Shown: positions 1-64,000 of the stretch, piece by piece
Numbering within the stretch: position 1 is the stretch's first letter
Layout of the letters: every line of letters begins with the position of its first letter
Assembly (NCBI RefSeq): GCF_011397635.1
Contig: NC_064775.1
Location: 15,699,452 to 15,763,451 of the forward strand
Direction: 5' to 3'
Length of the DNA: 64,000 nucleotides
DNA from: Epinephelus fuscoguttatus
Lineage: Eukaryota > Chordata > Actinopteri > Perciformes > Serranidae
Notes under the pieces: model-generated
What the model saw: the letters and a program-made list of their open reading frames with translations, nothing else
What the model was told of the DNA's origin: nothing
Database searches by the model: none
Program-made: the position numbers and the translations under genes

Positions 1-2918
<2,918 letters not shown>

Positions 2919-2922
2919 GACT

Positions 2923-5319
2923 CTGAGAAAGGAAAACAGAAAAGAAAGCTGTCAACATCTGAGCTAACCCCGGGGCATCCAAGCTTTTTCAAATGGGAGC
3001 CAGACTAGATAAACGTGGCAATACCTGGAAGCCAGCTGCTTCTTGCATCACATGGGTTATTAAAAAAAAAATCACGTAAGTATGAGAAAAATGCAACTGT
3101 TTCATCTATCAGTGAAAAACTATTTATCTTTCCACAGCTTATGAAAGCAGCAGCCCTCACTGTCGACTTTATGCTTCTTTGTTGTTGCCACATCTGTCAC
3201 CTAGCCGGAAATGTCTGCTGTTAGATAACAGTCTGTTTGCTTGATTACCGTTTGTTTATGAAATTGTATTAGTTCTGCATCTGTTGTTGCTACTTAGTGC
3301 ATGTCTACAAACTGTGTGACAGTTCTGCCACCATGAGGTGAAAAGAAAAAAATGCAAGGTGAGCTTGCTTAACCAGTTTACCAATACTGCATTAATCATA
3401 TTGTATATTTTGAAAGACAAGCCGTGAGATGTTTAAAATCAATCCACTTAGCCCCTGGGCCAGACTTTGGACGTGACCAAGCTAACCTTATTCTCATATT
3501 ATGAGTAATTGATCATTTATATTCTTACACAGATTACTTTGCTGTTGATAACCTTGAACTGAATTTGTTTGGTGTAAATTCAACAAAGCTGACAAATTAT
3601 TTGGTCAATCTTTTCACAATCTGTACTATAGAGAATATACAGTCATCTAAAAGGGTTTGTACATCTTGAGGGTTTTGCACAACTTGTTTTGCCACAACAT
3701 TATTTTAAAATTTAAAGTCTGGGATACATTAGTCTGAGTGGGCGGAAGTTCGCTGCATAGATCAGCCTCTCATTGGGCAGAACGAACCACCCACTGAAGT
3801 CCCGCCCTACAACCTCCGGTTGTGTAGCAGTTTTCAACCGTTTTCAACAAGTCCTTTACTAACTTTTGCGGCGTTTGGTCTTGTGGGGATGTAGCCATTT
3901 TTCTGCCATGGTTCGCATCCTGTAGGGGATATTTTTGTGGCCGTGTTACACCAAAACCTGTTTCCCCCCGGCAATATTTTTGCAAGCGCATCGTTGGTGT
4001 GACACCGCCCAGAAAGACTGTGATTGGTTGAGAGAAATACAAGCAGCCGGGGCGTTTTTTTTTTCTCCAATCTTAAAGTGAGAGTCGGCCCAGCCAGACC
4101 TTTCTTTTCTTGAGAAATGTCTGGTGAGCGAGACTAGGGATACATAATATGTTTTCAACAAAATAAACTTGTTAATCAACAAGTTGCAAAATTCAAATGA
4201 CTGACAACTATGCAAAATTAAGTACCCCACTTGGCAAAAAGAAGAAAATCAAATATAATATATAAATATAATGTAATAATATAAATGTTTGTTTTTTTTT
4301 GATAGTTACAATATAATATATTGTTTTGCTAAATATCCCAATATCAATATTGTGATGATATTACAAGGTTGACTACTGGTGCTTTCACTAAATATTTACA
4401 CAGTTGGAATTTTGATAAATAATTAAAAACACTGTTAACCAAGAAGAGCCAACACTTACAATATTCCAATATGCAAAATTGAAGACAGTATCCAGCCATT
4501 TATCACAATAGATAATAGAGATATATGGTTCAGCCATAATTAAGTACAGCCATGGTTTCATAACAATTATTAATATGCCACTGACAATAACACCATCAAC
4601 GTTATCTTGCACTGCTTAGATTTCATACAAAGCTGCATAGCTGCAGGTTTTGATCATTAATATTTATTTGACAAAAGTTATAATTATTTTGCTTTTGAGC
4701 CAGAAGCATGGTCGTAGATGCCAAAACTCTCTGTTTTAGTTTGGAGTTTGGATTCAGATTCAGAAAGCTTTGAGATTATGTTATATGTATATCTTTAGGG
4801 TTGAGGTCTCAGTTAGAGGACAACAAAGCCTGGATACTGTTGCTCTCTTATCCAAGAAATCATACTGGGCTCTTTCAATGGAGTTTATTTTTCAGTTAAC
4901 GTTACTGCACGAACTCAACAATTCCTACATAGCTAATGTTAGCTATCTTAACAGCACTGTCAACAACAACAAGCCACTCAACCACGAAGTCAACGTTTCA
5001 AGGAGATAATGAACAGAGACGAAAAGGAGATATTCCAAAGCATACTGACATAGCAAAATGTCGGACACGATAATGTACAGTTTTTACAGTAATGTGGTCA
5101 GTAGACGAAGCCACTGTGTAGCATGGACCTTCCAATGTGGATTCGTTACTTGCAGGCTAACAGCGTTAGCTAAGAGTATTCAAGGACACGGGCACTGCAA
5201 TGTTGTAAAGGGCTAACAGCGGCTAATAAGGTCAAACACATAACTTTCCGCTTATATTGCAATTAAAGAATAACTAGTTTTATGCGTTTATGCGTGCAAA
5301 ATATGTTTCTGATTCTTAC
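2923..5319 (-). other. ndufs1 intron 1
   Basis: No coding exon is seen. The stretch holds an AT-rich tract around 4240-4340 and one MITE-like repeat (3725-4138, listed separately). The remaining sequence is unremarkable. Confidence 0.6.
3725..4138. repeat. Non-autonomous DNA-transposon-like repeat of a type common in percomorph fish
   Basis: The block ends in sequence of the form TCTGGTGAGCGAGACTAGGG, with AGACCTTTCTTTTCTTGAGAAA just before it, and contains the phrase CTCTCACTTTAAGATTGG in reverse. I recognise this combination as a widespread percomorph interspersed repeat. Inverted ends are imperfect (TAGTCTGAG at the left, GAGACTAGG at the right). It lies in intron 1 of ndufs1. Superfamily (hAT-like) is a guess. 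Confidence 0.45.
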
Positions 5320-5385
5320 CTTTCGCTATTTGGCCTTCTGGACCAGAACAGCGGTGATCTGAGTTTACTCCCAGTCAAATAGCTA
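5320..5385 (-). other. ndufs1: ndufs1 non-coding first exon (probable 5' UTR)
   Basis: A good minus-strand splice donor (AAAG|GTAAGAATC) ends at 5320, and the next acceptor upstream of the ndufs1 start codon lies near 2922 with four bases of leader before the ATG. This predicts a short non-coding exon followed by a ~2.4 kb first intron. The exact transcription start is not visible; the upstream limit given is approximate. Confidence 0.6.
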
Positions 5386-5800
5386 TGGCGTATTAGCGGA
5401 AATAGCACAATGTTCCACTTCCGTTTATCACCAAATTCACAATAAAAATAAATATCGCAGTCTAACAACAGTAAAGAAATTTTAATTTACATCACTATAA
5501 TATTATATCCGAATTGCCATCGTGTTATATAACATTGACATTTTATTTTATTCATTCTTATTTTTTATATTTATATTTTTATCTGTACTCCGTCTTTGTG
5601 CCGCTGCAGCACCTGAATTTTACATCTGGAAATCGGAGATTAATTAAGTTATTTGTCTTTAAATTACATGACAGATGGGCGTACACATGGAAATGAAATC
5701 CAATTTTGTTATCTAATTTAATTTTTATAGTTACATCACTGGCTTCTACCGCTGACTACATTTCCCATGATGAACCGGCTGATACCGGAAGTAGCTACGT
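5386..5800. promoter_or_regulatory. Bidirectional promoter between ndufs1 and unc50
   Basis: The ndufs1 first exon (minus) and the unc50 first exon (plus) sit head-to-head about 400 bp apart. The gap holds ACTACATTTCCCA at 5755-5767, matching the ACTAYRnnnCCCR core bound by ZNF143/THAP11. It also holds an ETS-type CCGGAAGT at 5785-5792 and a reversed ETS-like ACTTCCG at 5417-5423 near the ndufs1 side. Both genes are housekeeping. No TATA box is apparent. Motifs are read directly; binding is inferred. Confidence 0.6.
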
Positions 5801-5895
5801 GTTCATTTTTACGACAGTTCAGGAAGCATCTACGAACAGCTACAGAAACGAGCAAGAGTTGGTGCTTTCTCCTGCGAAGGAGTGCAGCAAAACAG
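5800..5895 (+). other. unc50: unc50 non-coding first exon (probable 5' UTR)
   Basis: The stretch lies just downstream of the ETS site and ends in AAAACAG|GTGAATATT, a good splice donor. The next acceptor (CATTCAG, exon from 7326) lies four bases before the unc50 start codon. The exact transcription start is not visible. Intron 1 (5896-7325) contains no recognisable gene or repeat. Confidence 0.55.
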
Positions 5896-7329
5896 GTGAA
5901 TATTCCCCAGAGTAATGAATTTTAGTTATCTAGCTAATGTCAAACTGTCACCGCTGCGTTTACGCCAAGTTAATTACAAATAAGCCTGGCGAGGCCCTCC
6001 CATCTTGTTAAACTAATTAGCATCTAGCTAACAGTGTCTGCTAGCAAACACAGCGTCAACTAGCAAGGAAATTCAATATGTCAGTGCTTTTTGGTGATAA
6101 AACTGCTGCTGCGCAGTGACTATACTATGTAACTATTATATAGGAATACACATATGCCTAATTTTAGGGCTTTTGATGTAACATAGTCCATATGTAGCAT
6201 TGTTGGCAATAGCATCCTCTGTTTCTGTGTTGTCATTCTTTTTTAAGCAGTTTGCGTTAGCAATGTTCGACACTGTTCAGTTATAGCATGCATTAGGACA
6301 TATGTAACACATTTACAGGGTATATTAAAGAAATTTGAGATACTGGACACTGTAATTGTTTGTAAACCCGTCATAACAAAGGTACATGACTAGTTTGACG
6401 TGGTAGTAACTGCTCTCTCTGTGTCAGTAGGTCAGTAGTGGTCTAAAAACATCATGTCAGCTCATCAAAATAGTACTACTATGGGTTTATTCCTATTTTT
6501 TTGAATTACTTTATATAATGGCACAAATGAAGCTCCACCTGATCCTTGCAACCCCTAATCCTAAATGTCCCCCTACATTTATATAGCTTAGTACATTATT
6601 CATAGCATATCAGGGGCTCTAATGTTTGAATATTGCATGTAAGCCTTAAAATATATTATATTATATTGTCTTGCTGTCCTGACTGATATAAATACAGTTA
6701 CTGTGCTGTTATATTTGTCACCGAGTCACTGTGAAGGTTAGACTGAGTACAAGACAAGTGACAGAATAAACAAAACATCAAAATGATCACTAAAAATGTA
6801 CAAATATAATAGAATAATTTCAGTTTGAGCAAAATATGGAATATTTAAATTGTGCAGAAAGCCTGCTGAGTTTGACATTCGTGTTTAAATGCATACCTTG
6901 GAGGAAATCTTGATCATATAATAGTCATTAAGAGGAGAGAATGCTAGGTCAGATTGTCTCCTCCTGAACACAACAAATAGTAAGTGTATGAAGACTAAGA
7001 TATCTGACAGGCTAATTAATTGTTCAGATTAAGTTTACATTTCATCTCAAAGATACAGAAGTCAATGTCCACTATCAGCTGCAGACTGGAAGTTTTACTC
7101 TACACTTAACTGAATTTCAAAGTTCGAAAAAAAGCATCAGGTGCTCAAATTGAGCATTTATATAACCCAAAATATTGCATAGTACAGTGTAATCTTTAGT
7201 TTAGTTATATTTATGTTGTTTCTTGAGTGCTGAGCCTCCTCAGGATGTTTGCAGCAATTTAACCTGTCTGTCATCTCTCCTCTCTCCCTGTTTCCTACCT
7301 CCCTCTTTTTTCATCTGACATTCAGCACC

Positions 7330-10117
7330 ATGTTGCCGACAACGCACAGCAACGGTGCCCTCGGTTCTAGGGACGCTGCACGTCACACGGCAGGCGCCAA
7401 GCGCTACAAGTACCTGCGACGGCTGCTCCACTTCAAACAGATGGACTTTGAATTTGCCCTGTGGCAGATGCTTTACTTGTTCACATCACCACAGAGAGTC
7501 TACCGCAACTTTCACTACAGGAAACAGACAAAGGACCAGTGGGCCAGGGACGACCCTGCTTTCCTGGTGCTGCTCAGCATCTGGCTCTGTGGTAAGTCTT
7601 TATTCAATCAAATGTAGCCAGTTGAATCCTGATGTTATCACTCTGCTATCATTAGTGAATGCTGTTCCCCTGCAGTGTCAACAATAGGCTTTGGTCTGGT
7701 GCTGGACATGGGAGTCGTGGAAACTCTGAAGCTGCTGCTGTGGGTGGTCTTTGTTGACTGTATAGGAGTCGGTCTGCTCATATCAACCCTCATGTGGTGA
7801 GTAGTGGGTTTGCCTACCTCAGATGGAAGTAATGAATAGCATTTCCTTGAGTCACTGTAATTGAGACATTTTATTTATGTATGCCAAACCTTTTTTTTTT
7901 TTTACCTTGCTAATGTTAAAATTTAACTTTAAGTCGGATTCTTTACCATATCTGAATTTCTTTTTTTAGGGTTGTGAGCAACAAGTACCTGCTGAAACAT
8001 CCCAGCAGAAACTTTGATGTGGAGTGGGGCTACGCATTTGATGTTCACCTCAATGCCTTCTATCCCCTTCTTGTCATCCTTCATTTCCTGCAGCTCTTCT
8101 TCATCAACCGTGAGTATATTGCGACTCTGTCAGACTTATGTAACTATGTCTGAAATTACATCTCCCACTACAAGGCATTAAAGATCCAGTGTGTAGGATT
8201 TAGGGGGGGTATATTGGCAGAAATGATGATCACCTAAAAAAAAAAAGAATCGTGTTTTTGTTACCTTAGAATGAGCTGTTACATCGATAGGTAGCGGGGT
8301 CCTCATCAATGGAGATTGCCATGTTGCACCACCGTGTTTCTACAGTGACCCAGAACAGATTGCATTTTTGCCCTGGCCATCATTGTTCCCAGCCCCTCCG
8401 TGGCAAGGGCTCCCAGTGAAAACTTCCTGAACGTCTGGATCTTTAAGGGGAACTAACATTTTTTTTCAACCTGGGCCCTATTTTCCAGTCTACTTTTGTC
8501 TAAATGAGTGATAGGATGTTCAATATTTGACATTTCTCCAGTTCGAGCACGGGCTCGCTATATTAACTAATAGGGCACTCAGACAGCGTCAAACAACGTC
8601 AAAATACGTCCACTAAAAGTGCATTTTTTTTCACACAGATAGGCTTGGATTGTTAGTATAATTATCCAACAACATAACAGAAAGGAGAAATAAAGGTCTG
8701 TGTTTACCTTTAGCTGGATTCGGACATGTTCCTCTGCCTGTTGCAATTTTTGTATATGTGCTACCGAAGTAACACTGCTCCCTCTCTCTCCTCGTCTGCT
8801 CTTCAATTTCAATGAGCTCTCCATCTGTGTACGTCCGTGTACTCCGTCTTCAAATTGCCCACTGTGAAGAAAAGCTATGACGTGACCATGTGTGACCATT
8901 TTTAATTTACTTCATCAACTAAAAATCATACTAACAATGTGTGACTTCAGCAAGTCTGTTTTTGTCACAAGACTAAGACAAAACTAAATCAATATCAGTT
9001 GTCAAAATGACCCCTGTTTGGATTACCCCTGCCCCCCTCATCATTATTCTTACAGTTTGTTTTGTGTGTTTCAGATGTGGTGGTAATAAACTCCGACTGG
9101 TTCCTGGGATACTTTGTCGGGAACACTTTGTGGCTTATCGCCATTAGTTATTATCTCTACATCACTTTCCTTGGGTACAACGGTAAGTCCCATTCACGTT
9201 TAAATATGATACTAAAAATGCAGTGAATAGACAGTTTCTGTAAGTACATCACTGTATCAGTGCAACAGTATTTCAGATTGGGTCAGATTTAGGGATGTCC
9301 AGCCACAGTCTCAAAGATCCTTTTCTCCTCCACTCAGCTGAGCTCCTGTTCCGCCTGCGGCCAAAGACAACACAAAAATATGAGCAGTCAGTTCGTTTCA
9401 GCTCAGTGTGCGTTTTATGGCGCATGGTGTTTATCCACAGGCAGAGGAGAGACAGACTGTGTCACCTCACCACTGCAAGTTCAAGAAAATCCCCACAGTG
9501 GTCAAAAACCTTTTGCCCTTCTGGGGTGAAACACCCGATGGCATCAATATTGTTCTGACTTTTAAACAGTAATGCTCAAAATATCAAAACAGTGCCACCC
9601 AGTGTGCATACATGGTCAATACAATTAATGCCTGCTGAGCGAATGACATATTTGGCTCTTGCAGTAAGATTTATAACTTCTGGTAATAATGGTGTTCTGT
9701 TACAAACCACAACTGATTCTAAGGACACATTTGCATTTTCCAAAGGTGTGAATGACTGCAAAACTACCAAACATTTGCAAGTTCTTGGGCTTTTCAAAAA
9801 TCATTTTATTGTTTGGAGTGTTTATTGCCATCTGGGGAAGCAGTCACCATTAAACATACCCTGTTTCCTGTGAAGGAGTTGGAATGTAGTTAATGTTTCA
9901 CTGTGAATTTATAGATCTGTAATGTTTGCACAAAGTGCCTATCAGTGTTTTCATGTATTCATCTCGTGTTATCCATGCAGCTCTGCCCTTCCTGAAGAAC
10001 ACAGTGGTGCTGCTCTACCCTTTCGCTCTGCTCGGCCTCATCTACGTCCTCTCCGTGTCTCTGGGCTGGAATTTCACCAAGGGTCTCTGCTGGTTTTACA
10101 AGTTCAGAGTGCAGTAG
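7330..10117 (+). CDS. unc50: UNC-50 family inner-Golgi/ER multi-pass membrane protein
   Basis: UNC-50 is a conserved Golgi/ER membrane protein needed in worms for delivery of certain nicotinic acetylcholine receptors. Coding exons are 7330-7591, 7676-7796, 7970-8109, 9075-9182 and 9981-10117, with clean GT-AG borders and matching phases. Together they give about 255 residues, the usual length for the family. The N-terminus has the diagnostic LLHFKQMDFEFALWQMLYLF and the C-terminus ends in a hydrophobic helix followed by SLGWNFTKGLCWFYKFRVQ. Five or so hydrophobic segments are visible (SIWLCVSTIGFGLVLDMG, LLISTLMWVV, LLVILHFLQLFFI, LWLIAISYYLYITFLGY, LLYPFALLGLIYVLSV). The start codon is preceded by CACC, a good Kozak context. 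Intact as read. Confidence 0.96.
8172..8456. repeat. MITE in unc50 intron 3
   Basis: The element begins TTAAAGATCCAGTGTGTAGG and ends CTGGATCTTTAAG, so the outer TTAAAGATCCAG is inverted at the two ends. The start phrase is the hallmark of a very common percomorph non-autonomous DNA element. It contains no open frame. The sequence after it (8457-8930) also looks repetitive, with phrases such as GGGCCCTATTTTCC, but I cannot place it. Confidence 0.65.
9183..9980 (+). other. unc50 intron 4
   Basis: I see no gene, inverted ends or simple repeat of note in this intron. Confidence 0.5.
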
Positions 10118-10655
10118 GACCAGTTTGTCTCTACTGTGGACTCTAGTTGGCTCCAGGCTGACTCAAGATCTGTTTTCAACTCACATCTAGGTGACTACAA
10201 ATCTATTTCCAGCTACTGTCAGTCAACATCTGGTGTGGAATGACTCTCAGTAAGCTGCGTTGGTTGACACTGAGCTGGTTGACTGTTGATCAACTTTCTG
10301 TTTGGCTCTTATGTTGAGCTGGAGCTCCACAGTCCGTGAACAGTGGTGTGTATGGACTAGTTGCAGAAACGGGGATGGATGGCATACAGCTTTTATTGTT
10401 GTTCTTTTTTGTATGACTTGTAAATATTGTTCTGGCAGGTTGTAATATATAAACAAATGATTGTTTCTGAAGAGAAAAGGTTGCTTTGTTTCTTTGAGTT
10501 TTCTTTAAAAAAAAGACTGAAAAAAAATCAAATCCTGCTTATTGAAGAGAAAAAAGGAAAGTGGAGGAACATGGGATGCAATTTCTTTTTCCTTTTCGTT
10601 TTTTCTTAAAGTGTACATTCCAGAGCACTTTCAATAAAAGGTTTTATTAACTTAG
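10118..10655 (+). terminator. unc50: unc50 3' UTR and polyadenylation signal
   Basis: After the TAG stop, 520 bases of non-coding sequence lead to AATAAA at about 10633-10638. No other gene feature is seen here or in the following stretch up to about 11000. Confidence 0.65.
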
Positions 10656-11679
10656 GCTGCCTCCGTTTGACTTCCTGGAGGAACAAGTGCCTTCCTACTG
10701 GTCATCCAGTCTGAGATGTTTAAACCTCCAACCAGGAAGTGCCTCACCATATGAGTTTGTAATGTTCCTGAGATTTTTTTTTTCTTTCATTCTAGTGTAC
10801 AAATACACCTTAACCTCCCCAGAACACAACATTAGTATTGCATTTAATCAAAAATCTTATTAGATATTATTAGATTTATGGTGTGATCCTTTTGTCTTAT
10901 TTAATTCAGGACGACAGTCATCAATAATAATTTCCTGATACATTTTTTAGCTCTTATTCAAAGAAAAATAGAGGTAACATTGTGAGACAGTACACACAGT
11001 GAGTATCAGCTCATTTATTTGATTAAAAAACAAAAAGAACCAGTATATTGCATAGTAATTATGTACGTGCATAGATGTAATGATTTCACGGTAGCACAAT
11101 ATGAGTCGTCATCTTTCTTTACACTCAAGTTGCTACAATTACACCATCAATAATGGATAAAAAAAACCATCCCTGGGATGAGACAATGTCTCTCACAGCC
11201 CATAAAATACAATAAAACCTCAAATATAGAAAATGCTAACCAATAAATGTAAAAATATGGGAGACTACCACCACCTTAAGACTAAGGTTTCTAAAACCTA
11301 CTACTAACCTACTATTAAAGACAGACAAACACCAATAGTCAGAAAAAGTGAGAAATAGTCAGAAAAATTTCTGCGCTGGATCACCTGTTTTGCTATGAGG
11401 AATAAAATACCAGGAAAATTCTTAAAAAGAGCTTTCCATTGTGTCTCCACAAAGGACTTCTTCAGAAAACAGGAAAGCTGAATAGTTTTCTCCCTTCAGG
11501 GCTCTTAAAATGTGGCTGATGTTTTTATTGCTGCAACATTTCCTCAGTCGCTGCACACTACCACATATCATCATACTGTATGCAAGACATTGAAATGTTG
11601 TGTCTGGAATGATTACAAAAGAGTGGTCTGCACTGGACTTTGCAAAGGTTATGATGTTTACTCGCCCAGAGATGTCCAA

Positions 11680-13273
11680 CTACTTCAGTGCATTCATCAA
11701 CAGTTGTTTGTGCCTCTCCAAGTCGACTTTCTTCAAGATGACGGCCTTGTGTTTCTTCTTCAGCATCTCCATGTGGTCTACGACCATCATGCCTCGGGTG
11801 TAGGTTCCCTCCAGCTCCACTGTCACTGCAACCTGGTGGAGGGAGATGAAGTTGTGAATACTGAAATATCTTTCTGATGTGTGGTGAAAGTAGAAAACTG
11901 CACTTTAAAGGAATACTTAATCTACAAAATGATAATTTGTTTATCAATTATTAAGTGCGTGTCATGTTGAATTTGTGAAGAAAACGTTGCTTTTCTCATG
12001 TGCCTCCATGGTGAACGAAGAATCCAAAAATTCTTGATGAATTGAAGTCACAGGGGTCCATGTTTAACAACGGCAAAATTATGTCGAAACACTCACCTAA
12101 CTCATTAAACTTACCTACAGTATACTATCTTCAAAGCCAGACTCCATTGACAAAAACAGCAATTTTACCTCACTGCACACAGGTGCTGCTGGTCTACATC
12201 TGCCCCAATCAGTTAGTTTAATTGTATTATTGTGTGACTTTGGTGATTTAAAGGGTTAGTTCGAAATCACAAAAGTCACACAATAACACAAAAAAACCAC
12301 CTGAGTGAGGCAGAAGTAGACCAGCAGCTCCTGTATTCAGCAAGGTAAAATTACAGTTTTTGTTAATGGAGTCTGGCTGTAAAGTTCCCCGTCGTAAAGG
12401 GCTGTTTGTGTGCGAAGTACTGAGCATATGACTGCATAAATGAGACTTGGATTATGGTGCACAAGTTGTGTGAGAGTTTGTAAATGATGTTTAATACGGT
12501 TTTGCTGTGGTTTAACATGGACCCCTATCAATTTAGTTCATCAAGAATTTTCTCCGTTTTTGGATTCTTCGTTCACCGTGGAGGCATGTGGGAAAAACAA
12601 AATTTTCCTCAGCAACTCAAAGTACCACGGGGTGAGGAACTGATATACAAACGGTCATTTAGTGGGTGAATCATTCCTTTAATTGTACCTGTTTGGGTAA
12701 TGGTTTCCCAACAGAACATGTTAAAGGAATGAAAGCAGTATCCTAACCTCTTCACTCTCCGTTATCAGATTGTCGTCGATGGCTGCGGCTAGAGCGTAGG
12801 TGTCGCAGGTGTTGAACCCAGGTCCTCCCAGCAGCTCCTTTTGGTAACGGTCAGTCTGGACCATCTGCGGTGACAACAATTGAACATGAGACATACAAGT
12901 GACTTTTATTCCCAATTCTTGTTCAGTGTGTGTTGAAATAAAGCAGCACACCGTCGTACCTTTCTGGTGTGGAGGTAAATCTTGTCCATGAAACGCGCCT
13001 TGTCGGTGTCTTGCGCCAGCCATGTGTCACAGAAAGACTTGGGGAGACAAAGACAGGAAGTAAGCCATCTTTTACTCCCACAACACTGATTGAAATACAT
13101 CAATTAGGTGGTCTATTTGATCAGTTAATTACTGACCCACGGCAGGCTGTTCCTGCAGGTGAACTCCCAGGTGGCGATGTAGGTGGGGCAGGTGTATCGG
13201 TCCAGCACAATGTAGGCAGCCTCAGGGTCAGCTACAAAGTTAAACTCTCCACACACTGTGGTGTTACCCCTGG

Positions 13274-13310
<37 letters not shown>

Positions 13311-14097
13311 AAATACATTACCCTTCACGCTGACCGTCAAGGTTAACACTTACAGTGCATGTTGACACAGAGATATACGTACACTCAGTGTTTCCTCCCA
13401 TGATGTAGAGCCCCTTCAGTTTCTTCTGGAAGTTAGGGTTCAGCTGGACTGCGACGGCCAGGTTAGTGAGGGGCGCTGTAGCCACCAGACTCACCTGCAG
13501 TTTATATTAAGATGCAAGTACATCTATCATTAAGCATCAAATAAGTGTAAGGCATAAAAATACACTAATTTAGCTACTAATTTTACAAACTTTTATTTTT
13601 TAGACTGGGATTGAAACAGTGTTTGGGGTTTAACATCCACCCACCTCTCCAGGGTTTTCATTGACCATCTTGACAATGGCCTGCGGAGCTCTTTTCTTCT
13701 GCAGCAGCTCCAGACCTGGAGCATCTGGATCTGGGACGTCACCCAGCCCGTCCTTCCCGTGGAAATCCCCAGCGTGACGTTTGCGGCCCAGCATGGGCTG
13801 TGCACAGCCTGTATATACCGGGATCTGTGGAGCATAACCGGTTTAACACGCCAACGCCACACACACACACACCTTTAGTCACTATTACATCACATAAAAG
13901 CTTTGACATGTCATTACATCCAGCCTGCCGCATGCTTTCAGGACACGCAGCGTGTTCTTGCAGGCGTTGTCCAAGGGTGTGTTCCCGTGGGAGCAGGTGA
14001 TCCCCAAAATCTCCACATCGGGGGCCGCGAGGGCCATCATGATGGCCTGTGCGTCATCCACACCTGTGTCCACGTCGAGTATTAACTTCTTCTTCAT
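11680..14097 (-). CDS. Inosine-uridine-preferring type nucleoside hydrolase
   Basis: Members of this family cleave the N-glycosidic bond of ribonucleosides to base plus ribose. Coding exons (minus) are 13918-14097, 13645-13824, 13383-13494, 13137-13273, 12960-13037, 12748-12864 and 11680-11832; phases agree and the product is about 318 residues. The N-terminus holds the calcium-binding aspartate cluster of the family (LILDVDTGVDDAQAIMMAL). Further family motifs follow: GITCSHGN, PVYTGCAQP, HGKDGLGD and YIMGGNTE, and near the C-terminus an expected family segment around CDTYALAAAID. Such hydrolases occur in fish but are lacking in mammals, so purine/pyrimidine salvage is the likely role; the substrate cannot be read from sequence. 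The start is fixed by ATG with an acceptor (TCCAG) a few bases upstream. The gene appears intact. Confidence 0.92.
11906..12684. repeat. Foldback MITE of the TTAAAGGAATAnTTCACCC type
   Basis: The block starts TTTAAAGGAATACTTAATCTACAAAATGAT and ends with the inverted counterpart CACTTAGTGGGTGAATCATTCCTTTAA-like sequence. The two halves are inverted copies along much of their length: CCAGACTCCATTGACAAAAA at ~12142 against TTTTTGTTAATGGAGTCTGG at ~12357, and AACGAAGAATCC at ~12014 against GGATTCTTCGTT at ~12563. It fills the last intron of the nucleoside hydrolase gene. No open frame. Confidence 0.75.
13276..13312. repeat. (CA)n microsatellite
   Basis: A run of about 17 CA units lies directly against the splice acceptor region of nucleoside hydrolase exon 4. 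Confidence 0.9.
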
Positions 14098-15324
14098 CGT
14101 ATCTGGAGGAAAGTCAAGAAGGAGGGGGTGTATTTAGATGATAAATCACAAATGTGGGTCCGATCCTCTCTCCCTGTCGCTGTGACCCTGCAAATGTCCT
14201 CCAAAATCTCAACTACCAGCTGTTTTTGCGCCCATGTGAGCAGCAAACATTCCCAGCTTAAGTTCAGCTGGTGAAAACAGCCACACAGATGTTACAGTTG
14301 CACTCGGATCGCTCCAAGTGCGCATGCTGTTGCTTAACACAGTCTTGATCAATCACTGAAAACACTGGGTGAGAAACCATGCAGAGAGCAGAGGGATTAA
14401 GTTACCTGTCGAAAAGTTTCGGCCACAAGTTCGATCCCTTCCCAGAGCGCACAGGGACTGTGAAGTGAAGCCTTTGTCTGGCGCACTCTGCCTTGAATAC
14501 TGCAGGCAGGAGAAGGTTTGGCTTAGGAAACGCGTATCACCACGTCCACGTATAATCTTTACCAGCGCGTGCATAGCTGAGACTGGGTGTTGTCAGCTCA
14601 ACACTCAGGATGGAAAGGATCTTGTTGGATTTGCATGACGACATAGTCCCCCCCAACTACTACTACTAGAAGTATTTAGACTGAGGGTCTTGTGTTAGCT
14701 GCAGGCAGTTATTTTGGTTTGGAAATCGTTTCTTATCAATGCATTCTTCAGGTTATAGGGCATTTTTGGCACGGATCGATTCCTCTTTCTTCTTGAGTGC
14801 ACTTTTTTTCCTCGTGTTTCAATGCGTAAAGTCGAAAACCACACGTTTTTTTTTTCTTTTGGGCTATTTTTGCATGTCCTGTCGACTATGCAAACTATTC
14901 AGTGCCCCCCAGTCACTGCTCAGCAAAACACACCCTAAAACAGGTTGCAAAACCTCTAAGACAAGGTTCGTTCGTGAACTGTACCTCGCCTGCAAAGCAG
15001 ACGAGAGCAGGCGGCTGCAGCGGGAGGCGGTGACAAAAAAGTCAGACAGCCTTCAGTCTGTACAGGAAGTTAGCTGTAGTTTTCACAACAGCTTTCTTTA
15101 AAGATCAGTCACATATAGTCAGGGATCCTGAGGATGTCATGTCCTTGTGTTGCGAAACACTTCAATAATCAGAACAGTCCAATGTTAATATACAGTAGAC
15201 TCTATGAGGTGCTGTTTGTAAAGTGGCTCACACTGAAATTAACAGCAACATTTTGCCACATTTAGCTTCAAACAATGTTTAAAAAAAGTGGAATTTTTTA
15301 AAGTCACTTTTTTTTTTACCACAT

Positions 15325-15945
15325 TTACAGCAATATTTAAATCTAAATGTTAAATCTAAATCAAAATGTTAAATGTTAAATCTCAGGACACGTTAATGTT
15401 AAATCTAAATGTTAAATCTAAATCTAAATGTTAAATGTTCAATCCAAATCTAAATGTTAAATCTAAATGTTAAATGTTAAATCTAAATGTTAAATCTAAA
15501 TCAAAATGTTAAATGTTGAATCTAAAGGTTAAATCTAAATCCAAATCTAAATCTAAATGTTAAATCTAAATCCAAATGTTAAATGTTGAATCTAAATCTA
15601 AATGTTAAATCTAAATCAAAATGTTAAATGTTAAATCTAAATCTAAATGTTAAATCTAAATCCAAATGTTAAATGTTGAATCTAAATGTTAAATCTAAAA
15701 CAAAATACTAAATGTTAAATCTAAATGTTAAATCCAAATCTAAATGTTAAATGTTAAATCTAAATGTTAAATCTAAATCCAAATGTTAAATCTAAATCCA
15801 AATGTTAAATGTTGAATCTAAATGTTAAATCTAAAACAAAATATTAAATGTTAAATCTAAATGTTAAATCCAAATCTAAATGTCAAATGTTAAATCTAAA
15901 TCTAAATTTTAAATCTAAATATGAAATCTAAATGTTAAATTTAGA
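15325..15945. repeat. AAATCTAAATGTT-type minisatellite
   Basis: About 620 bases consist almost only of two short words, AAATCTA/AAATCCA and AATGTTA, in varied order. Higher-order units such as AAATCTAAATGTTAAATCTAAATC recur. The array is flanked by ordinary sequence and lies just 5' of the paics fragment. No coding potential. Confidence 0.9.
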
Positions 15946-16001
15946 GAGGAGAGAGGATTTAGTTATCAAGTATGTAATAATATCTGTATGATTTTCCTCA
16001 G

Positions 16002-16287
16002 GTGACAGCGTATCCACCGTGTTTGTGGCCGTAGCTGGCAGAAGTAAGAAGCCTTGGTCCTGTGGTGCCAGGAAACATGGAGTATTCCATCATCAACTGC
16101 CCATCTCTCAGTCCTGACTGCTTAGTTTGCCGCGCAGATCTTCGGGCTGACTGATCACCTGGTGTGGTGCAAACTGAGGGCCTCCATGCTCAACACCTCA
16201 GTGTCTCTCAAGCTGGCTGACGAGAAGTACAGGCCTGCAGCCTCTGAACTGGCTCAAGACCCCTCTGAGCCTAACGTTCGATTTTAG
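16002..16287 (+). pseudogene. Broken C-terminal fragment of paics (AIR carboxylase/SAICAR synthetase)
   Basis: PAICS catalyses two steps of de novo purine synthesis; its C-terminus is the AIR carboxylase domain. After a CCTCAG acceptor-like site the plus strand reads GDSVSTVFVAVAGRS, the exact style of the conserved PAICS segment. A shifted frame then gives PGNMEYSIINCPSLSPD, and another shift gives [20 protein letters not shown], again PAICS. The stretch between SLSPD and FAAQ is missing about 25 residues of the usual protein. Two frame changes and the internal loss mean this is a dead copy. Its acceptor-like start suggests a duplicated genomic piece rather than a processed copy. The tail beyond ISLK-type sequence ends at TAG. 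Confidence 0.8.
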
Positions 16288-16585
16288 GGCTCTGCTGTCT
16301 GTCAGTGTTTTTGTTTACCATATCAAACCCAAGAACTGTACATTACATCTTCATGTACTTTCCTTACACACATAAATCATTCCATTAAAGAAGATAATTA
16401 AAAGCTTCTCAATTAAACGCTTCTGTGGTTATTTAATCCCAGTATAGCCCATATTCACAGGAGACATTTTGACGTCTCATAGCAGGAAAGGCACAGTAAC
16501 CTTCAGTTTCAGGGTCCTGAAAGTGTGCATGCTGGCTCAAGGCATGGCTTAGTGGGACACCTTAAAGGCACTTAGCCATCATTTA
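16288..16585. other. Gene-free stretch after the paics fragment
   Basis: No open frame or recognised repeat is visible. ATTAAA-like words near 16382-16420 may be remnants of the fragment's 3' UTR. Confidence 0.4.
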
Positions 16586-16589
16586 TAAA

Positions 16590-17010
16590 ATATGTTTCAC
16601 CTGTCCGTCCCTGTGCTTTCCATAATTGACAAATGCCACATCCCTGATGTTCTTCCGGCTGTTCCTGGGAACCTCCAGTAAACCAGCAGCAGATGATCGC
16701 AGTGTCCTTGGAAGCAAATACTTAACAAGGGAGTTAGTGATGTAGCTCGGTCCCAGCCCATGTGGGGTTTTGTATACAAGGAGGAGGAGCTTAAAATCAA
16801 TTCAAAGTCGAACAGGAAGTCAGTGCAGAGCAGCTCAGAGTGGCCTGATGTGCTCTCTCCTCCTGGTGCTGGTTCATAGCCGAGCTGCAGAGCTTTGAAT
16901 GAGCTGAAGTCTCTCAGTGGTGTTTTTGGGAGGCCAGTAAAAAGTGTGTTACAGTAGTTACAGCTTGAAATAAAGGCATGAATCAATTTCTCTGCATCTC
17001 TTTCATTTAG
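16590..17010 (-). mobile_element. LINE reverse-transcriptase fragment, CR1/L2-type
   Basis: On the minus strand the sequence resembles the far C-terminal part of fish CR1/L2-clade LINE proteins: AFISSCNYCNTLFTGLPK, then FDFELILLLLVYKT and a GLGPSYI-like stretch. The frame is broken in several places and neither end of the element is present. The flank 17010-17738 has AT-rich sequence and no gene. Confidence 0.65.
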
Positions 17011-17738
17011 AAATGGTCGTACCTTAGCGATGTTTCTGAGGTGGTTTCCGTCACTTTGTTAATGTGGGACCTGAAGGTTTAAATCTGACTCTAGGATCAC
17101 ACCAGGACTTGTAACCTCAGATTTAATCCAGATCGTTAAGGTCATTCATTTAACATTTGTGCATTTTCAGCAGTTCTTCTAAATTTGATTTGAGCTTTCA
17201 GCATTCACACACTTTCTGCAGGAAGTTTTTACTGTGACTCCTATACTGTGTTTCTCTAAAGTAATTAGACTCTCCAAACTAAATAGGTGTATTTCATTTG
17301 AATTGTATGGACACAATTGAAACTGTTGATCCATTAGCAGGATACAAATGATGAGATGTAATGCAGGAAGAGACATAAAATAATGGAATGCAAAAACCGC
17401 CTTAAATTTTTAAATGTATGAATTTATATTTTTATATTTTTAATAAAATATATTGTACGTATATTTTTCATAAAATATATTATATTACATGAAAAAGAAA
17501 ATAGCATATATAATAACATATATATCATAACACTTCTATTGTTATTGTTATTTCTGTTTTTTTTCTATTGTGATCTTGTCCTATATCATATTATGTGATA
17601 ATATAATATGTAATAATAATAATAAGAGTATTTTAATTAAAGTAAATTAAGTATTTAAATTTATATTATTATATTATTTAAAAAAAATATTATATTACAT
17701 AGTCTAATATAGTATAACATAAAATGATATGTGACATA

Positions 17739-19364
17739 CAGTACAGGCCAAAAGTTTGGACACACCTTCTCATTCAATGCGTTTTCTTTATTTTCATGAC
17801 TATTTACATTGTAGATTCTCACTGAAGGCATCAAAACTATGAATGAACACATGTGGAGTTATGTACTTAACAAAAAGGTGAAATAACTGAAAACATGTTT
17901 TATATTCTAGTTTCTTCAAAATAGCCACCCTTTGCTCTGATTACTGCTTTGCACACTCTTGGCATTCTCTCCATGAGCTTCAAGAGGTAGTCACCTGAAA
18001 TGGTTTTCCAACAGTCTTGAAGGAGTTCCCAGAGGTGTTTAGCACTTGTTGGCCCCTTTGCCTTCACTCTGCGGTCCAGCTCACCCCAAACCATCTCGAT
18101 TGGGTTCAGGTCCGGTGACTGTGGAGGCCAGGTCATCTGCCGCAGCACTCCATCACTCTCCTTCTTGGTCAAATAGCCCTTACACAGCCTGGAGGTGTGT
18201 TTGGGGTCATTGTCCTGTTGAAAAATAAATGATCGTCCAACTAAACGCAAACTGGATGGGATGGCATGTCGCTGCAGGATGCTGTGGTAGCCATGCTGGT
18301 TCAGTGTGCCTTCAATTTTGAATAAATCCCCAACAGTGTCACCAGCAAAACACCCACACACCATCACACCTCCTCCTCCATGCTTCACAGTGGGAACCAG
18401 GCATGTGGAATCCATCCATTCACCTTTTCTGCGTCTCACAAAGACACGGCGGTTGGAACCAAAGATCTCAAATTTGGACTCATCAGATCAAAGCACAGAT
18501 TTCCACTGGTCTAATGTCCATTCCTTGTGTTTCTTGGCCCAAACAAATCTCTTCTGCTTGTTGCCTCTCCTTAGCAGTGGTTTCCTAGCAGCTATTTGAC
18601 CATGAAGGCCTGATTTGTGCAGTCTCCTCTTAACAGTTGTTCTAGAGATGGGTCTGCTGCTAGAACTCTGTGTGGCATTCATCTGGTCTCTGATCTGAGC
18701 TGCTGTTAACTTGCGATTTCTGAGGCTGGTGACTCGGATGAACTTATCCTCAGAAGCAGAGGTGACTCTTGGTCTTCCTTTCCTGGGTCGGTCCTCATGT
18801 GTGCCAGTTTCGTTGTAGCGCTTGATGGTTTTTGCGACTCCACTTGGGGACACATTTAAAGTTTTTGCAATTTTCCAGACTGACTGACCTTCATTTCTTA
18901 AAGTAATGATGGCCACTCCTTTTTCTTCAGTTAGCTGATTGGTTCTTGCCATAATATGAATTTTAACAGTTGTCCAATAGGGCTGTCGGCTGTGTATTAA
19001 CCTGACTTCTGCACAACACAACTGATGGTCCCAACCCCATTGATAAAGCAAGAAATTCCACTAATTAACCCTGATAAGGCACACCTGTGAAGTGGAAACC
19101 ATTTCAGGTGACTACCTCTTGAAGCTCATGGAGAGAATGCCAAGAGTGTGCAAAGCAGTAATCAGAGCAAAGGGTGGCTATTTTGAAGAAACTAGAATAT
19201 AAAACATGTTTTCAGTTATTTCACCTTTTTTGTTAAGTACATAACTCCACATGTGTTCATTCATAGTTTTGATGCCTTCAGTGAGAATCTACAATGTAAA
19301 TAGTCATGAAAATAAAGAAAACGCATTGAATGAGAAGGTGTGTCCAAACTTTTGGCCTGTACTG
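17739..19364 (-). mobile_element. Tc1/mariner transposon with long terminal inverted repeats
   Basis: The element is 1,626 bp and is bounded by TA target duplications (17737-17738 and 19365-19366). Its ends read CAGTACAGGCCAAAAGTTTG and its inverse. The inverted repeats are about 270 bp long (17739 to ~18010 and ~19094 to 19364) and nearly identical. The left repeat includes the 3' end of the transposase gene. One transposase frame spans the middle. The ends and the coding region look young. Confidence 0.95.
17900..18952 (-). CDS. Tc1-type DD34E transposase, one in-frame stop
   Basis: The frame starts MARTNQLTEEKGVAIITL and would give 350 residues. A paired helix-turn-helix region comes first (VWKIAKTLNVSPSGVAKTIKRY, then RKLTAAQIRDQMNA). 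The catalytic triad region follows: SDESKFEIFG (first D), QQDNDPKHTS (second D) and SPDLNPIEMVWGELDRR (E). A single TGA at 18488-18490 stands where the family has TGG (KSVL-W-SDESK); otherwise the frame is open end to end. The C-terminal ~30 codons lie inside the terminal repeat. The protein is therefore probably not made in full from this copy, though the ends could be moved by another copy. Confidence 0.93.
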
Positions 19365-19445
19365 TACATATTATATTATGTTATGTTATATTATATTATA
19401 TTATATTATTATAATATATATATATATATTATAATATTGGTATAC

Positions 19446-19479
<34 letters not shown>

Positions 19480-19480
19480 C
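19365..19480. repeat. AT-rich (TA)n tract
   Basis: An ATATAT-rich stretch separates the Tc1 element from the LINE. Confidence 0.9.
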
Positions 19481-20815
19481 ATTGGTGTGGAGGATGCCAT
19501 CATCTTCCTCACTCACAAGGCCCTGTCTAACTTGGAGAGTGCTGGAAGCACTGTGAGTCATATTCTTTGACTTCTCCAGTGCCTTCAACAGCATTCAACC
19601 CAGCCTCCTGAGAGACAAGTTGCTGGATATGCAACTTCACCCGGACATCACTGCCTGGACTTTGGATTACCTCACGGGCCGGCTGCAGTATGTCTGGGTG
19701 GGTGGCTACGTATCTGAGGTGGTGTCAAGTGACACCAGGGTGCCCCAAGGAACTGTTCTGGCACCATTCTTCTTCACCCTCTACACCTCTGATTTCCGGT
19801 TCAATTCTGGTTCCTGCCACCTCCAAAAGTTTTCCGATGACTCCTCTATAGTCGGGTGCGCCAGAAATGATGACAAGGAGGAGTACAGAGGACTGATTCA
19901 GAGCTTTGTCGCGTGGAGCAACCGAAACCACCTTCAACTCAACATCAGTAAGACTAAGGAGGTGTGGTGGACAACCGGAGGAACCAGAGGCAACCTGCCC
20001 CAGTCACCATCCAGGGCGAGGAGGTGGAGATGGTGGACTCGTACAAGTACCTTGGGATCTACATCAACAATAAACTGGACTGGATTCATAACACAGATGC
20101 CCTCTATAGGAAAGGACAGAGCAGGATGTTCTTCCTGAAGAGACTCAGATCGTTTGGCGTTTGTAGTGGGCTCCTCAAGACCTTCTACCAGTCTGGTTGC
20201 CAGTGCACTCTTCTTTGCTGTAGTGTGCTGGTGGGGTGGAGTTAAGACTGGTGAGGTCAACAGGCTCAACAAGCTTGTGAGGAAAGCTCACTCTGTGGTG
20301 GGACTGGACCTGGACAGTCTGGAGACAGTGGCTGAGAGGAGAGTGAAGGACAAAATCTGTGCAATCCTGGACAATCCTTCTCACCCTCTGCACAACGAGC
20401 TGTGGCTGATGGGCAGCTCATTCAGCCAGCAGATTATCCCACCCAGGAGCAGAACTGAACAATTCAGACGCTTGTATGTGCCCACTGCCATCAGACTGTA
20501 CAACAAGCAACATCCAGCTCTGAACTGACTTATTTTGCATCCGTCCAATATGACACTTTATCTGCCACCTGTCACTTTATTTCATTCAACACTTTGTCTG
20601 CCATTTTTTAGTCACTATATTCATCTGTTGTAGCAATTTTATTTTATCTCTTATTTATCTATTATTATCTTTAATTTTTACATTTTATGTCTTCTCTTTA
20701 ATCTTATTCTATTTAAGGTCCTTTGATTTTGTCTTGTGCTGTTGTGACACTTGAATATCTCCCCTGGGGGATCAATAAAGTATATCTTTTCTTATCTTAT
20801 CTTATCTTAATATAT
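19480..20815 (+). mobile_element. 5'-truncated L2/CR1-clade LINE with 3' tail
   Basis: The coding part is a reverse transcriptase C-terminal two-thirds: DFSSAFNSIQPSLL, VPQGTVLAPFFFTLYTSDF, the catalytic box as FSDDSSIVG, then YKYLGIYINNKLDW and the family tail VGLDLDSLETVAERR. Frame changes near 19970 and 20200 break it. The 3' UTR ends GGGGGATCAATAAAGTATATC and a TCTTATCTTATCTTA repeat at ~20788-20810, typical of this group. The 5' end is lost at the AT tract. Confidence 0.88.
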
Positions 20816-21310
20816 TATATTACATTATACGATATAATATGATATAATGTAATATTATATCAAATATAAAATATTTTTTACATATATATTACATTATATT
20901 ATATTTTTTTTATTGTGTATTGTATTATATTATTTTTGAAAAAAACATTATATTATATAATGCAATATAATATAAAATTATATAATGTAATAATGTATAA
21001 ACTAACAAAGTATTTTTACACATATATTACATTATATTATTTCACATTATATATCAAATAAGTATAAAGGATAATATGTATTATTTATATAATATTATTT
21101 GAAAAATTATATCACATAATAAAATATAGAGTAATACAGCATAAAATGATTTACAATTTAATACTGTATATGTAGTACGTTATATTTTTTGTATTCTATT
21201 TCATTATTCTATAATAATAATACAACGACAACACCTTATATCCAATTAATGAATTTATTTTATTTCATTTGATATCATCCAATTTTATGCTATTTTAGAT
21301 TATCCAATTA
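20816..21310. repeat. AT-rich low-complexity tract
   Basis: Runs of ATATTATAT-like words with hardly any G or C; nothing else seen. Confidence 0.85.
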
Positions 21311-21329
21311 CTCATGTCAAGAGTAACGA

Positions 21330-21480
21330 AAAATTATGCCCAAATCATGATGACACTTCCCTCAAGCGGGCAAGGAAAAACTCCCAAACTCACCCTTCAC
21401 GGGAGAGCTGGAAGAAACCTTGGGAAGGACCACACGAGAGGGAACTCCCTTCCAGAGATAGTGTAGTGTCTTATGGGCAG
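21330..21480. repeat. Dispersed repeat motif (GGCAAGGAAAAACTCCC ... GGAAGAAACCTTGGG)
   Basis: This pair of phrases, followed by GAACTCCCTTCC, recurs widely in vertebrate genomes as I remember them. I cannot name the family. It lies between the AT tract and the end of the kinase gene. Confidence 0.4.
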
Positions 21481-21600
21481 CATATCAAACAGACAGTCAT
21501 AACAGACGTCTCCTGTGCAGGCGTTACTTACCAACCTCCTAATGACCTGATATTACCCTGAACCGTTGATCTGTGGTCCTGATCCTTTGTCCTGGCTCCG

Positions 21601-21640
21601 TCGTCCTCCGTCGTCCTCCGTCGGCCTCTGTCGGCCGTCG
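21601..21640. repeat. Short (CGTCCTCCGT)n tandem repeat
   Basis: The unit GTCGTCCTCC/GTCGGCCTCT occurs about four times in a row. It may represent decayed 3' exon or UTR sequence of the kinase gene. Confidence 0.6.
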
Positions 21641-21794
21641 TGGCTCTGGTGGCCTGCCACTGTCCAACAACAACAAAGTTTAGTTATGGCAAGTTCTCAA
21701 GTTTGCATAGCAAACTTTCAGTAACAAATTTTAATCCTCACAAGTATCAGACCTAAAGTTTCTTGATTTACAATCAGCTGATCCTGAGCGTGAG

Positions 21795-23320
21795 TTGCAT
21801 TAGAAGAGCTTACCTGCACGTGAAGGTGCACCCTCAATCCAGGCTCCTCTCTCTCTTTTTCCTCTGTGGAGGAGCTGCAGTCTGGATTTCTGCACACATC
21901 AAAACTTGTTTGAATCTCTTGAATCATAAAGTCTAATGGGACAGACCGACTAAAGAGGGATGTGACGCAACACCTACCTAATCGGACACTTTCCTTTTCC
22001 TCAGAGGTCTGGTTTGGGCCACTGTCACCGGAGAGGATCTTTTTCTTTTTTTTTCCTCTTTGGAGATGAGCAGTCTGGGTTCCTGCAAAGATGAAATGTT
22101 GTTTAAATATCTTGAATCCTACAGTAACAGCACAATCTCTTTAAAACTGGGAAGTGACAAAATACAAACTTTTCAATGATCTCTGGATTTTTGGCCTCGC
22201 TGGATGATGCCTGGTTAGATTCCTGGCGCTTCCCTGTGGGGAAAAAAAGTTTTAAGGTTTCACCAAAACCACCTGCTTTGTTTTTAACTGAGACTGAGAC
22301 CCACTGAACAGGAGTCAAAGATAAGCTTGCTTTTCTTTTGTGTCTCAGACTCATCAGTTGGAGCCTTATTTGAATCATGTGACTGGCTCATCTTCCTCTT
22401 CTTCCCCTCTGGCGAGCATGGAGTTCTGCATAGATGAAATGTGTTTGAATGTCTTGAATTTAAACAGTTGGCATAAATAAGTTCAGACAAATAAAAGAAC
22501 ACTTACCTTAACTCAGGGTGCAAGGCCACAAAAGTCACCCACGTCCTTTTCCTCTGAGGTTTAATTTTGGCCTCAGTGGACGGAGCTTCAGTTTGGGTCT
22601 CACTTGATGAATCCATCACTTCCATCTTCCTCTTCTTCCTCTCTGGCGAGCATGGAGTTCTGCATAGATGAAATATGTTTGAATGTCTTGAATTTTAGCA
22701 GTTAGCTTAAAATAATTTAGACAAATCAAAGAGCACGTACCTCAATCCACTATAGGAAGCTACAAAAGTGGCCCATGTCCTCTTCCTCTGAGTTGTTATT
22801 GTGGACGGAGCTTCAGCCTCTTTCAATTCAAGCAGCAGGCTCATCTTCCTCTTCTTCCTCTCTGGTGAGCTGCTGAATGGAGATCTGCATGGATGAAATG
22901 TGTTTGAATGTCTTGAATTTAAACAGTTGGCATAAATAAGTTCAGACAAATAAAAGAACACTTACCTTAACCCAGGGTGCGAGGCTACAAAGGTCGCCCA
23001 CGTCCTTTTTCTCTGAGGATTAATTTTGGCCTCAGTGGACGGAGCTTCAGTTTGGGCCTCGCTTAAAGAATCCATCACTGTCATCTTCCTTTTCTTCCTC
23101 TCCAGTGATCCAGTGTATGGAGTTCTGCATAGATGAAATATGTTTGAATGTCTTGAACTTGAACAGCAATCTTTATTAAGTATAGACAAATAGAATAACA
23201 CCCACCTTGACCCAGTGTATGAGGCTACAAAGGTCGCCCACGTCCTTTTCCTCTGAGGCGTAGCTGTGGCCATGCTGGATGAAGCCTCAGCTGGAGCCTC
23301 TTTGGAGGTTTCGTGTTGCT
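21795..23320 (-). repeat. Tandem cassette-exon array in the kinase C-terminal tail
   Basis: Exons starting at 23320, 23124, 22884, 22659 and 22425, plus decayed copies starting at 22082 and 21889, repeat with their introns at about 190-370 bp spacing. Each good copy encodes a SPERKKRKM box, a variable acidic middle (such as [13 protein letters not shown]) and a [13 protein letters not shown] box ending in GLR/GSR. Copies 22966-23124, 22741-22884 and 22507-22659 are 159, 144 and 153 bp with phase 2 at both ends, so any can be skipped without breaking the frame. The intron word GATGAAATRTGTTTGAATGTCTTGAA recurs before them. The last two copies keep the acceptor and the NPDCSS start but lose the TWATFVAS box. 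Confidence 0.88.
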
Positions 23321-26300
23321 CTGCATAAAAGGAAAAATGAAAAATATAAAGTTATGATGCTTACAATGCTTCAACGTGTTATTCATTTAAAGCTGATCTC
23401 AAATGTGTGCTGCTATAGATGATTCTACCTGCATGTGTCTCGATTAGATCCATCCTCATCTTCTTCTTCGGGGCTGGGCCGCTCTCCAGACTTCTGCATA
23501 GATCAAATACAGTTTCAGTCTTTTCAATTTTAACAGCAAATATCAGGTAATCTGTATATATACACGTATACTGCAAAGTAAGACCAGGAAGGGTATACAA
23601 CACTCACCTGTCACCGCTCTGTGAGGTTTCAGAAAACCTCCTCTTCAGTTTCCTCACATCCGATACTTTGCCAGTATCGGATGTAGCCACAGAGGTGGTG
23701 GGCAACTGGTGCTCTGGCGTTGCCTTTCCCTTGGCAACGGAACAGCTGAGTTGCTGTGGCCGTGGTGGACTCTGGTCGTCACAGATGGAGAGGCTACTGA
23801 AGATGGCCGATGCAACCTCCAGTACCAGGGGATGCTCCTGGTGATTGTGCCAAGCAGGAGCAACCTGGCTGGGGGTATTGTGCTGGTCCAGGGTGGCTGT
23901 GCTGGTGGAGGCCTGCGGGTTGAGCCATGAATCCTGTTCCATGTCTTCTGATCTCTGACTCTGATCCCGACAGACTTCCATCATCTCACAAGCTGATTTG
24001 GTGCTAAGAGAAGATCAATAATTAAATCAACATTCGTCCATCCGCACCAGCACAGATGTTCTACACACAGCATTTTAATGTAGACCTACTAGAAGCTGTT
24101 GGGGTAGCTGTCAATGAGGTCAGTCATGGTGATGAATGGATCCTCAAGAAGAAGGCTGGGCGATATCCGTTTCCTTGGGTCCAGATAAAGCATCTTCTTG
24201 AGTAAATCAATGAAGTTGTCCACATCTTCAACTTGTGCCATGGTGTCCTCATCTGACAGATGGCAGACTGGTCTAATCTGAGAATAAATCAGAATAAATC
24301 ACAAAGGTCAGAAAAATCTCTGTTTATCTTAATGGTGCTTATGATTTGTGGCGAATGTACTCATTTTTAAGAAGAAAAAAAAATCTGATTTGCCAAATGC
24401 AACTTCCTACCTTCTTCAAATCATCCAGGGAGTTGAACTTGCTATTGCCCCTGGTGACTTGTCCGTATTCCAAATGTGTCTGAAGAGAAATTTCGTTCGA
24501 TTAGCTTAAACACAGTGAGCAGCATGACAAAGACAAAGACACTGATGGATACAAAGATAAAAAGGAAGCCATTCTGGCTGACAGTGTTCATACCTTCAAT
24601 CTCCAGCGGCGTCCATGGCGTCTGCCACTGCAGAAGAAGTCCCTTGTTTTGCTGCCATTGTCCAGAAGTCCGAGCGGCAGCTGACCCTGGGTCTGAACCA
24701 TATGTCGTAGCTGTTGGCACAACACAAAGTCACAAAGTCAGTTACACTTATTAAATATAAAGATTTCTTTTTGTTGTTTTATTTGTTTTGTTAGAGGAGT
24801 AACTGCAAAGTGACACACTACTGCACAAATATAAATGCTCATTACAGCAGAGCCCATGGCCTAGCCTCTGTGTAGAAATGACACACAAACATAAATCCGC
24901 CTTTAGTTGTAATACTGACCATGTCATACTCGCTGCTGCCAGGGTACAGGGCATAGCCTAGGAACAACTCCGCATCAGTGCAGCCTAAAGACCACATGGC
25001 AATGGCTGCTGTGCAGGGATGTCCCAGGATGACCTCTGGAGACCTGAGAAAAGAAATACAAATACATTGTTTAGGTTATTTGTTTTAGTTGCTTTAGTAG
25101 ATATAAAATCTAAATCCTGAACTCTGCCATCTGTTACTTACCTGTAGTAAAGCGCCTGCATTTCTTCACCACTCTTCATCTGGGAAGCATGACGGGACAA
25201 GCCAAAGTCAATCATCTTAACCTTCAAAGGCTGGTTTACATGGTCCACCATCATGATATTGTCTGGCTTGAGATCTGTGTGCACGAGTCCAAGGCTTCCC
25301 AGGAGTTGTAGAGTCGTGGCCATCTGAAAGTCACGAATGAATCATGTTATAAAGTCAGTCGCTGTATACAGGTCAGTTTTTGTTTCTGAACATGGGCTTT
25401 GCCAGGCTGAGGGCCCTGTAAGATCTGAGCTGAGTATAATTTCAGAGCAAATTAGTTATTTCCAGTTGGTGGAACAGAAACAGAAACACCTGACAATTTA
25501 ATGCAGTGGATCTGAGTCCTGTACAATATGGATTATAGTCCACCTGGTGGACAAAATAGCAGGAAATTCACCACAACAGTGTGCTCCAGGGATCAAAAAT
25601 GCAAACTTATTCCCAGGTTTTGAGACTCTATATGACAGCACCACAGAATACCCTCAAAAACACTACTCTGGTTGCCAAACAGCAAAGTCCAGTCACACCT
25701 TGGCAACCTTGGCAATAGCTACATTGATCATAAACAGGTGAGGAGGCTGACCTTTAACCTTGGACATGTTGCTTTAGCCTCAGTTGTTAGCACTGCATGT
25801 ATGTAGCTGCCAAGTGCATATTTCAGATACCTTTTACAGGATTCTCATTTTAAAACTGATCGGCTGGAAACATTAAAAGGTCAGCCTGAAAACTCACTGT
25901 CACTGTTATCATTGTAAGCTGTATCTTGTGGGAATGGGAAACTTGACAGGTAGAGTAACAGTGACAAGGCTTGGTGAATTGTATTTTAATGTGACCATCT
26001 CCTGTATGCAGTACATACCTGGTGCAGGATGGGGCGGATCTCTTTCACAGAGAAACAGTTGCGAGGTCTCTTTTCCAAGAAAGTGCACAAACTCATGTCC
26101 AGCATTTCAAACTCAAGACAAAATCGCTCTTTGTCAGTAAAAGCACCGTAGTATCTGACAAAGTTGTATCTGTCTGAGTCGAAAGCTCTCAGTTGTTTAA
26201 GGATGGCAGCCTGGGGAACATATCAGATGTTAGATTTCAGGCAAATGATTTAAAGTACATTTGAAGCATTGCACTGTACAAATGAAACCTTTGATACCTA

Positions 26301-28580
26301 CCTCGTTCAATGCCTCAAATTTATAGGTGTTGTTGATGATCTTCACAGCCACTGTTTCCTTAGTGGCTGACTTGGTGCACTTGGCGACTTTTCCAAAGAC
26401 TCCCTGCCCCAAAAACGAGCAGATCAAGTAATCTGAGGAGGGGGAGGAGAGGACGCCAAGGATGACCTGGGACTCATCATCTGAAGATGAGGAGGAGGAT
26501 GTGGTGTCCTCTTCAGATGTTGTAGCATACTGAACTATGTCCCGGTAACTTGTAGACTAGAGGAGAAGGAAAGAGTGATGGAGACAACATGTCGTCACAT
26601 TTTGTCCCAAAACAAGACACCAGCAATAGTAGTATGAAGAGTTTACATGCAGAGATGATATTTATCATGCCCTCTTTTTGTTTTAGTGCAGAGTAAATCA
26701 GAGAGATAAAGATTTGAAAACCCATTTCCTAAATTCCACTATATTTAGAAGATTTACCCCCACTGATTTCAAATAAAGATAACTGATCACATCTCTGTCT
26801 GAAAAGCAACCATGATGCCACATGCCATTTTTTGTTTTTCTTATCAGACTTAATACAACCTTCATGAAAATACAAACTTAAAATAAGGTGTGAGATGGGG
26901 TGCAACTATCTCAGCTTATCCTGCGTATGTAGTCACATAAACATATCTGCTTATTAGTTAATAAAAGCAGATCACTGGAGTCTACTTTAACTTCCTCCCA
27001 CAGTCCAAAGACATGCAGGTTAATTGGTGACTCTAAATTGGCCGTAGGTGTGAATGTGAGTGTGAATGGTTGTCTGTCTTGATGTGTCAGCCCGTGATAG
27101 TCTGGTGACCTGTCTTTTCGATGTCAAAGCAAATCATGTTGGTTGTACTAAATTAATTGAGTTTGTCAGATTATTAAATACTCATAGGATTGACTCGATA
27201 ATGCCAGAGTTGGAACTACTTCAAAAGATGCATGCAAATTGTTGCCTTAATTTTTAAAAGTTAAACCAGTGGATGCTTGTTTACAGTGTATAATAACATT
27301 GTCTATCACAACTTGTACTTGTGTGTGTATTTTACTGTTTCCTGACACCATGAGTTTGGTTTTGTTTAAATTTAATGATAATTTGTTCAGAGTGACTATT
27401 TAAGTACCCCAGTATAAATAGCCTTGGCCTCACAGCTGAGCTATTTTCACCCCTGTATGACGTGTGACAACAAACTTTGTGGGTACAAAAAACCTATAAA
27501 TTGTGAAGATAGTAAAGTCTTGTGTGTGACTTATGCTTCAGGGATTTATACTTTGGGATTTATCCAGGTTTCATACGAGCAGAGGAAATCTCTGCTCGTC
27601 GCTCGGCTAATTTACACAATGTAAAATGCCATAGGCTTGTACTAATAACGTTAGCATTTTGTATTTGTTTGGAACACATGTTTAGTATGACAGTTGTTTT
27701 GTCGGTGAATCTTGTGACTTGTAATGGAGCCAAACTGTGTGCTGTTACCTTCATGAAATGTTGCTGTTGTCCCTGGTTTTATATGAGAGGAGGGAAAGAT
27801 CGCTAGTTGCTCGGCTAATTTATACAATGTAAAATGCCATAGGCTTGTGCTAATAACATCAGCATGTTGTATTTGTGGGGAAAATGTGTCTGGATTAACA
27901 CAAACATTTGTCTGTGAATGCTGCGAGTTATAGTGAAGCTGATTTGTGTACTTGTGTTTGAAACTGTTGCTATTAAGCCATGTTTAATGTGTGTTTTGGG
28001 TGTGTTTTAAATCAACTAAACTTTACAGTGCTTAACTGAAACAACCGCCGACAAGTGTTTTGGAGGTGTAACTGCAGAATGACCACCGCGCAATTAAAAA
28101 TGCTCACAACGGCGTGGGCTAACTAAACCACTAGCTATATAGCTAACGTAAGTCCTGAGGGTTGAGGTTGACAAGATAATAGTTTAGTTGTACAAAATGA
28201 GGGTACAAATATTTGCACCAAGGTGGGTATAAACAGCACACGTCACTATAATCCAGGGTACGACAAACCCTAGGTTAGCTACATAGCTAACGATTCGTTA
28301 GCATACACTGCTATACACCAGGGTACAAATAGCATCCTCTTCTAATTGTTTCCCGGTACAAATAGCAATATGTTGATATTTGCACCAGGGTGAAAATAGC
28401 CCTTACCTAATTTGTTTCTGACAAACCACATTTTTAATTTATTCATTTCTGCTGTGACTGTACAAATTGTTGCCAGTGTCTCATAGTATACATCTTTGCA
28501 GGGAAACTGATTTTCACAGAAACAAACAAATTGAATCAATTTACCATTTTGTCGCTTGTTGTATCTTGAGAGATCGTCAT
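22284..28580 (-). CDS. HIPK-like (homeodomain-interacting protein kinase-like) Ser/Thr/Tyr kinase
   Basis: Coding exons on the minus strand: 28545-28580, 26302-26556, 26019-26210, 25142-25323, 24920-25043, 24594-24710, 24411-24479, 24090-24277, 23608-24003, 23429-23493, 23206-23320, 22966-23124, 22741-22884, 22507-22659 and 22425 down to a stop at 22284. Phases agree throughout. The short first exon gives [12 protein letters not shown], then a serine-rich acidic stretch. The kinase domain follows: P-loop [12 protein letters not shown], lysine VAVKII, catalytic loop HTDLKPDN (HIPKs have HADLKPEN), IDFGLS and activation segment [13 protein letters not shown]. All catalytic residues are present. 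The tail, after ~132 residues of Ser/Gln-rich sequence, is made of repeated cassette exons rich in basic motifs. Fish genomes carry many HIPK-like genes; the symbol of this one cannot be assigned. Confidence 0.88.
26990..27118 (+). repeat. Fragment of the tRNA-derived SINE
   Basis: Sequence from CTTCCTCCCACAGTCCAAAG through GTGTGAATGTGAGTGTGAATGG to GATAGTCTGGTGACCTGTC matches the body of the SINE seen in full at 51426-51807. Both ends are missing and it is more diverged than the copies in the CD200 array. Confidence 0.75.
27560..27890. repeat. Local direct duplication inside the kinase intron
   Basis: The phrase GCTCGGCTAATTTAYACAATGTAAAATGCCATAGGCTTG begins near 27601 and again near 27810. 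The two copies are ~208 bp apart and about 85-90% alike by eye. Confidence 0.75.
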
Positions 28581-28915
28581 AGTTGAAAAGTTGAAGTCGA
28601 TCCCTCTCGTCGAAGTGTGCCAGTTGAAATGGTGAACCGGCTATTTGTAGGCTTGGTCAGTTCCATGAGGAATTCCATTCTAGAGTCCTCTATGATGAAA
28701 CATTCCAACATTCGTGACACATCAGATTCTGTGACCTTCAGCTATGTTCCCAAGGTCAATGTTTTATCATACCTTTTCTTGCTCACGTTATTTTGATAGT
28801 TGTCACTGAATGTTACTACAGTATTTAAATTCTGATGGCTTTCCAGATGCATGACTTTATATTCATGGAGCATCCCATACTGGTACGATAAGATGTATTA
28901 TGGTTAGGGAACTGC

Positions 28916-29234
28916 CCATTGGTTCGACAGCCCATTGGTTCGACATCCCATTGTTCCGACCATATAAAACTCATTGTTACGAAGTCCGTTCCGAAATCAT
29001 CATGATGCCCTGTGGTTAAGGTCTGGTTAGGTTTAGGCACAAAAACCACTTGGTTAGGGTCAGGAAAAGATCATGGTGTGGGTTAAAATGAAAAAGAAAG
29101 TGACAAACACATAAGCCGTGAGCCTGCTCCGCCTCAAGCCGGTCGCGGCGCACCATACGCCCGCCGCGAGCCGTTCAGCACCGCGGACAGTCGGACTAAT
29201 GGGATGTCGAACCAATGGGCTGTCGAAACAATGA
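28916..29234. repeat. MITE with ~43-bp inverted ends made of repeated CATTGGTTCGACA
   Basis: The left end reads CCATTGGTTCGACAGCCCATTGG and on to CATCCCATTGTTCCGAC (to 28960). The right end from 29190 reads GTCGGACTAATGGGATGTCG and on to ACCAATGGGCTGTCGAAACAATG, its inverse. Inside is a GC-rich part with CGGTCGCGGCGC. No open frame and no clear target duplication. Confidence 0.8.
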
Positions 29235-29239
29235 CATGG

Positions 29240-29640
29240 ACCCTTATGGTTATTGGTATTTGTTTAAGGTGTAATAGAGTATAGGATAGCAGTATAAGAT
29301 ACATCAGTGGCTGACGCCAGCAGAGCAGAAGTAGCAGCCAGTACAGGATGAGTGAGTTGCAGTGTGCAAGCTACAGAGAGAGCTCTTGATCTGAACTGTT
29401 TTCACATTTTCTACAGGAAATAATCGTGGTGCACCAAGAGTGGGCGTGGCTTCATTTGTAAAAGTGTAACACAGTGTTGACTTATTGTTGTACTGCTTAT
29501 TGAGCTGTCACTTTCAGTGTCTAATACATAAACTCTCCGACAACAATGTGTCCATCTACCTCACATACATAACACCATTACCTCATCAAGACGTCTGACT
29601 GGTTATTGACTCAAGGCACAGAATACAGAATACAAGGACA
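29240..29640. other. Gene-free stretch
   Basis: I see no gene, inverted ends or named repeat here. Confidence 0.4.
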
Positions 29641-29649
29641 CAGTGTCAC

Positions 29650-30335
29650 TGACAAGAAAACTTCAATTTATTTGAGCTGTAGCCCCAAAATGGGGAGGAA
29701 GGGGTCCGGATTGGGGACCTCAGAATTGCATCTCCGCTTTTCACAGATGATGTGGTTCTGTTGCTTCATCACACCGTGACCTCCAGCATGCACTGGGGCA
29801 GTTTGCAGCTGAGTGTGAAGCGGTCAGGATGAGAGTCAGCACCTCCAAATCTGAGTGAAAAGGGAGTTGAGCCGGAAGGTAAAGCTTTCGATTTTCTGGT
29901 CCATCTAGTACGTCCCAAATCTCACCTATGGTCATGAGCTCTATGTAGTGACTGAAAGAATGAGGTCACAGATATGAGCAACCAGAATGAGTTTTCTCCG
30001 TGGGGTGGCTGGGCTCAGCCTTATAGATAGGGTAAGGAGCTCGGACATCCAGAGGGAGCTCGAAGTAGAGCTTCTGCTCCTTTGAGTCGAAAGGGGTCAG
30101 TTGAGGAGGTACAGGCATCTGATCCGGATCCTCCCTGGCGCCTCCTGCTGGCCATGTTTCGGTTATGTCCCACTGGTAGGAGGTCCCGGGGCAGACCCAG
30201 AACACGCTGGAGGGATTATGTATCTCATCTGGCCTGCGAACACCTTGGGGTCCCCCAGGAGGAGCTGGAGAGCGTTGCTGGGGAGAGGGACGTCTGGGAT
30301 GCTTTGCTTGGCCTGCTGCCCCCGCAACCTAACCA
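29650..30335 (+). mobile_element. 3' fragment of a LINE (reverse-transcriptase C-terminus)
   Basis: The plus strand reads a DDVVLL catalytic box (FTDDVVLLLHHT) near 29740. It then gives a typical fish LINE tail in broken frames: TSDIQRELEVELLL, RHLIRILPGASCWPCF, RPTGRRSRGRPRTRWRDYVS and GVPQEELESVAGERDVW. Several frame changes are present and the family (RTE/Rex-like) is uncertain. Confidence 0.75.
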
Positions 30336-31589
30336 CTATCAGCTGTGTGACTGTGGTTTGCTGAACCTAATGGTGAAGCATGATCACCTAATCATCATCA
30401 GCTGTGTGACAAAGGTGTGGTCCATATAACAGATCAGTGTGCCCGTGTCTCAGTATGTTTGTTAATCTTGAAGAAGGCCCAAAGGCTGAAAGGTCATCAA
30501 AATAAAAGTGTGACACTTGTTTACTACAGTCAAGTCTATTACCAGTGATCAGCACCTCATTATAATTCTTGATGTGCATTACTTTTATATTTTAAATGTT
30601 TTGATGTTTGCCTCTAAACTGCCATTCGTCTTGGTGGTGTGTCAGCGTCGGCTCACCTCACCACAGCTTGAGTGTTTGTGCTTTTGCTGTCTGATACATT
30701 CAGACTTTTTTTTAAACAGGTTACAAAGTGATGAAAGGTCTCCTGTACATTTTTTAATCGACTACTGCTCCTGCATACTGTCAGTTAGAGAAACTATTCA
30801 GATATTGAAAGGTTTTGCTCTTTAACGACGCATATGCTTGAACCCAACTTTTCAAAGTGAGAAGCATTGTGAGAAGCATTGCAGGTGTGATGGGAAAAGA
30901 CTGCTGAGTGTGTTAATAGGTAATATATCCTCTATCCCCCCTATCCATATCCTCTTATAGTCCCCCTTATTTTCTGCTGGAGCAGTGATGGGTATAAGGC
31001 ATGAAGTGTAAAGTCTCAGGGCTGCTGTGAAACTGCTTTACTTTTATTAACCAAAAAAAAAAAAAAGTAATTATTAATTAATCAGACTTTACCTTTTAAA
31101 TATTTCGTCTTCAGTCTTTTATTGTAAATCTGTGTCATTTTATTATGTTTCATATTTTATTGCTCTGTAAAGCACTTTGAATGACCCTGGTGTGTGAAAT
31201 CTGCCATACGAATAAAACTGCTTTGCCTTTTGGCAACAAAAAAGTTTGTCTTGGGTGTGTTGGTACAATAGGCAAACAATCAGAGGGGACACCCGCAAAC
31301 CAATGGAACTGGGCTAAAATGTCCACAAAAACATTCACATGCTGAGATCAGTGCAAAAATAGTCTATTTATTCAACATCTGTGCACAAAGAAAATGCAAC
31401 ACCAGCAAATGTTTCAGTCCTTCATTATCATCTGTGCTGTATCTTCCTACTGTACCATATTTTTCATACTCGAAGTACAATAGGAAAAACGCATCCAAAA
31501 TGCAGAGAGTGTTAAAAAAACAAATATTTAAATGTACGAAAACTATAGGCTACACCTACAGACACACTCGGGTAAAGCCTCACCTCTAA
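30336..31589. other. Repeat debris between the LINE and the CD200-like array
   Basis: A LINE-tail-like phrase GCTCTGTAAAGCACTTTGAATGACC ... AATAAAACTGC lies at ~31160-31222, and a run of A at ~31053. No gene is supported. Confidence 0.45.
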
Positions 31590-31801
31590 AACACTCATTC
31601 CAGAGCAGGAAACAGCACTTCAAAATAAAAGCTTTGTGCTGGAAATTCACTGAACTTAAAAATAGTGTCTTTTTAAGGTCCATTCAGAGTGGACCCGCGA
31701 CCCATGAGTTGGGAACCACTGCTGTAGTGATTCATGCTGTTCAGGCTTGTTTGTGTGCATGTGCACAGACGGAATGCCACCTGATAGGTGTGGGCACGTC
31801 C

Positions 31802-33171
31802 TTACACCGAATACTTTGGTCAGAGAGTGAACCCTGGTTTTAGAGATAAAGTGGAGTTTAAATATGCTGGACTGCAGAACAGCTCCATAGTTATTAATAA
31901 TGTAAATGAGGAAGATGAAGGATGCTATCACTGTTTGTACAGCACTTTCCCTGATGGAGTTTTCACTGGTTCAACCTGCCTCCAACTCTATGGTAAGAAC
32001 CTTACAGTGTTATTAAAGACATCCCCATCATCCTTAAAGTCTGGCCTGTAAAAACTTGATGTGATGTTTTTAAATGTGTGGTGTGTGCAGAGCTGCATGA
32101 ACCCGTTCTACATGTCAGAGAATCAAACTCTCCTGAAGAGGCAGTTGTATCCTGCTCGGCCACAGGTCGACCTGCTCCCACAGTAACACTGACTGTCCCT
32201 CACTACAACTCTACCAGTGTCACCAACACCAACGCTACAGTCACTGTCACCGCTATAGCCGTGTTGCCTCGTCTCCATGGCAACAGCACACAGGTTGGAT
32301 GTGCAGTGCGAGTGCTCTCTGGTCCTCAGATAGAGGTGTTTACCATGATTCCTGAGGTCACACTGTCGTCTGCTGATGGTGAGAAACACTTCCAAAGATC
32401 CAATGAGGAATCTGCGTCTGACAAAGGTGATTTCACTAAGTGAACCTTTATGTGGTCTCATGTCAGTATCACCATTTGATCTGTAGTTGCTTTATGAATG
32501 TTGAGTGTTACTAATTTTCCTCTCTTCTCACAGATGCCACTTTGATCATTGTGTTGGTCGTGGTGTCCTGTGTTTGTGTTGCTATCATTATTGCCGGCCT
32601 GCTTATTAAAAAACATTGCAACTGGTAATTATAAACTTTTAAACTTGCCTTGTTGTAACATCAGTGTCTCACAGTTAATATTATAATTACTGATTGAGAT
32701 TTATTTAGACAAAACCCACAAATAAATGTTTGTTCAGCACTGACTTTTCTTAAATCCTTCAGGCTGTCACACAGAGACTGTGAGGAGAACAGGACACCAC
32801 AAAAAACAACCAAAGACACTGAGTAAGTCACTTAATTCATTTTTCATTTGTGCTTTCATCTGTACCTCTGTAACTCATGTATTAACATATTTATGAAGTC
32901 AACCGTGATGCATTGTAGCCTACTGTTCTTGGACCATTATGTGTTCACAGTCAGCAAGTTTATCTCCATCACTGTTGTTCAGAGTGATTTGGAAACTGAC
33001 TTATATCTTATTTTTATCTGAAGGCCCAAAACACCTTTACTGAGTCAAGAGAACGAGGTGCGTCAGAAGACGTCTTCTGGGAAAAAGAAAGAAAATGGCT
33101 CCCCAAAAGAATCATCTCTGATAGCAGGGTGTCAGCGACAGCTGTTTTTACCATCGCCACAAGACTGTTAA
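31802..33171 (+). pseudogene. CD200/OX-2-like copy A, lacking promoter core, leader and half of IgV
   Basis: CD200 is an immune-inhibitory membrane ligand with IgV and IgC domains. Copy A keeps the second half of the IgV exon (to 31992; VEFKYAGLQNSSIVI, DEGCYHCLYSTF) and the IgC exon from 32091 (CSATGRPAPTVTLTV, many N-glycosylation sites). That exon ends at 32378 or, by read-through, at 32426. The TM exon is 32534-32624 (LIIVLVVVSCVCVAIIIAGLL), followed by tail exons 32763-32822 and 33024-33171. Phases still match. There is no signal peptide, no first IgV cysteine and no start codon in place, because the upstream flank is joined straight into the IgV exon at about 31800. It is likely dead, though it is the only copy with a whole IgC exon. 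Confidence 0.88.
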
Positions 33172-34015
33172 ACCAAAACAGGGGAACTAGAAGAAAGCAG
33201 CTCCCTGGAGCTTCAACAGTCACATGTAGAGCTCTGAAGCAGGTAACTTCACTGTAACTCAGAGTCACAGTGACTGCAACACAGTGCAACAGTAAAGCTT
33301 TGATTCAAACTAATCTAACAGGCAGATGACCAGAATACAAGCTCATGTGTTTTGATGAGAACAAGGAAATGTCCTGTGAGGTTATAGCGCCATCTAGTGT
33401 GCTTTGTGAGGAGGAAGACATTGACATGAGCCCAAGTGCGTCTCACCCATACACTGTATAAAAATAGGTCTCACTAAGGAATATAATACACAGCTAACTG
33501 GAGCTGTGTATTTGATTCAGTGATCCATAAAGTTGACATGTGAAGTAATCAGGTGATTATTTTATTCCAAATTAGCACATTTGTATATAACTATAACTGT
33601 ATGCAGCTATAAAGTTTAATTTACAGCTAACATATTAAATAACACACACGATGTTATTTTCTGCATAATATTTCTGTGTGTTCTTAATTTTGCACTTGAC
33701 TCTGTTTTTTTTCTGTCTGGACACATTATGTAGTTGTAATTGTGGTAAAGTGTTGACTGTATATGGGTCAGATGTTTTTTGCTGTTGTCTTCTGTCTGTT
33801 TATATGTTTCTGCACTTGATGTGCTGTGCTTTATGTCCAAGGCATTTCTAATGATCTAATGTTGTAGATTTAATAATTGTTCTCTGACTGTTTATGTTAA
33901 TTTATTTTTGTTTTGTTTATTAAACAGATGTGTTAATGTCACGAGTGGTTTCACTTCTGTTCACTTCATGTTGCTGTTGCCCCTGATTCTTATTCATGAC
34001 AGTGAGGTGTTTGTC
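33172..34015 (+). other. 3' UTR-like sequence of copy A
   Basis: Includes ATTAAA at about 33919-33924 and matches the sequence after the stop in copies B and C. Nothing else is seen. Confidence 0.5.
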
Positions 34016-34639
34016 CAGTGATGTATGTCTCTGGATAGTGAGAGGACCCTTTAACTTCTCTGTCTGGAGGTCCTGGGACACAGAAACAAAGGTCATTAAC
34101 CAAGACGTCCATGTTCTGGAAACATAACTGAAAATATATGAGAGTGTTTAGAAAGATTTTATCCTCCTCTTCTCACTGCACCAACGTGCCATAAAGGACT
34201 TTGAATCAATAACTTGACTTAAAGAATAAAGTGTGGAAGCTTTATATTCAGCTGATTCTGCATGGTGCTACTCTTGTGTTGTGATTAGTAGGTTCATTTT
34301 TCTTTAAAATTAAAAATGGAAACACAGAACTGTTAGTTACTGTAACATTAGTCATTTGGGCATACAGTATGTGGCTTTGGCTGTCTCTGTTAGGTAGATG
34401 TCTGGCTGTCACTCATTCCAGAGCAGGAAACAGCACTTCAAAATAAAAGCTTTGTGTTGGAAATTCACTGCACTTAAAAATAAAGTGTCTTTTTAAGGTC
34501 CATCCAGGGTGGACCCGCGACCCACAAGTTGGAAACCACTGCTGCAGTGATACATGCTGTTCTGGCTTGTTTGTGCGCATGTGCACAGACGTAATGCCAG
34601 CTGACCGGCGTGGACACGTCCCTAGGCCATGTCCCTAGG

Positions 34640-34695
34640 CTACATAAATAGTTTCACTTTCGACTTTCAGCGGCAGACCCAGACCAGCAGCAGAA
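34640..34695 (+). promoter_or_regulatory. Copy B core promoter: TATA-like box and ISRE-like element
   Basis: ATAAATA lies at 34644-34650 and AGTTTCACTTTCGA at 34650-34663, directly overlapping it. The latter fits the ISRE consensus AGTTTCNNTTTC bound by ISGF3/IRFs. The start codon follows at 34696. Interferon control is inferred. Confidence 0.6.
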
Positions 34696-35332
34696 ATGGT
34701 GCACCGAGTAGTCATCCTCCTCCTTTGTTTGTTGGGATTCCCTCAGAAAGGTGAGAAAGAGATAACGCAGTCATTTCATAGCCTGTCGGCTCTGTTCTTA
34801 CTATTGCAGGTGTGTGATGTGTTTTAGGCGGGTAATGTTATAGGTGGTATTATAGTACCACCTATTGGATGTTTAGTGGCACTGCACCTTACGAAATGTC
34901 ATGTCGTCTCCCAGTATGCCTTGCAGTCTCGGCTTTGTTGTTGAGCCGACGCAGTAAAGTTTGATTTATTTTTTTTTTTAAATAATCTTAATCTTTATTT
35001 GAAATTTAAAGGCATACAAGGGATACATACATACATACATACATACAGGGATTTGGACATTCTCATTTTATGTAAGTAAAATTTGCCGATTAGTAGCATA
35101 AGATTAATTACAAAGGACAAAGATTTATCATTACATACAAATTTTGTAATAATATCCTTCAGACCGGTCCGTGTATATTTTGATAGTTTGATGTTTTCAA
35201 AATAAAACGGATTTACGGAAATACGGCCGTTTTTCCGTTTTTTGGTTTTTCCAAAAAATTTGGTTTTGTGTCTCAAAACGAAAAAACGGAAAAATCCAAA
35301 TCGACAAAACGGCCCAATTTTGATTTCTGCAA

Positions 35333-35365
<33 letters not shown>

Positions 35366-37365
35366 TTTTTTTTTTTTTTTTTTTTTACCGGTGACAACGA
35401 CCCACGGGAAGCGGAAGTTAAGTGTAAGAACTTCAAAATAAAACTTTAGCGTGCTAACTGCTAACTTCTTATATTACAGGCTACCGCTCTCTTTCTCAAC
35501 CATATGGTTCATATTTATTTTACTACTGTGAAAGTATAAGAGCTGGTTGTTTGGAAGAATGCGATAGGCATATAATTGTCATTTAAGCTTGAGTGCGTGA
35601 ATGCATTTTGTGGAAAAACCTTACGTTCCCTGAGCATCTATAACGTTAAGTCACAGAGGTCCCGGTCAATAGGCTAGTGGCCTGTTAAATTGAGGTCACA
35701 TTACAGTTTACATTGCTTATAACGGCTGAGTAGTGTAGCAGTTAAAATACAGAAGTCATCACGGCCAGTTGGCCTCAAGGATTTTGACTCGGGAAAGGAG
35801 TCTCTGTCGCCGTTGTTATAGCAACCGATGACGCCCGGTGCAAAGCCGGGAGAAATGACTAGCAGTCGGATAAAATGATCGCCAAAGGACTAATAAAACA
35901 CAATTTGTATTCCTTGCAGCTCCCCATTGAATCGACCTCCACACACCTCTCGGTTGAAATGCAATGATTGATGAGACACAGAGCCTGCTGTTTTGAACCT
36001 CAAAGCATGTCTACTATTTGTGTAAACACTGCGCCACCCTGTGGCTAAACACCAAGTACACTAAAGCCATAACAAGTTCTCATTTTCTAATGATTAGCCT
36101 GTAAATAATGCCTCCAATAATGCCTGCTGCTGATAATAATCGCAATACTAACAGGCCACTAGCCTATTGACCGGGACCTCTGTGACTTAACGTTATAGAT
36201 GCTCAGGGAACGTAAGGTTTTTCCACAAAATGCATTCACGCACTCAAGCTTAAATGACAATTATATGCCTATCGCATTCTTCCAAACAACCAGCTCTTAT
36301 ACTTTCACAGTAGTAAAATAAATATGAACCATATGGTTGAGAAAGAGAGCGGTAGCCTGTAATATAAGAAGTTAGCAGTTAGCACGCTAAAGTTTTATTT
36401 TGAAGTTCTTACACTTAACTTCCGCTTCCCGTGGGTCGTTGTCACCGGTAAAAAAAAAAAAAAAATAAAAATAAAAAATAATAATAATAATAATAATTTG
36501 CAGAAATCAAAATTGGGCCGTTTTGTCGATTTGGTTTTTCCGTTTTTTCAAAACCAAATAACGGAAGTACTTCCGTTATTTGGTTATGTGTCTCAAAACG
36601 AAAAACGGAAAAACGGCCGTATTTCCGTAAATCCGTTTTATTTTGAAAACGAAACATCAAACTATCAAAATATACACGGACCCAGACCGACTGGACCAAG
36701 GTACCTTTTAACCGTTTGTTTTCTGGGAATAACTGACACAATCAGAAACCAGAAACAAGTCGTTTTCTCGTTTTTGGCAAAAAAAAACGAAAAAACGAAA
36801 TTCAGCTCAATTTCTTGTTTTCTGATCCTACTGCAAAAAAACAAATTTACCACTCCATATTTCGTTTCATTGGTGGGCGGGCTCTCAGCGCTCCCTTACT
36901 TCTGATTGGCTAACGTGCTCTGTCACTTACATTTGGGCTGTGCCCTTCAAAATAAGGTTACCTCTTGGCCTTTACGCCAGCAGGATGACTCTGCAGACCC
37001 AGAGGCTGCAGACGCACAGACAGGCAATGAAGTAATGCGACAGCCTTTTATTGTATTGCCTGTTAATATGCAGCTGATAGACCATGAAAATGAAAGCTCT
37101 ATAGTAACAGTAAGTTTTCTTCAGGATGTACAGTGAACAGTGAAGTCTGTTCTCAGTAAAACTCAACATGACAAGCAAGCACGCCGAAAGTGCATCAAAG
37201 TTGTCATCAAAAATACAAATATGAATGAATAGGCCTATGTTGACAGCCAGATGGGAAAAACAGATGTACATCTATGGAAAGGCATTTACTATAGGCTACT
37301 ATCAGTTAGAGTTAAGCTGTTACTGGACTTTCCCCTCAGTTGTGGTCACATGGAGACACTTGATG

Positions 37366-37407
<42 letters not shown>

Positions 37408-40400
37408 GTTGTGCAGACAGTTTAGAGATTCACACTACCTGCTATGGTGGAGTAAGAAGAACCATCTTGTTTTTTTAAAAATATATATATATAGCCTGAG
37501 TCTGTGCCTCTGTGCACATGGATCAGACAGCTGTCAGTCTGTCAGAGCAGCGCCTGCACTGAAATGTTTATTGCAAATGTGTAATCTCAGTTAAAATTAT
37601 AAAAATCAGTGTGAAGCGTTAGACCCGTAGGATCAATGAATAACGATCTCTATCGATGTGATTGGTCGCACTGATGGAACATAATTCATATAGTCTAATA
37701 GTGGAGATTATTAATATTTGTGAGTGAGCAGGATCGTGGTGCAGCTGCAAAATGTAGCTTCAAAGTGAGTTTCTTTAATAGTCTGAGTGTGTTTAAACAG
37801 CATTGAACAGTTTATCAGATTCCAAGAAACACTGTGTTGTATATAACATGCAGCGTTTTGTACATGTAGCATTGTGCTGTACTGTGTATAGCATCTATCA
37901 TAGGCTACATACTATCCCCTGTTCATTTGTACATACTTTCCATTTTATTGATACTTTTCTCACATCATGTGTATATTTTTGCTCAAATTGTTTTGATTGT
38001 ATTCTTCTCTTATTTTTATATTTGCACTGTGTGTCAGTGCCTGGGTTCAATAAAGGACATCTTAATCTTACCACTTAGCACAATTTTGTCTGTAGCCGCT
38101 ATTCACTCAAACCCTACCTGATGTGTTTGTGATATTCAGAGAAGAAATAATATCTAGGTATGTGTATGAAATAAAATTGATTTGACTATCTGTATCTTTG
38201 CCTGTGTTCAAATGTACAACTGATACCTGATGACAACTTTGATGCAGCGCGACACCTGCTGGTCATTTTAATAACTACTTTCGGCGTGCTTGCTTGTCAT
38301 GTTGAGTTTTACTGAGAACAGACTTCACTGTTCACTGTACATCCTGAAGAAAACTTACTGTTACTATAGAGCTTTCATTTTCATGGTCTATCAGCTGCAT
38401 ATTAACAGGCAATACAATAAAAGGCTGTCGCATTACTTCATTGCCTGTCTGTGCGTCTGCAGCCTCTGGGTCTGCAGAGCCATCCTGCTGGCGTAAAGGC
38501 CAAGAGGTAACCTTATTTTGAAGGGCACAGCCCAAATGTAAGTGACAGAGCACGTTAGCCAATCAGAAGTAAGGGAGCGCTGAGAGCCCGCCCACCAATG
38601 AAACGAAATATGGAGTGGTAAATTTGTTTTTTGCAGTAGGATCAGAAAACAAGAAATTGAGCTGAATTTCGTTTTTTCGTTTTTTTGCCAAAAACAAAAA
38701 AAACGAGAAAACGACTTGTTTCTGGTTTCTGAATGTGTCAGTTATTCCCAGAAAACAAACGGTTAAAAGGTACCTTGGTCCGACTGTGATGATATGTCTA
38801 TTTTTCAAAATCCCTCCAAAACACAGATGACACAGGGCAAATACAGAATAAATGTGCAATTGTCTCTGACTCAATCCCACGAAAAGTGCATTTATCGTCC
38901 AAGTCAGTGAACCTGGAAATTGTGTTGTTACAAGAATAAATGTTGTGTAGTATTTTGAAATGAAGTTCTCTTATTTTATTTGAAATACAGAATTGAAAGG
39001 GGCACAACCATGTTTTACGGCAATTAATATCAACTAATTGTCAATTCCAGAAGAACTTTCCTCTGGGGGAGATCTTATTATAGCTATGAAGTGCATTCCT
39101 ATCACGCTTATTGGTAAATTTTCTATCAAGTATATCAATCCCTCTAATCATGAGAGAAGGTGTCTGAACCTCAATCTTTTGCTAATTTAAGTGACACTTC
39201 ATTAACCCGAGTATACTCTGAGGAATGGCCTTTACAACAGAAGCAAATTCTTTGAATTTGACTGGAAAGGATTTTGTTTTTAAGAAATTTTCATATCTAT
39301 AAAGATTGCCATTACCTTCAAATAGATCCGCAACAAAAATTATACCCCTTTCAATCCAGCTTTCCTTATATAAAGTCTTGTTTTTGACAGTAATATTGCC
39401 ATTGTTCCAAATTATTTCCTTATGAGGAGAGAAGTTTTGCACATAACACAATTTCCATGCCAATAAGGCCTGCTGATAAAACTTTGAAAATTTAACTGGT
39501 AATTTAACGACAGTAAAATTGCAACTTAGTAAAAATTTTAAGCCACCTACCATTTAAAATAAACTGTGTGGAATAAAATACCACAGTGACGTCGGTTGCT
39601 CCAAACATTTCTTAAGCCATTTGATTTTAAAAGTGGAATTTAAATGAAAAAAAAAATCAGAAGTTCCAACCCACCTTCTGCTCTCTCTAAACTAAGGATG
39701 TCTTTTTTGAGATGGTGGTGTTTGTTTTTCCAAACAAAATGTAGAAACAAACTATTGATATCTTTACAGAGTGAAGTGGTGTCTAACTGTCGTTACAGCC
39801 CGTCCCAACGGTTCATGCCAGGCTCAAATCAAACCCCGTCTCATTTGATGTTGCTCAGTAAGACTCCAATTTGTCATTGCATTGTTTTTTTCTCAATAGA
39901 CGCAGGTTTCAAAGCCATGTTGACAGGAAAGAGGCAGAGGAGAAAACCGCAAAATCACCTGGGGCAGTGCGGGCGGGGCATCAAGGCCACTGTGGCCTTA
40001 GGGCAGATATTTTTTTCAAGGGCACAGGGCCAAATGAGGAGGGCACGAGAGCTAGGGCCCTCTTGATGTGTTCATAGTAACGTTAGTGCCGCTACAGAAC
40101 CCATTCAAAGGGCATTTTGAAAACGAAAATATGCTCAATCTTAAAAATGGCTTTTCAGTCGTAGTTATGGTTTTAAACTAAAGTTTGACTCGGGTACATT
40201 TACAAAAACATCCTAGGTTGCATTTTGGCAAGAGTTTTGCTCTTCACGTTAGCTAGCAATGTTAGTTAGCATTAGCAAACATTTAGCTTACCTGTCCAGA
40301 AGGAAAGTGGCGACCTCTGCGTGGCTTTTTAGCCCCTTTTCTTCCTTCAGCTGGCACCAACGCTCAAAAGCTTGACCGATGTTCACTCTGGTCCTGTTTC

Positions 40401-43400
40401 GTTGTTGGTCTGCTCGAATTTGGGACATATAACGCCGAGACGATGCCATTTCTCCACAGAGCTATCACGATCTGGCGACCCCTGAGCTCCGCCTCCGGCT
40501 TCCTCCCACAGTCCAAAGACATGCAGATTGGGGACTAGGTTAATTGGTAACTCTGAATTGTCCGTAGGTGTGAATGTGAGCGTGAATGGTTGTTTGTCTC
40601 TATGTGTCAGCCCTGCGATAGTCTGGCGACCTGTCCAGGGTGTACCCTGCCTCTCGCCCGATGTCAGCTGGGATAGGCTCCAGCCCCCCCGCGACCCTCA
40701 AGAGGATGAAGCGGTTAGAAGATGAATGAATGAATGAATATTTTTTTCAGTAAAATTAATACTTTTATTCTACACTCCTCTAAATGTTCGGTAGATGTAT
40801 TATTTTTTTAAAAGTATTCATTTTGATGAAAAAGTTGTAGCTATCACCTTTAAAGATGGATTTCGCCTTTTTGATTTTAGGGGGAAAGTTTAATTGCTGT
40901 CTCTGGGTGAGGTTTTTTGTAATATGAATCCCTAAATATTTAACACATTGCTTGACAGGAATATTAAACCTAAATTGTTCATCAGTCTCATAGAGACATA
41001 ATATTTCAGATTTGTTGATGTTAAGTTTAAGGCCTGAAGCATCTGAAAATTCCTGAGTAGTCTGTACCGCAGCTTGTATTTGTGATTTATTCTTAAGAAA
41101 TAAAACCGTGTCGTCTGCTAGCTGGGAAATCTTTACCTCTCTTTCAAAGATTGTTAAACCATGAATATTGGAATTCTGCGAGATGTTCAAAAATAAAAGT
41201 TCAGCAACAATTAGAAATAGAAAACAAGAAATAGGACAGCCTTGACGTACACCTCTTGATACAGAAAACCTTTTAGACATTGTGGGATACAAGATAACTG
41301 AGCTGGTTATGAGCTTTATAGAACATGGCAATAACATTCATGAAACTGCTTCCAAAACCTAGGGTATGTAAGGTCTGTATAATAAAAGAATGTTCTATCG
41401 AATGAAATGCCTTGTAGAAGTCAAGGAAAAGCATCAATGCATTAGAGTTTATAAAATCAGAATAGTCAGTTAGATCTAACAGTAATGTAATATTAGAACT
41501 AATATGAAAAGCCATTTTGATTTTCACTTATTATCTCATCTAAGTTCTTTTTTAGTCGCTTAGCGTAAACTTGTGCAATGATTTTATAATCTATATTTAG
41601 AAGTGAGATGGGTCTCCAGTTCTCAATTATTAAGTGGTCTTCACCAGGTTTTGGAATCAAGGTTAACAAACCTTGTTTCATTGTGGTTGTCATTTCCTGC
41701 CTCCTTATACAATCCTTAAACATAAGTAGGAGATGATCCTTAATCAAATCCCAAAAACAAAGATAGAACTCTACTGTCAGACCATCACTTCCAGGTGATT
41801 TCTTTAAGCTCAGTTCAGTTAGCAAGAGAGCTCAGTATCGCAAGCATCTCTAAAGTTTTCAGAAATCAGAGGTGTAAACTCTTTAATGCGGTTTATAAAT
41901 GTTTCACATTTAGTCTAATTAAAATTAGATGTATATCGATTGTTGTAAAATGAGGTAATATGATTGGAGATGATGTTGGGGTCTGAACTTATGATACCAT
42001 TTATGTTAAGAGATGTAATATTCCTTTTCCTGTTTCTTTTCTTTCCCTTTAAAACTAAAATAATCCACCATCCTTCATTTGAAGCAAATCTGTTAAACAA
42101 TACTGCAACACCAGCAGAATGATTTGAGCCATGAGAAAAAAATATTGTATCACCCCATTGTGATTTCCAAAACCTTTCATCTTCCTTACATGAGTGAGTT
42201 TTTTTGCAAAAATATTATGTCTGTACTGCAATTTCTGGGAAATAAAAATACTGCTTTCCTTTTAATATTATCACGTAGACCTCTTACATTCAAAGAACAC
42301 AAATTCAGTGCCTTAAAACTTAAACATGACATTTTTAACAAAAATTAGCTTATGTCTGCAGAACAAATAACTGCAAAATATTACTAGTAGTACTTACAAA
42401 CTTTTGGCTCAACCATAAGTACCATGGTTCTGGTTTTACATTTTAAACCGTTTACCTTAATTAACACCCTGTATCACTGCTAGCCGTTGTTGGTTTTTGT
42501 AGACGTCACTGGCGAGTCATTTTTTTCCCTTCAATATACGCATCGGGGCCACGAAAGCTGGCTCGTTTCCCCTGTTTTCTGGCTTCTTCGATCACAGGCC
42601 ATAGCCGTAGGACCTCATGTTGAACTGGATGATGATGGGTTGGTTTGAGTTGTCACAGGGAACTCCAATCCTGTGCACCGTGTCAATGAGAAAGCCCATC
42701 TTCTCCTTGTCGTCGGGTGCAAGCACAGCAAAAAGCTTCATTATTTCAGCTCTGACGTTCTCCCCGGGTGTTTCTTTCATCCCATATAGCCTCAGGTTCC
42801 AGCGTCTGCTGTAGTGCTCGGCGTCGTCACATTTCTGCTGTAGTTTAGTGATTTGTCCCGACATGTTTTTTATTTCCTTCTCGTTGTGTTGAACCTGCAT
42901 TTCCACTGCTTTTAGCTGCAGTGCTTTAGCTTGCATATCTCTGTAATGGCATCCGTGTTGCTGGATAATTTCTCCTCCAGAGTTGCAAACTGGATTGTTA
43001 GCTCCAGCACAGCTTTCAGGATGTCATCATTTGAAGCGCTTTTAGTTGATTCATCTTTTGCTTGTTGTTTTTTTTTGGGGTCTGGGCCTTTAGTGAGTGT
43101 AATGGGTAACGGTGTGAACAAAGCATCATAGCGCTCGATGTCGTTGTGTAGCAGTGAAGCTTTTTTCCTTAATATCTTTCACTCTTTTCGTCATGGTGTA
43201 GTGGCTACGCGCTACACAACACAGGATCTGAAGTAGTGTTAGCTTGGTTAGCTAGCAGCTAAGATAGCTTTCTTTCGCCCGCAAGCGTCAATTTTAGATA
43301 TTATTTTAGTCACAAAGTCACTCTATAGCATGCAGCTTAAGGCGTTCTCGGCTCGTAGTGGTGATAATTTTCAGTTTAGTTGCCTTTGGTGTCGTGGTAC

Positions 43401-46400
43401 AGTTTATAGTTTTGGAGCTCCCCACAAACACTCCTCACTAATCTGTGCTGTGATCTGAGCGACTCTTAAAGTTTGATATCAGCAAAGCTATATGTGCAGT
43501 TTCATCATTGTTACACCATGAACCCAAACATGGTGTCAGAAGTGGATGCAATCTGGTGTCTACAGCTACATAAAGTCGCCAAGTGAGTTTTGCACGTTTT
43601 TGACTGATAATCCCTGATATACCGGAGCAGCACCAGGAAATAGCCATGGCCGCGAACATACCCCCGCCAACTCCGATGAGCCATGAAGGACGCTGTGAAG
43701 GCTCAGCTGGACAGATATGAAGCGGAGGGCCATATCACGTCTGTCAGTGAGCCCACGGACTGGATCAGCAATATGGTCATCGTCAAAAGACCAGAAAAGC
43801 TGCACATATGTTTACGGCTGCACACCTCAACCGTGCACTCAAGCGATCTCATTACATCATGCCCATGCTGGAGGATGTGCTTTACAAGCTGCCCAATGCC
43901 AAAGTTTTCACACTGGTTGATGCAAGAGATGCTTTTCTGCAGTGTAAGCTGGATGAAGTCAGTAGCCTCACGACCACCTTTTGGACACCCTGGGGCCGAA
44001 AGAGATGGTTGAAACTTCCATTTGGTGTGTCAGTGGCTCCAGAGGTCTACCAGAGGAAGCAGCATGAAGCAAGCTTCAGTTTAAAGTATCTGAAGTGCGT
44101 TTCCATGGCCACATATTGCCAGCTGTGGGACTCAAGGCCGACCCAGAAAAAGTCAGGGCCATTTTGGACATGCCAGCCCCATCTGAAGTCAAGAGTGCGC
44201 AGAGACTCATTGGATTTGTCACTTACCTGGCCAAGTTCCTTCCACAGCTTTCAGAAGTATGTGAGCCTCTGAGGAGACTCACCAAAAAGGACACAGTGTG
44301 GCACTGGCTGCCAAAGCATGATGCAGCTGTCAGGGAGATAAAATGGCTTGTGACCATGACGCCTGTGCTACGATACTATGATGTCGCAAAACCCGTCACA
44401 GTGCAGAGTGACTCCAGCCAGCATGACTTGAGCTGCTGTCTGATGCAGGAGGGACAGCCTATTGCGTTTGCTTCAAGGGCACTCACACCCACTGAACAAA
44501 ACTATGCGCAGATAGAGAAGGAGTGCCTCAGCATAGTGTTTGCCTGCCAGCGTTTCCATCCCCTCATAGCCCCTCTTAGCAATCTTCAGTAAGCCCCTTC
44601 TTAATGCTTGCAGAGCATGCTACTGGCTCTCCAGAACTACAACCTGCAAGTTATCTACAAGCCAGGACCGGAAATGTTCGTGAGTGACACACTGAGCAGG
44701 GCTGTTGCGCGCACACCCCAGCTCTATGCATGTGCAGCACACAGTCTGTAGTATGGTGGATGAGCAGCGGGCAATTGAGCACATAAATATGACTGACTAT
44801 CTCAACGTCACTGACAAAAGATTGTTGCAGATAAAGCAACACACAGACAATGACACACAGCTGCAAGCCGTGAAGGCTATCATCCTGAATGGCTGGCCAG
44901 TCGACAAGGACGAAACTGAGCAGGCAGTAAGAGAGTACTGGCCTATCAAAGAGGAGTTAAGTGTTCAAAATGGGGTGTTGTTTAGAGGACAGAGAGTTGT
45001 GATCCCCAAGTCACTGCGAGCTGAAATGCTCGCCAGAGTACACTGCAGTCACATCGGAGGCAACGCCTGCTACAGACAGGCACGGGAGACCATATACTGG
45101 CCTGGAATGCAGAGTGAAATTAAGGACTTTGTCAGTAAATGCACAACATGCAGCGAATACGCTGTAGAGCATGAGAAAGAGACGATGCTGAGCCATGAAC
45201 TGCCCACACGCCCCTGGCAAATTGTGAGCCTAGATCTGTTTCAACACAGTGGGAAAGACTTTCTGATGTTGGTGGATCATTACTCAGATTACTGGGAGAT
45301 TGATGGTCTGCCAGACCTCAGTGCAGAGACTACAATAAAACGGTGCAAGGCTCATTTTGCTCGGTACAGGCAACCTGACAGGGTCATCACTGACAACGGG
45401 CCCCAGTTTGCCTGTACTCAGTTCCGCTAGTTTTCTGTGGAATGGGAGTTTGAACATGTGACTTCCTCACCAAGGCATCTCAAGGCCAACAGAAAGGCAG
45501 AGGCAGCTGTTAAAATTGCAACTAATCTATGCAAGCAAGCACTTCACAGAGTTTATAGTTTTGGAGCTCCCCACAAACACTAATCTGTGCTGTGATCTGA
45601 GCGACTCTTAAAGTTTGATATCAACGAAGCTATATGTGTGCAGTTTCATCATTGTTACACCACGAACCCAAACAGGTAATTGTGAAAATGCTTTTACATT
45701 GTTCATTGACAATATTCCAGTTTTACATAGAAGTTTGCAAAGCAACAGATACTTAACAAATGAGACATCACTGAGTTAAACCTGACTATTGTAGCCTATT
45801 ATATCACAACAACAACAACAACAACAGGCGCGAGCGGGAATGCAGGTGTAGTTTACCTATCAGGTAAAAGGTTATGCTCCGCCCCTCTATCCTAAATCCT
45901 GTATTCTTTTGTTTTTGGACTATTTGAAGTGAAGAAATATGATGTGTTATATTATTTTTTGTACCACTGATTTGCTGTGGACAGTTGTGTTCAGCAGCTC
46001 CTCTCAGACTTATGGTCAGGTGAAGGTAGGCAGTCACTCAGGATACTTAGACATGAAATCACACATGTTTATCTTTCTACTGTACCATATGTTTCACACT
46101 TGACCTACAGAGGAACACACTGCCTCACCTCTGACACTGTCCTCCCTGCAGGTCTAGCAGCTGTGATAGAGACTCAGCAGACTGTGATGGCAGCAGTGGG
46201 AGAAGACGCTCTTTTAAACTGTCAGCTGATGCAACCTAAAGATGTTGTTCAAGTCACATGGCAGAAAATTTTACCTGAGGGGGTGAAGAATATCGCTACT
46301 TACACCGAATACTTTGGTCAGAAAGTGAATCCTGACTTTAGAGATAAAGTGGAGTTTAAATATGCTGGACTGCAGAACAGCTCCATAGTTATCAGGAGGG

Positions 46401-47377
46401 TGACGGAGGAAGATGAAGGATGCTATCACTGTTTGTTTAACACCTACCCTGACGGAGCTCTGACTGGTTCAACCTGCCTCCAACTCTATGGTAAGAACCT
46501 TACAGTGTTATTAAAGACATCTCCATCATCCTTAAAGTCTGTCCTGTAAAAACTTGATGTGATATCATATTACCATGATTCCTGAGGTCACACTGTCGTC
46601 TGCTGATGGTGAGAAACACTTGAGAAGATACTGACTGATAGACTGATAAACACTTTATGGTTCTGATCTTTGACTTTCTTTTTCCAGGTGTTGATGAGGA
46701 ATCTGGCTCTGATAACAGTGATCACAGTGATCACAGTAAGTGAACCTTTATGTGGTCTCATGTCAGTCTCACCATTTGATCTGTAGTTGCTTTATGAATG
46801 TTGAGTGTTACTAATTTTCCTCTCTTCTCACAGATGTCACTTTGATCACTGTGTTGGTCGTGGTGTCCTGTGTTTGTGTTGCTGCTGCAGTCATCATCAT
46901 CATCCTGCTTATAAGGAAACATCAGAACAGGTGATTTTAAACTGACCTTGTTGTAACATCAGTGTCTCACAGTTAATAAAATAATGATTCATTGAGATGT
47001 GTTTCGACAAAACCCATAAATAAATGTTTGTTCAGCACTGACTTTTTTTAAATCCTTCAGGCTGTCACACAGAGACTCTGAGGAGAACAGGACACCACGA
47101 AGAACAACCAGACACTCAGTAAGACACTTTATTCATTTTTCACTTGAGCTTTCATCTGTACCTCCCTGACTTATGTATTAACATATTTATTAAGGCAACT
47201 GCAATGCACTGTACTCTTCATGGACCTTTGTGTATTCATAGTCAGCTTGTTTATCATCACTGTTGTTCAGAGTGATTTGGAAACTGACTTATATTTTGTT
47301 TTTATCTGAAGGCCCAAAACACCTTTAATGATTCAAGAGAACGAGGTGCGGCAACAGATGTCTCCTGGGAAAAATAA
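34696..47377 (+). CDS. CD200/OX-2-like membrane protein, copy B, single IgV form
   Basis: Exons: 34696-34750 (signal peptide MVHRVVILLLCLLGFPQK), 46152-46490 (IgV: cysteine in DALLNCQL, tryptophan in VTWQK, then DEGCYHCLF), 46688-46735 (linker ESGSDNSDHS), 46834-46930 (TM, LITVLVVVSCVCVAAAVIII), 47061-47118 and 47312-47377. Phases join to 220 residues. The segment LQNSSIVIRRVTEEDEGCYHCLFNT aligns with CD200. Most of the IgC exon is gone; only its last ~45 bp survive near 46566-46609 without an acceptor. Relative to copy A, the fifth coding exon is 2 bp shorter, so the last exon reads in another frame and stops early (DVSWEK). The first intron is 11.4 kb, filled with mobile elements. A signal-bearing V-only receptor or ligand is predicted; partner unknown. 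Confidence 0.8.
35014..35046. repeat. (CATA)n microsatellite
   Basis: ACATACATACATA run within the L1 3' UTR; longer (49417-49453) in copy C. Confidence 0.9.
35166..36682. mobile_element. E1: DNA element with ~525-bp terminal inverted repeats
   Basis: The element is 1,517 bp. Outer ends read GGTCCGTGTATATTTTGATAG and its inverse. The arms run 35166-~35690 and ~36155-36682, including an ATT-repeat/poly-T patch. The spacer is ~460 bp. Target duplication CAGACC lies at 35160-35165 and 36683-36688; the paralogous site in copy C has CAGACC once (49564-49569). No transposase frame is present. The subterminal part repeats CGGAAAAACGG-like words. Family not recognised. Confidence 0.9.
36694..38780. 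mobile_element. E2: DNA element with ~500-bp terminal inverted repeats
   Basis: The element is 2,087 bp and lies 11 bp after E1. Ends read GACCAAGGTACCTTTTAACCG and its inverse. The arms are 36694-~37212 and ~38230-38780, the right one holding ~33 extra bases near its inner end. Target duplication CGACTG lies at 36688-36693 and 38781-38786; copy C has it once (49569-49574). The spacer holds an AAT microsatellite (~37366-37406) and a part related to 61940-62130 in inverse orientation. No transposase frame. Confidence 0.9.
39782..40494. repeat. Unclassified repeat inserted in the L1 of copy B
   Basis: The block begins near TCTAACTGTCGTTACAGCCCG and interrupts the L1 RT frame; the same block is in copy C from ~50570. 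It contains a minus-strand mini-exon (listed). I cannot name the family. Confidence 0.6.
40292..40449 (-). other. Orphan mini-exon (MASSRRYMSQIRADQ ... VNIGQAFERW type), copy B
   Basis: A minus-strand ATG at 40447-40449 opens 52 codons with VNIGQAFERWCQLKEE and AEVATFLLD-like sequence, ending in a splice donor (GACAG|GTAAGC). This first-exon module is familiar from many unplaced teleost gene models. No downstream exon is visible, so it rides with the surrounding repeat. Confidence 0.55.
40495..40740 (+). repeat. tRNA-derived SINE, head missing, copy B
   Basis: It covers the body and the GAATGAATGAAT tail but not the tRNA-like head. Compared with copy C, 279 bp including the head are lost between GCCTC and CGGCTTCC. 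Confidence 0.85.
43389..45676 (+). mobile_element. Ty3/Gypsy LTR retrotransposon fossil, copy B intron
   Basis: This is a broken element in the same orientation as the gene. Short LTR-like end repeats of roughly 130-140 bp lie near 43389-43526 and 45549-45675. A primer-binding-type TGGTGTCAGAAGTGG follows the first. Recognisable parts are reverse transcriptase, RNase H and integrase. It is shorter than its sister in copy C and carries several breaks. It was present before the B/C duplication. Confidence 0.85.
45780..46151 (+). other. Intron 1 end of copy B
   Basis: A short CAA-repeat at ~45808-45827, then sequence shared with copy C (58620-58946), leads to the IgV acceptor. No other feature is seen. 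Confidence 0.5.
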
Positions 47378-48059
47378 AGAAAATGGCTCACCAAAAGAAT
47401 CATCTCTGATAGCAGGGTGTCAGCAACAGCTGTTTTTACCATCGCCACAGGACTGTTAAACCAAAACAGAGGAACTAGAAGAAAGCAGCTCCCTGGAGCT
47501 TCAACAGTCACATGTAGAGCTCTGAAGCAGGTAACTTCACTGTAACTCAGAGTCACAGTGACTGCAACACAGTGCAACAGTAAAGCTTTGATTCAAACTA
47601 ATCTAACAGGCAGATGACCAGAATACAAGCTCATGTGTTTTGATGACAACAAGGAAATGTCCTGTGAGGTTACAGCGCCATCTAGTGTGCTTTGTGAGGA
47701 GGAAGACGTTCACATGAGCCCAAGTGCGTGCACACAGCACATTTGTATATAACTATAACTGTATGCAGCTATAAAGTTTAATTTACAGCTAACATATTAA
47801 ATAACACACATGATGTTATTTTCTGCATAATATTTCTGTGTGTTCTTAATTTTGCACTTGACTCTGTTTTTTTCTGTCTGGACACATTATGTAGTTGTAA
47901 TTGTGGTAAAGTGTTGACTGTATATGGGTCAGATGTTTTTTTGTTGTTGTCATCTTCTGTCTGTTTATATGTTTCTGCACTTGATGTGCTGTGCAGTATG
48001 TCCAAGGCATTTCTAATGATCTAATGTTGTAGATTTAATAATTCTTCTCTGACTGTTTA

Positions 48060-48385
48060 TTCATTCATCTTCTAACCGCTTCATCCTCTTGAGGGTCGCG
48101 GGGGGGGCTGGAGCCTATCCCAGCTGACATCGGGCGAGAGGCAGGGTACACCCTGGACAGGTCGCCAGACTATCGCAGGGCTGACACATAGAGACAAACA
48201 ACCATTCACGCTCACATTCACACCTACGGACAATTTAGAGTTACCAATTAACCTAGTCCCCAATCTGCATGTCTTTGGACTGTGGGAGGAAGCCGGAGTG
48301 CCCGGAGAGAACCCACGCTGACACGGGGAGAACATGCAAACTCCACACAGAAGGGCTCCCACGCCCGGGATCGAACCAGCAACCC
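48060..48385 (-). repeat. tRNA-derived SINE in the 3' UTR region of copy B
   Basis: An inverted copy with the ATTCATTCATC tail at the left and the GGTTCGATCCC box reversed at the right. It stands in place of ~100 bp that copies A and C have, including the ATTAAA signal of copy A. Confidence 0.88.
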
Positions 48386-49030
48386 ACCTCACTATTCATG
48401 ACAGTGAGGTGTTTGTCCAGTGATGTATGTCTCTGGATAGTGAGAGGACCCTTTAACTTCTCTGTCTGGAGGTCCTGGGACACAGAAACAAAGGTCATTA
48501 ACCAAGACGTCCATGTTCTGGAAACATAACTGAAAATATATGAGAGTGTTTAGAAAGATTTTATCCTCCTCTTCTCACTGCACCAACGTGCCATAAAGGA
48601 CTTTGAATCAATAACTTGACTTAAAGAATAAAGTGTGGAAGCTTTATATTCAGCTGATTCTGCATGGTGCTACTCTTGTGTTGTGATTAGTAGGTTCATT
48701 TTTCTTTAAAATTAAAAATGGAAACACAGAACTGTTAGTTACTGTAACATTAGTCATTTGGGCATACAGTATGTGGCTTTGGCTGTCTCTGTTAGGTAGA
48801 TGTCTGGCTGTCACTCATTCCAGAGCAGGAAACAGCACTTAAAAATAAAAGCTTTGTGTTGGAAATTCACTGCACTTAAAAATAAAGTGTCTTTTTAAGG
48901 TCCATCCAGGGTGGACCCGCGACCCACAAGTTGGAAACCACTGCTGCAGTGATACATGCTGTTCTGGCTTGTTTGTGCGCATGTGCACAGACGTAATGCC
49001 AGCTGACCGGCGTGGACACGTCCTTAGGCC

Positions 49031-49082
49031 ATAAATAGTTTCACTTTCGACTTTCAGCGGCAGACCCAGACCAGCAGCAGAA
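49031..49082 (+). promoter_or_regulatory. Copy C core promoter: TATA-like box and ISRE-like element
   Basis: ATAAATA at 49031-49037 and AGTTTCACTTTCGA at 49037-49050, matching copy B. Copy B carries a ~15 bp duplication (CCCTAGG-CATGT) just upstream that copy C lacks. Confidence 0.6.
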
Positions 49083-52000
49083 ATGGTGCACCGAGTAGTC
49101 ATCCTCCTCCTTTGTTTGTTGGGATTCCTTCAGAAAGGTGAGAAAGAGATAACGCAGTCATTTCATAGCCTGTCGGCTCTGTTCTTGCTATTGCAGGTGT
49201 GTGATGTGTTTTAGGCGGGTAATGTTATAGGTGGTATTATAGTACCACCTATTGGATGTTTAGTGGCACTGCACCTTACGAAATGTCATGTCGTCTCCCA
49301 GTATGCCTTGCAGTCTCGGCTTTGTTATTGAGTCGACGCAGTAAAGTTTGATTTTTTTTTTTTTTTTTTTAAATAATCTTTAATCTTTATTTGAAATTTC
49401 AAGGCATACAAGGGATACATACATACATACATACATACATACATACATACAGGGATTTGGACATTCTCATTTTATGTAAGTAAAATTTGCCGATTAGTAG
49501 CATAAGATTAATTACAAAGGACAAAGATTTATCATTACATACAAATTTTGTAATAATATCCTTCAGACCGACTGTGATGATATGTCTATTTTTCAAAATC
49601 CCTCCAAAACACAGATGACACAGGGCAAATACAGAATAAATGTGCAATTGTCTCTGACTCAATCCCACGAAAAGTGCATTTATCGTCCAAGTCAGTGAAC
49701 CTGGAAATTGTGTTGTTACAAGAATAAATGTTGTGTAGTATTTTGAAATGAAGTTCTCTTATTTTATTTGAAATACAGAATTGAAAGTGGCACAACCATG
49801 TTTTACGGCAATTAATATTAACTAATTGTCAATTCCAGAAGAACTTTCCTCTGGGGGAGATCTTATTATAGCTATGAAGTGCATTCCTAACACGCTTATT
49901 GGTAAATTTTCTATCAAGTATATCAATCCCTCTAATCATGAGAGAAGGTGTCTGAACCTCAATCTTTTGCTAATTTAAGTGACACTTCATTAACCCGAGT
50001 ATACTCTGAGGAATGGCCTTTACAACAGAAGCAAATTCTTTGAATTTGACTGGAAAGGATTTTGTTTTTAAGAAATTTTCATATCTATAAAGATTGCCAT
50101 TACCTTCAAATAGATCCGCAACAAAAATTATACCCCTTTCAATCCAGCTTTCCTTATATAAAGTCTTGTTTTGACAGTAATATTGCCATTGTTCCAAATT
50201 ATTTCCTTATGAGGAGAGAAGTTTTGCACATAACACAATTTCCATGCCAATAAGGCCTGCTGATAAAACTTTGAAAATTTAACTGGTAATTTAACGACAG
50301 TAAAATTGCAACTTAGTAAAAATTTTAAGCCACCTACCATTTAAAATAAACTGTGTGGAATAAAATACCACAGTGACGTCGGTTGCTCCAAACATTTCTT
50401 AAGCCATTTGATTTTAAAAGTGGAATTTAAATGAAAAAAAAAATCAGAAGTTCCAACCCACCTTCTGCTCTCTCTAAACTAAGGATGTCTTTTTTGAGAT
50501 GGTGGTGTTTGTTTTTCCAAACAAAATGTACAAACAAACTATTGATATCTTTACAGAGTGAAGTGGTGTCTAACTGTCGTTACAGCCCGTCCCAACGGTT
50601 CATGCCAGGCTCAAATCAAACCCCGTCTCATTTGATGTTGCTCAGTAAGACTCCAAAATGTCATCGCATTATTTTTTTCTCAATAGACGCAGGTGTCAAA
50701 GCCATGTTGACAGGAAAGAGGCAGAGGAGAAAACCGCAAAATCACCTGGGGCAGTGCGGGCGGGGCATCAAGGCCACTGTGGCCTTAGGGCAGATATTTT
50801 TTTCAAGGGCACAGGGCCAAATGAGGAGGGCACGAGAGCTAGGGCCCTCTTGATGTGTTCATAGTAACGTTAGTGCCGCTACAGAACCCATTCAAAGGGC
50901 ATTTTGAAAACGAAAATATGCTCAATCTTAAAAATGGCTTTTCAGTCGTAGTTATGGTTTTAAACTAAAGTTTGACTCGGGTACATTTACAAAAACATCC
51001 TAGGTTGCATTTTGGCAAGAGTTTTGCTCTTCACGTTAGCTAGCAATGTTAGTTAGCATTAGCAAACATTTAGCTTACCTGTCCAGAAGGAAAGCGGCGA
51101 CCTCTGCGTGGCTTTTTAGCCCCTTTTCTTCCTTCAGCTGGCACCAACGCTCAAAAGCTTGACCGATGTTCACTCTGGTCCTGCTTTGTTGTTGGTCTGC
51201 TCGAATTTGAGACATATAACGCCAAGACGATGCCATTTCTCCACAGAGCTATCACGATCTGGCGACCCCTGAGCTCCGCCTCACGTGACATCAACGTACT
51301 CATGCTATTGGCTCAGGGATCATTTCATGTCGACGTAGCCAACGTAACCAGATGTAAATATTTATATATTTTGGACCTGTCAAAATTTATAAATCAATTA
51401 TTTCTATACTATAATATTTTTTTCAGGGCGGCACGGCGGTGTGGTGGTTAGCACTCTCGCCTCACAGCAAGAGGGTTGCCGGTTCGATCCCGGGCGTGGG
51501 AGCCCTTCTATGTGGAGTTTGCCTGTTCTCCCCGTGTCAGCGTGGGTTCTCTCCGGGCACTCCGGCTTCCTCCCACAGTCTAAAGTCATGCAGATTGGGG
51601 ACTAGGTTAATTGGTAACTCTAAATTGTCCGTAGGTGTGAATGTGAGCATGAATGGTTGTCTGTCTCTATGTGTCAGCCCTGCGATAGTCTGGCGACCTG
51701 TCCAGGGTGTACCCTGCCTCTCGCCCGATGTCAGCTGGGATAGGCTCCAGCCCCCCCGCGACCCTCAAGAGGATGAAGCGGTTAGAAGATGAATGAATGA
51801 ATGAATATTTTTTTCAGTAAAATTAATACTTTTATTCTACACCCCTCTAAACGTTCTGTAGATGTATTATTTTTTTAAAAGTATTCGTTTTGATGAAAAA
51901 GTTGTAGCTATCACCTTTAAAGATGGATTTCGCCTTTTTGATTTTAGGGGTAAAGTTTAATTGCTGTCTCTGGGTGAGGTTTTTTGTAATATGAATCCCT

Positions 52001-55000
52001 AAATATTTAACACATTGCTTGACAGGAATATTAAACCTAAATTGTTCATCAGTCTCATAGAGACATAATATTTCAGATTTGTTGATGTTAAGTTTAAGGC
52101 CTGAAGCATCTGAAAATTCCTGAGTAGTCTGTACCGCAGCTTGTATTTGTGATTTATTCTTAAGAAATAAAACCGTGTCGTCTGCTAGCTGGGAAATCTT
52201 TACCTCTCTTTCAAAGATTGTTAAACCATGAATATTGGAATTCTGCGAGATGTTCAAAAATAAAAGTTCAGCAACAATTAGAAATAGAAAACACCTCTTG
52301 ATACAGAAAACCTTTTAGACATTGTGGGATACAAGATAACTGAGCTGGTTATGAGCTTTATAGAACATGGCAATAACATTCATGAAACTGCTTCCAAGAC
52401 CTAGGGTATGTAAGGTCTGTATAATAAAAGAATGTTCTATCGAATGAAATGCCTTGTAGAAGTCAAGGAAAAGCATCAGTGCGTTAGAGTTTATAAAATC
52501 AGAATAGTCAGTTAGATCTAACAGTAATGTAATATTAGAACTAATATGAAAAGCCATTTTGATTTTCACTTATTATCTCAACTAAGTTCTTTTTTAGTCG
52601 CTTAGCGTAAACTTGTGCAATGATTTTATAATCTATATTTAGAAGTGAGATGGGTCTCCAATTCTCAATTATTAAGTGGTCTTCACCAGGTTTTGGAATC
52701 AAGGTTAACAAACCTTGTTTCATTGTGGTTGTCATTTCCTGCCTCCTTATACAATCCTTAAACATAAGTAGGAGATGATCCTTAATCAAATCCCAAAAAC
52801 AAAGATAGAACTCTACTGTCAGACCATCACTTCCAGGTGATTTCTTTAAGCTCATTGAGCGTACAGCTTCAGTTCAGTTCAGTTAGCAAGAGAGCTCAGT
52901 ATCGCAAGCATCTCTAAAGTTTTCAGAAATCAGAGGTGTAAACTCTTTAATTTAAAAATGTTTCACATTTAGTCTAATTAAACTTAGATGTATATCGATT
53001 GTTGTAAAATGAGGTAATATGATTGGAGATGATGTTGGGGTCTGAACTTATGATACCATTTATGTTAAGAGATGTAATATTCCTTTTCCTGTTTCTTTTC
53101 TTTCCCTTTAAAACTAAAATAATCCACCATCCTTCATTTGAAGTTATGGATTCCAAAACATCACCTTCAAATCTGTTAAACAATACTCCAACACCGGCAG
53201 AATGATTTGAGCCATGAGAAAAAAAAATATTGTATCACCTCATTGTGATTTCCAAAACCTTTCATCTTCCTTACATGAGTGAGTTTTTTGCAAAAATATT
53301 ATGTCTGTACTGCAATTTCTGGGAAATAAAAAATACTGCTTTCCTTTTAGTATTATCACGTAGACCTCTTACATTCAAAGAACACAAATTCAGTGCCTTA
53401 AAACTTAAACATGACATTTTTAACAAAAATTAGCTTATATCTGCAGAACAAATAACTCTGCAAAATATTACTAGTAGTACTTACAAACTTTTGGCTCAAC
53501 CATAAGTACCATGGTTCTGGTTTTACATTTTAAACCGTTTACCTTAATTAACACCCTGTATCACTGCTAGCCGTTGTTGGTTTTTGTAGACGTCACTGGC
53601 GAGTCATTTTTTTCCCTTCAATATACGCATCGGGGCCACGAAAGCTGGCTCGTTTCCCCAGTTTTCTGGCTTCTTCGATCACAGGCCATAGCCGTAGGAC
53701 CTCATGTTGAACTGGATGATGATGGGTCGGTTTGAGTTGTCACGGGGAACTCCAATCCTGTGCACCGTGTCGATGAGAAAGCCCATCTTCTCCTTGTCGT
53801 CGGGTGCAAGCACAGCAAAAAGCTTCATTATTTCAACTCTGACGCTCTCCCCGGGTGTTTCTTTCATCCCATATAGCCTCAGGTTCCAGCGTCTGCTGTA
53901 GTGCTCGGCGTCGTCACATTTCTGCTGTAGTTTAGTGATTTGTCCCGACATGTCTTTTATTTCCTTCTGGTTGTGTTGAACCTGCATTTCCACTGCTTTT
54001 AGCTGCAGTGCTTTAGCTTGCATATCTCTGTAATGGCATCCGTGTTGCTGGATAATTTCTCCTCCAGAATTGCAAACTGGGTTGTTAGCTCCAGCACAGC
54101 TTTCAGGATGTCATCATTTGAAGCGCATTTAGTTGATTCATCTTTTGCTTGTTGTTTTTTTTTTAGGGTCTGGGCCTTTAGTGAGTGTAATGGGTAACGG
54201 TGTGAACAAAGCATCATAGCGCTCGATGTCGTTGCGTAGCAGTGAAGCTTTTTTCCTTAATATCTTTCACTCTTTTCATCATGGTGTAGCGGCTACGTGC
54301 TACACAACACAGGATCTGAAGTAGTGTTAGCTTGGTTAGCTAGCAGCTAAGATAGCTTTCTTTCGCCTGCAAGCGTCAATTTTAGATATTATTTTAGTCA
54401 CAAAGTCACTCTATAGCATGCAGCTTAAGGCGTTCTCGGCTCGTAGTGGTGATAATTTTCGGTTTAGTTGCCTTTGGTGTCGTGGTACAGTTTATAGTTT
54501 CGGAGCTCCCCACAAACACTCCTCACTAATCTGTGCTGTGATCTGAGCGACTCTTAAAGTTTGATATCAGCGAAGCTATATGTGCAGTTTCATCATTGTT
54601 ACACCACGAACCCAAACATGGTGTCAGAAGTGGATGCAATCTGGTGTCTACAGCTACATAAAGTTGCCAAGTGAGTTTTGCACGTTTTTGACTGATAATG
54701 CCTGATACACCGGAGCAGCACCAGGAAATAGCCATGGCCGCGAACAAACCCCCGCCAACTCCGATGAAGCTCAGCGGCAACCTGAGTGTGAATTGGAAAA
54801 TCTTCCGAGCAGAATATGAGGATTATGCTTTAGCAATGGGGCTAGTGAACAAGCCCAAGGAGGTCCAGGCGGCGACATTGAGAAATGTTATGGGAGCAGC
54901 AGAGTGTCGAAATGTCTACAAACACAACTTGACTCTGAGTGACGCGGACGTGACCGTCATCCTGAACTCACTGGAACAGTACTTTAAACCTGCAAAAATG

Positions 55001-58000
55001 TGATATACAAGCGCTACATATTCGGCTGCTGTAAACAGGAGGAAGGTGAGGCAATAGACTGTTTTGTGACTCAACTCAGAGAGAAAGCTGCTACTTGTGA
55101 ATACGGTGCCTCATGAATTAATCAGAGACAAAATAGTTATCGGCATTGCTAATCAGAGCACACGTAGACGGCTGCTGAGGGAAAAGGACTTGATGCTATC
55201 CAGCGCTATTGAAGCATGTTGAGCAGCTGAGCTGAGTGGTTGGCAGTTGAGATCTATGGAGCAGGAGAGATCTCACTTGGACAATGTCAACACCATAGGA
55301 AAACATTCAAAAGACAAGCTAGCACTGCAGAGAAAATGAGTGCTCATCCCAGATCACAGGTTGAGAGTCCCTCCACATGTAAGTACTGTGGCACATCACA
55401 TGGGTGGGGAAAGGAACACTGCCCAGCATATGGCAAGAATTGTAATGCTTGTGGCACAGCCGATCATTTTGCAAGAGTTTGCAACAAAACCAAGAGAAAA
55501 GATGGAAAACTCCACACAGTCGAGGGACTGAACATTGACAAAGAAAACACAGTGATGGAAACAAATGATGTGTATGCTGCAGAGAGCATTGGAGCAGTGA
55601 GGACAAAAGGTAAAAAATGGTTTGTCAATCTTAGGCTAAATGTAAGATTACAGAGATGCCAGCTTGATTCGGGAGCTACGTGCAACGTCATGAGTCTCAG
55701 AGACAAGAAGAGACTGGCTCCGAGAGAAAAGCTAAAACACAGCAGCACCACACTTAAGCTGTATTCAGACCACAGGCTGCCATCACTAGGGGTCTTTACG
55801 GATTGTGTGGTGCGGGGTCACAAATACAAATTGCAGTTTGAGGTTGTGAACACACGGCAGTTGCCACTGCTGTTAGGATCCATGTCAGAGGAGATGGGGA
55901 TCATACACTTTACCATCCCAGAGGAGCTCAGAGTGGAGGAGCTCAACAGAGTGAATGACAGCCTCACCAATCCTCTCTCCAGAAATGCAGTCATCACAGC
56001 ATATCATGATGTCTTCATGAGTCCGGTGGAGGCACTCCCTGGAGAGGTTCACTCTGAGCTGGATCTAGCAGTTCAGCTGGTACAGTGTGCACCACGCAAT
56101 GTCCCTGTAGCCATGAAGGACGCTGTGAAGGCTCAGCTGGACAGATATGAAGCGGAGGGCCATATCACGTCTGTCAGTGAGCCCACGGACTGGATCAGCA
56201 ATATGGTCATCGTCAAAAGACCAGAAAAGCTGCACATATGTTTATGGCTGCACACCTCAACCGTGCACTCAAGCGATCTCATTACATCATGCCCATGCTG
56301 GAGGATGTGCTTTACAAGCTGCCCAAAGCCAAAGTTTTCACACTGGTTGATGCAAGAGATGCTTTTCTGCAGTGTAAGCTGGATGAAGTCAGTAGCCTCA
56401 CGACCACCTTTTGGACACCCTGGGGCCGAAAGAGATGGTTGAAACTTCCATTTGGTGTGTCAGTGGCTCCAGAGGTCTACCAGAGGAAGCAGCATGAAGC
56501 AAGCTTCAGTTTAAAGTATCTGAAGTGCGTTTCCATGGCCACATATTGCCAGCTGTGGGACTCAAGGCCGACCCAGAAAAAGTCAGGGCCATTTTGGACA
56601 TGCCAGCCCCATCTGAAGTCAAGAGTGCGCAGAGACTCATTGGATTCGTCACTTACCTGGCCAAGTTCCTTCCACAGCTTTCAGAAGTATGTGAGCCTCT
56701 GAGGAGACTCACCAAAAAGGACACAGTGTGGCACTGGCTGCCAAAGCATGATGCAGCTGTCAGGGAGATAAAATGGCTTGTGACCATGACGCCTGTGCTA
56801 CGATACTATGATGTCGCAAAACCCGTCACAGTGCAGAGTGACTCCAGCCAGCATGACTTGAGCTGCTGTCTGATGCAGGAGGGACAGCCTATTGCGTTTG
56901 CTTCAAGGGCACTCACACCCACTGAACAAAACTATGCGCAGATAGAGAAGGAGTGCCTCAGCATAGTGTTTGCCTGCCAGCGTTTCCATCCCCTCATAGC
57001 CCCTCGTAGCAATCTTCAGTAAGCCCCTTCTTAATGCTTGCAGAGCATGCTACTGGCTCTCCAGAACTACAACCTGCAAGTTATCTACAAGCCAGGACCG
57101 GAAATGTTCGTGAGTGACACACTGAGCAGGGCTGTTGCGCCCAACGCACACCCCAGCTCTATGCATGTGCAGCACACAGTCTGTAGTATGGTGGATGAGC
57201 AGCGGGCAATTGAGCACATAAATATGACTGACTATCTCAACGTCACTGACAAAAGATTGTTGCAGATAAAGCAACACACAGACAATGACACACAGCTGCA
57301 AGCCGTGAAGGCTATCATCCTGAATGGCTGGCCAGTCGACAAGGAGAAACTGAGCAGGCAGTAAGAGAGTACTGGCCTATCAAAGAGGAGTTAAGTGTTC
57401 AAAATGGGGTGTTGTTTAGAGGACAGAGAGTTGTGATCCCCAAGTCAGTGCGAGCTGAAATGCTCGCCAGAGTACACTGCAGTCACATCGGAGGCAACGC
57501 CTGCTACAGACAGGCACGGGAGACCATATACTGGCCTGGAATGCAGAGTGAAATTAAGGACTTTGTCAGTAAATGCACAACATGCAGCGAATACGCTGTA
57601 GAGCATGAGAAAGAGATGATGCTGAGCCATGAACTGCCCACACGCCCCTGGCAAATTGTGAGCCTAGATCTGTTTCAACACAGTGGGAAAGACTTTCTGA
57701 TGTTGGTGGATCATTACTCAGATTACTGGGAGATTGATGGTCTGCCAGACCTCAGTGCAGAGACTACAATAAAACGATGCAAGGCTCAGTTTGCTTGGTA
57801 CGGGCAACCTGACAGGGTCATCACTGACAACGGGCCCCAGTTTGCCTGTACTCAGTTTCGCCATTTTTCTGTGGAATGGGAGTTTGAACATGTCACCTCC
57901 TCACCAAGGCATCCCAAGGCCAACGGAAAGGCAGAGGCAGCTGTTAAAATTGCAAAGAATCTATGCAAGAAAGTACTTCGGGAAGGCAAGGACTCCTGGA

Positions 58001-61000
58001 AAGCAATATTATAGTGGCGAAACACCCCTACAGAGGGAATGGACAGCAATCCTGCCCAGCGTCTGATGGCACAGCGTCTGAAGTCAGCTCTGCCAGTGGC
58101 TCCTGCACTTCTTGAGCCACGAGTCATTACAAATGTAGTTGACAAATTGTGCCACAGGAAACAGGTGTCTAAACCCATCTATGACAGGACTGCAAAGGAC
58201 TTACCTGAACTTGCAGTGGGTGAAGCAGTTCGAATGAAACCACTGCCTGGGAACAGGACAGGCATGTGGCAGCGGGGAGTGTGTCTGCGCAAAGTAGCTC
58301 CACGGTCCTATCTGGTGGAGGTCGAGGGCTCTCTCTATCGTCGCAACCATGTCAACCTACATATGACAGAACCGATACCATCACAAAACTCTATGACAGG
58401 TTCAGAGGGTCCACATGCCCCTGACTCTCCACAGACCTCAGAAACAGCAGCTGTCCCATCATCATCTCATTCCCCTGCTCTCTCGCGTTATGGCCGTCAG
58501 ATACGGCCTCCCAGCAGACTGAACCTGTAAGTTCACATGGACAGTAACAAAATTTGGGGGGGGGGGGTACTAAAAGAAAGAAAAGTGGGAGAGATAAGTG
58601 GAGCTGTTTTATTGTCTTGCAGCAACAACAACTACAGGCGCGCGCGGGAATGCAGGTGTAGTTTACCTATCAGGTAAAAGGTTAAGCCCCGCCCCTTTAT
58701 CCTAAATCCTGTATTAGATTCTGGACTATTTGAAGTGAAGAAATGTGTTATATTACTTTTTGTGCCACTGATTTGCTGTGGACAGTTGTGTTCAGCAGCT
58801 CCTCTCAATGTTATGGTCAGATGAAGGCAGGCAGCCACTCAGGATACTTAGACATGAAATCACACATTTATCTTTCTACTGTATGTTTCACACTTGACCT
58901 ACAGAGGAACACACTGCCTCACCTCTGACACTGTCCCTCCCTGCAGGTCTAGCAGCTGTGATAGAGACTCAGCAGACTGTGATGGCAGCAGTGGGAGAAG
59001 ACGCTCTTTTAAACTGTCAGCTGATGCAACCTAAAGATGTTCTTCAAGTCACATGGCAGAAAATTTTACCTGACAAGGAGCAGAATGTCGCATCTTACAG
59101 CGAATACTTTGGTAAGAAAGTGAATCCTGACTTTAGAGATAAAGTGGAGTTTAAATATGCTGGACTGCAGAACAGCTCCATAGTTATCAGGAGGGTGACG
59201 GAGGAAGATGAAGGATGCTATCACTGTTTGTTCAACACCTACCCTGACGGAGCTCTCACTGGTTCAACCTGCCTCCAACTCTATGGTAAGAACCTTACAG
59301 TGTTGTTAAAGACATCTTCATCATGGGCCCTAGGCGTTTTTTGGGTATTTTTACTGCCTTTACTTTTAAGCTCATATCACAGTCATTATAAAGGCTACAT
59401 ACACATGCTATATCTTGTTTTTTTTCAGGACAATCTGTGCTAACCAGATTTGCCATCATTTCATGTCCTTCTATGTACCTGTATTTTATATTAATTTTTA
59501 TATCAATGAAAAAAACAAATCTGTGTGACTAAATTCTTACATCATTACATGTATCTATATATATGCAGAGGGGAGACTCTCTGGAATCTGGCAATATAAG
59601 AACCATGATGGTGGGACATTCTGTCACTTAACAGTTGTCCAAAACAAGTGGTTTGTGCCAGGCAGACATAATTGCCAGTATTTATTCATTATTGCAAGAA
59701 ATTCCATTGAGTCATTCACAAGTCAAAAATGTGTTTTATCTGAAAGAAACGTGCAATATTTACATCTAAGATAATAGAAAAATAGTCAACCAAGTGCAAT
59801 GCTGTCCTCCAAGATAATATTTACCACTTTGTTTGCAGTAAACAAAGTTTTTTGTTGTTTTTCAGTTTCAGTTATATATTGGGGGGACATTTTGGGCATT
59901 GGAGGGGGGACACATGTCCCCCTCAATGTATATGGTGACTATGGCCCTGTCATGCATGCATAATTAGGCTACAGTTGTCTGGGTGCGCAAAGGTGAAGTA
60001 CGCTGGTCTTGTCATACAAAGTTTGACGAGTGTCAACTGGACAATATGGAGATATTTGCATCTTGAAAGCCGGACTACAAATGTGGATAGACAGGGAGAA
60101 ACACACGCTAGCCTAAGATGTGGTAAGATACGATATTCCTCACTATATGAAGTGACTGATAACAAGATGGACTGTAAAGAAATTCGTCAGGTTTTTATTT
60201 TGTAGACAATCAATCTGTATTTATAGCATGATGGGATGACAGCACAATGACGTATGTGGTATCACTGGAAAGCTCCTGTCCTGCGCTTTCATATGATATG
60301 CGTGGCATTTCTGTGCGACCCTGCATTCGCGAGTAATCCATCTAAGAGTAATGTGTGTGCAAAGCTGCATGAAAGCTCTGTTATTCATGATTTTAGTGTA
60401 ACTTTATCATTTTTTCCGCTGTGAAAACATTGGACTACCGACAAGTCTTGTCAGGTCTTGTCGGAAAGCTATGATTCTGCTGTTTCACGTGGCTTCTCGC
60501 TATGACGCACGGTCGCGGAGAAAATCAATAGAGAAGAACAGGTGTGAATTTGGATGCACTATGCATCGTTCGGGCCCATAGGGTTAAAGTTTGTCCTGTA
60601 AAAACTTGATGTGATATCATGTTACCATGATTCCTGAGGTCACACTGTCATCTGCTGATGGTGAGAAACACTTGAGAAGATACTGACTGATAGACTGATA
60701 AACACTTTATGGTTCTGATGTTTGACTTTCTTTTTCCAGGTTTTGATGAGGAATCTGGCTCTGATAACAGTGATCACAGTAAGTGAACCTTTATGTGGTC
60801 TCATGTCAGTCTCACCATTTGATCTGTAGTTGCTTTATGAATGTTGAGTGTTACTAATTTTCCTCTCTTCTCACAGATGTCACTTTGATCACTGTGTTGG
60901 TCGTGGTGTCCTGTGTTTGTGTTGCTGCTGCAGTCATCCTGCTTATAAGGAAACTTTGTGACAGGTAATTATAAACTGACCTTGTAACACCAGTAACTCA

Positions 61001-62916
61001 CAGTTAATAAAATAATGACTCACTGAGATATATTTTGACAAAACTCACAAATAAATGTTTGTTCAGCACTGACTTTTCTTAAATCTTTCAGTCTGTCACA
61101 CAGAGAGGAGAACATAAGGTTATTCCAGGTAGGGGGTTCAACAAACTCTGAGTCTAACCCTGAACCCTGAGTTGATTTACCCTGAGAAGGAAACTCTGAG
61201 TTACCGGTTCCAGAACAGCTGATTTGAGTTAGTTCAGTCAACTCCGAGCATGTTCACTCTGGGTTAAGCCGACAATAAAAAGCCATCATCAATGGAGCTC
61301 CGACTCCACGATTCACCATGGCAACAGGTAAATAAAAGACAGTGCCTCCATTTTAATCCAGTGGATGTAGAGATATTAATGCATGTGTAGCAGACGGTGC
61401 ACGTTTATCTTTAAAACAAGAGCCTGAGTCAGAGCGAGGAAAGTGTAAATAAGTTAACCATGAAGTTAATAAAAAAGTTTGATTCAGTGTTGTCCGTTTA
61501 TTCATCATTTATCGGACTCACATTTCCTTAATGAAGATAAAGTGGTGGAATCTGTGTATCAGGATGTAGATACATTACATTATATTAATAATATATAATA
61601 ATATATTTGTTCAGATTTAATCTGATGGGGAAAAACAGGAGGCAGCAACTGAAAAATAGGAAGATTTAAAACATAATGGCTAGGCTATAGATCAAAGACA
61701 TAAAGACATGACTGTAAACTCACAGTCTGACCCAGTAATATGTTTGGTGATTTGCACTTGAAAAGACATTAAGAGGTTAAAATACAGTAGATTTTAAAAT
61801 GTTGGACGTCTATTTGTATCTTGACTCAACAGCATTCAGTGACTTTATTTCAGCTACAAATGTAGTAAATTTAAAGACACTGAAATGCTGCACCATTGCT
61901 CACTCAGAAATATTAACATAGGCTATAATCCCCAATATTAGGCTATAGGAATTATGTTCCATCAGTGCGACCAATGACATCAGTGATAGAGATCATTAGT
62001 CATTGATACTACATGTCTAAAGCTTCATACCGATTTTTTAAATTTAAATAATTAGACCTACACATTATGTGCAATAAACATTTCGGAGCTGCTCTAACAG
62101 ACTGACAGTCTGATCCTTGTGCACAGTGTTATAAAAAGGAATAAATATAAAAAGGACAGAGATTTGATTCTGAGCTGAGGATGAATTCTCGCTGTGTAAT
62201 ATTTGAATGTAAAGACAAAAACTGATGTCCAAAGAAATGACTGATGTGCATAAATTCAGTAACTTAAGACAGTCCTGAGTAACAAACTAATATCCAGCAG
62301 GATTTAGATTGTGACAGACGGTAAATCTCCGCTAATGAATGCGCTTCGATACAAGCTTTGACACGGACTGAATGAATGAGGAAATGAAACAGCCTGTAAG
62401 AGGAAAGAGACAGAGAAAAACTCAGGGTTTATTGAAGAAAACCTGCCAGCAAGCAGGTTAGGTTCACAGACTCAGTTGCCATGGTGATTGACTCAGAGTT
62501 TGATTTACCTCTCTTTCTGCAACTGAAAACCCTCATTTCAGGGTTAATATACTTTAATATACTTTCTGGAATACCCCTCTGGACACCGCAAAGAACAACC
62601 ACATATACTGAAGAGTAAGACACTTTATTCATTTTTCACTTTCATCTTTACCTCCCTAAATTATGTATTAACATATTTATTAAGTCAACTACAATGCACT
62701 GTACTCTTCATGGACCTTTGTGTATTCATAGTCAGCATGTTTATCATCACTGTTGTTCAGAGTGATTTGGAAACTGACTATCATCATGTTTTTATCTGAA
62801 GGTCCAAAGCACCTTTAATGATTCAAGAGAACGAGGTGCATAAGAAGACGTCTTCTGGGAAAAGGAAAGAAAATGGCTCCCCAAAAGAATTGTCTCTGAT
62901 AGCAGGGTGTCAGTGA
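49083..62916 (+). CDS. CD200/OX-2-like membrane protein, copy C, single IgV form, tail exon interrupted
   Basis: Exons: 49083-49137 (signal peptide MVHRVVILLLCLLGFLQK), 58947-59285 (IgV with DALLNCQL, VTWQK, DEGCYHCLF), 60740-60778 (linker), 60877-60964 (TM, LITVLVVVSCVCVAAAVILL), then a tail exon from 61092 that runs into a Harbinger-like element. That element supplies CAG|GTAGGG at 61126-61131. Splicing there to the last exon at 62802 keeps the frame and predicts 199 residues (stop 62841-62843). In the old frame the last exon stays open to 62914-62916. The IgC exon is reduced to a remnant near 60625-60660, as in copy B, and a piggyBac-like element sits between it and the IgV exon. It may be a working gene with a new tail or a decaying one. 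Confidence 0.7.
50570..51425. repeat. Unclassified repeat inserted in the L1 of copy C
   Basis: Longer sister of the block at 39782-40494; it ends at the SINE target duplication. Confidence 0.6.
51079..51236 (-). other. Orphan mini-exon, copy C
   Basis: Same 158-bp exon as in copy B: ATG at 51234-51236, MASSWRYMSQIRADQ, VNIGQAFERW, then a donor at 51077-51078. Open in both copies. Confidence 0.55.
51426..51807 (+). repeat. Full-length tRNA-derived SINE
   Basis: The head holds A-box-like TGGTTAGCACTC and B-box GGTTCGATCCC, the body is the standard fish SINE sequence, and the tail is GAATGAATGAAT. Target duplication AATATTTTTTTCAG (14 bp) flanks it on both sides. Confidence 0.92.
54477..58570 (+). 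mobile_element. Ty3/Gypsy LTR retrotransposon fossil, copy C intron
   Basis: This is the longer sister of the element in copy B. An LTR-like end repeat (~54477-54617) is followed by a TGGTGTCAGAAGTGG primer-binding-type site. Parts in order are gag-like region, paired zinc knuckles (CKYCGTSHGWGKEHC, CNACGTADHFARVC), protease-like LDSGAT region, reverse transcriptase, RNase H, integrase and a G-rich polypurine tract near 58551. It is broken in several places and has lost its full end. Age: older than the B/C duplication, otherwise fairly young given how much is still readable. Confidence 0.88.
59326..60590. mobile_element. piggyBac-like non-autonomous element in copy C
   Basis: Copy B reads CATCATCCTTAAAGTCTG where copy C has ~1.26 kb inserted. 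The right end is GTTCGGGCCCATAGGG followed by TTAA and the left end begins ATGGGCCCTAGGCG, its partial inverse. TTAA targets and CCC...GGG ends are piggyBac traits. The left TTAA is missing, so a few bases were lost. No transposase frame. Confidence 0.7.
61116..62574. mobile_element. PIF/Harbinger-like non-autonomous element inside the copy C tail exon
   Basis: Ends read GGTTATTCCAG and the inverse CTGGAATACCC. Subterminal phrases CTCTGAGT, ACCCTGAACCCTGAG and GGTTCCAGAACAGCTGATTTGAG are those I associate with a common fish Harbinger family. About 1.46 kb, no transposase frame, no clear target duplication. It splits an exon that is whole in copies A and B. Confidence 0.75.
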
Positions 62917-63815
62917 CAGCAGTTGTGACCTGCGCCACAACACTGTCACGCCAAAAAACGAACTAGAAGAAAGCAGCTCCCTGGAGCTTCAACAGTCACA
63001 TGTAGAGCTCTGAAGCAGGTAACTTCACTCTAACTCAGAGTCACAGTGACCGCAACACAGTGCAACAGTAAAGCTTTGATTCAAACTAATCTAACAGGCA
63101 GATGACCAGAATACAACCTCATGTGTTTTGATGAGAAAAACGAAATGTCCTGTGAGGTTATAGCGCCATCTAGTGTGCTTTGTGAGGAGGAAGACGTTCA
63201 CATGAGCCCAAGTGTGTGCACATAGCACATTTGTATATAACTATAACTGTATGCAGCTATAAAGTTTAATTTACAGCTAACATATTAAATAACACACATG
63301 ATGTTATTTTCTGCATAATATTTTCTGTGTGTTCTTAATTTTGCACTTGACTCTGTTTTTTTCTGTCTGGACACATTATGTAGTTGTAATTGTGGTAAAG
63401 TGCTGACTGTATGTGGGTCAGGTGGATTTTGTTGTTGTCTTCTGTCTGTTTATATGTTTCTGCACTTGATGTGCTGTGCATTACTGTATGTCCATGGTGT
63501 TTCTAATGATCTAATGTTGTAGATTTAATAATTTATTCTGACTGTTTATTTTAATTTATTTTTGTTTTGTTTATAAAACAGCTGTATGTTTCACGAGTGG
63601 TTTCACTTCTGTTCACTTCATGTTGTTGTTGCCCCTGATTCTTATTTATTTATTGTCCAGTGATGTATGTCTCTGGATAGTTAGAGGACGTTTAACTGTC
63701 TGGAAACCAGGACGTCCATGTTCTAAAAACATAACTGAAATATATGAGTGTTCAGAAAGATTTAATCTTCCTCTTTTCACTGCACCAATGAAGGACTTTG
63801 AATTAATAACACCTA

Positions 63816-64000
63816 CTGAAGAAACAATATAATTTAGCCACACAATTATTCTAGAAGCCGAGAACAGTCATTATTTCAGTTATTTTTTTAATGCCCTTAT
63901 CTCGAGATCAAGATTTAGTTATTTATTATTTTTGAGAAAATGAGCTTTGTTATAATGGCCTTAAAAAACATAATTGTAAGCATGGCATTCTTTGCTTGTA
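63816..64000. other. Sequence beyond the array
   Basis: Homology to the other units has ended; no feature is recognised. Confidence 0.4.

Follow-up and report, generated by a model that had tools for sequence, protein, structure and literature searches.

Introduction

How does a protein kinase come to carry a tail of repeated, frame-neutral exons, and what would such a tail do? The question is raised by a gene in a 64,000-nt stretch of the Epinephelus fuscoguttatus genome, hereafter the window, in which a sequence-only reading noticed tandem exon copies behind a kinase. The exon structure, the phases, the homology of the copies, the differences in copy number between loci and the integrity of the window copy are now established. 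Here, we describe the gene and its relatives, propose how the array arose, and weigh several accounts of how the tail would work.

The Kinase Gene

The minus strand of the window carries an intact 15-exon model of a HIPK-family kinase (28580-22284; 2337 nt, encoding 778 amino acids and a stop). All 14 of its introns are GT-AG and the model is free of lesions. The first coding exon, E1 (28545..28580, minus strand as for all exons below), supplies the ATG and is the weakest exon assignment, with no conserved partner at the related locus A. The kinase exons are assigned from the model together with PDB alignment: K2 (26302..26556), which holds the glycine loop and the ATP lysine, K3 (26019..26210), K4 (25142..25323), which holds the catalytic loop HTDLKPDN and the DFG motif, K5 (24920..25043), K6 (24594..24710), K7 (24411..24479), and the last of them, K8 (24090..24277), which is also backed by a search of the fish's own genome. 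The long, non-repeated tail exon T4 (23608..24003) is assigned from the model and from own-genome search.

The claim that the kinase is HIPK-like is borne out. Among PDB sequences, the kinase part (first 402 residues) matches HIPK3 best (E 1.1e-92), two HIPK2 matches have E values of 7.8e-90 and 9.7e-89, and DYRK1A comes next at 6.1e-41; these PDB matches place the kinase domain nearer HIPK than either DYRK or CLK. Pfam recognizes a protein kinase domain in the model (E 1e-43), and the ATP lysine, the catalytic-loop aspartate (HTDLKPDN) and DFG are all present when the model is aligned to HIPK3. The tyrosine of STYLQS in the activation loop, which we take to be the HIPK regulatory site, is absent from the model: the segment aligned with HIPK3 KTVCSTYLQSRYYR has no STY tyrosine. 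This absence weakens a claim of normal HIPK regulation and leaves HIPK kinship untouched. By its sequence, the gene is a member of a small clade of HIPK-related kinases and ends in a tail of duplicated exons.

Other features of the window are recorded here for completeness. At 17667-19436, about 1.1 kb is enclosed by inverted repeats measuring 210 nt (89%) and 135 nt (100%), an element that we take to be a Tc1-like transposon. A reverse-transcriptase-like LINE fragment, recognized by eye, lies at 19500-20550, 3' of the kinase gene like the Tc1-like element. At 15337-15940 a unit of 13/26/39 bp (TTAAATCTAAATG) is repeated in tandem. On the plus strand, exons at 31800-33200 resemble by eye those of a membrane protein of the immunoglobulin superfamily, and at about 34697 a second start comes with what looks, again by eye, like a signal peptide.

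The Tail Exon Array

The region at 22384-23257 is a tandem repeat with a period of 234 and 3.8 copies, and the same array region can also be resolved as four in-register copies of 226 nt. Adjacent homologous exons are repeated here together with their introns, which identifies a tandem exon duplication array and confirms the exon-level expansion in one gene that had been proposed. The array starts with an A-box exon, A5 (23429..23493; 65 nt, phase 2 to 1), whose box is APKKKMRM, followed by a B-box exon, B6 (23206..23320; 115 nt, phase 1 to 2). Next come three fused A+B exons, each running from phase 2 to phase 2: AB7 (22966..23124; 159 nt), AB8 (22741..22884; 144 nt), and AB9 (22507..22659; 153 nt). 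The model ends with A10 (22284..22425), an A-box exon that includes the stop and that from 22330 on can alternatively be read as a 97-nt GC-AG intron. The interval first given for the array, 21795..23320, does contain array exons; its start was misplaced, as the array begins upstream with A5.

The frame is kept when AB7, AB8, or AB9 is left out singly and when all three are left out, in agreement with the sequence-only reading, which had described three internal frame-neutral exons with phase 2 at both ends. Removal of B6 breaks the frame, so this exon is not skippable in frame. The A box reads ERKKRKM. It had been suggested that every copy adds an RKKRKM box and a second box, and this holds except that the second box of AB9 differs, that B6 carries the B box only and that A10 carries the A box only. 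KKRK and RKRTW each occur four times in the tail, and an alignment of the three AB units shows them to be the invariant parts of the unit. The AB unit belongs to no Pfam family at E up to 1 (0 families), and a known domain was also set aside on the PDB side, where the sole match, at E 1.5, was treated as chance.

The introns between B6 and A10, i6 to i9, are all 81 nt long. Their acceptors are near-identical and weak in all four cases, with ATGCAG after a short pyrimidine-poor stretch, and the donors of i7 and i9 are GTAAGT. Intron 6 (23205-23125, 81 nt) is free of stops in frame, and its retention would add 27 in-frame residues. A mobile element or a simple repeat was rejected as the source of the array because the copies bear splice sites, frame and shared boxes; the Tc1-like element and the LINE fragment sit 3' of the gene.

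The 3' End of the Gene

Three diverged copies lie beyond A10. B11 (22170..22233) is a B exon that, once spliced to A10, would run from phase 1 to phase 2 and share the phases of B6, which favors the array model. AB12 (21978..22082) is an AB copy with an in-frame stop, in which the A run is one base shorter than that of locus A, and A13 (21814..21889) is an A copy with a donor-like site behind it. None of 500 letter shuffles reaches the alignment score of B11-B6, AB12-AB9, or A13-AB7, and the weaker pairings AB12-AB7 and A13-A5 are reached by 5 and 21 of 500, respectively. The decay toward the 3' end that had been noticed is real, and the five readable copies counted at the time (B6, AB7, AB8, AB9, A10) can be retained; the two decaying copies counted with them are in fact three.

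The position at which the protein ends is ambiguous, since A10 may run to its own stop or may be spliced to B11 through the GC-AG intron. In the latter case, the 97-nt intron gives phases as in A5-B6, and the reading frame closes within AB12. In locus A, AB12 is open until a stop at its last codon. Introns i10 and i5, modeled as positional equivalents, show no sequence similarity to each other (359 of 500 shuffles reach the score).

Related Loci in the Genome

The genome searched comprises 1,046,998,120 bases in 26 contigs. Own-genome searches score the best candidates only, so that all match counts are lower bounds. A DNA search with the array interval gave at least nine matches, which fall at four loci, one of them that of the window gene. 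When a single unit was searched as protein, at least 11 matches came from these four loci, with four in the window, two at locus A, four at C10 and one at C2, the last of which is weak (E 1.85). A search with T4-A5-B6 gave at least 19 matches, 16 of them in three of the four loci; the three matches elsewhere (E 1.6 to 4.6) were treated as chance. Finally, a search with K8 gave at least 15 matches, led by the four loci (E 3e-35 to 1e-23), and the eleven matches beyond them have E values of 1.2e-8 to 3.1e-4. The sequence-only reading had stated that it would count against it if no related gene carried the unit; the unit is present at three further loci, each of them damaged.

The state of these relatives was judged on stretches fetched around each locus. 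Locus A is a partial copy on C24, at about 15.027 Mb and 0.7 Mb from the window gene, with which it is 98.3% identical over 3445 ungapped positions (BLAST pieces 91-99%). It has one AB exon and array introns of 81 nt. At locus A no E1 can be aligned, K2 is missing its first 24 nt and K3 its first 78 nt; in addition, the donors that follow K2 and K7 are altered, T4 has one base too many and B6 one too few. The C10 copy, on chromosome-scale contig 10, contains two AB exons besides a 291-nt exon with A, B, A, and B boxes; its array introns are 81, 80, and 80 nt long. The 291-nt exon (reverse complement 6703-6993 of the fetched stretch L011) consists of A5, B6, and an AB8-like unit fused together. 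The two AB exons are 159 and 159 nt long, multiples of three like the 159, 144, and 153 nt of the window. Lesions of the C10 copy are a 10-nt deletion in K2 and a stop in the last AB exon. What remains at C2 (contig 2) is a fragment: stretches resembling K6-K8, interrupted by stops in K6 and in K7, and a single A-type unit. The aligned C2 stretch contained no K2-K5, which could lie further away. The kinase parts are damaged at locus A, C10, and C2, and in the stretches fetched the only lesion-free copy is that of the window.

Proposed Origin of the Array

In the array loci, one intact gene and three damaged relatives, the split pair, the fused exon and the array are all represented as stages. 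We propose that the ancestral pair would have consisted of an A exon, a phase-1 intron, and a B exon, and that this pair would have been duplicated. Loss of the inner intron in one copy would have produced a symmetric AB exon of phase 2-2, which could then be multiplied or deleted freely with the frame surviving any copy number. Unit number would change through unequal recombination.

The first exon of C10 and the AB exons are without the A5/B6 intron. For this reason a gain of the intron at A5/B6 was considered. It was set aside because the A10/B11 intron has the same place and phase, which makes intron losses the simpler account; given the dissimilarity of i5 and i10, however, a gain may still have occurred. 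Intron 5 (108 nt) has ATGCAG on both flanks, and simple deletion from one copy to the other could therefore excise the intron exactly. In the 291-nt exon of C10, the first lost intron is missing exactly at its ends and the second is missing along with some exon sequence. Intron loss mediated by cDNA was rejected for this second junction, where part of the exon is gone as well and the change looks like an ordinary deletion.

The partner of AB8 is the fused C10 exon (86% identity between the exons and 90% between the following introns), and at least two unit types therefore predate the parting of the copies on the two chromosomes. Introns i7 and i9 are 99% identical and AB7 and AB9 are 88% identical, so that introns are as alike as exons or more. 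At 43 sites that separate AB7 from AB9, neighboring introns included, locus A is AB7-like at 34 and AB9-like at 9, and after its AB7-like unit it continues to A10. The arrangement fits a loss at locus A of two units between the near-identical i7 and i9. Alternatively, the window copy may have gained two units.

Selection and the Proposed Working of the Tail

Between the window and C10, dN/dS is 0.37 for K3-K8 (approximate Fisher p 3e-5) and 0.52 for the whole tail (approximate Fisher p 0.003); the test is approximate in that fractional counts were cut to whole numbers, and the ratios mix constrained and unconstrained time because C10 and locus A are damaged. Comparisons of window units with C10 units give 0.29 (AB7-c7), 0.35 (AB7-c9), 0.25 (AB9-c7) and 0.22 (AB9-c9), and AB8 against the fused C10 exon gives 0.47 (p 0.16). 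Within the window the values are 0.21 (AB7-AB8), 0.31 (AB7-AB9), and 0.44 (AB8-AB9), and within C10 the value is 0.16 (c7-c9). Higher ratios are seen for A10 (0.94) and A5+B6 (0.66) against C10, and AB7 against the AB unit of locus A gives 1.51 (1 synonymous and 5 replacement changes). These data suggest moderate constraint on the tail. The units may instead have been kept alike by homogenization through exchange and not by selection, since introns match between copies as well as exons do or better.

Changes from K4 to A10 were assigned to branches with C10 as the outgroup; AB8 and AB9, which have no partner at locus A, were omitted. Since the split from locus A, the window branch has acquired 5 synonymous and 3 replacement changes (p 0.017 against a neutral share of 0.775). 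On the A branch the counts are 6 and 10 (p 0.13 against neutral), and one change is unresolved. The tail exons alone give no constraint signal on the window branch (2 synonymous, 3 replacement; p 0.31), and the contrast between the window and A branches is not significant (p 0.39).

We favor, with some reserve, the reading that frame-neutral duplicated exons build a flexible multivalent tail in which splicing as a rule includes every unit and unit number sets avidity. Routine inclusion of the AB units would follow from the short introns (81 nt), recognized across the intron; in short introns the splice sites are reported to pair preferentially across the intron (PMC9225289), which favors inclusion of the exons or retention of the introns over skipping, and intron definition is also discussed elsewhere (PMC6142364). 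Each unit would add a basic KKRK cluster, for nuclear import or contact with nucleic acid or a partner, and an RKRTWATFV segment, for partner contact and possibly phosphorylated at T. Unit number would set avidity and not a new activity. We assume that KKRK fits the classical import core and that RKRT fits a basophilic-kinase site, and the tail is probably nuclear-targeting.

The tail could also be neutral clutter, made of in-frame, disordered duplications that are tolerated at the end of a working kinase. We regard this as unlikely: it accommodates the two fewer units of the close copy A, the unit turnover at C10, the weak selection signal on the window tail branch and introns conserved as much as exons, but it does not sit well with dN/dS below 1 in most unit comparisons, with AB exon indels that are multiples of three, or with the invariance of both boxes. 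We give little credence to a regulated cassette array, in which the cell would pick the number of AB exons and tune tail length by tissue or state. Each AB exon is indeed removable in frame and the near-identical weak ATGCAG acceptors of all four array introns would suit such a choice, but the four introns are of a length, 81 nt, at which the two ends of an intron are recognized as a pair (PMC9225289, PMC6142364), the donors of i7 and i9 are GTAAGT, and duplicated copies inherit symmetric phases, which can be explained without skipping. Similarly doubtful is the idea of a length dial, by which the fused AB exon would be copied or deleted without penalty and the number of units would set nuclear retention or partner binding; unit number would then differ between gene copies and perhaps individuals, and splicing could change it further. 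That the window gene is a young pseudogene whose lesion is yet to come is very improbable, for although three of four loci are damaged and the close copy A differs by less than 2%, ungapped, in the aligned stretch, locus A has in the same time gained its donor changes, its K2 and K3 losses, the extra base in T4 and the missing base in B6 where the window copy gained none, and the whole-gene changes on the window branch lean synonymous (p 0.017).

The gene and its relatives are a compact natural case of how a protein tail can gain and lose short repeated motifs via frame-neutral exons. If unit number varies among individuals or transcripts, motif valency in a kinase tail becomes directly testable.

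Comparison with Known Systems

The window kinase aligns with HIPK3 at residues 35-401 and with HIPK2 at residues 33-392, and these alignments take in the stretch directly behind the kinase domain. The tails of HIPKs contain homeobox-interacting, SUMO-interacting, and autoinhibitory regions. Unlike HIPK1-3, the window kinase has a short tail made of repeated basic units. When the tail was used to search its own genome, low E values were obtained within its clade only. The literature, which was only partly searchable, yielded no comparable HIPK tail, which is weak evidence of absence, and a literature search for 'WATFVAS' returned 0 papers. Expansions of HIPK genes in fishes have been described: the HIPK family is reported as expanded in the yellow goosefish (PMC7729161), and a Hipk1 family is reported as peculiar to marine medaka in a comparison of fishes (PMC7493909). 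Both statements concern gene number, whereas the window case is an exon array in the tail.

In architecture, the gene resembles tandem duplicated exon arrays such as Dscam, clustered cassettes, and mutually exclusive exons, which likewise consist of head-to-tail copies with shared phases in one gene. Tandem 5' cassettes of Dscam are reported from Chelicerata (PMC4835542). In contrast to Dscam and mutually exclusive exons, the window copies can all join in frame and show no sign of choice. Tandem exon duplication is already well known; within the part of the literature that was searched, a HIPK tail built in this way is new.
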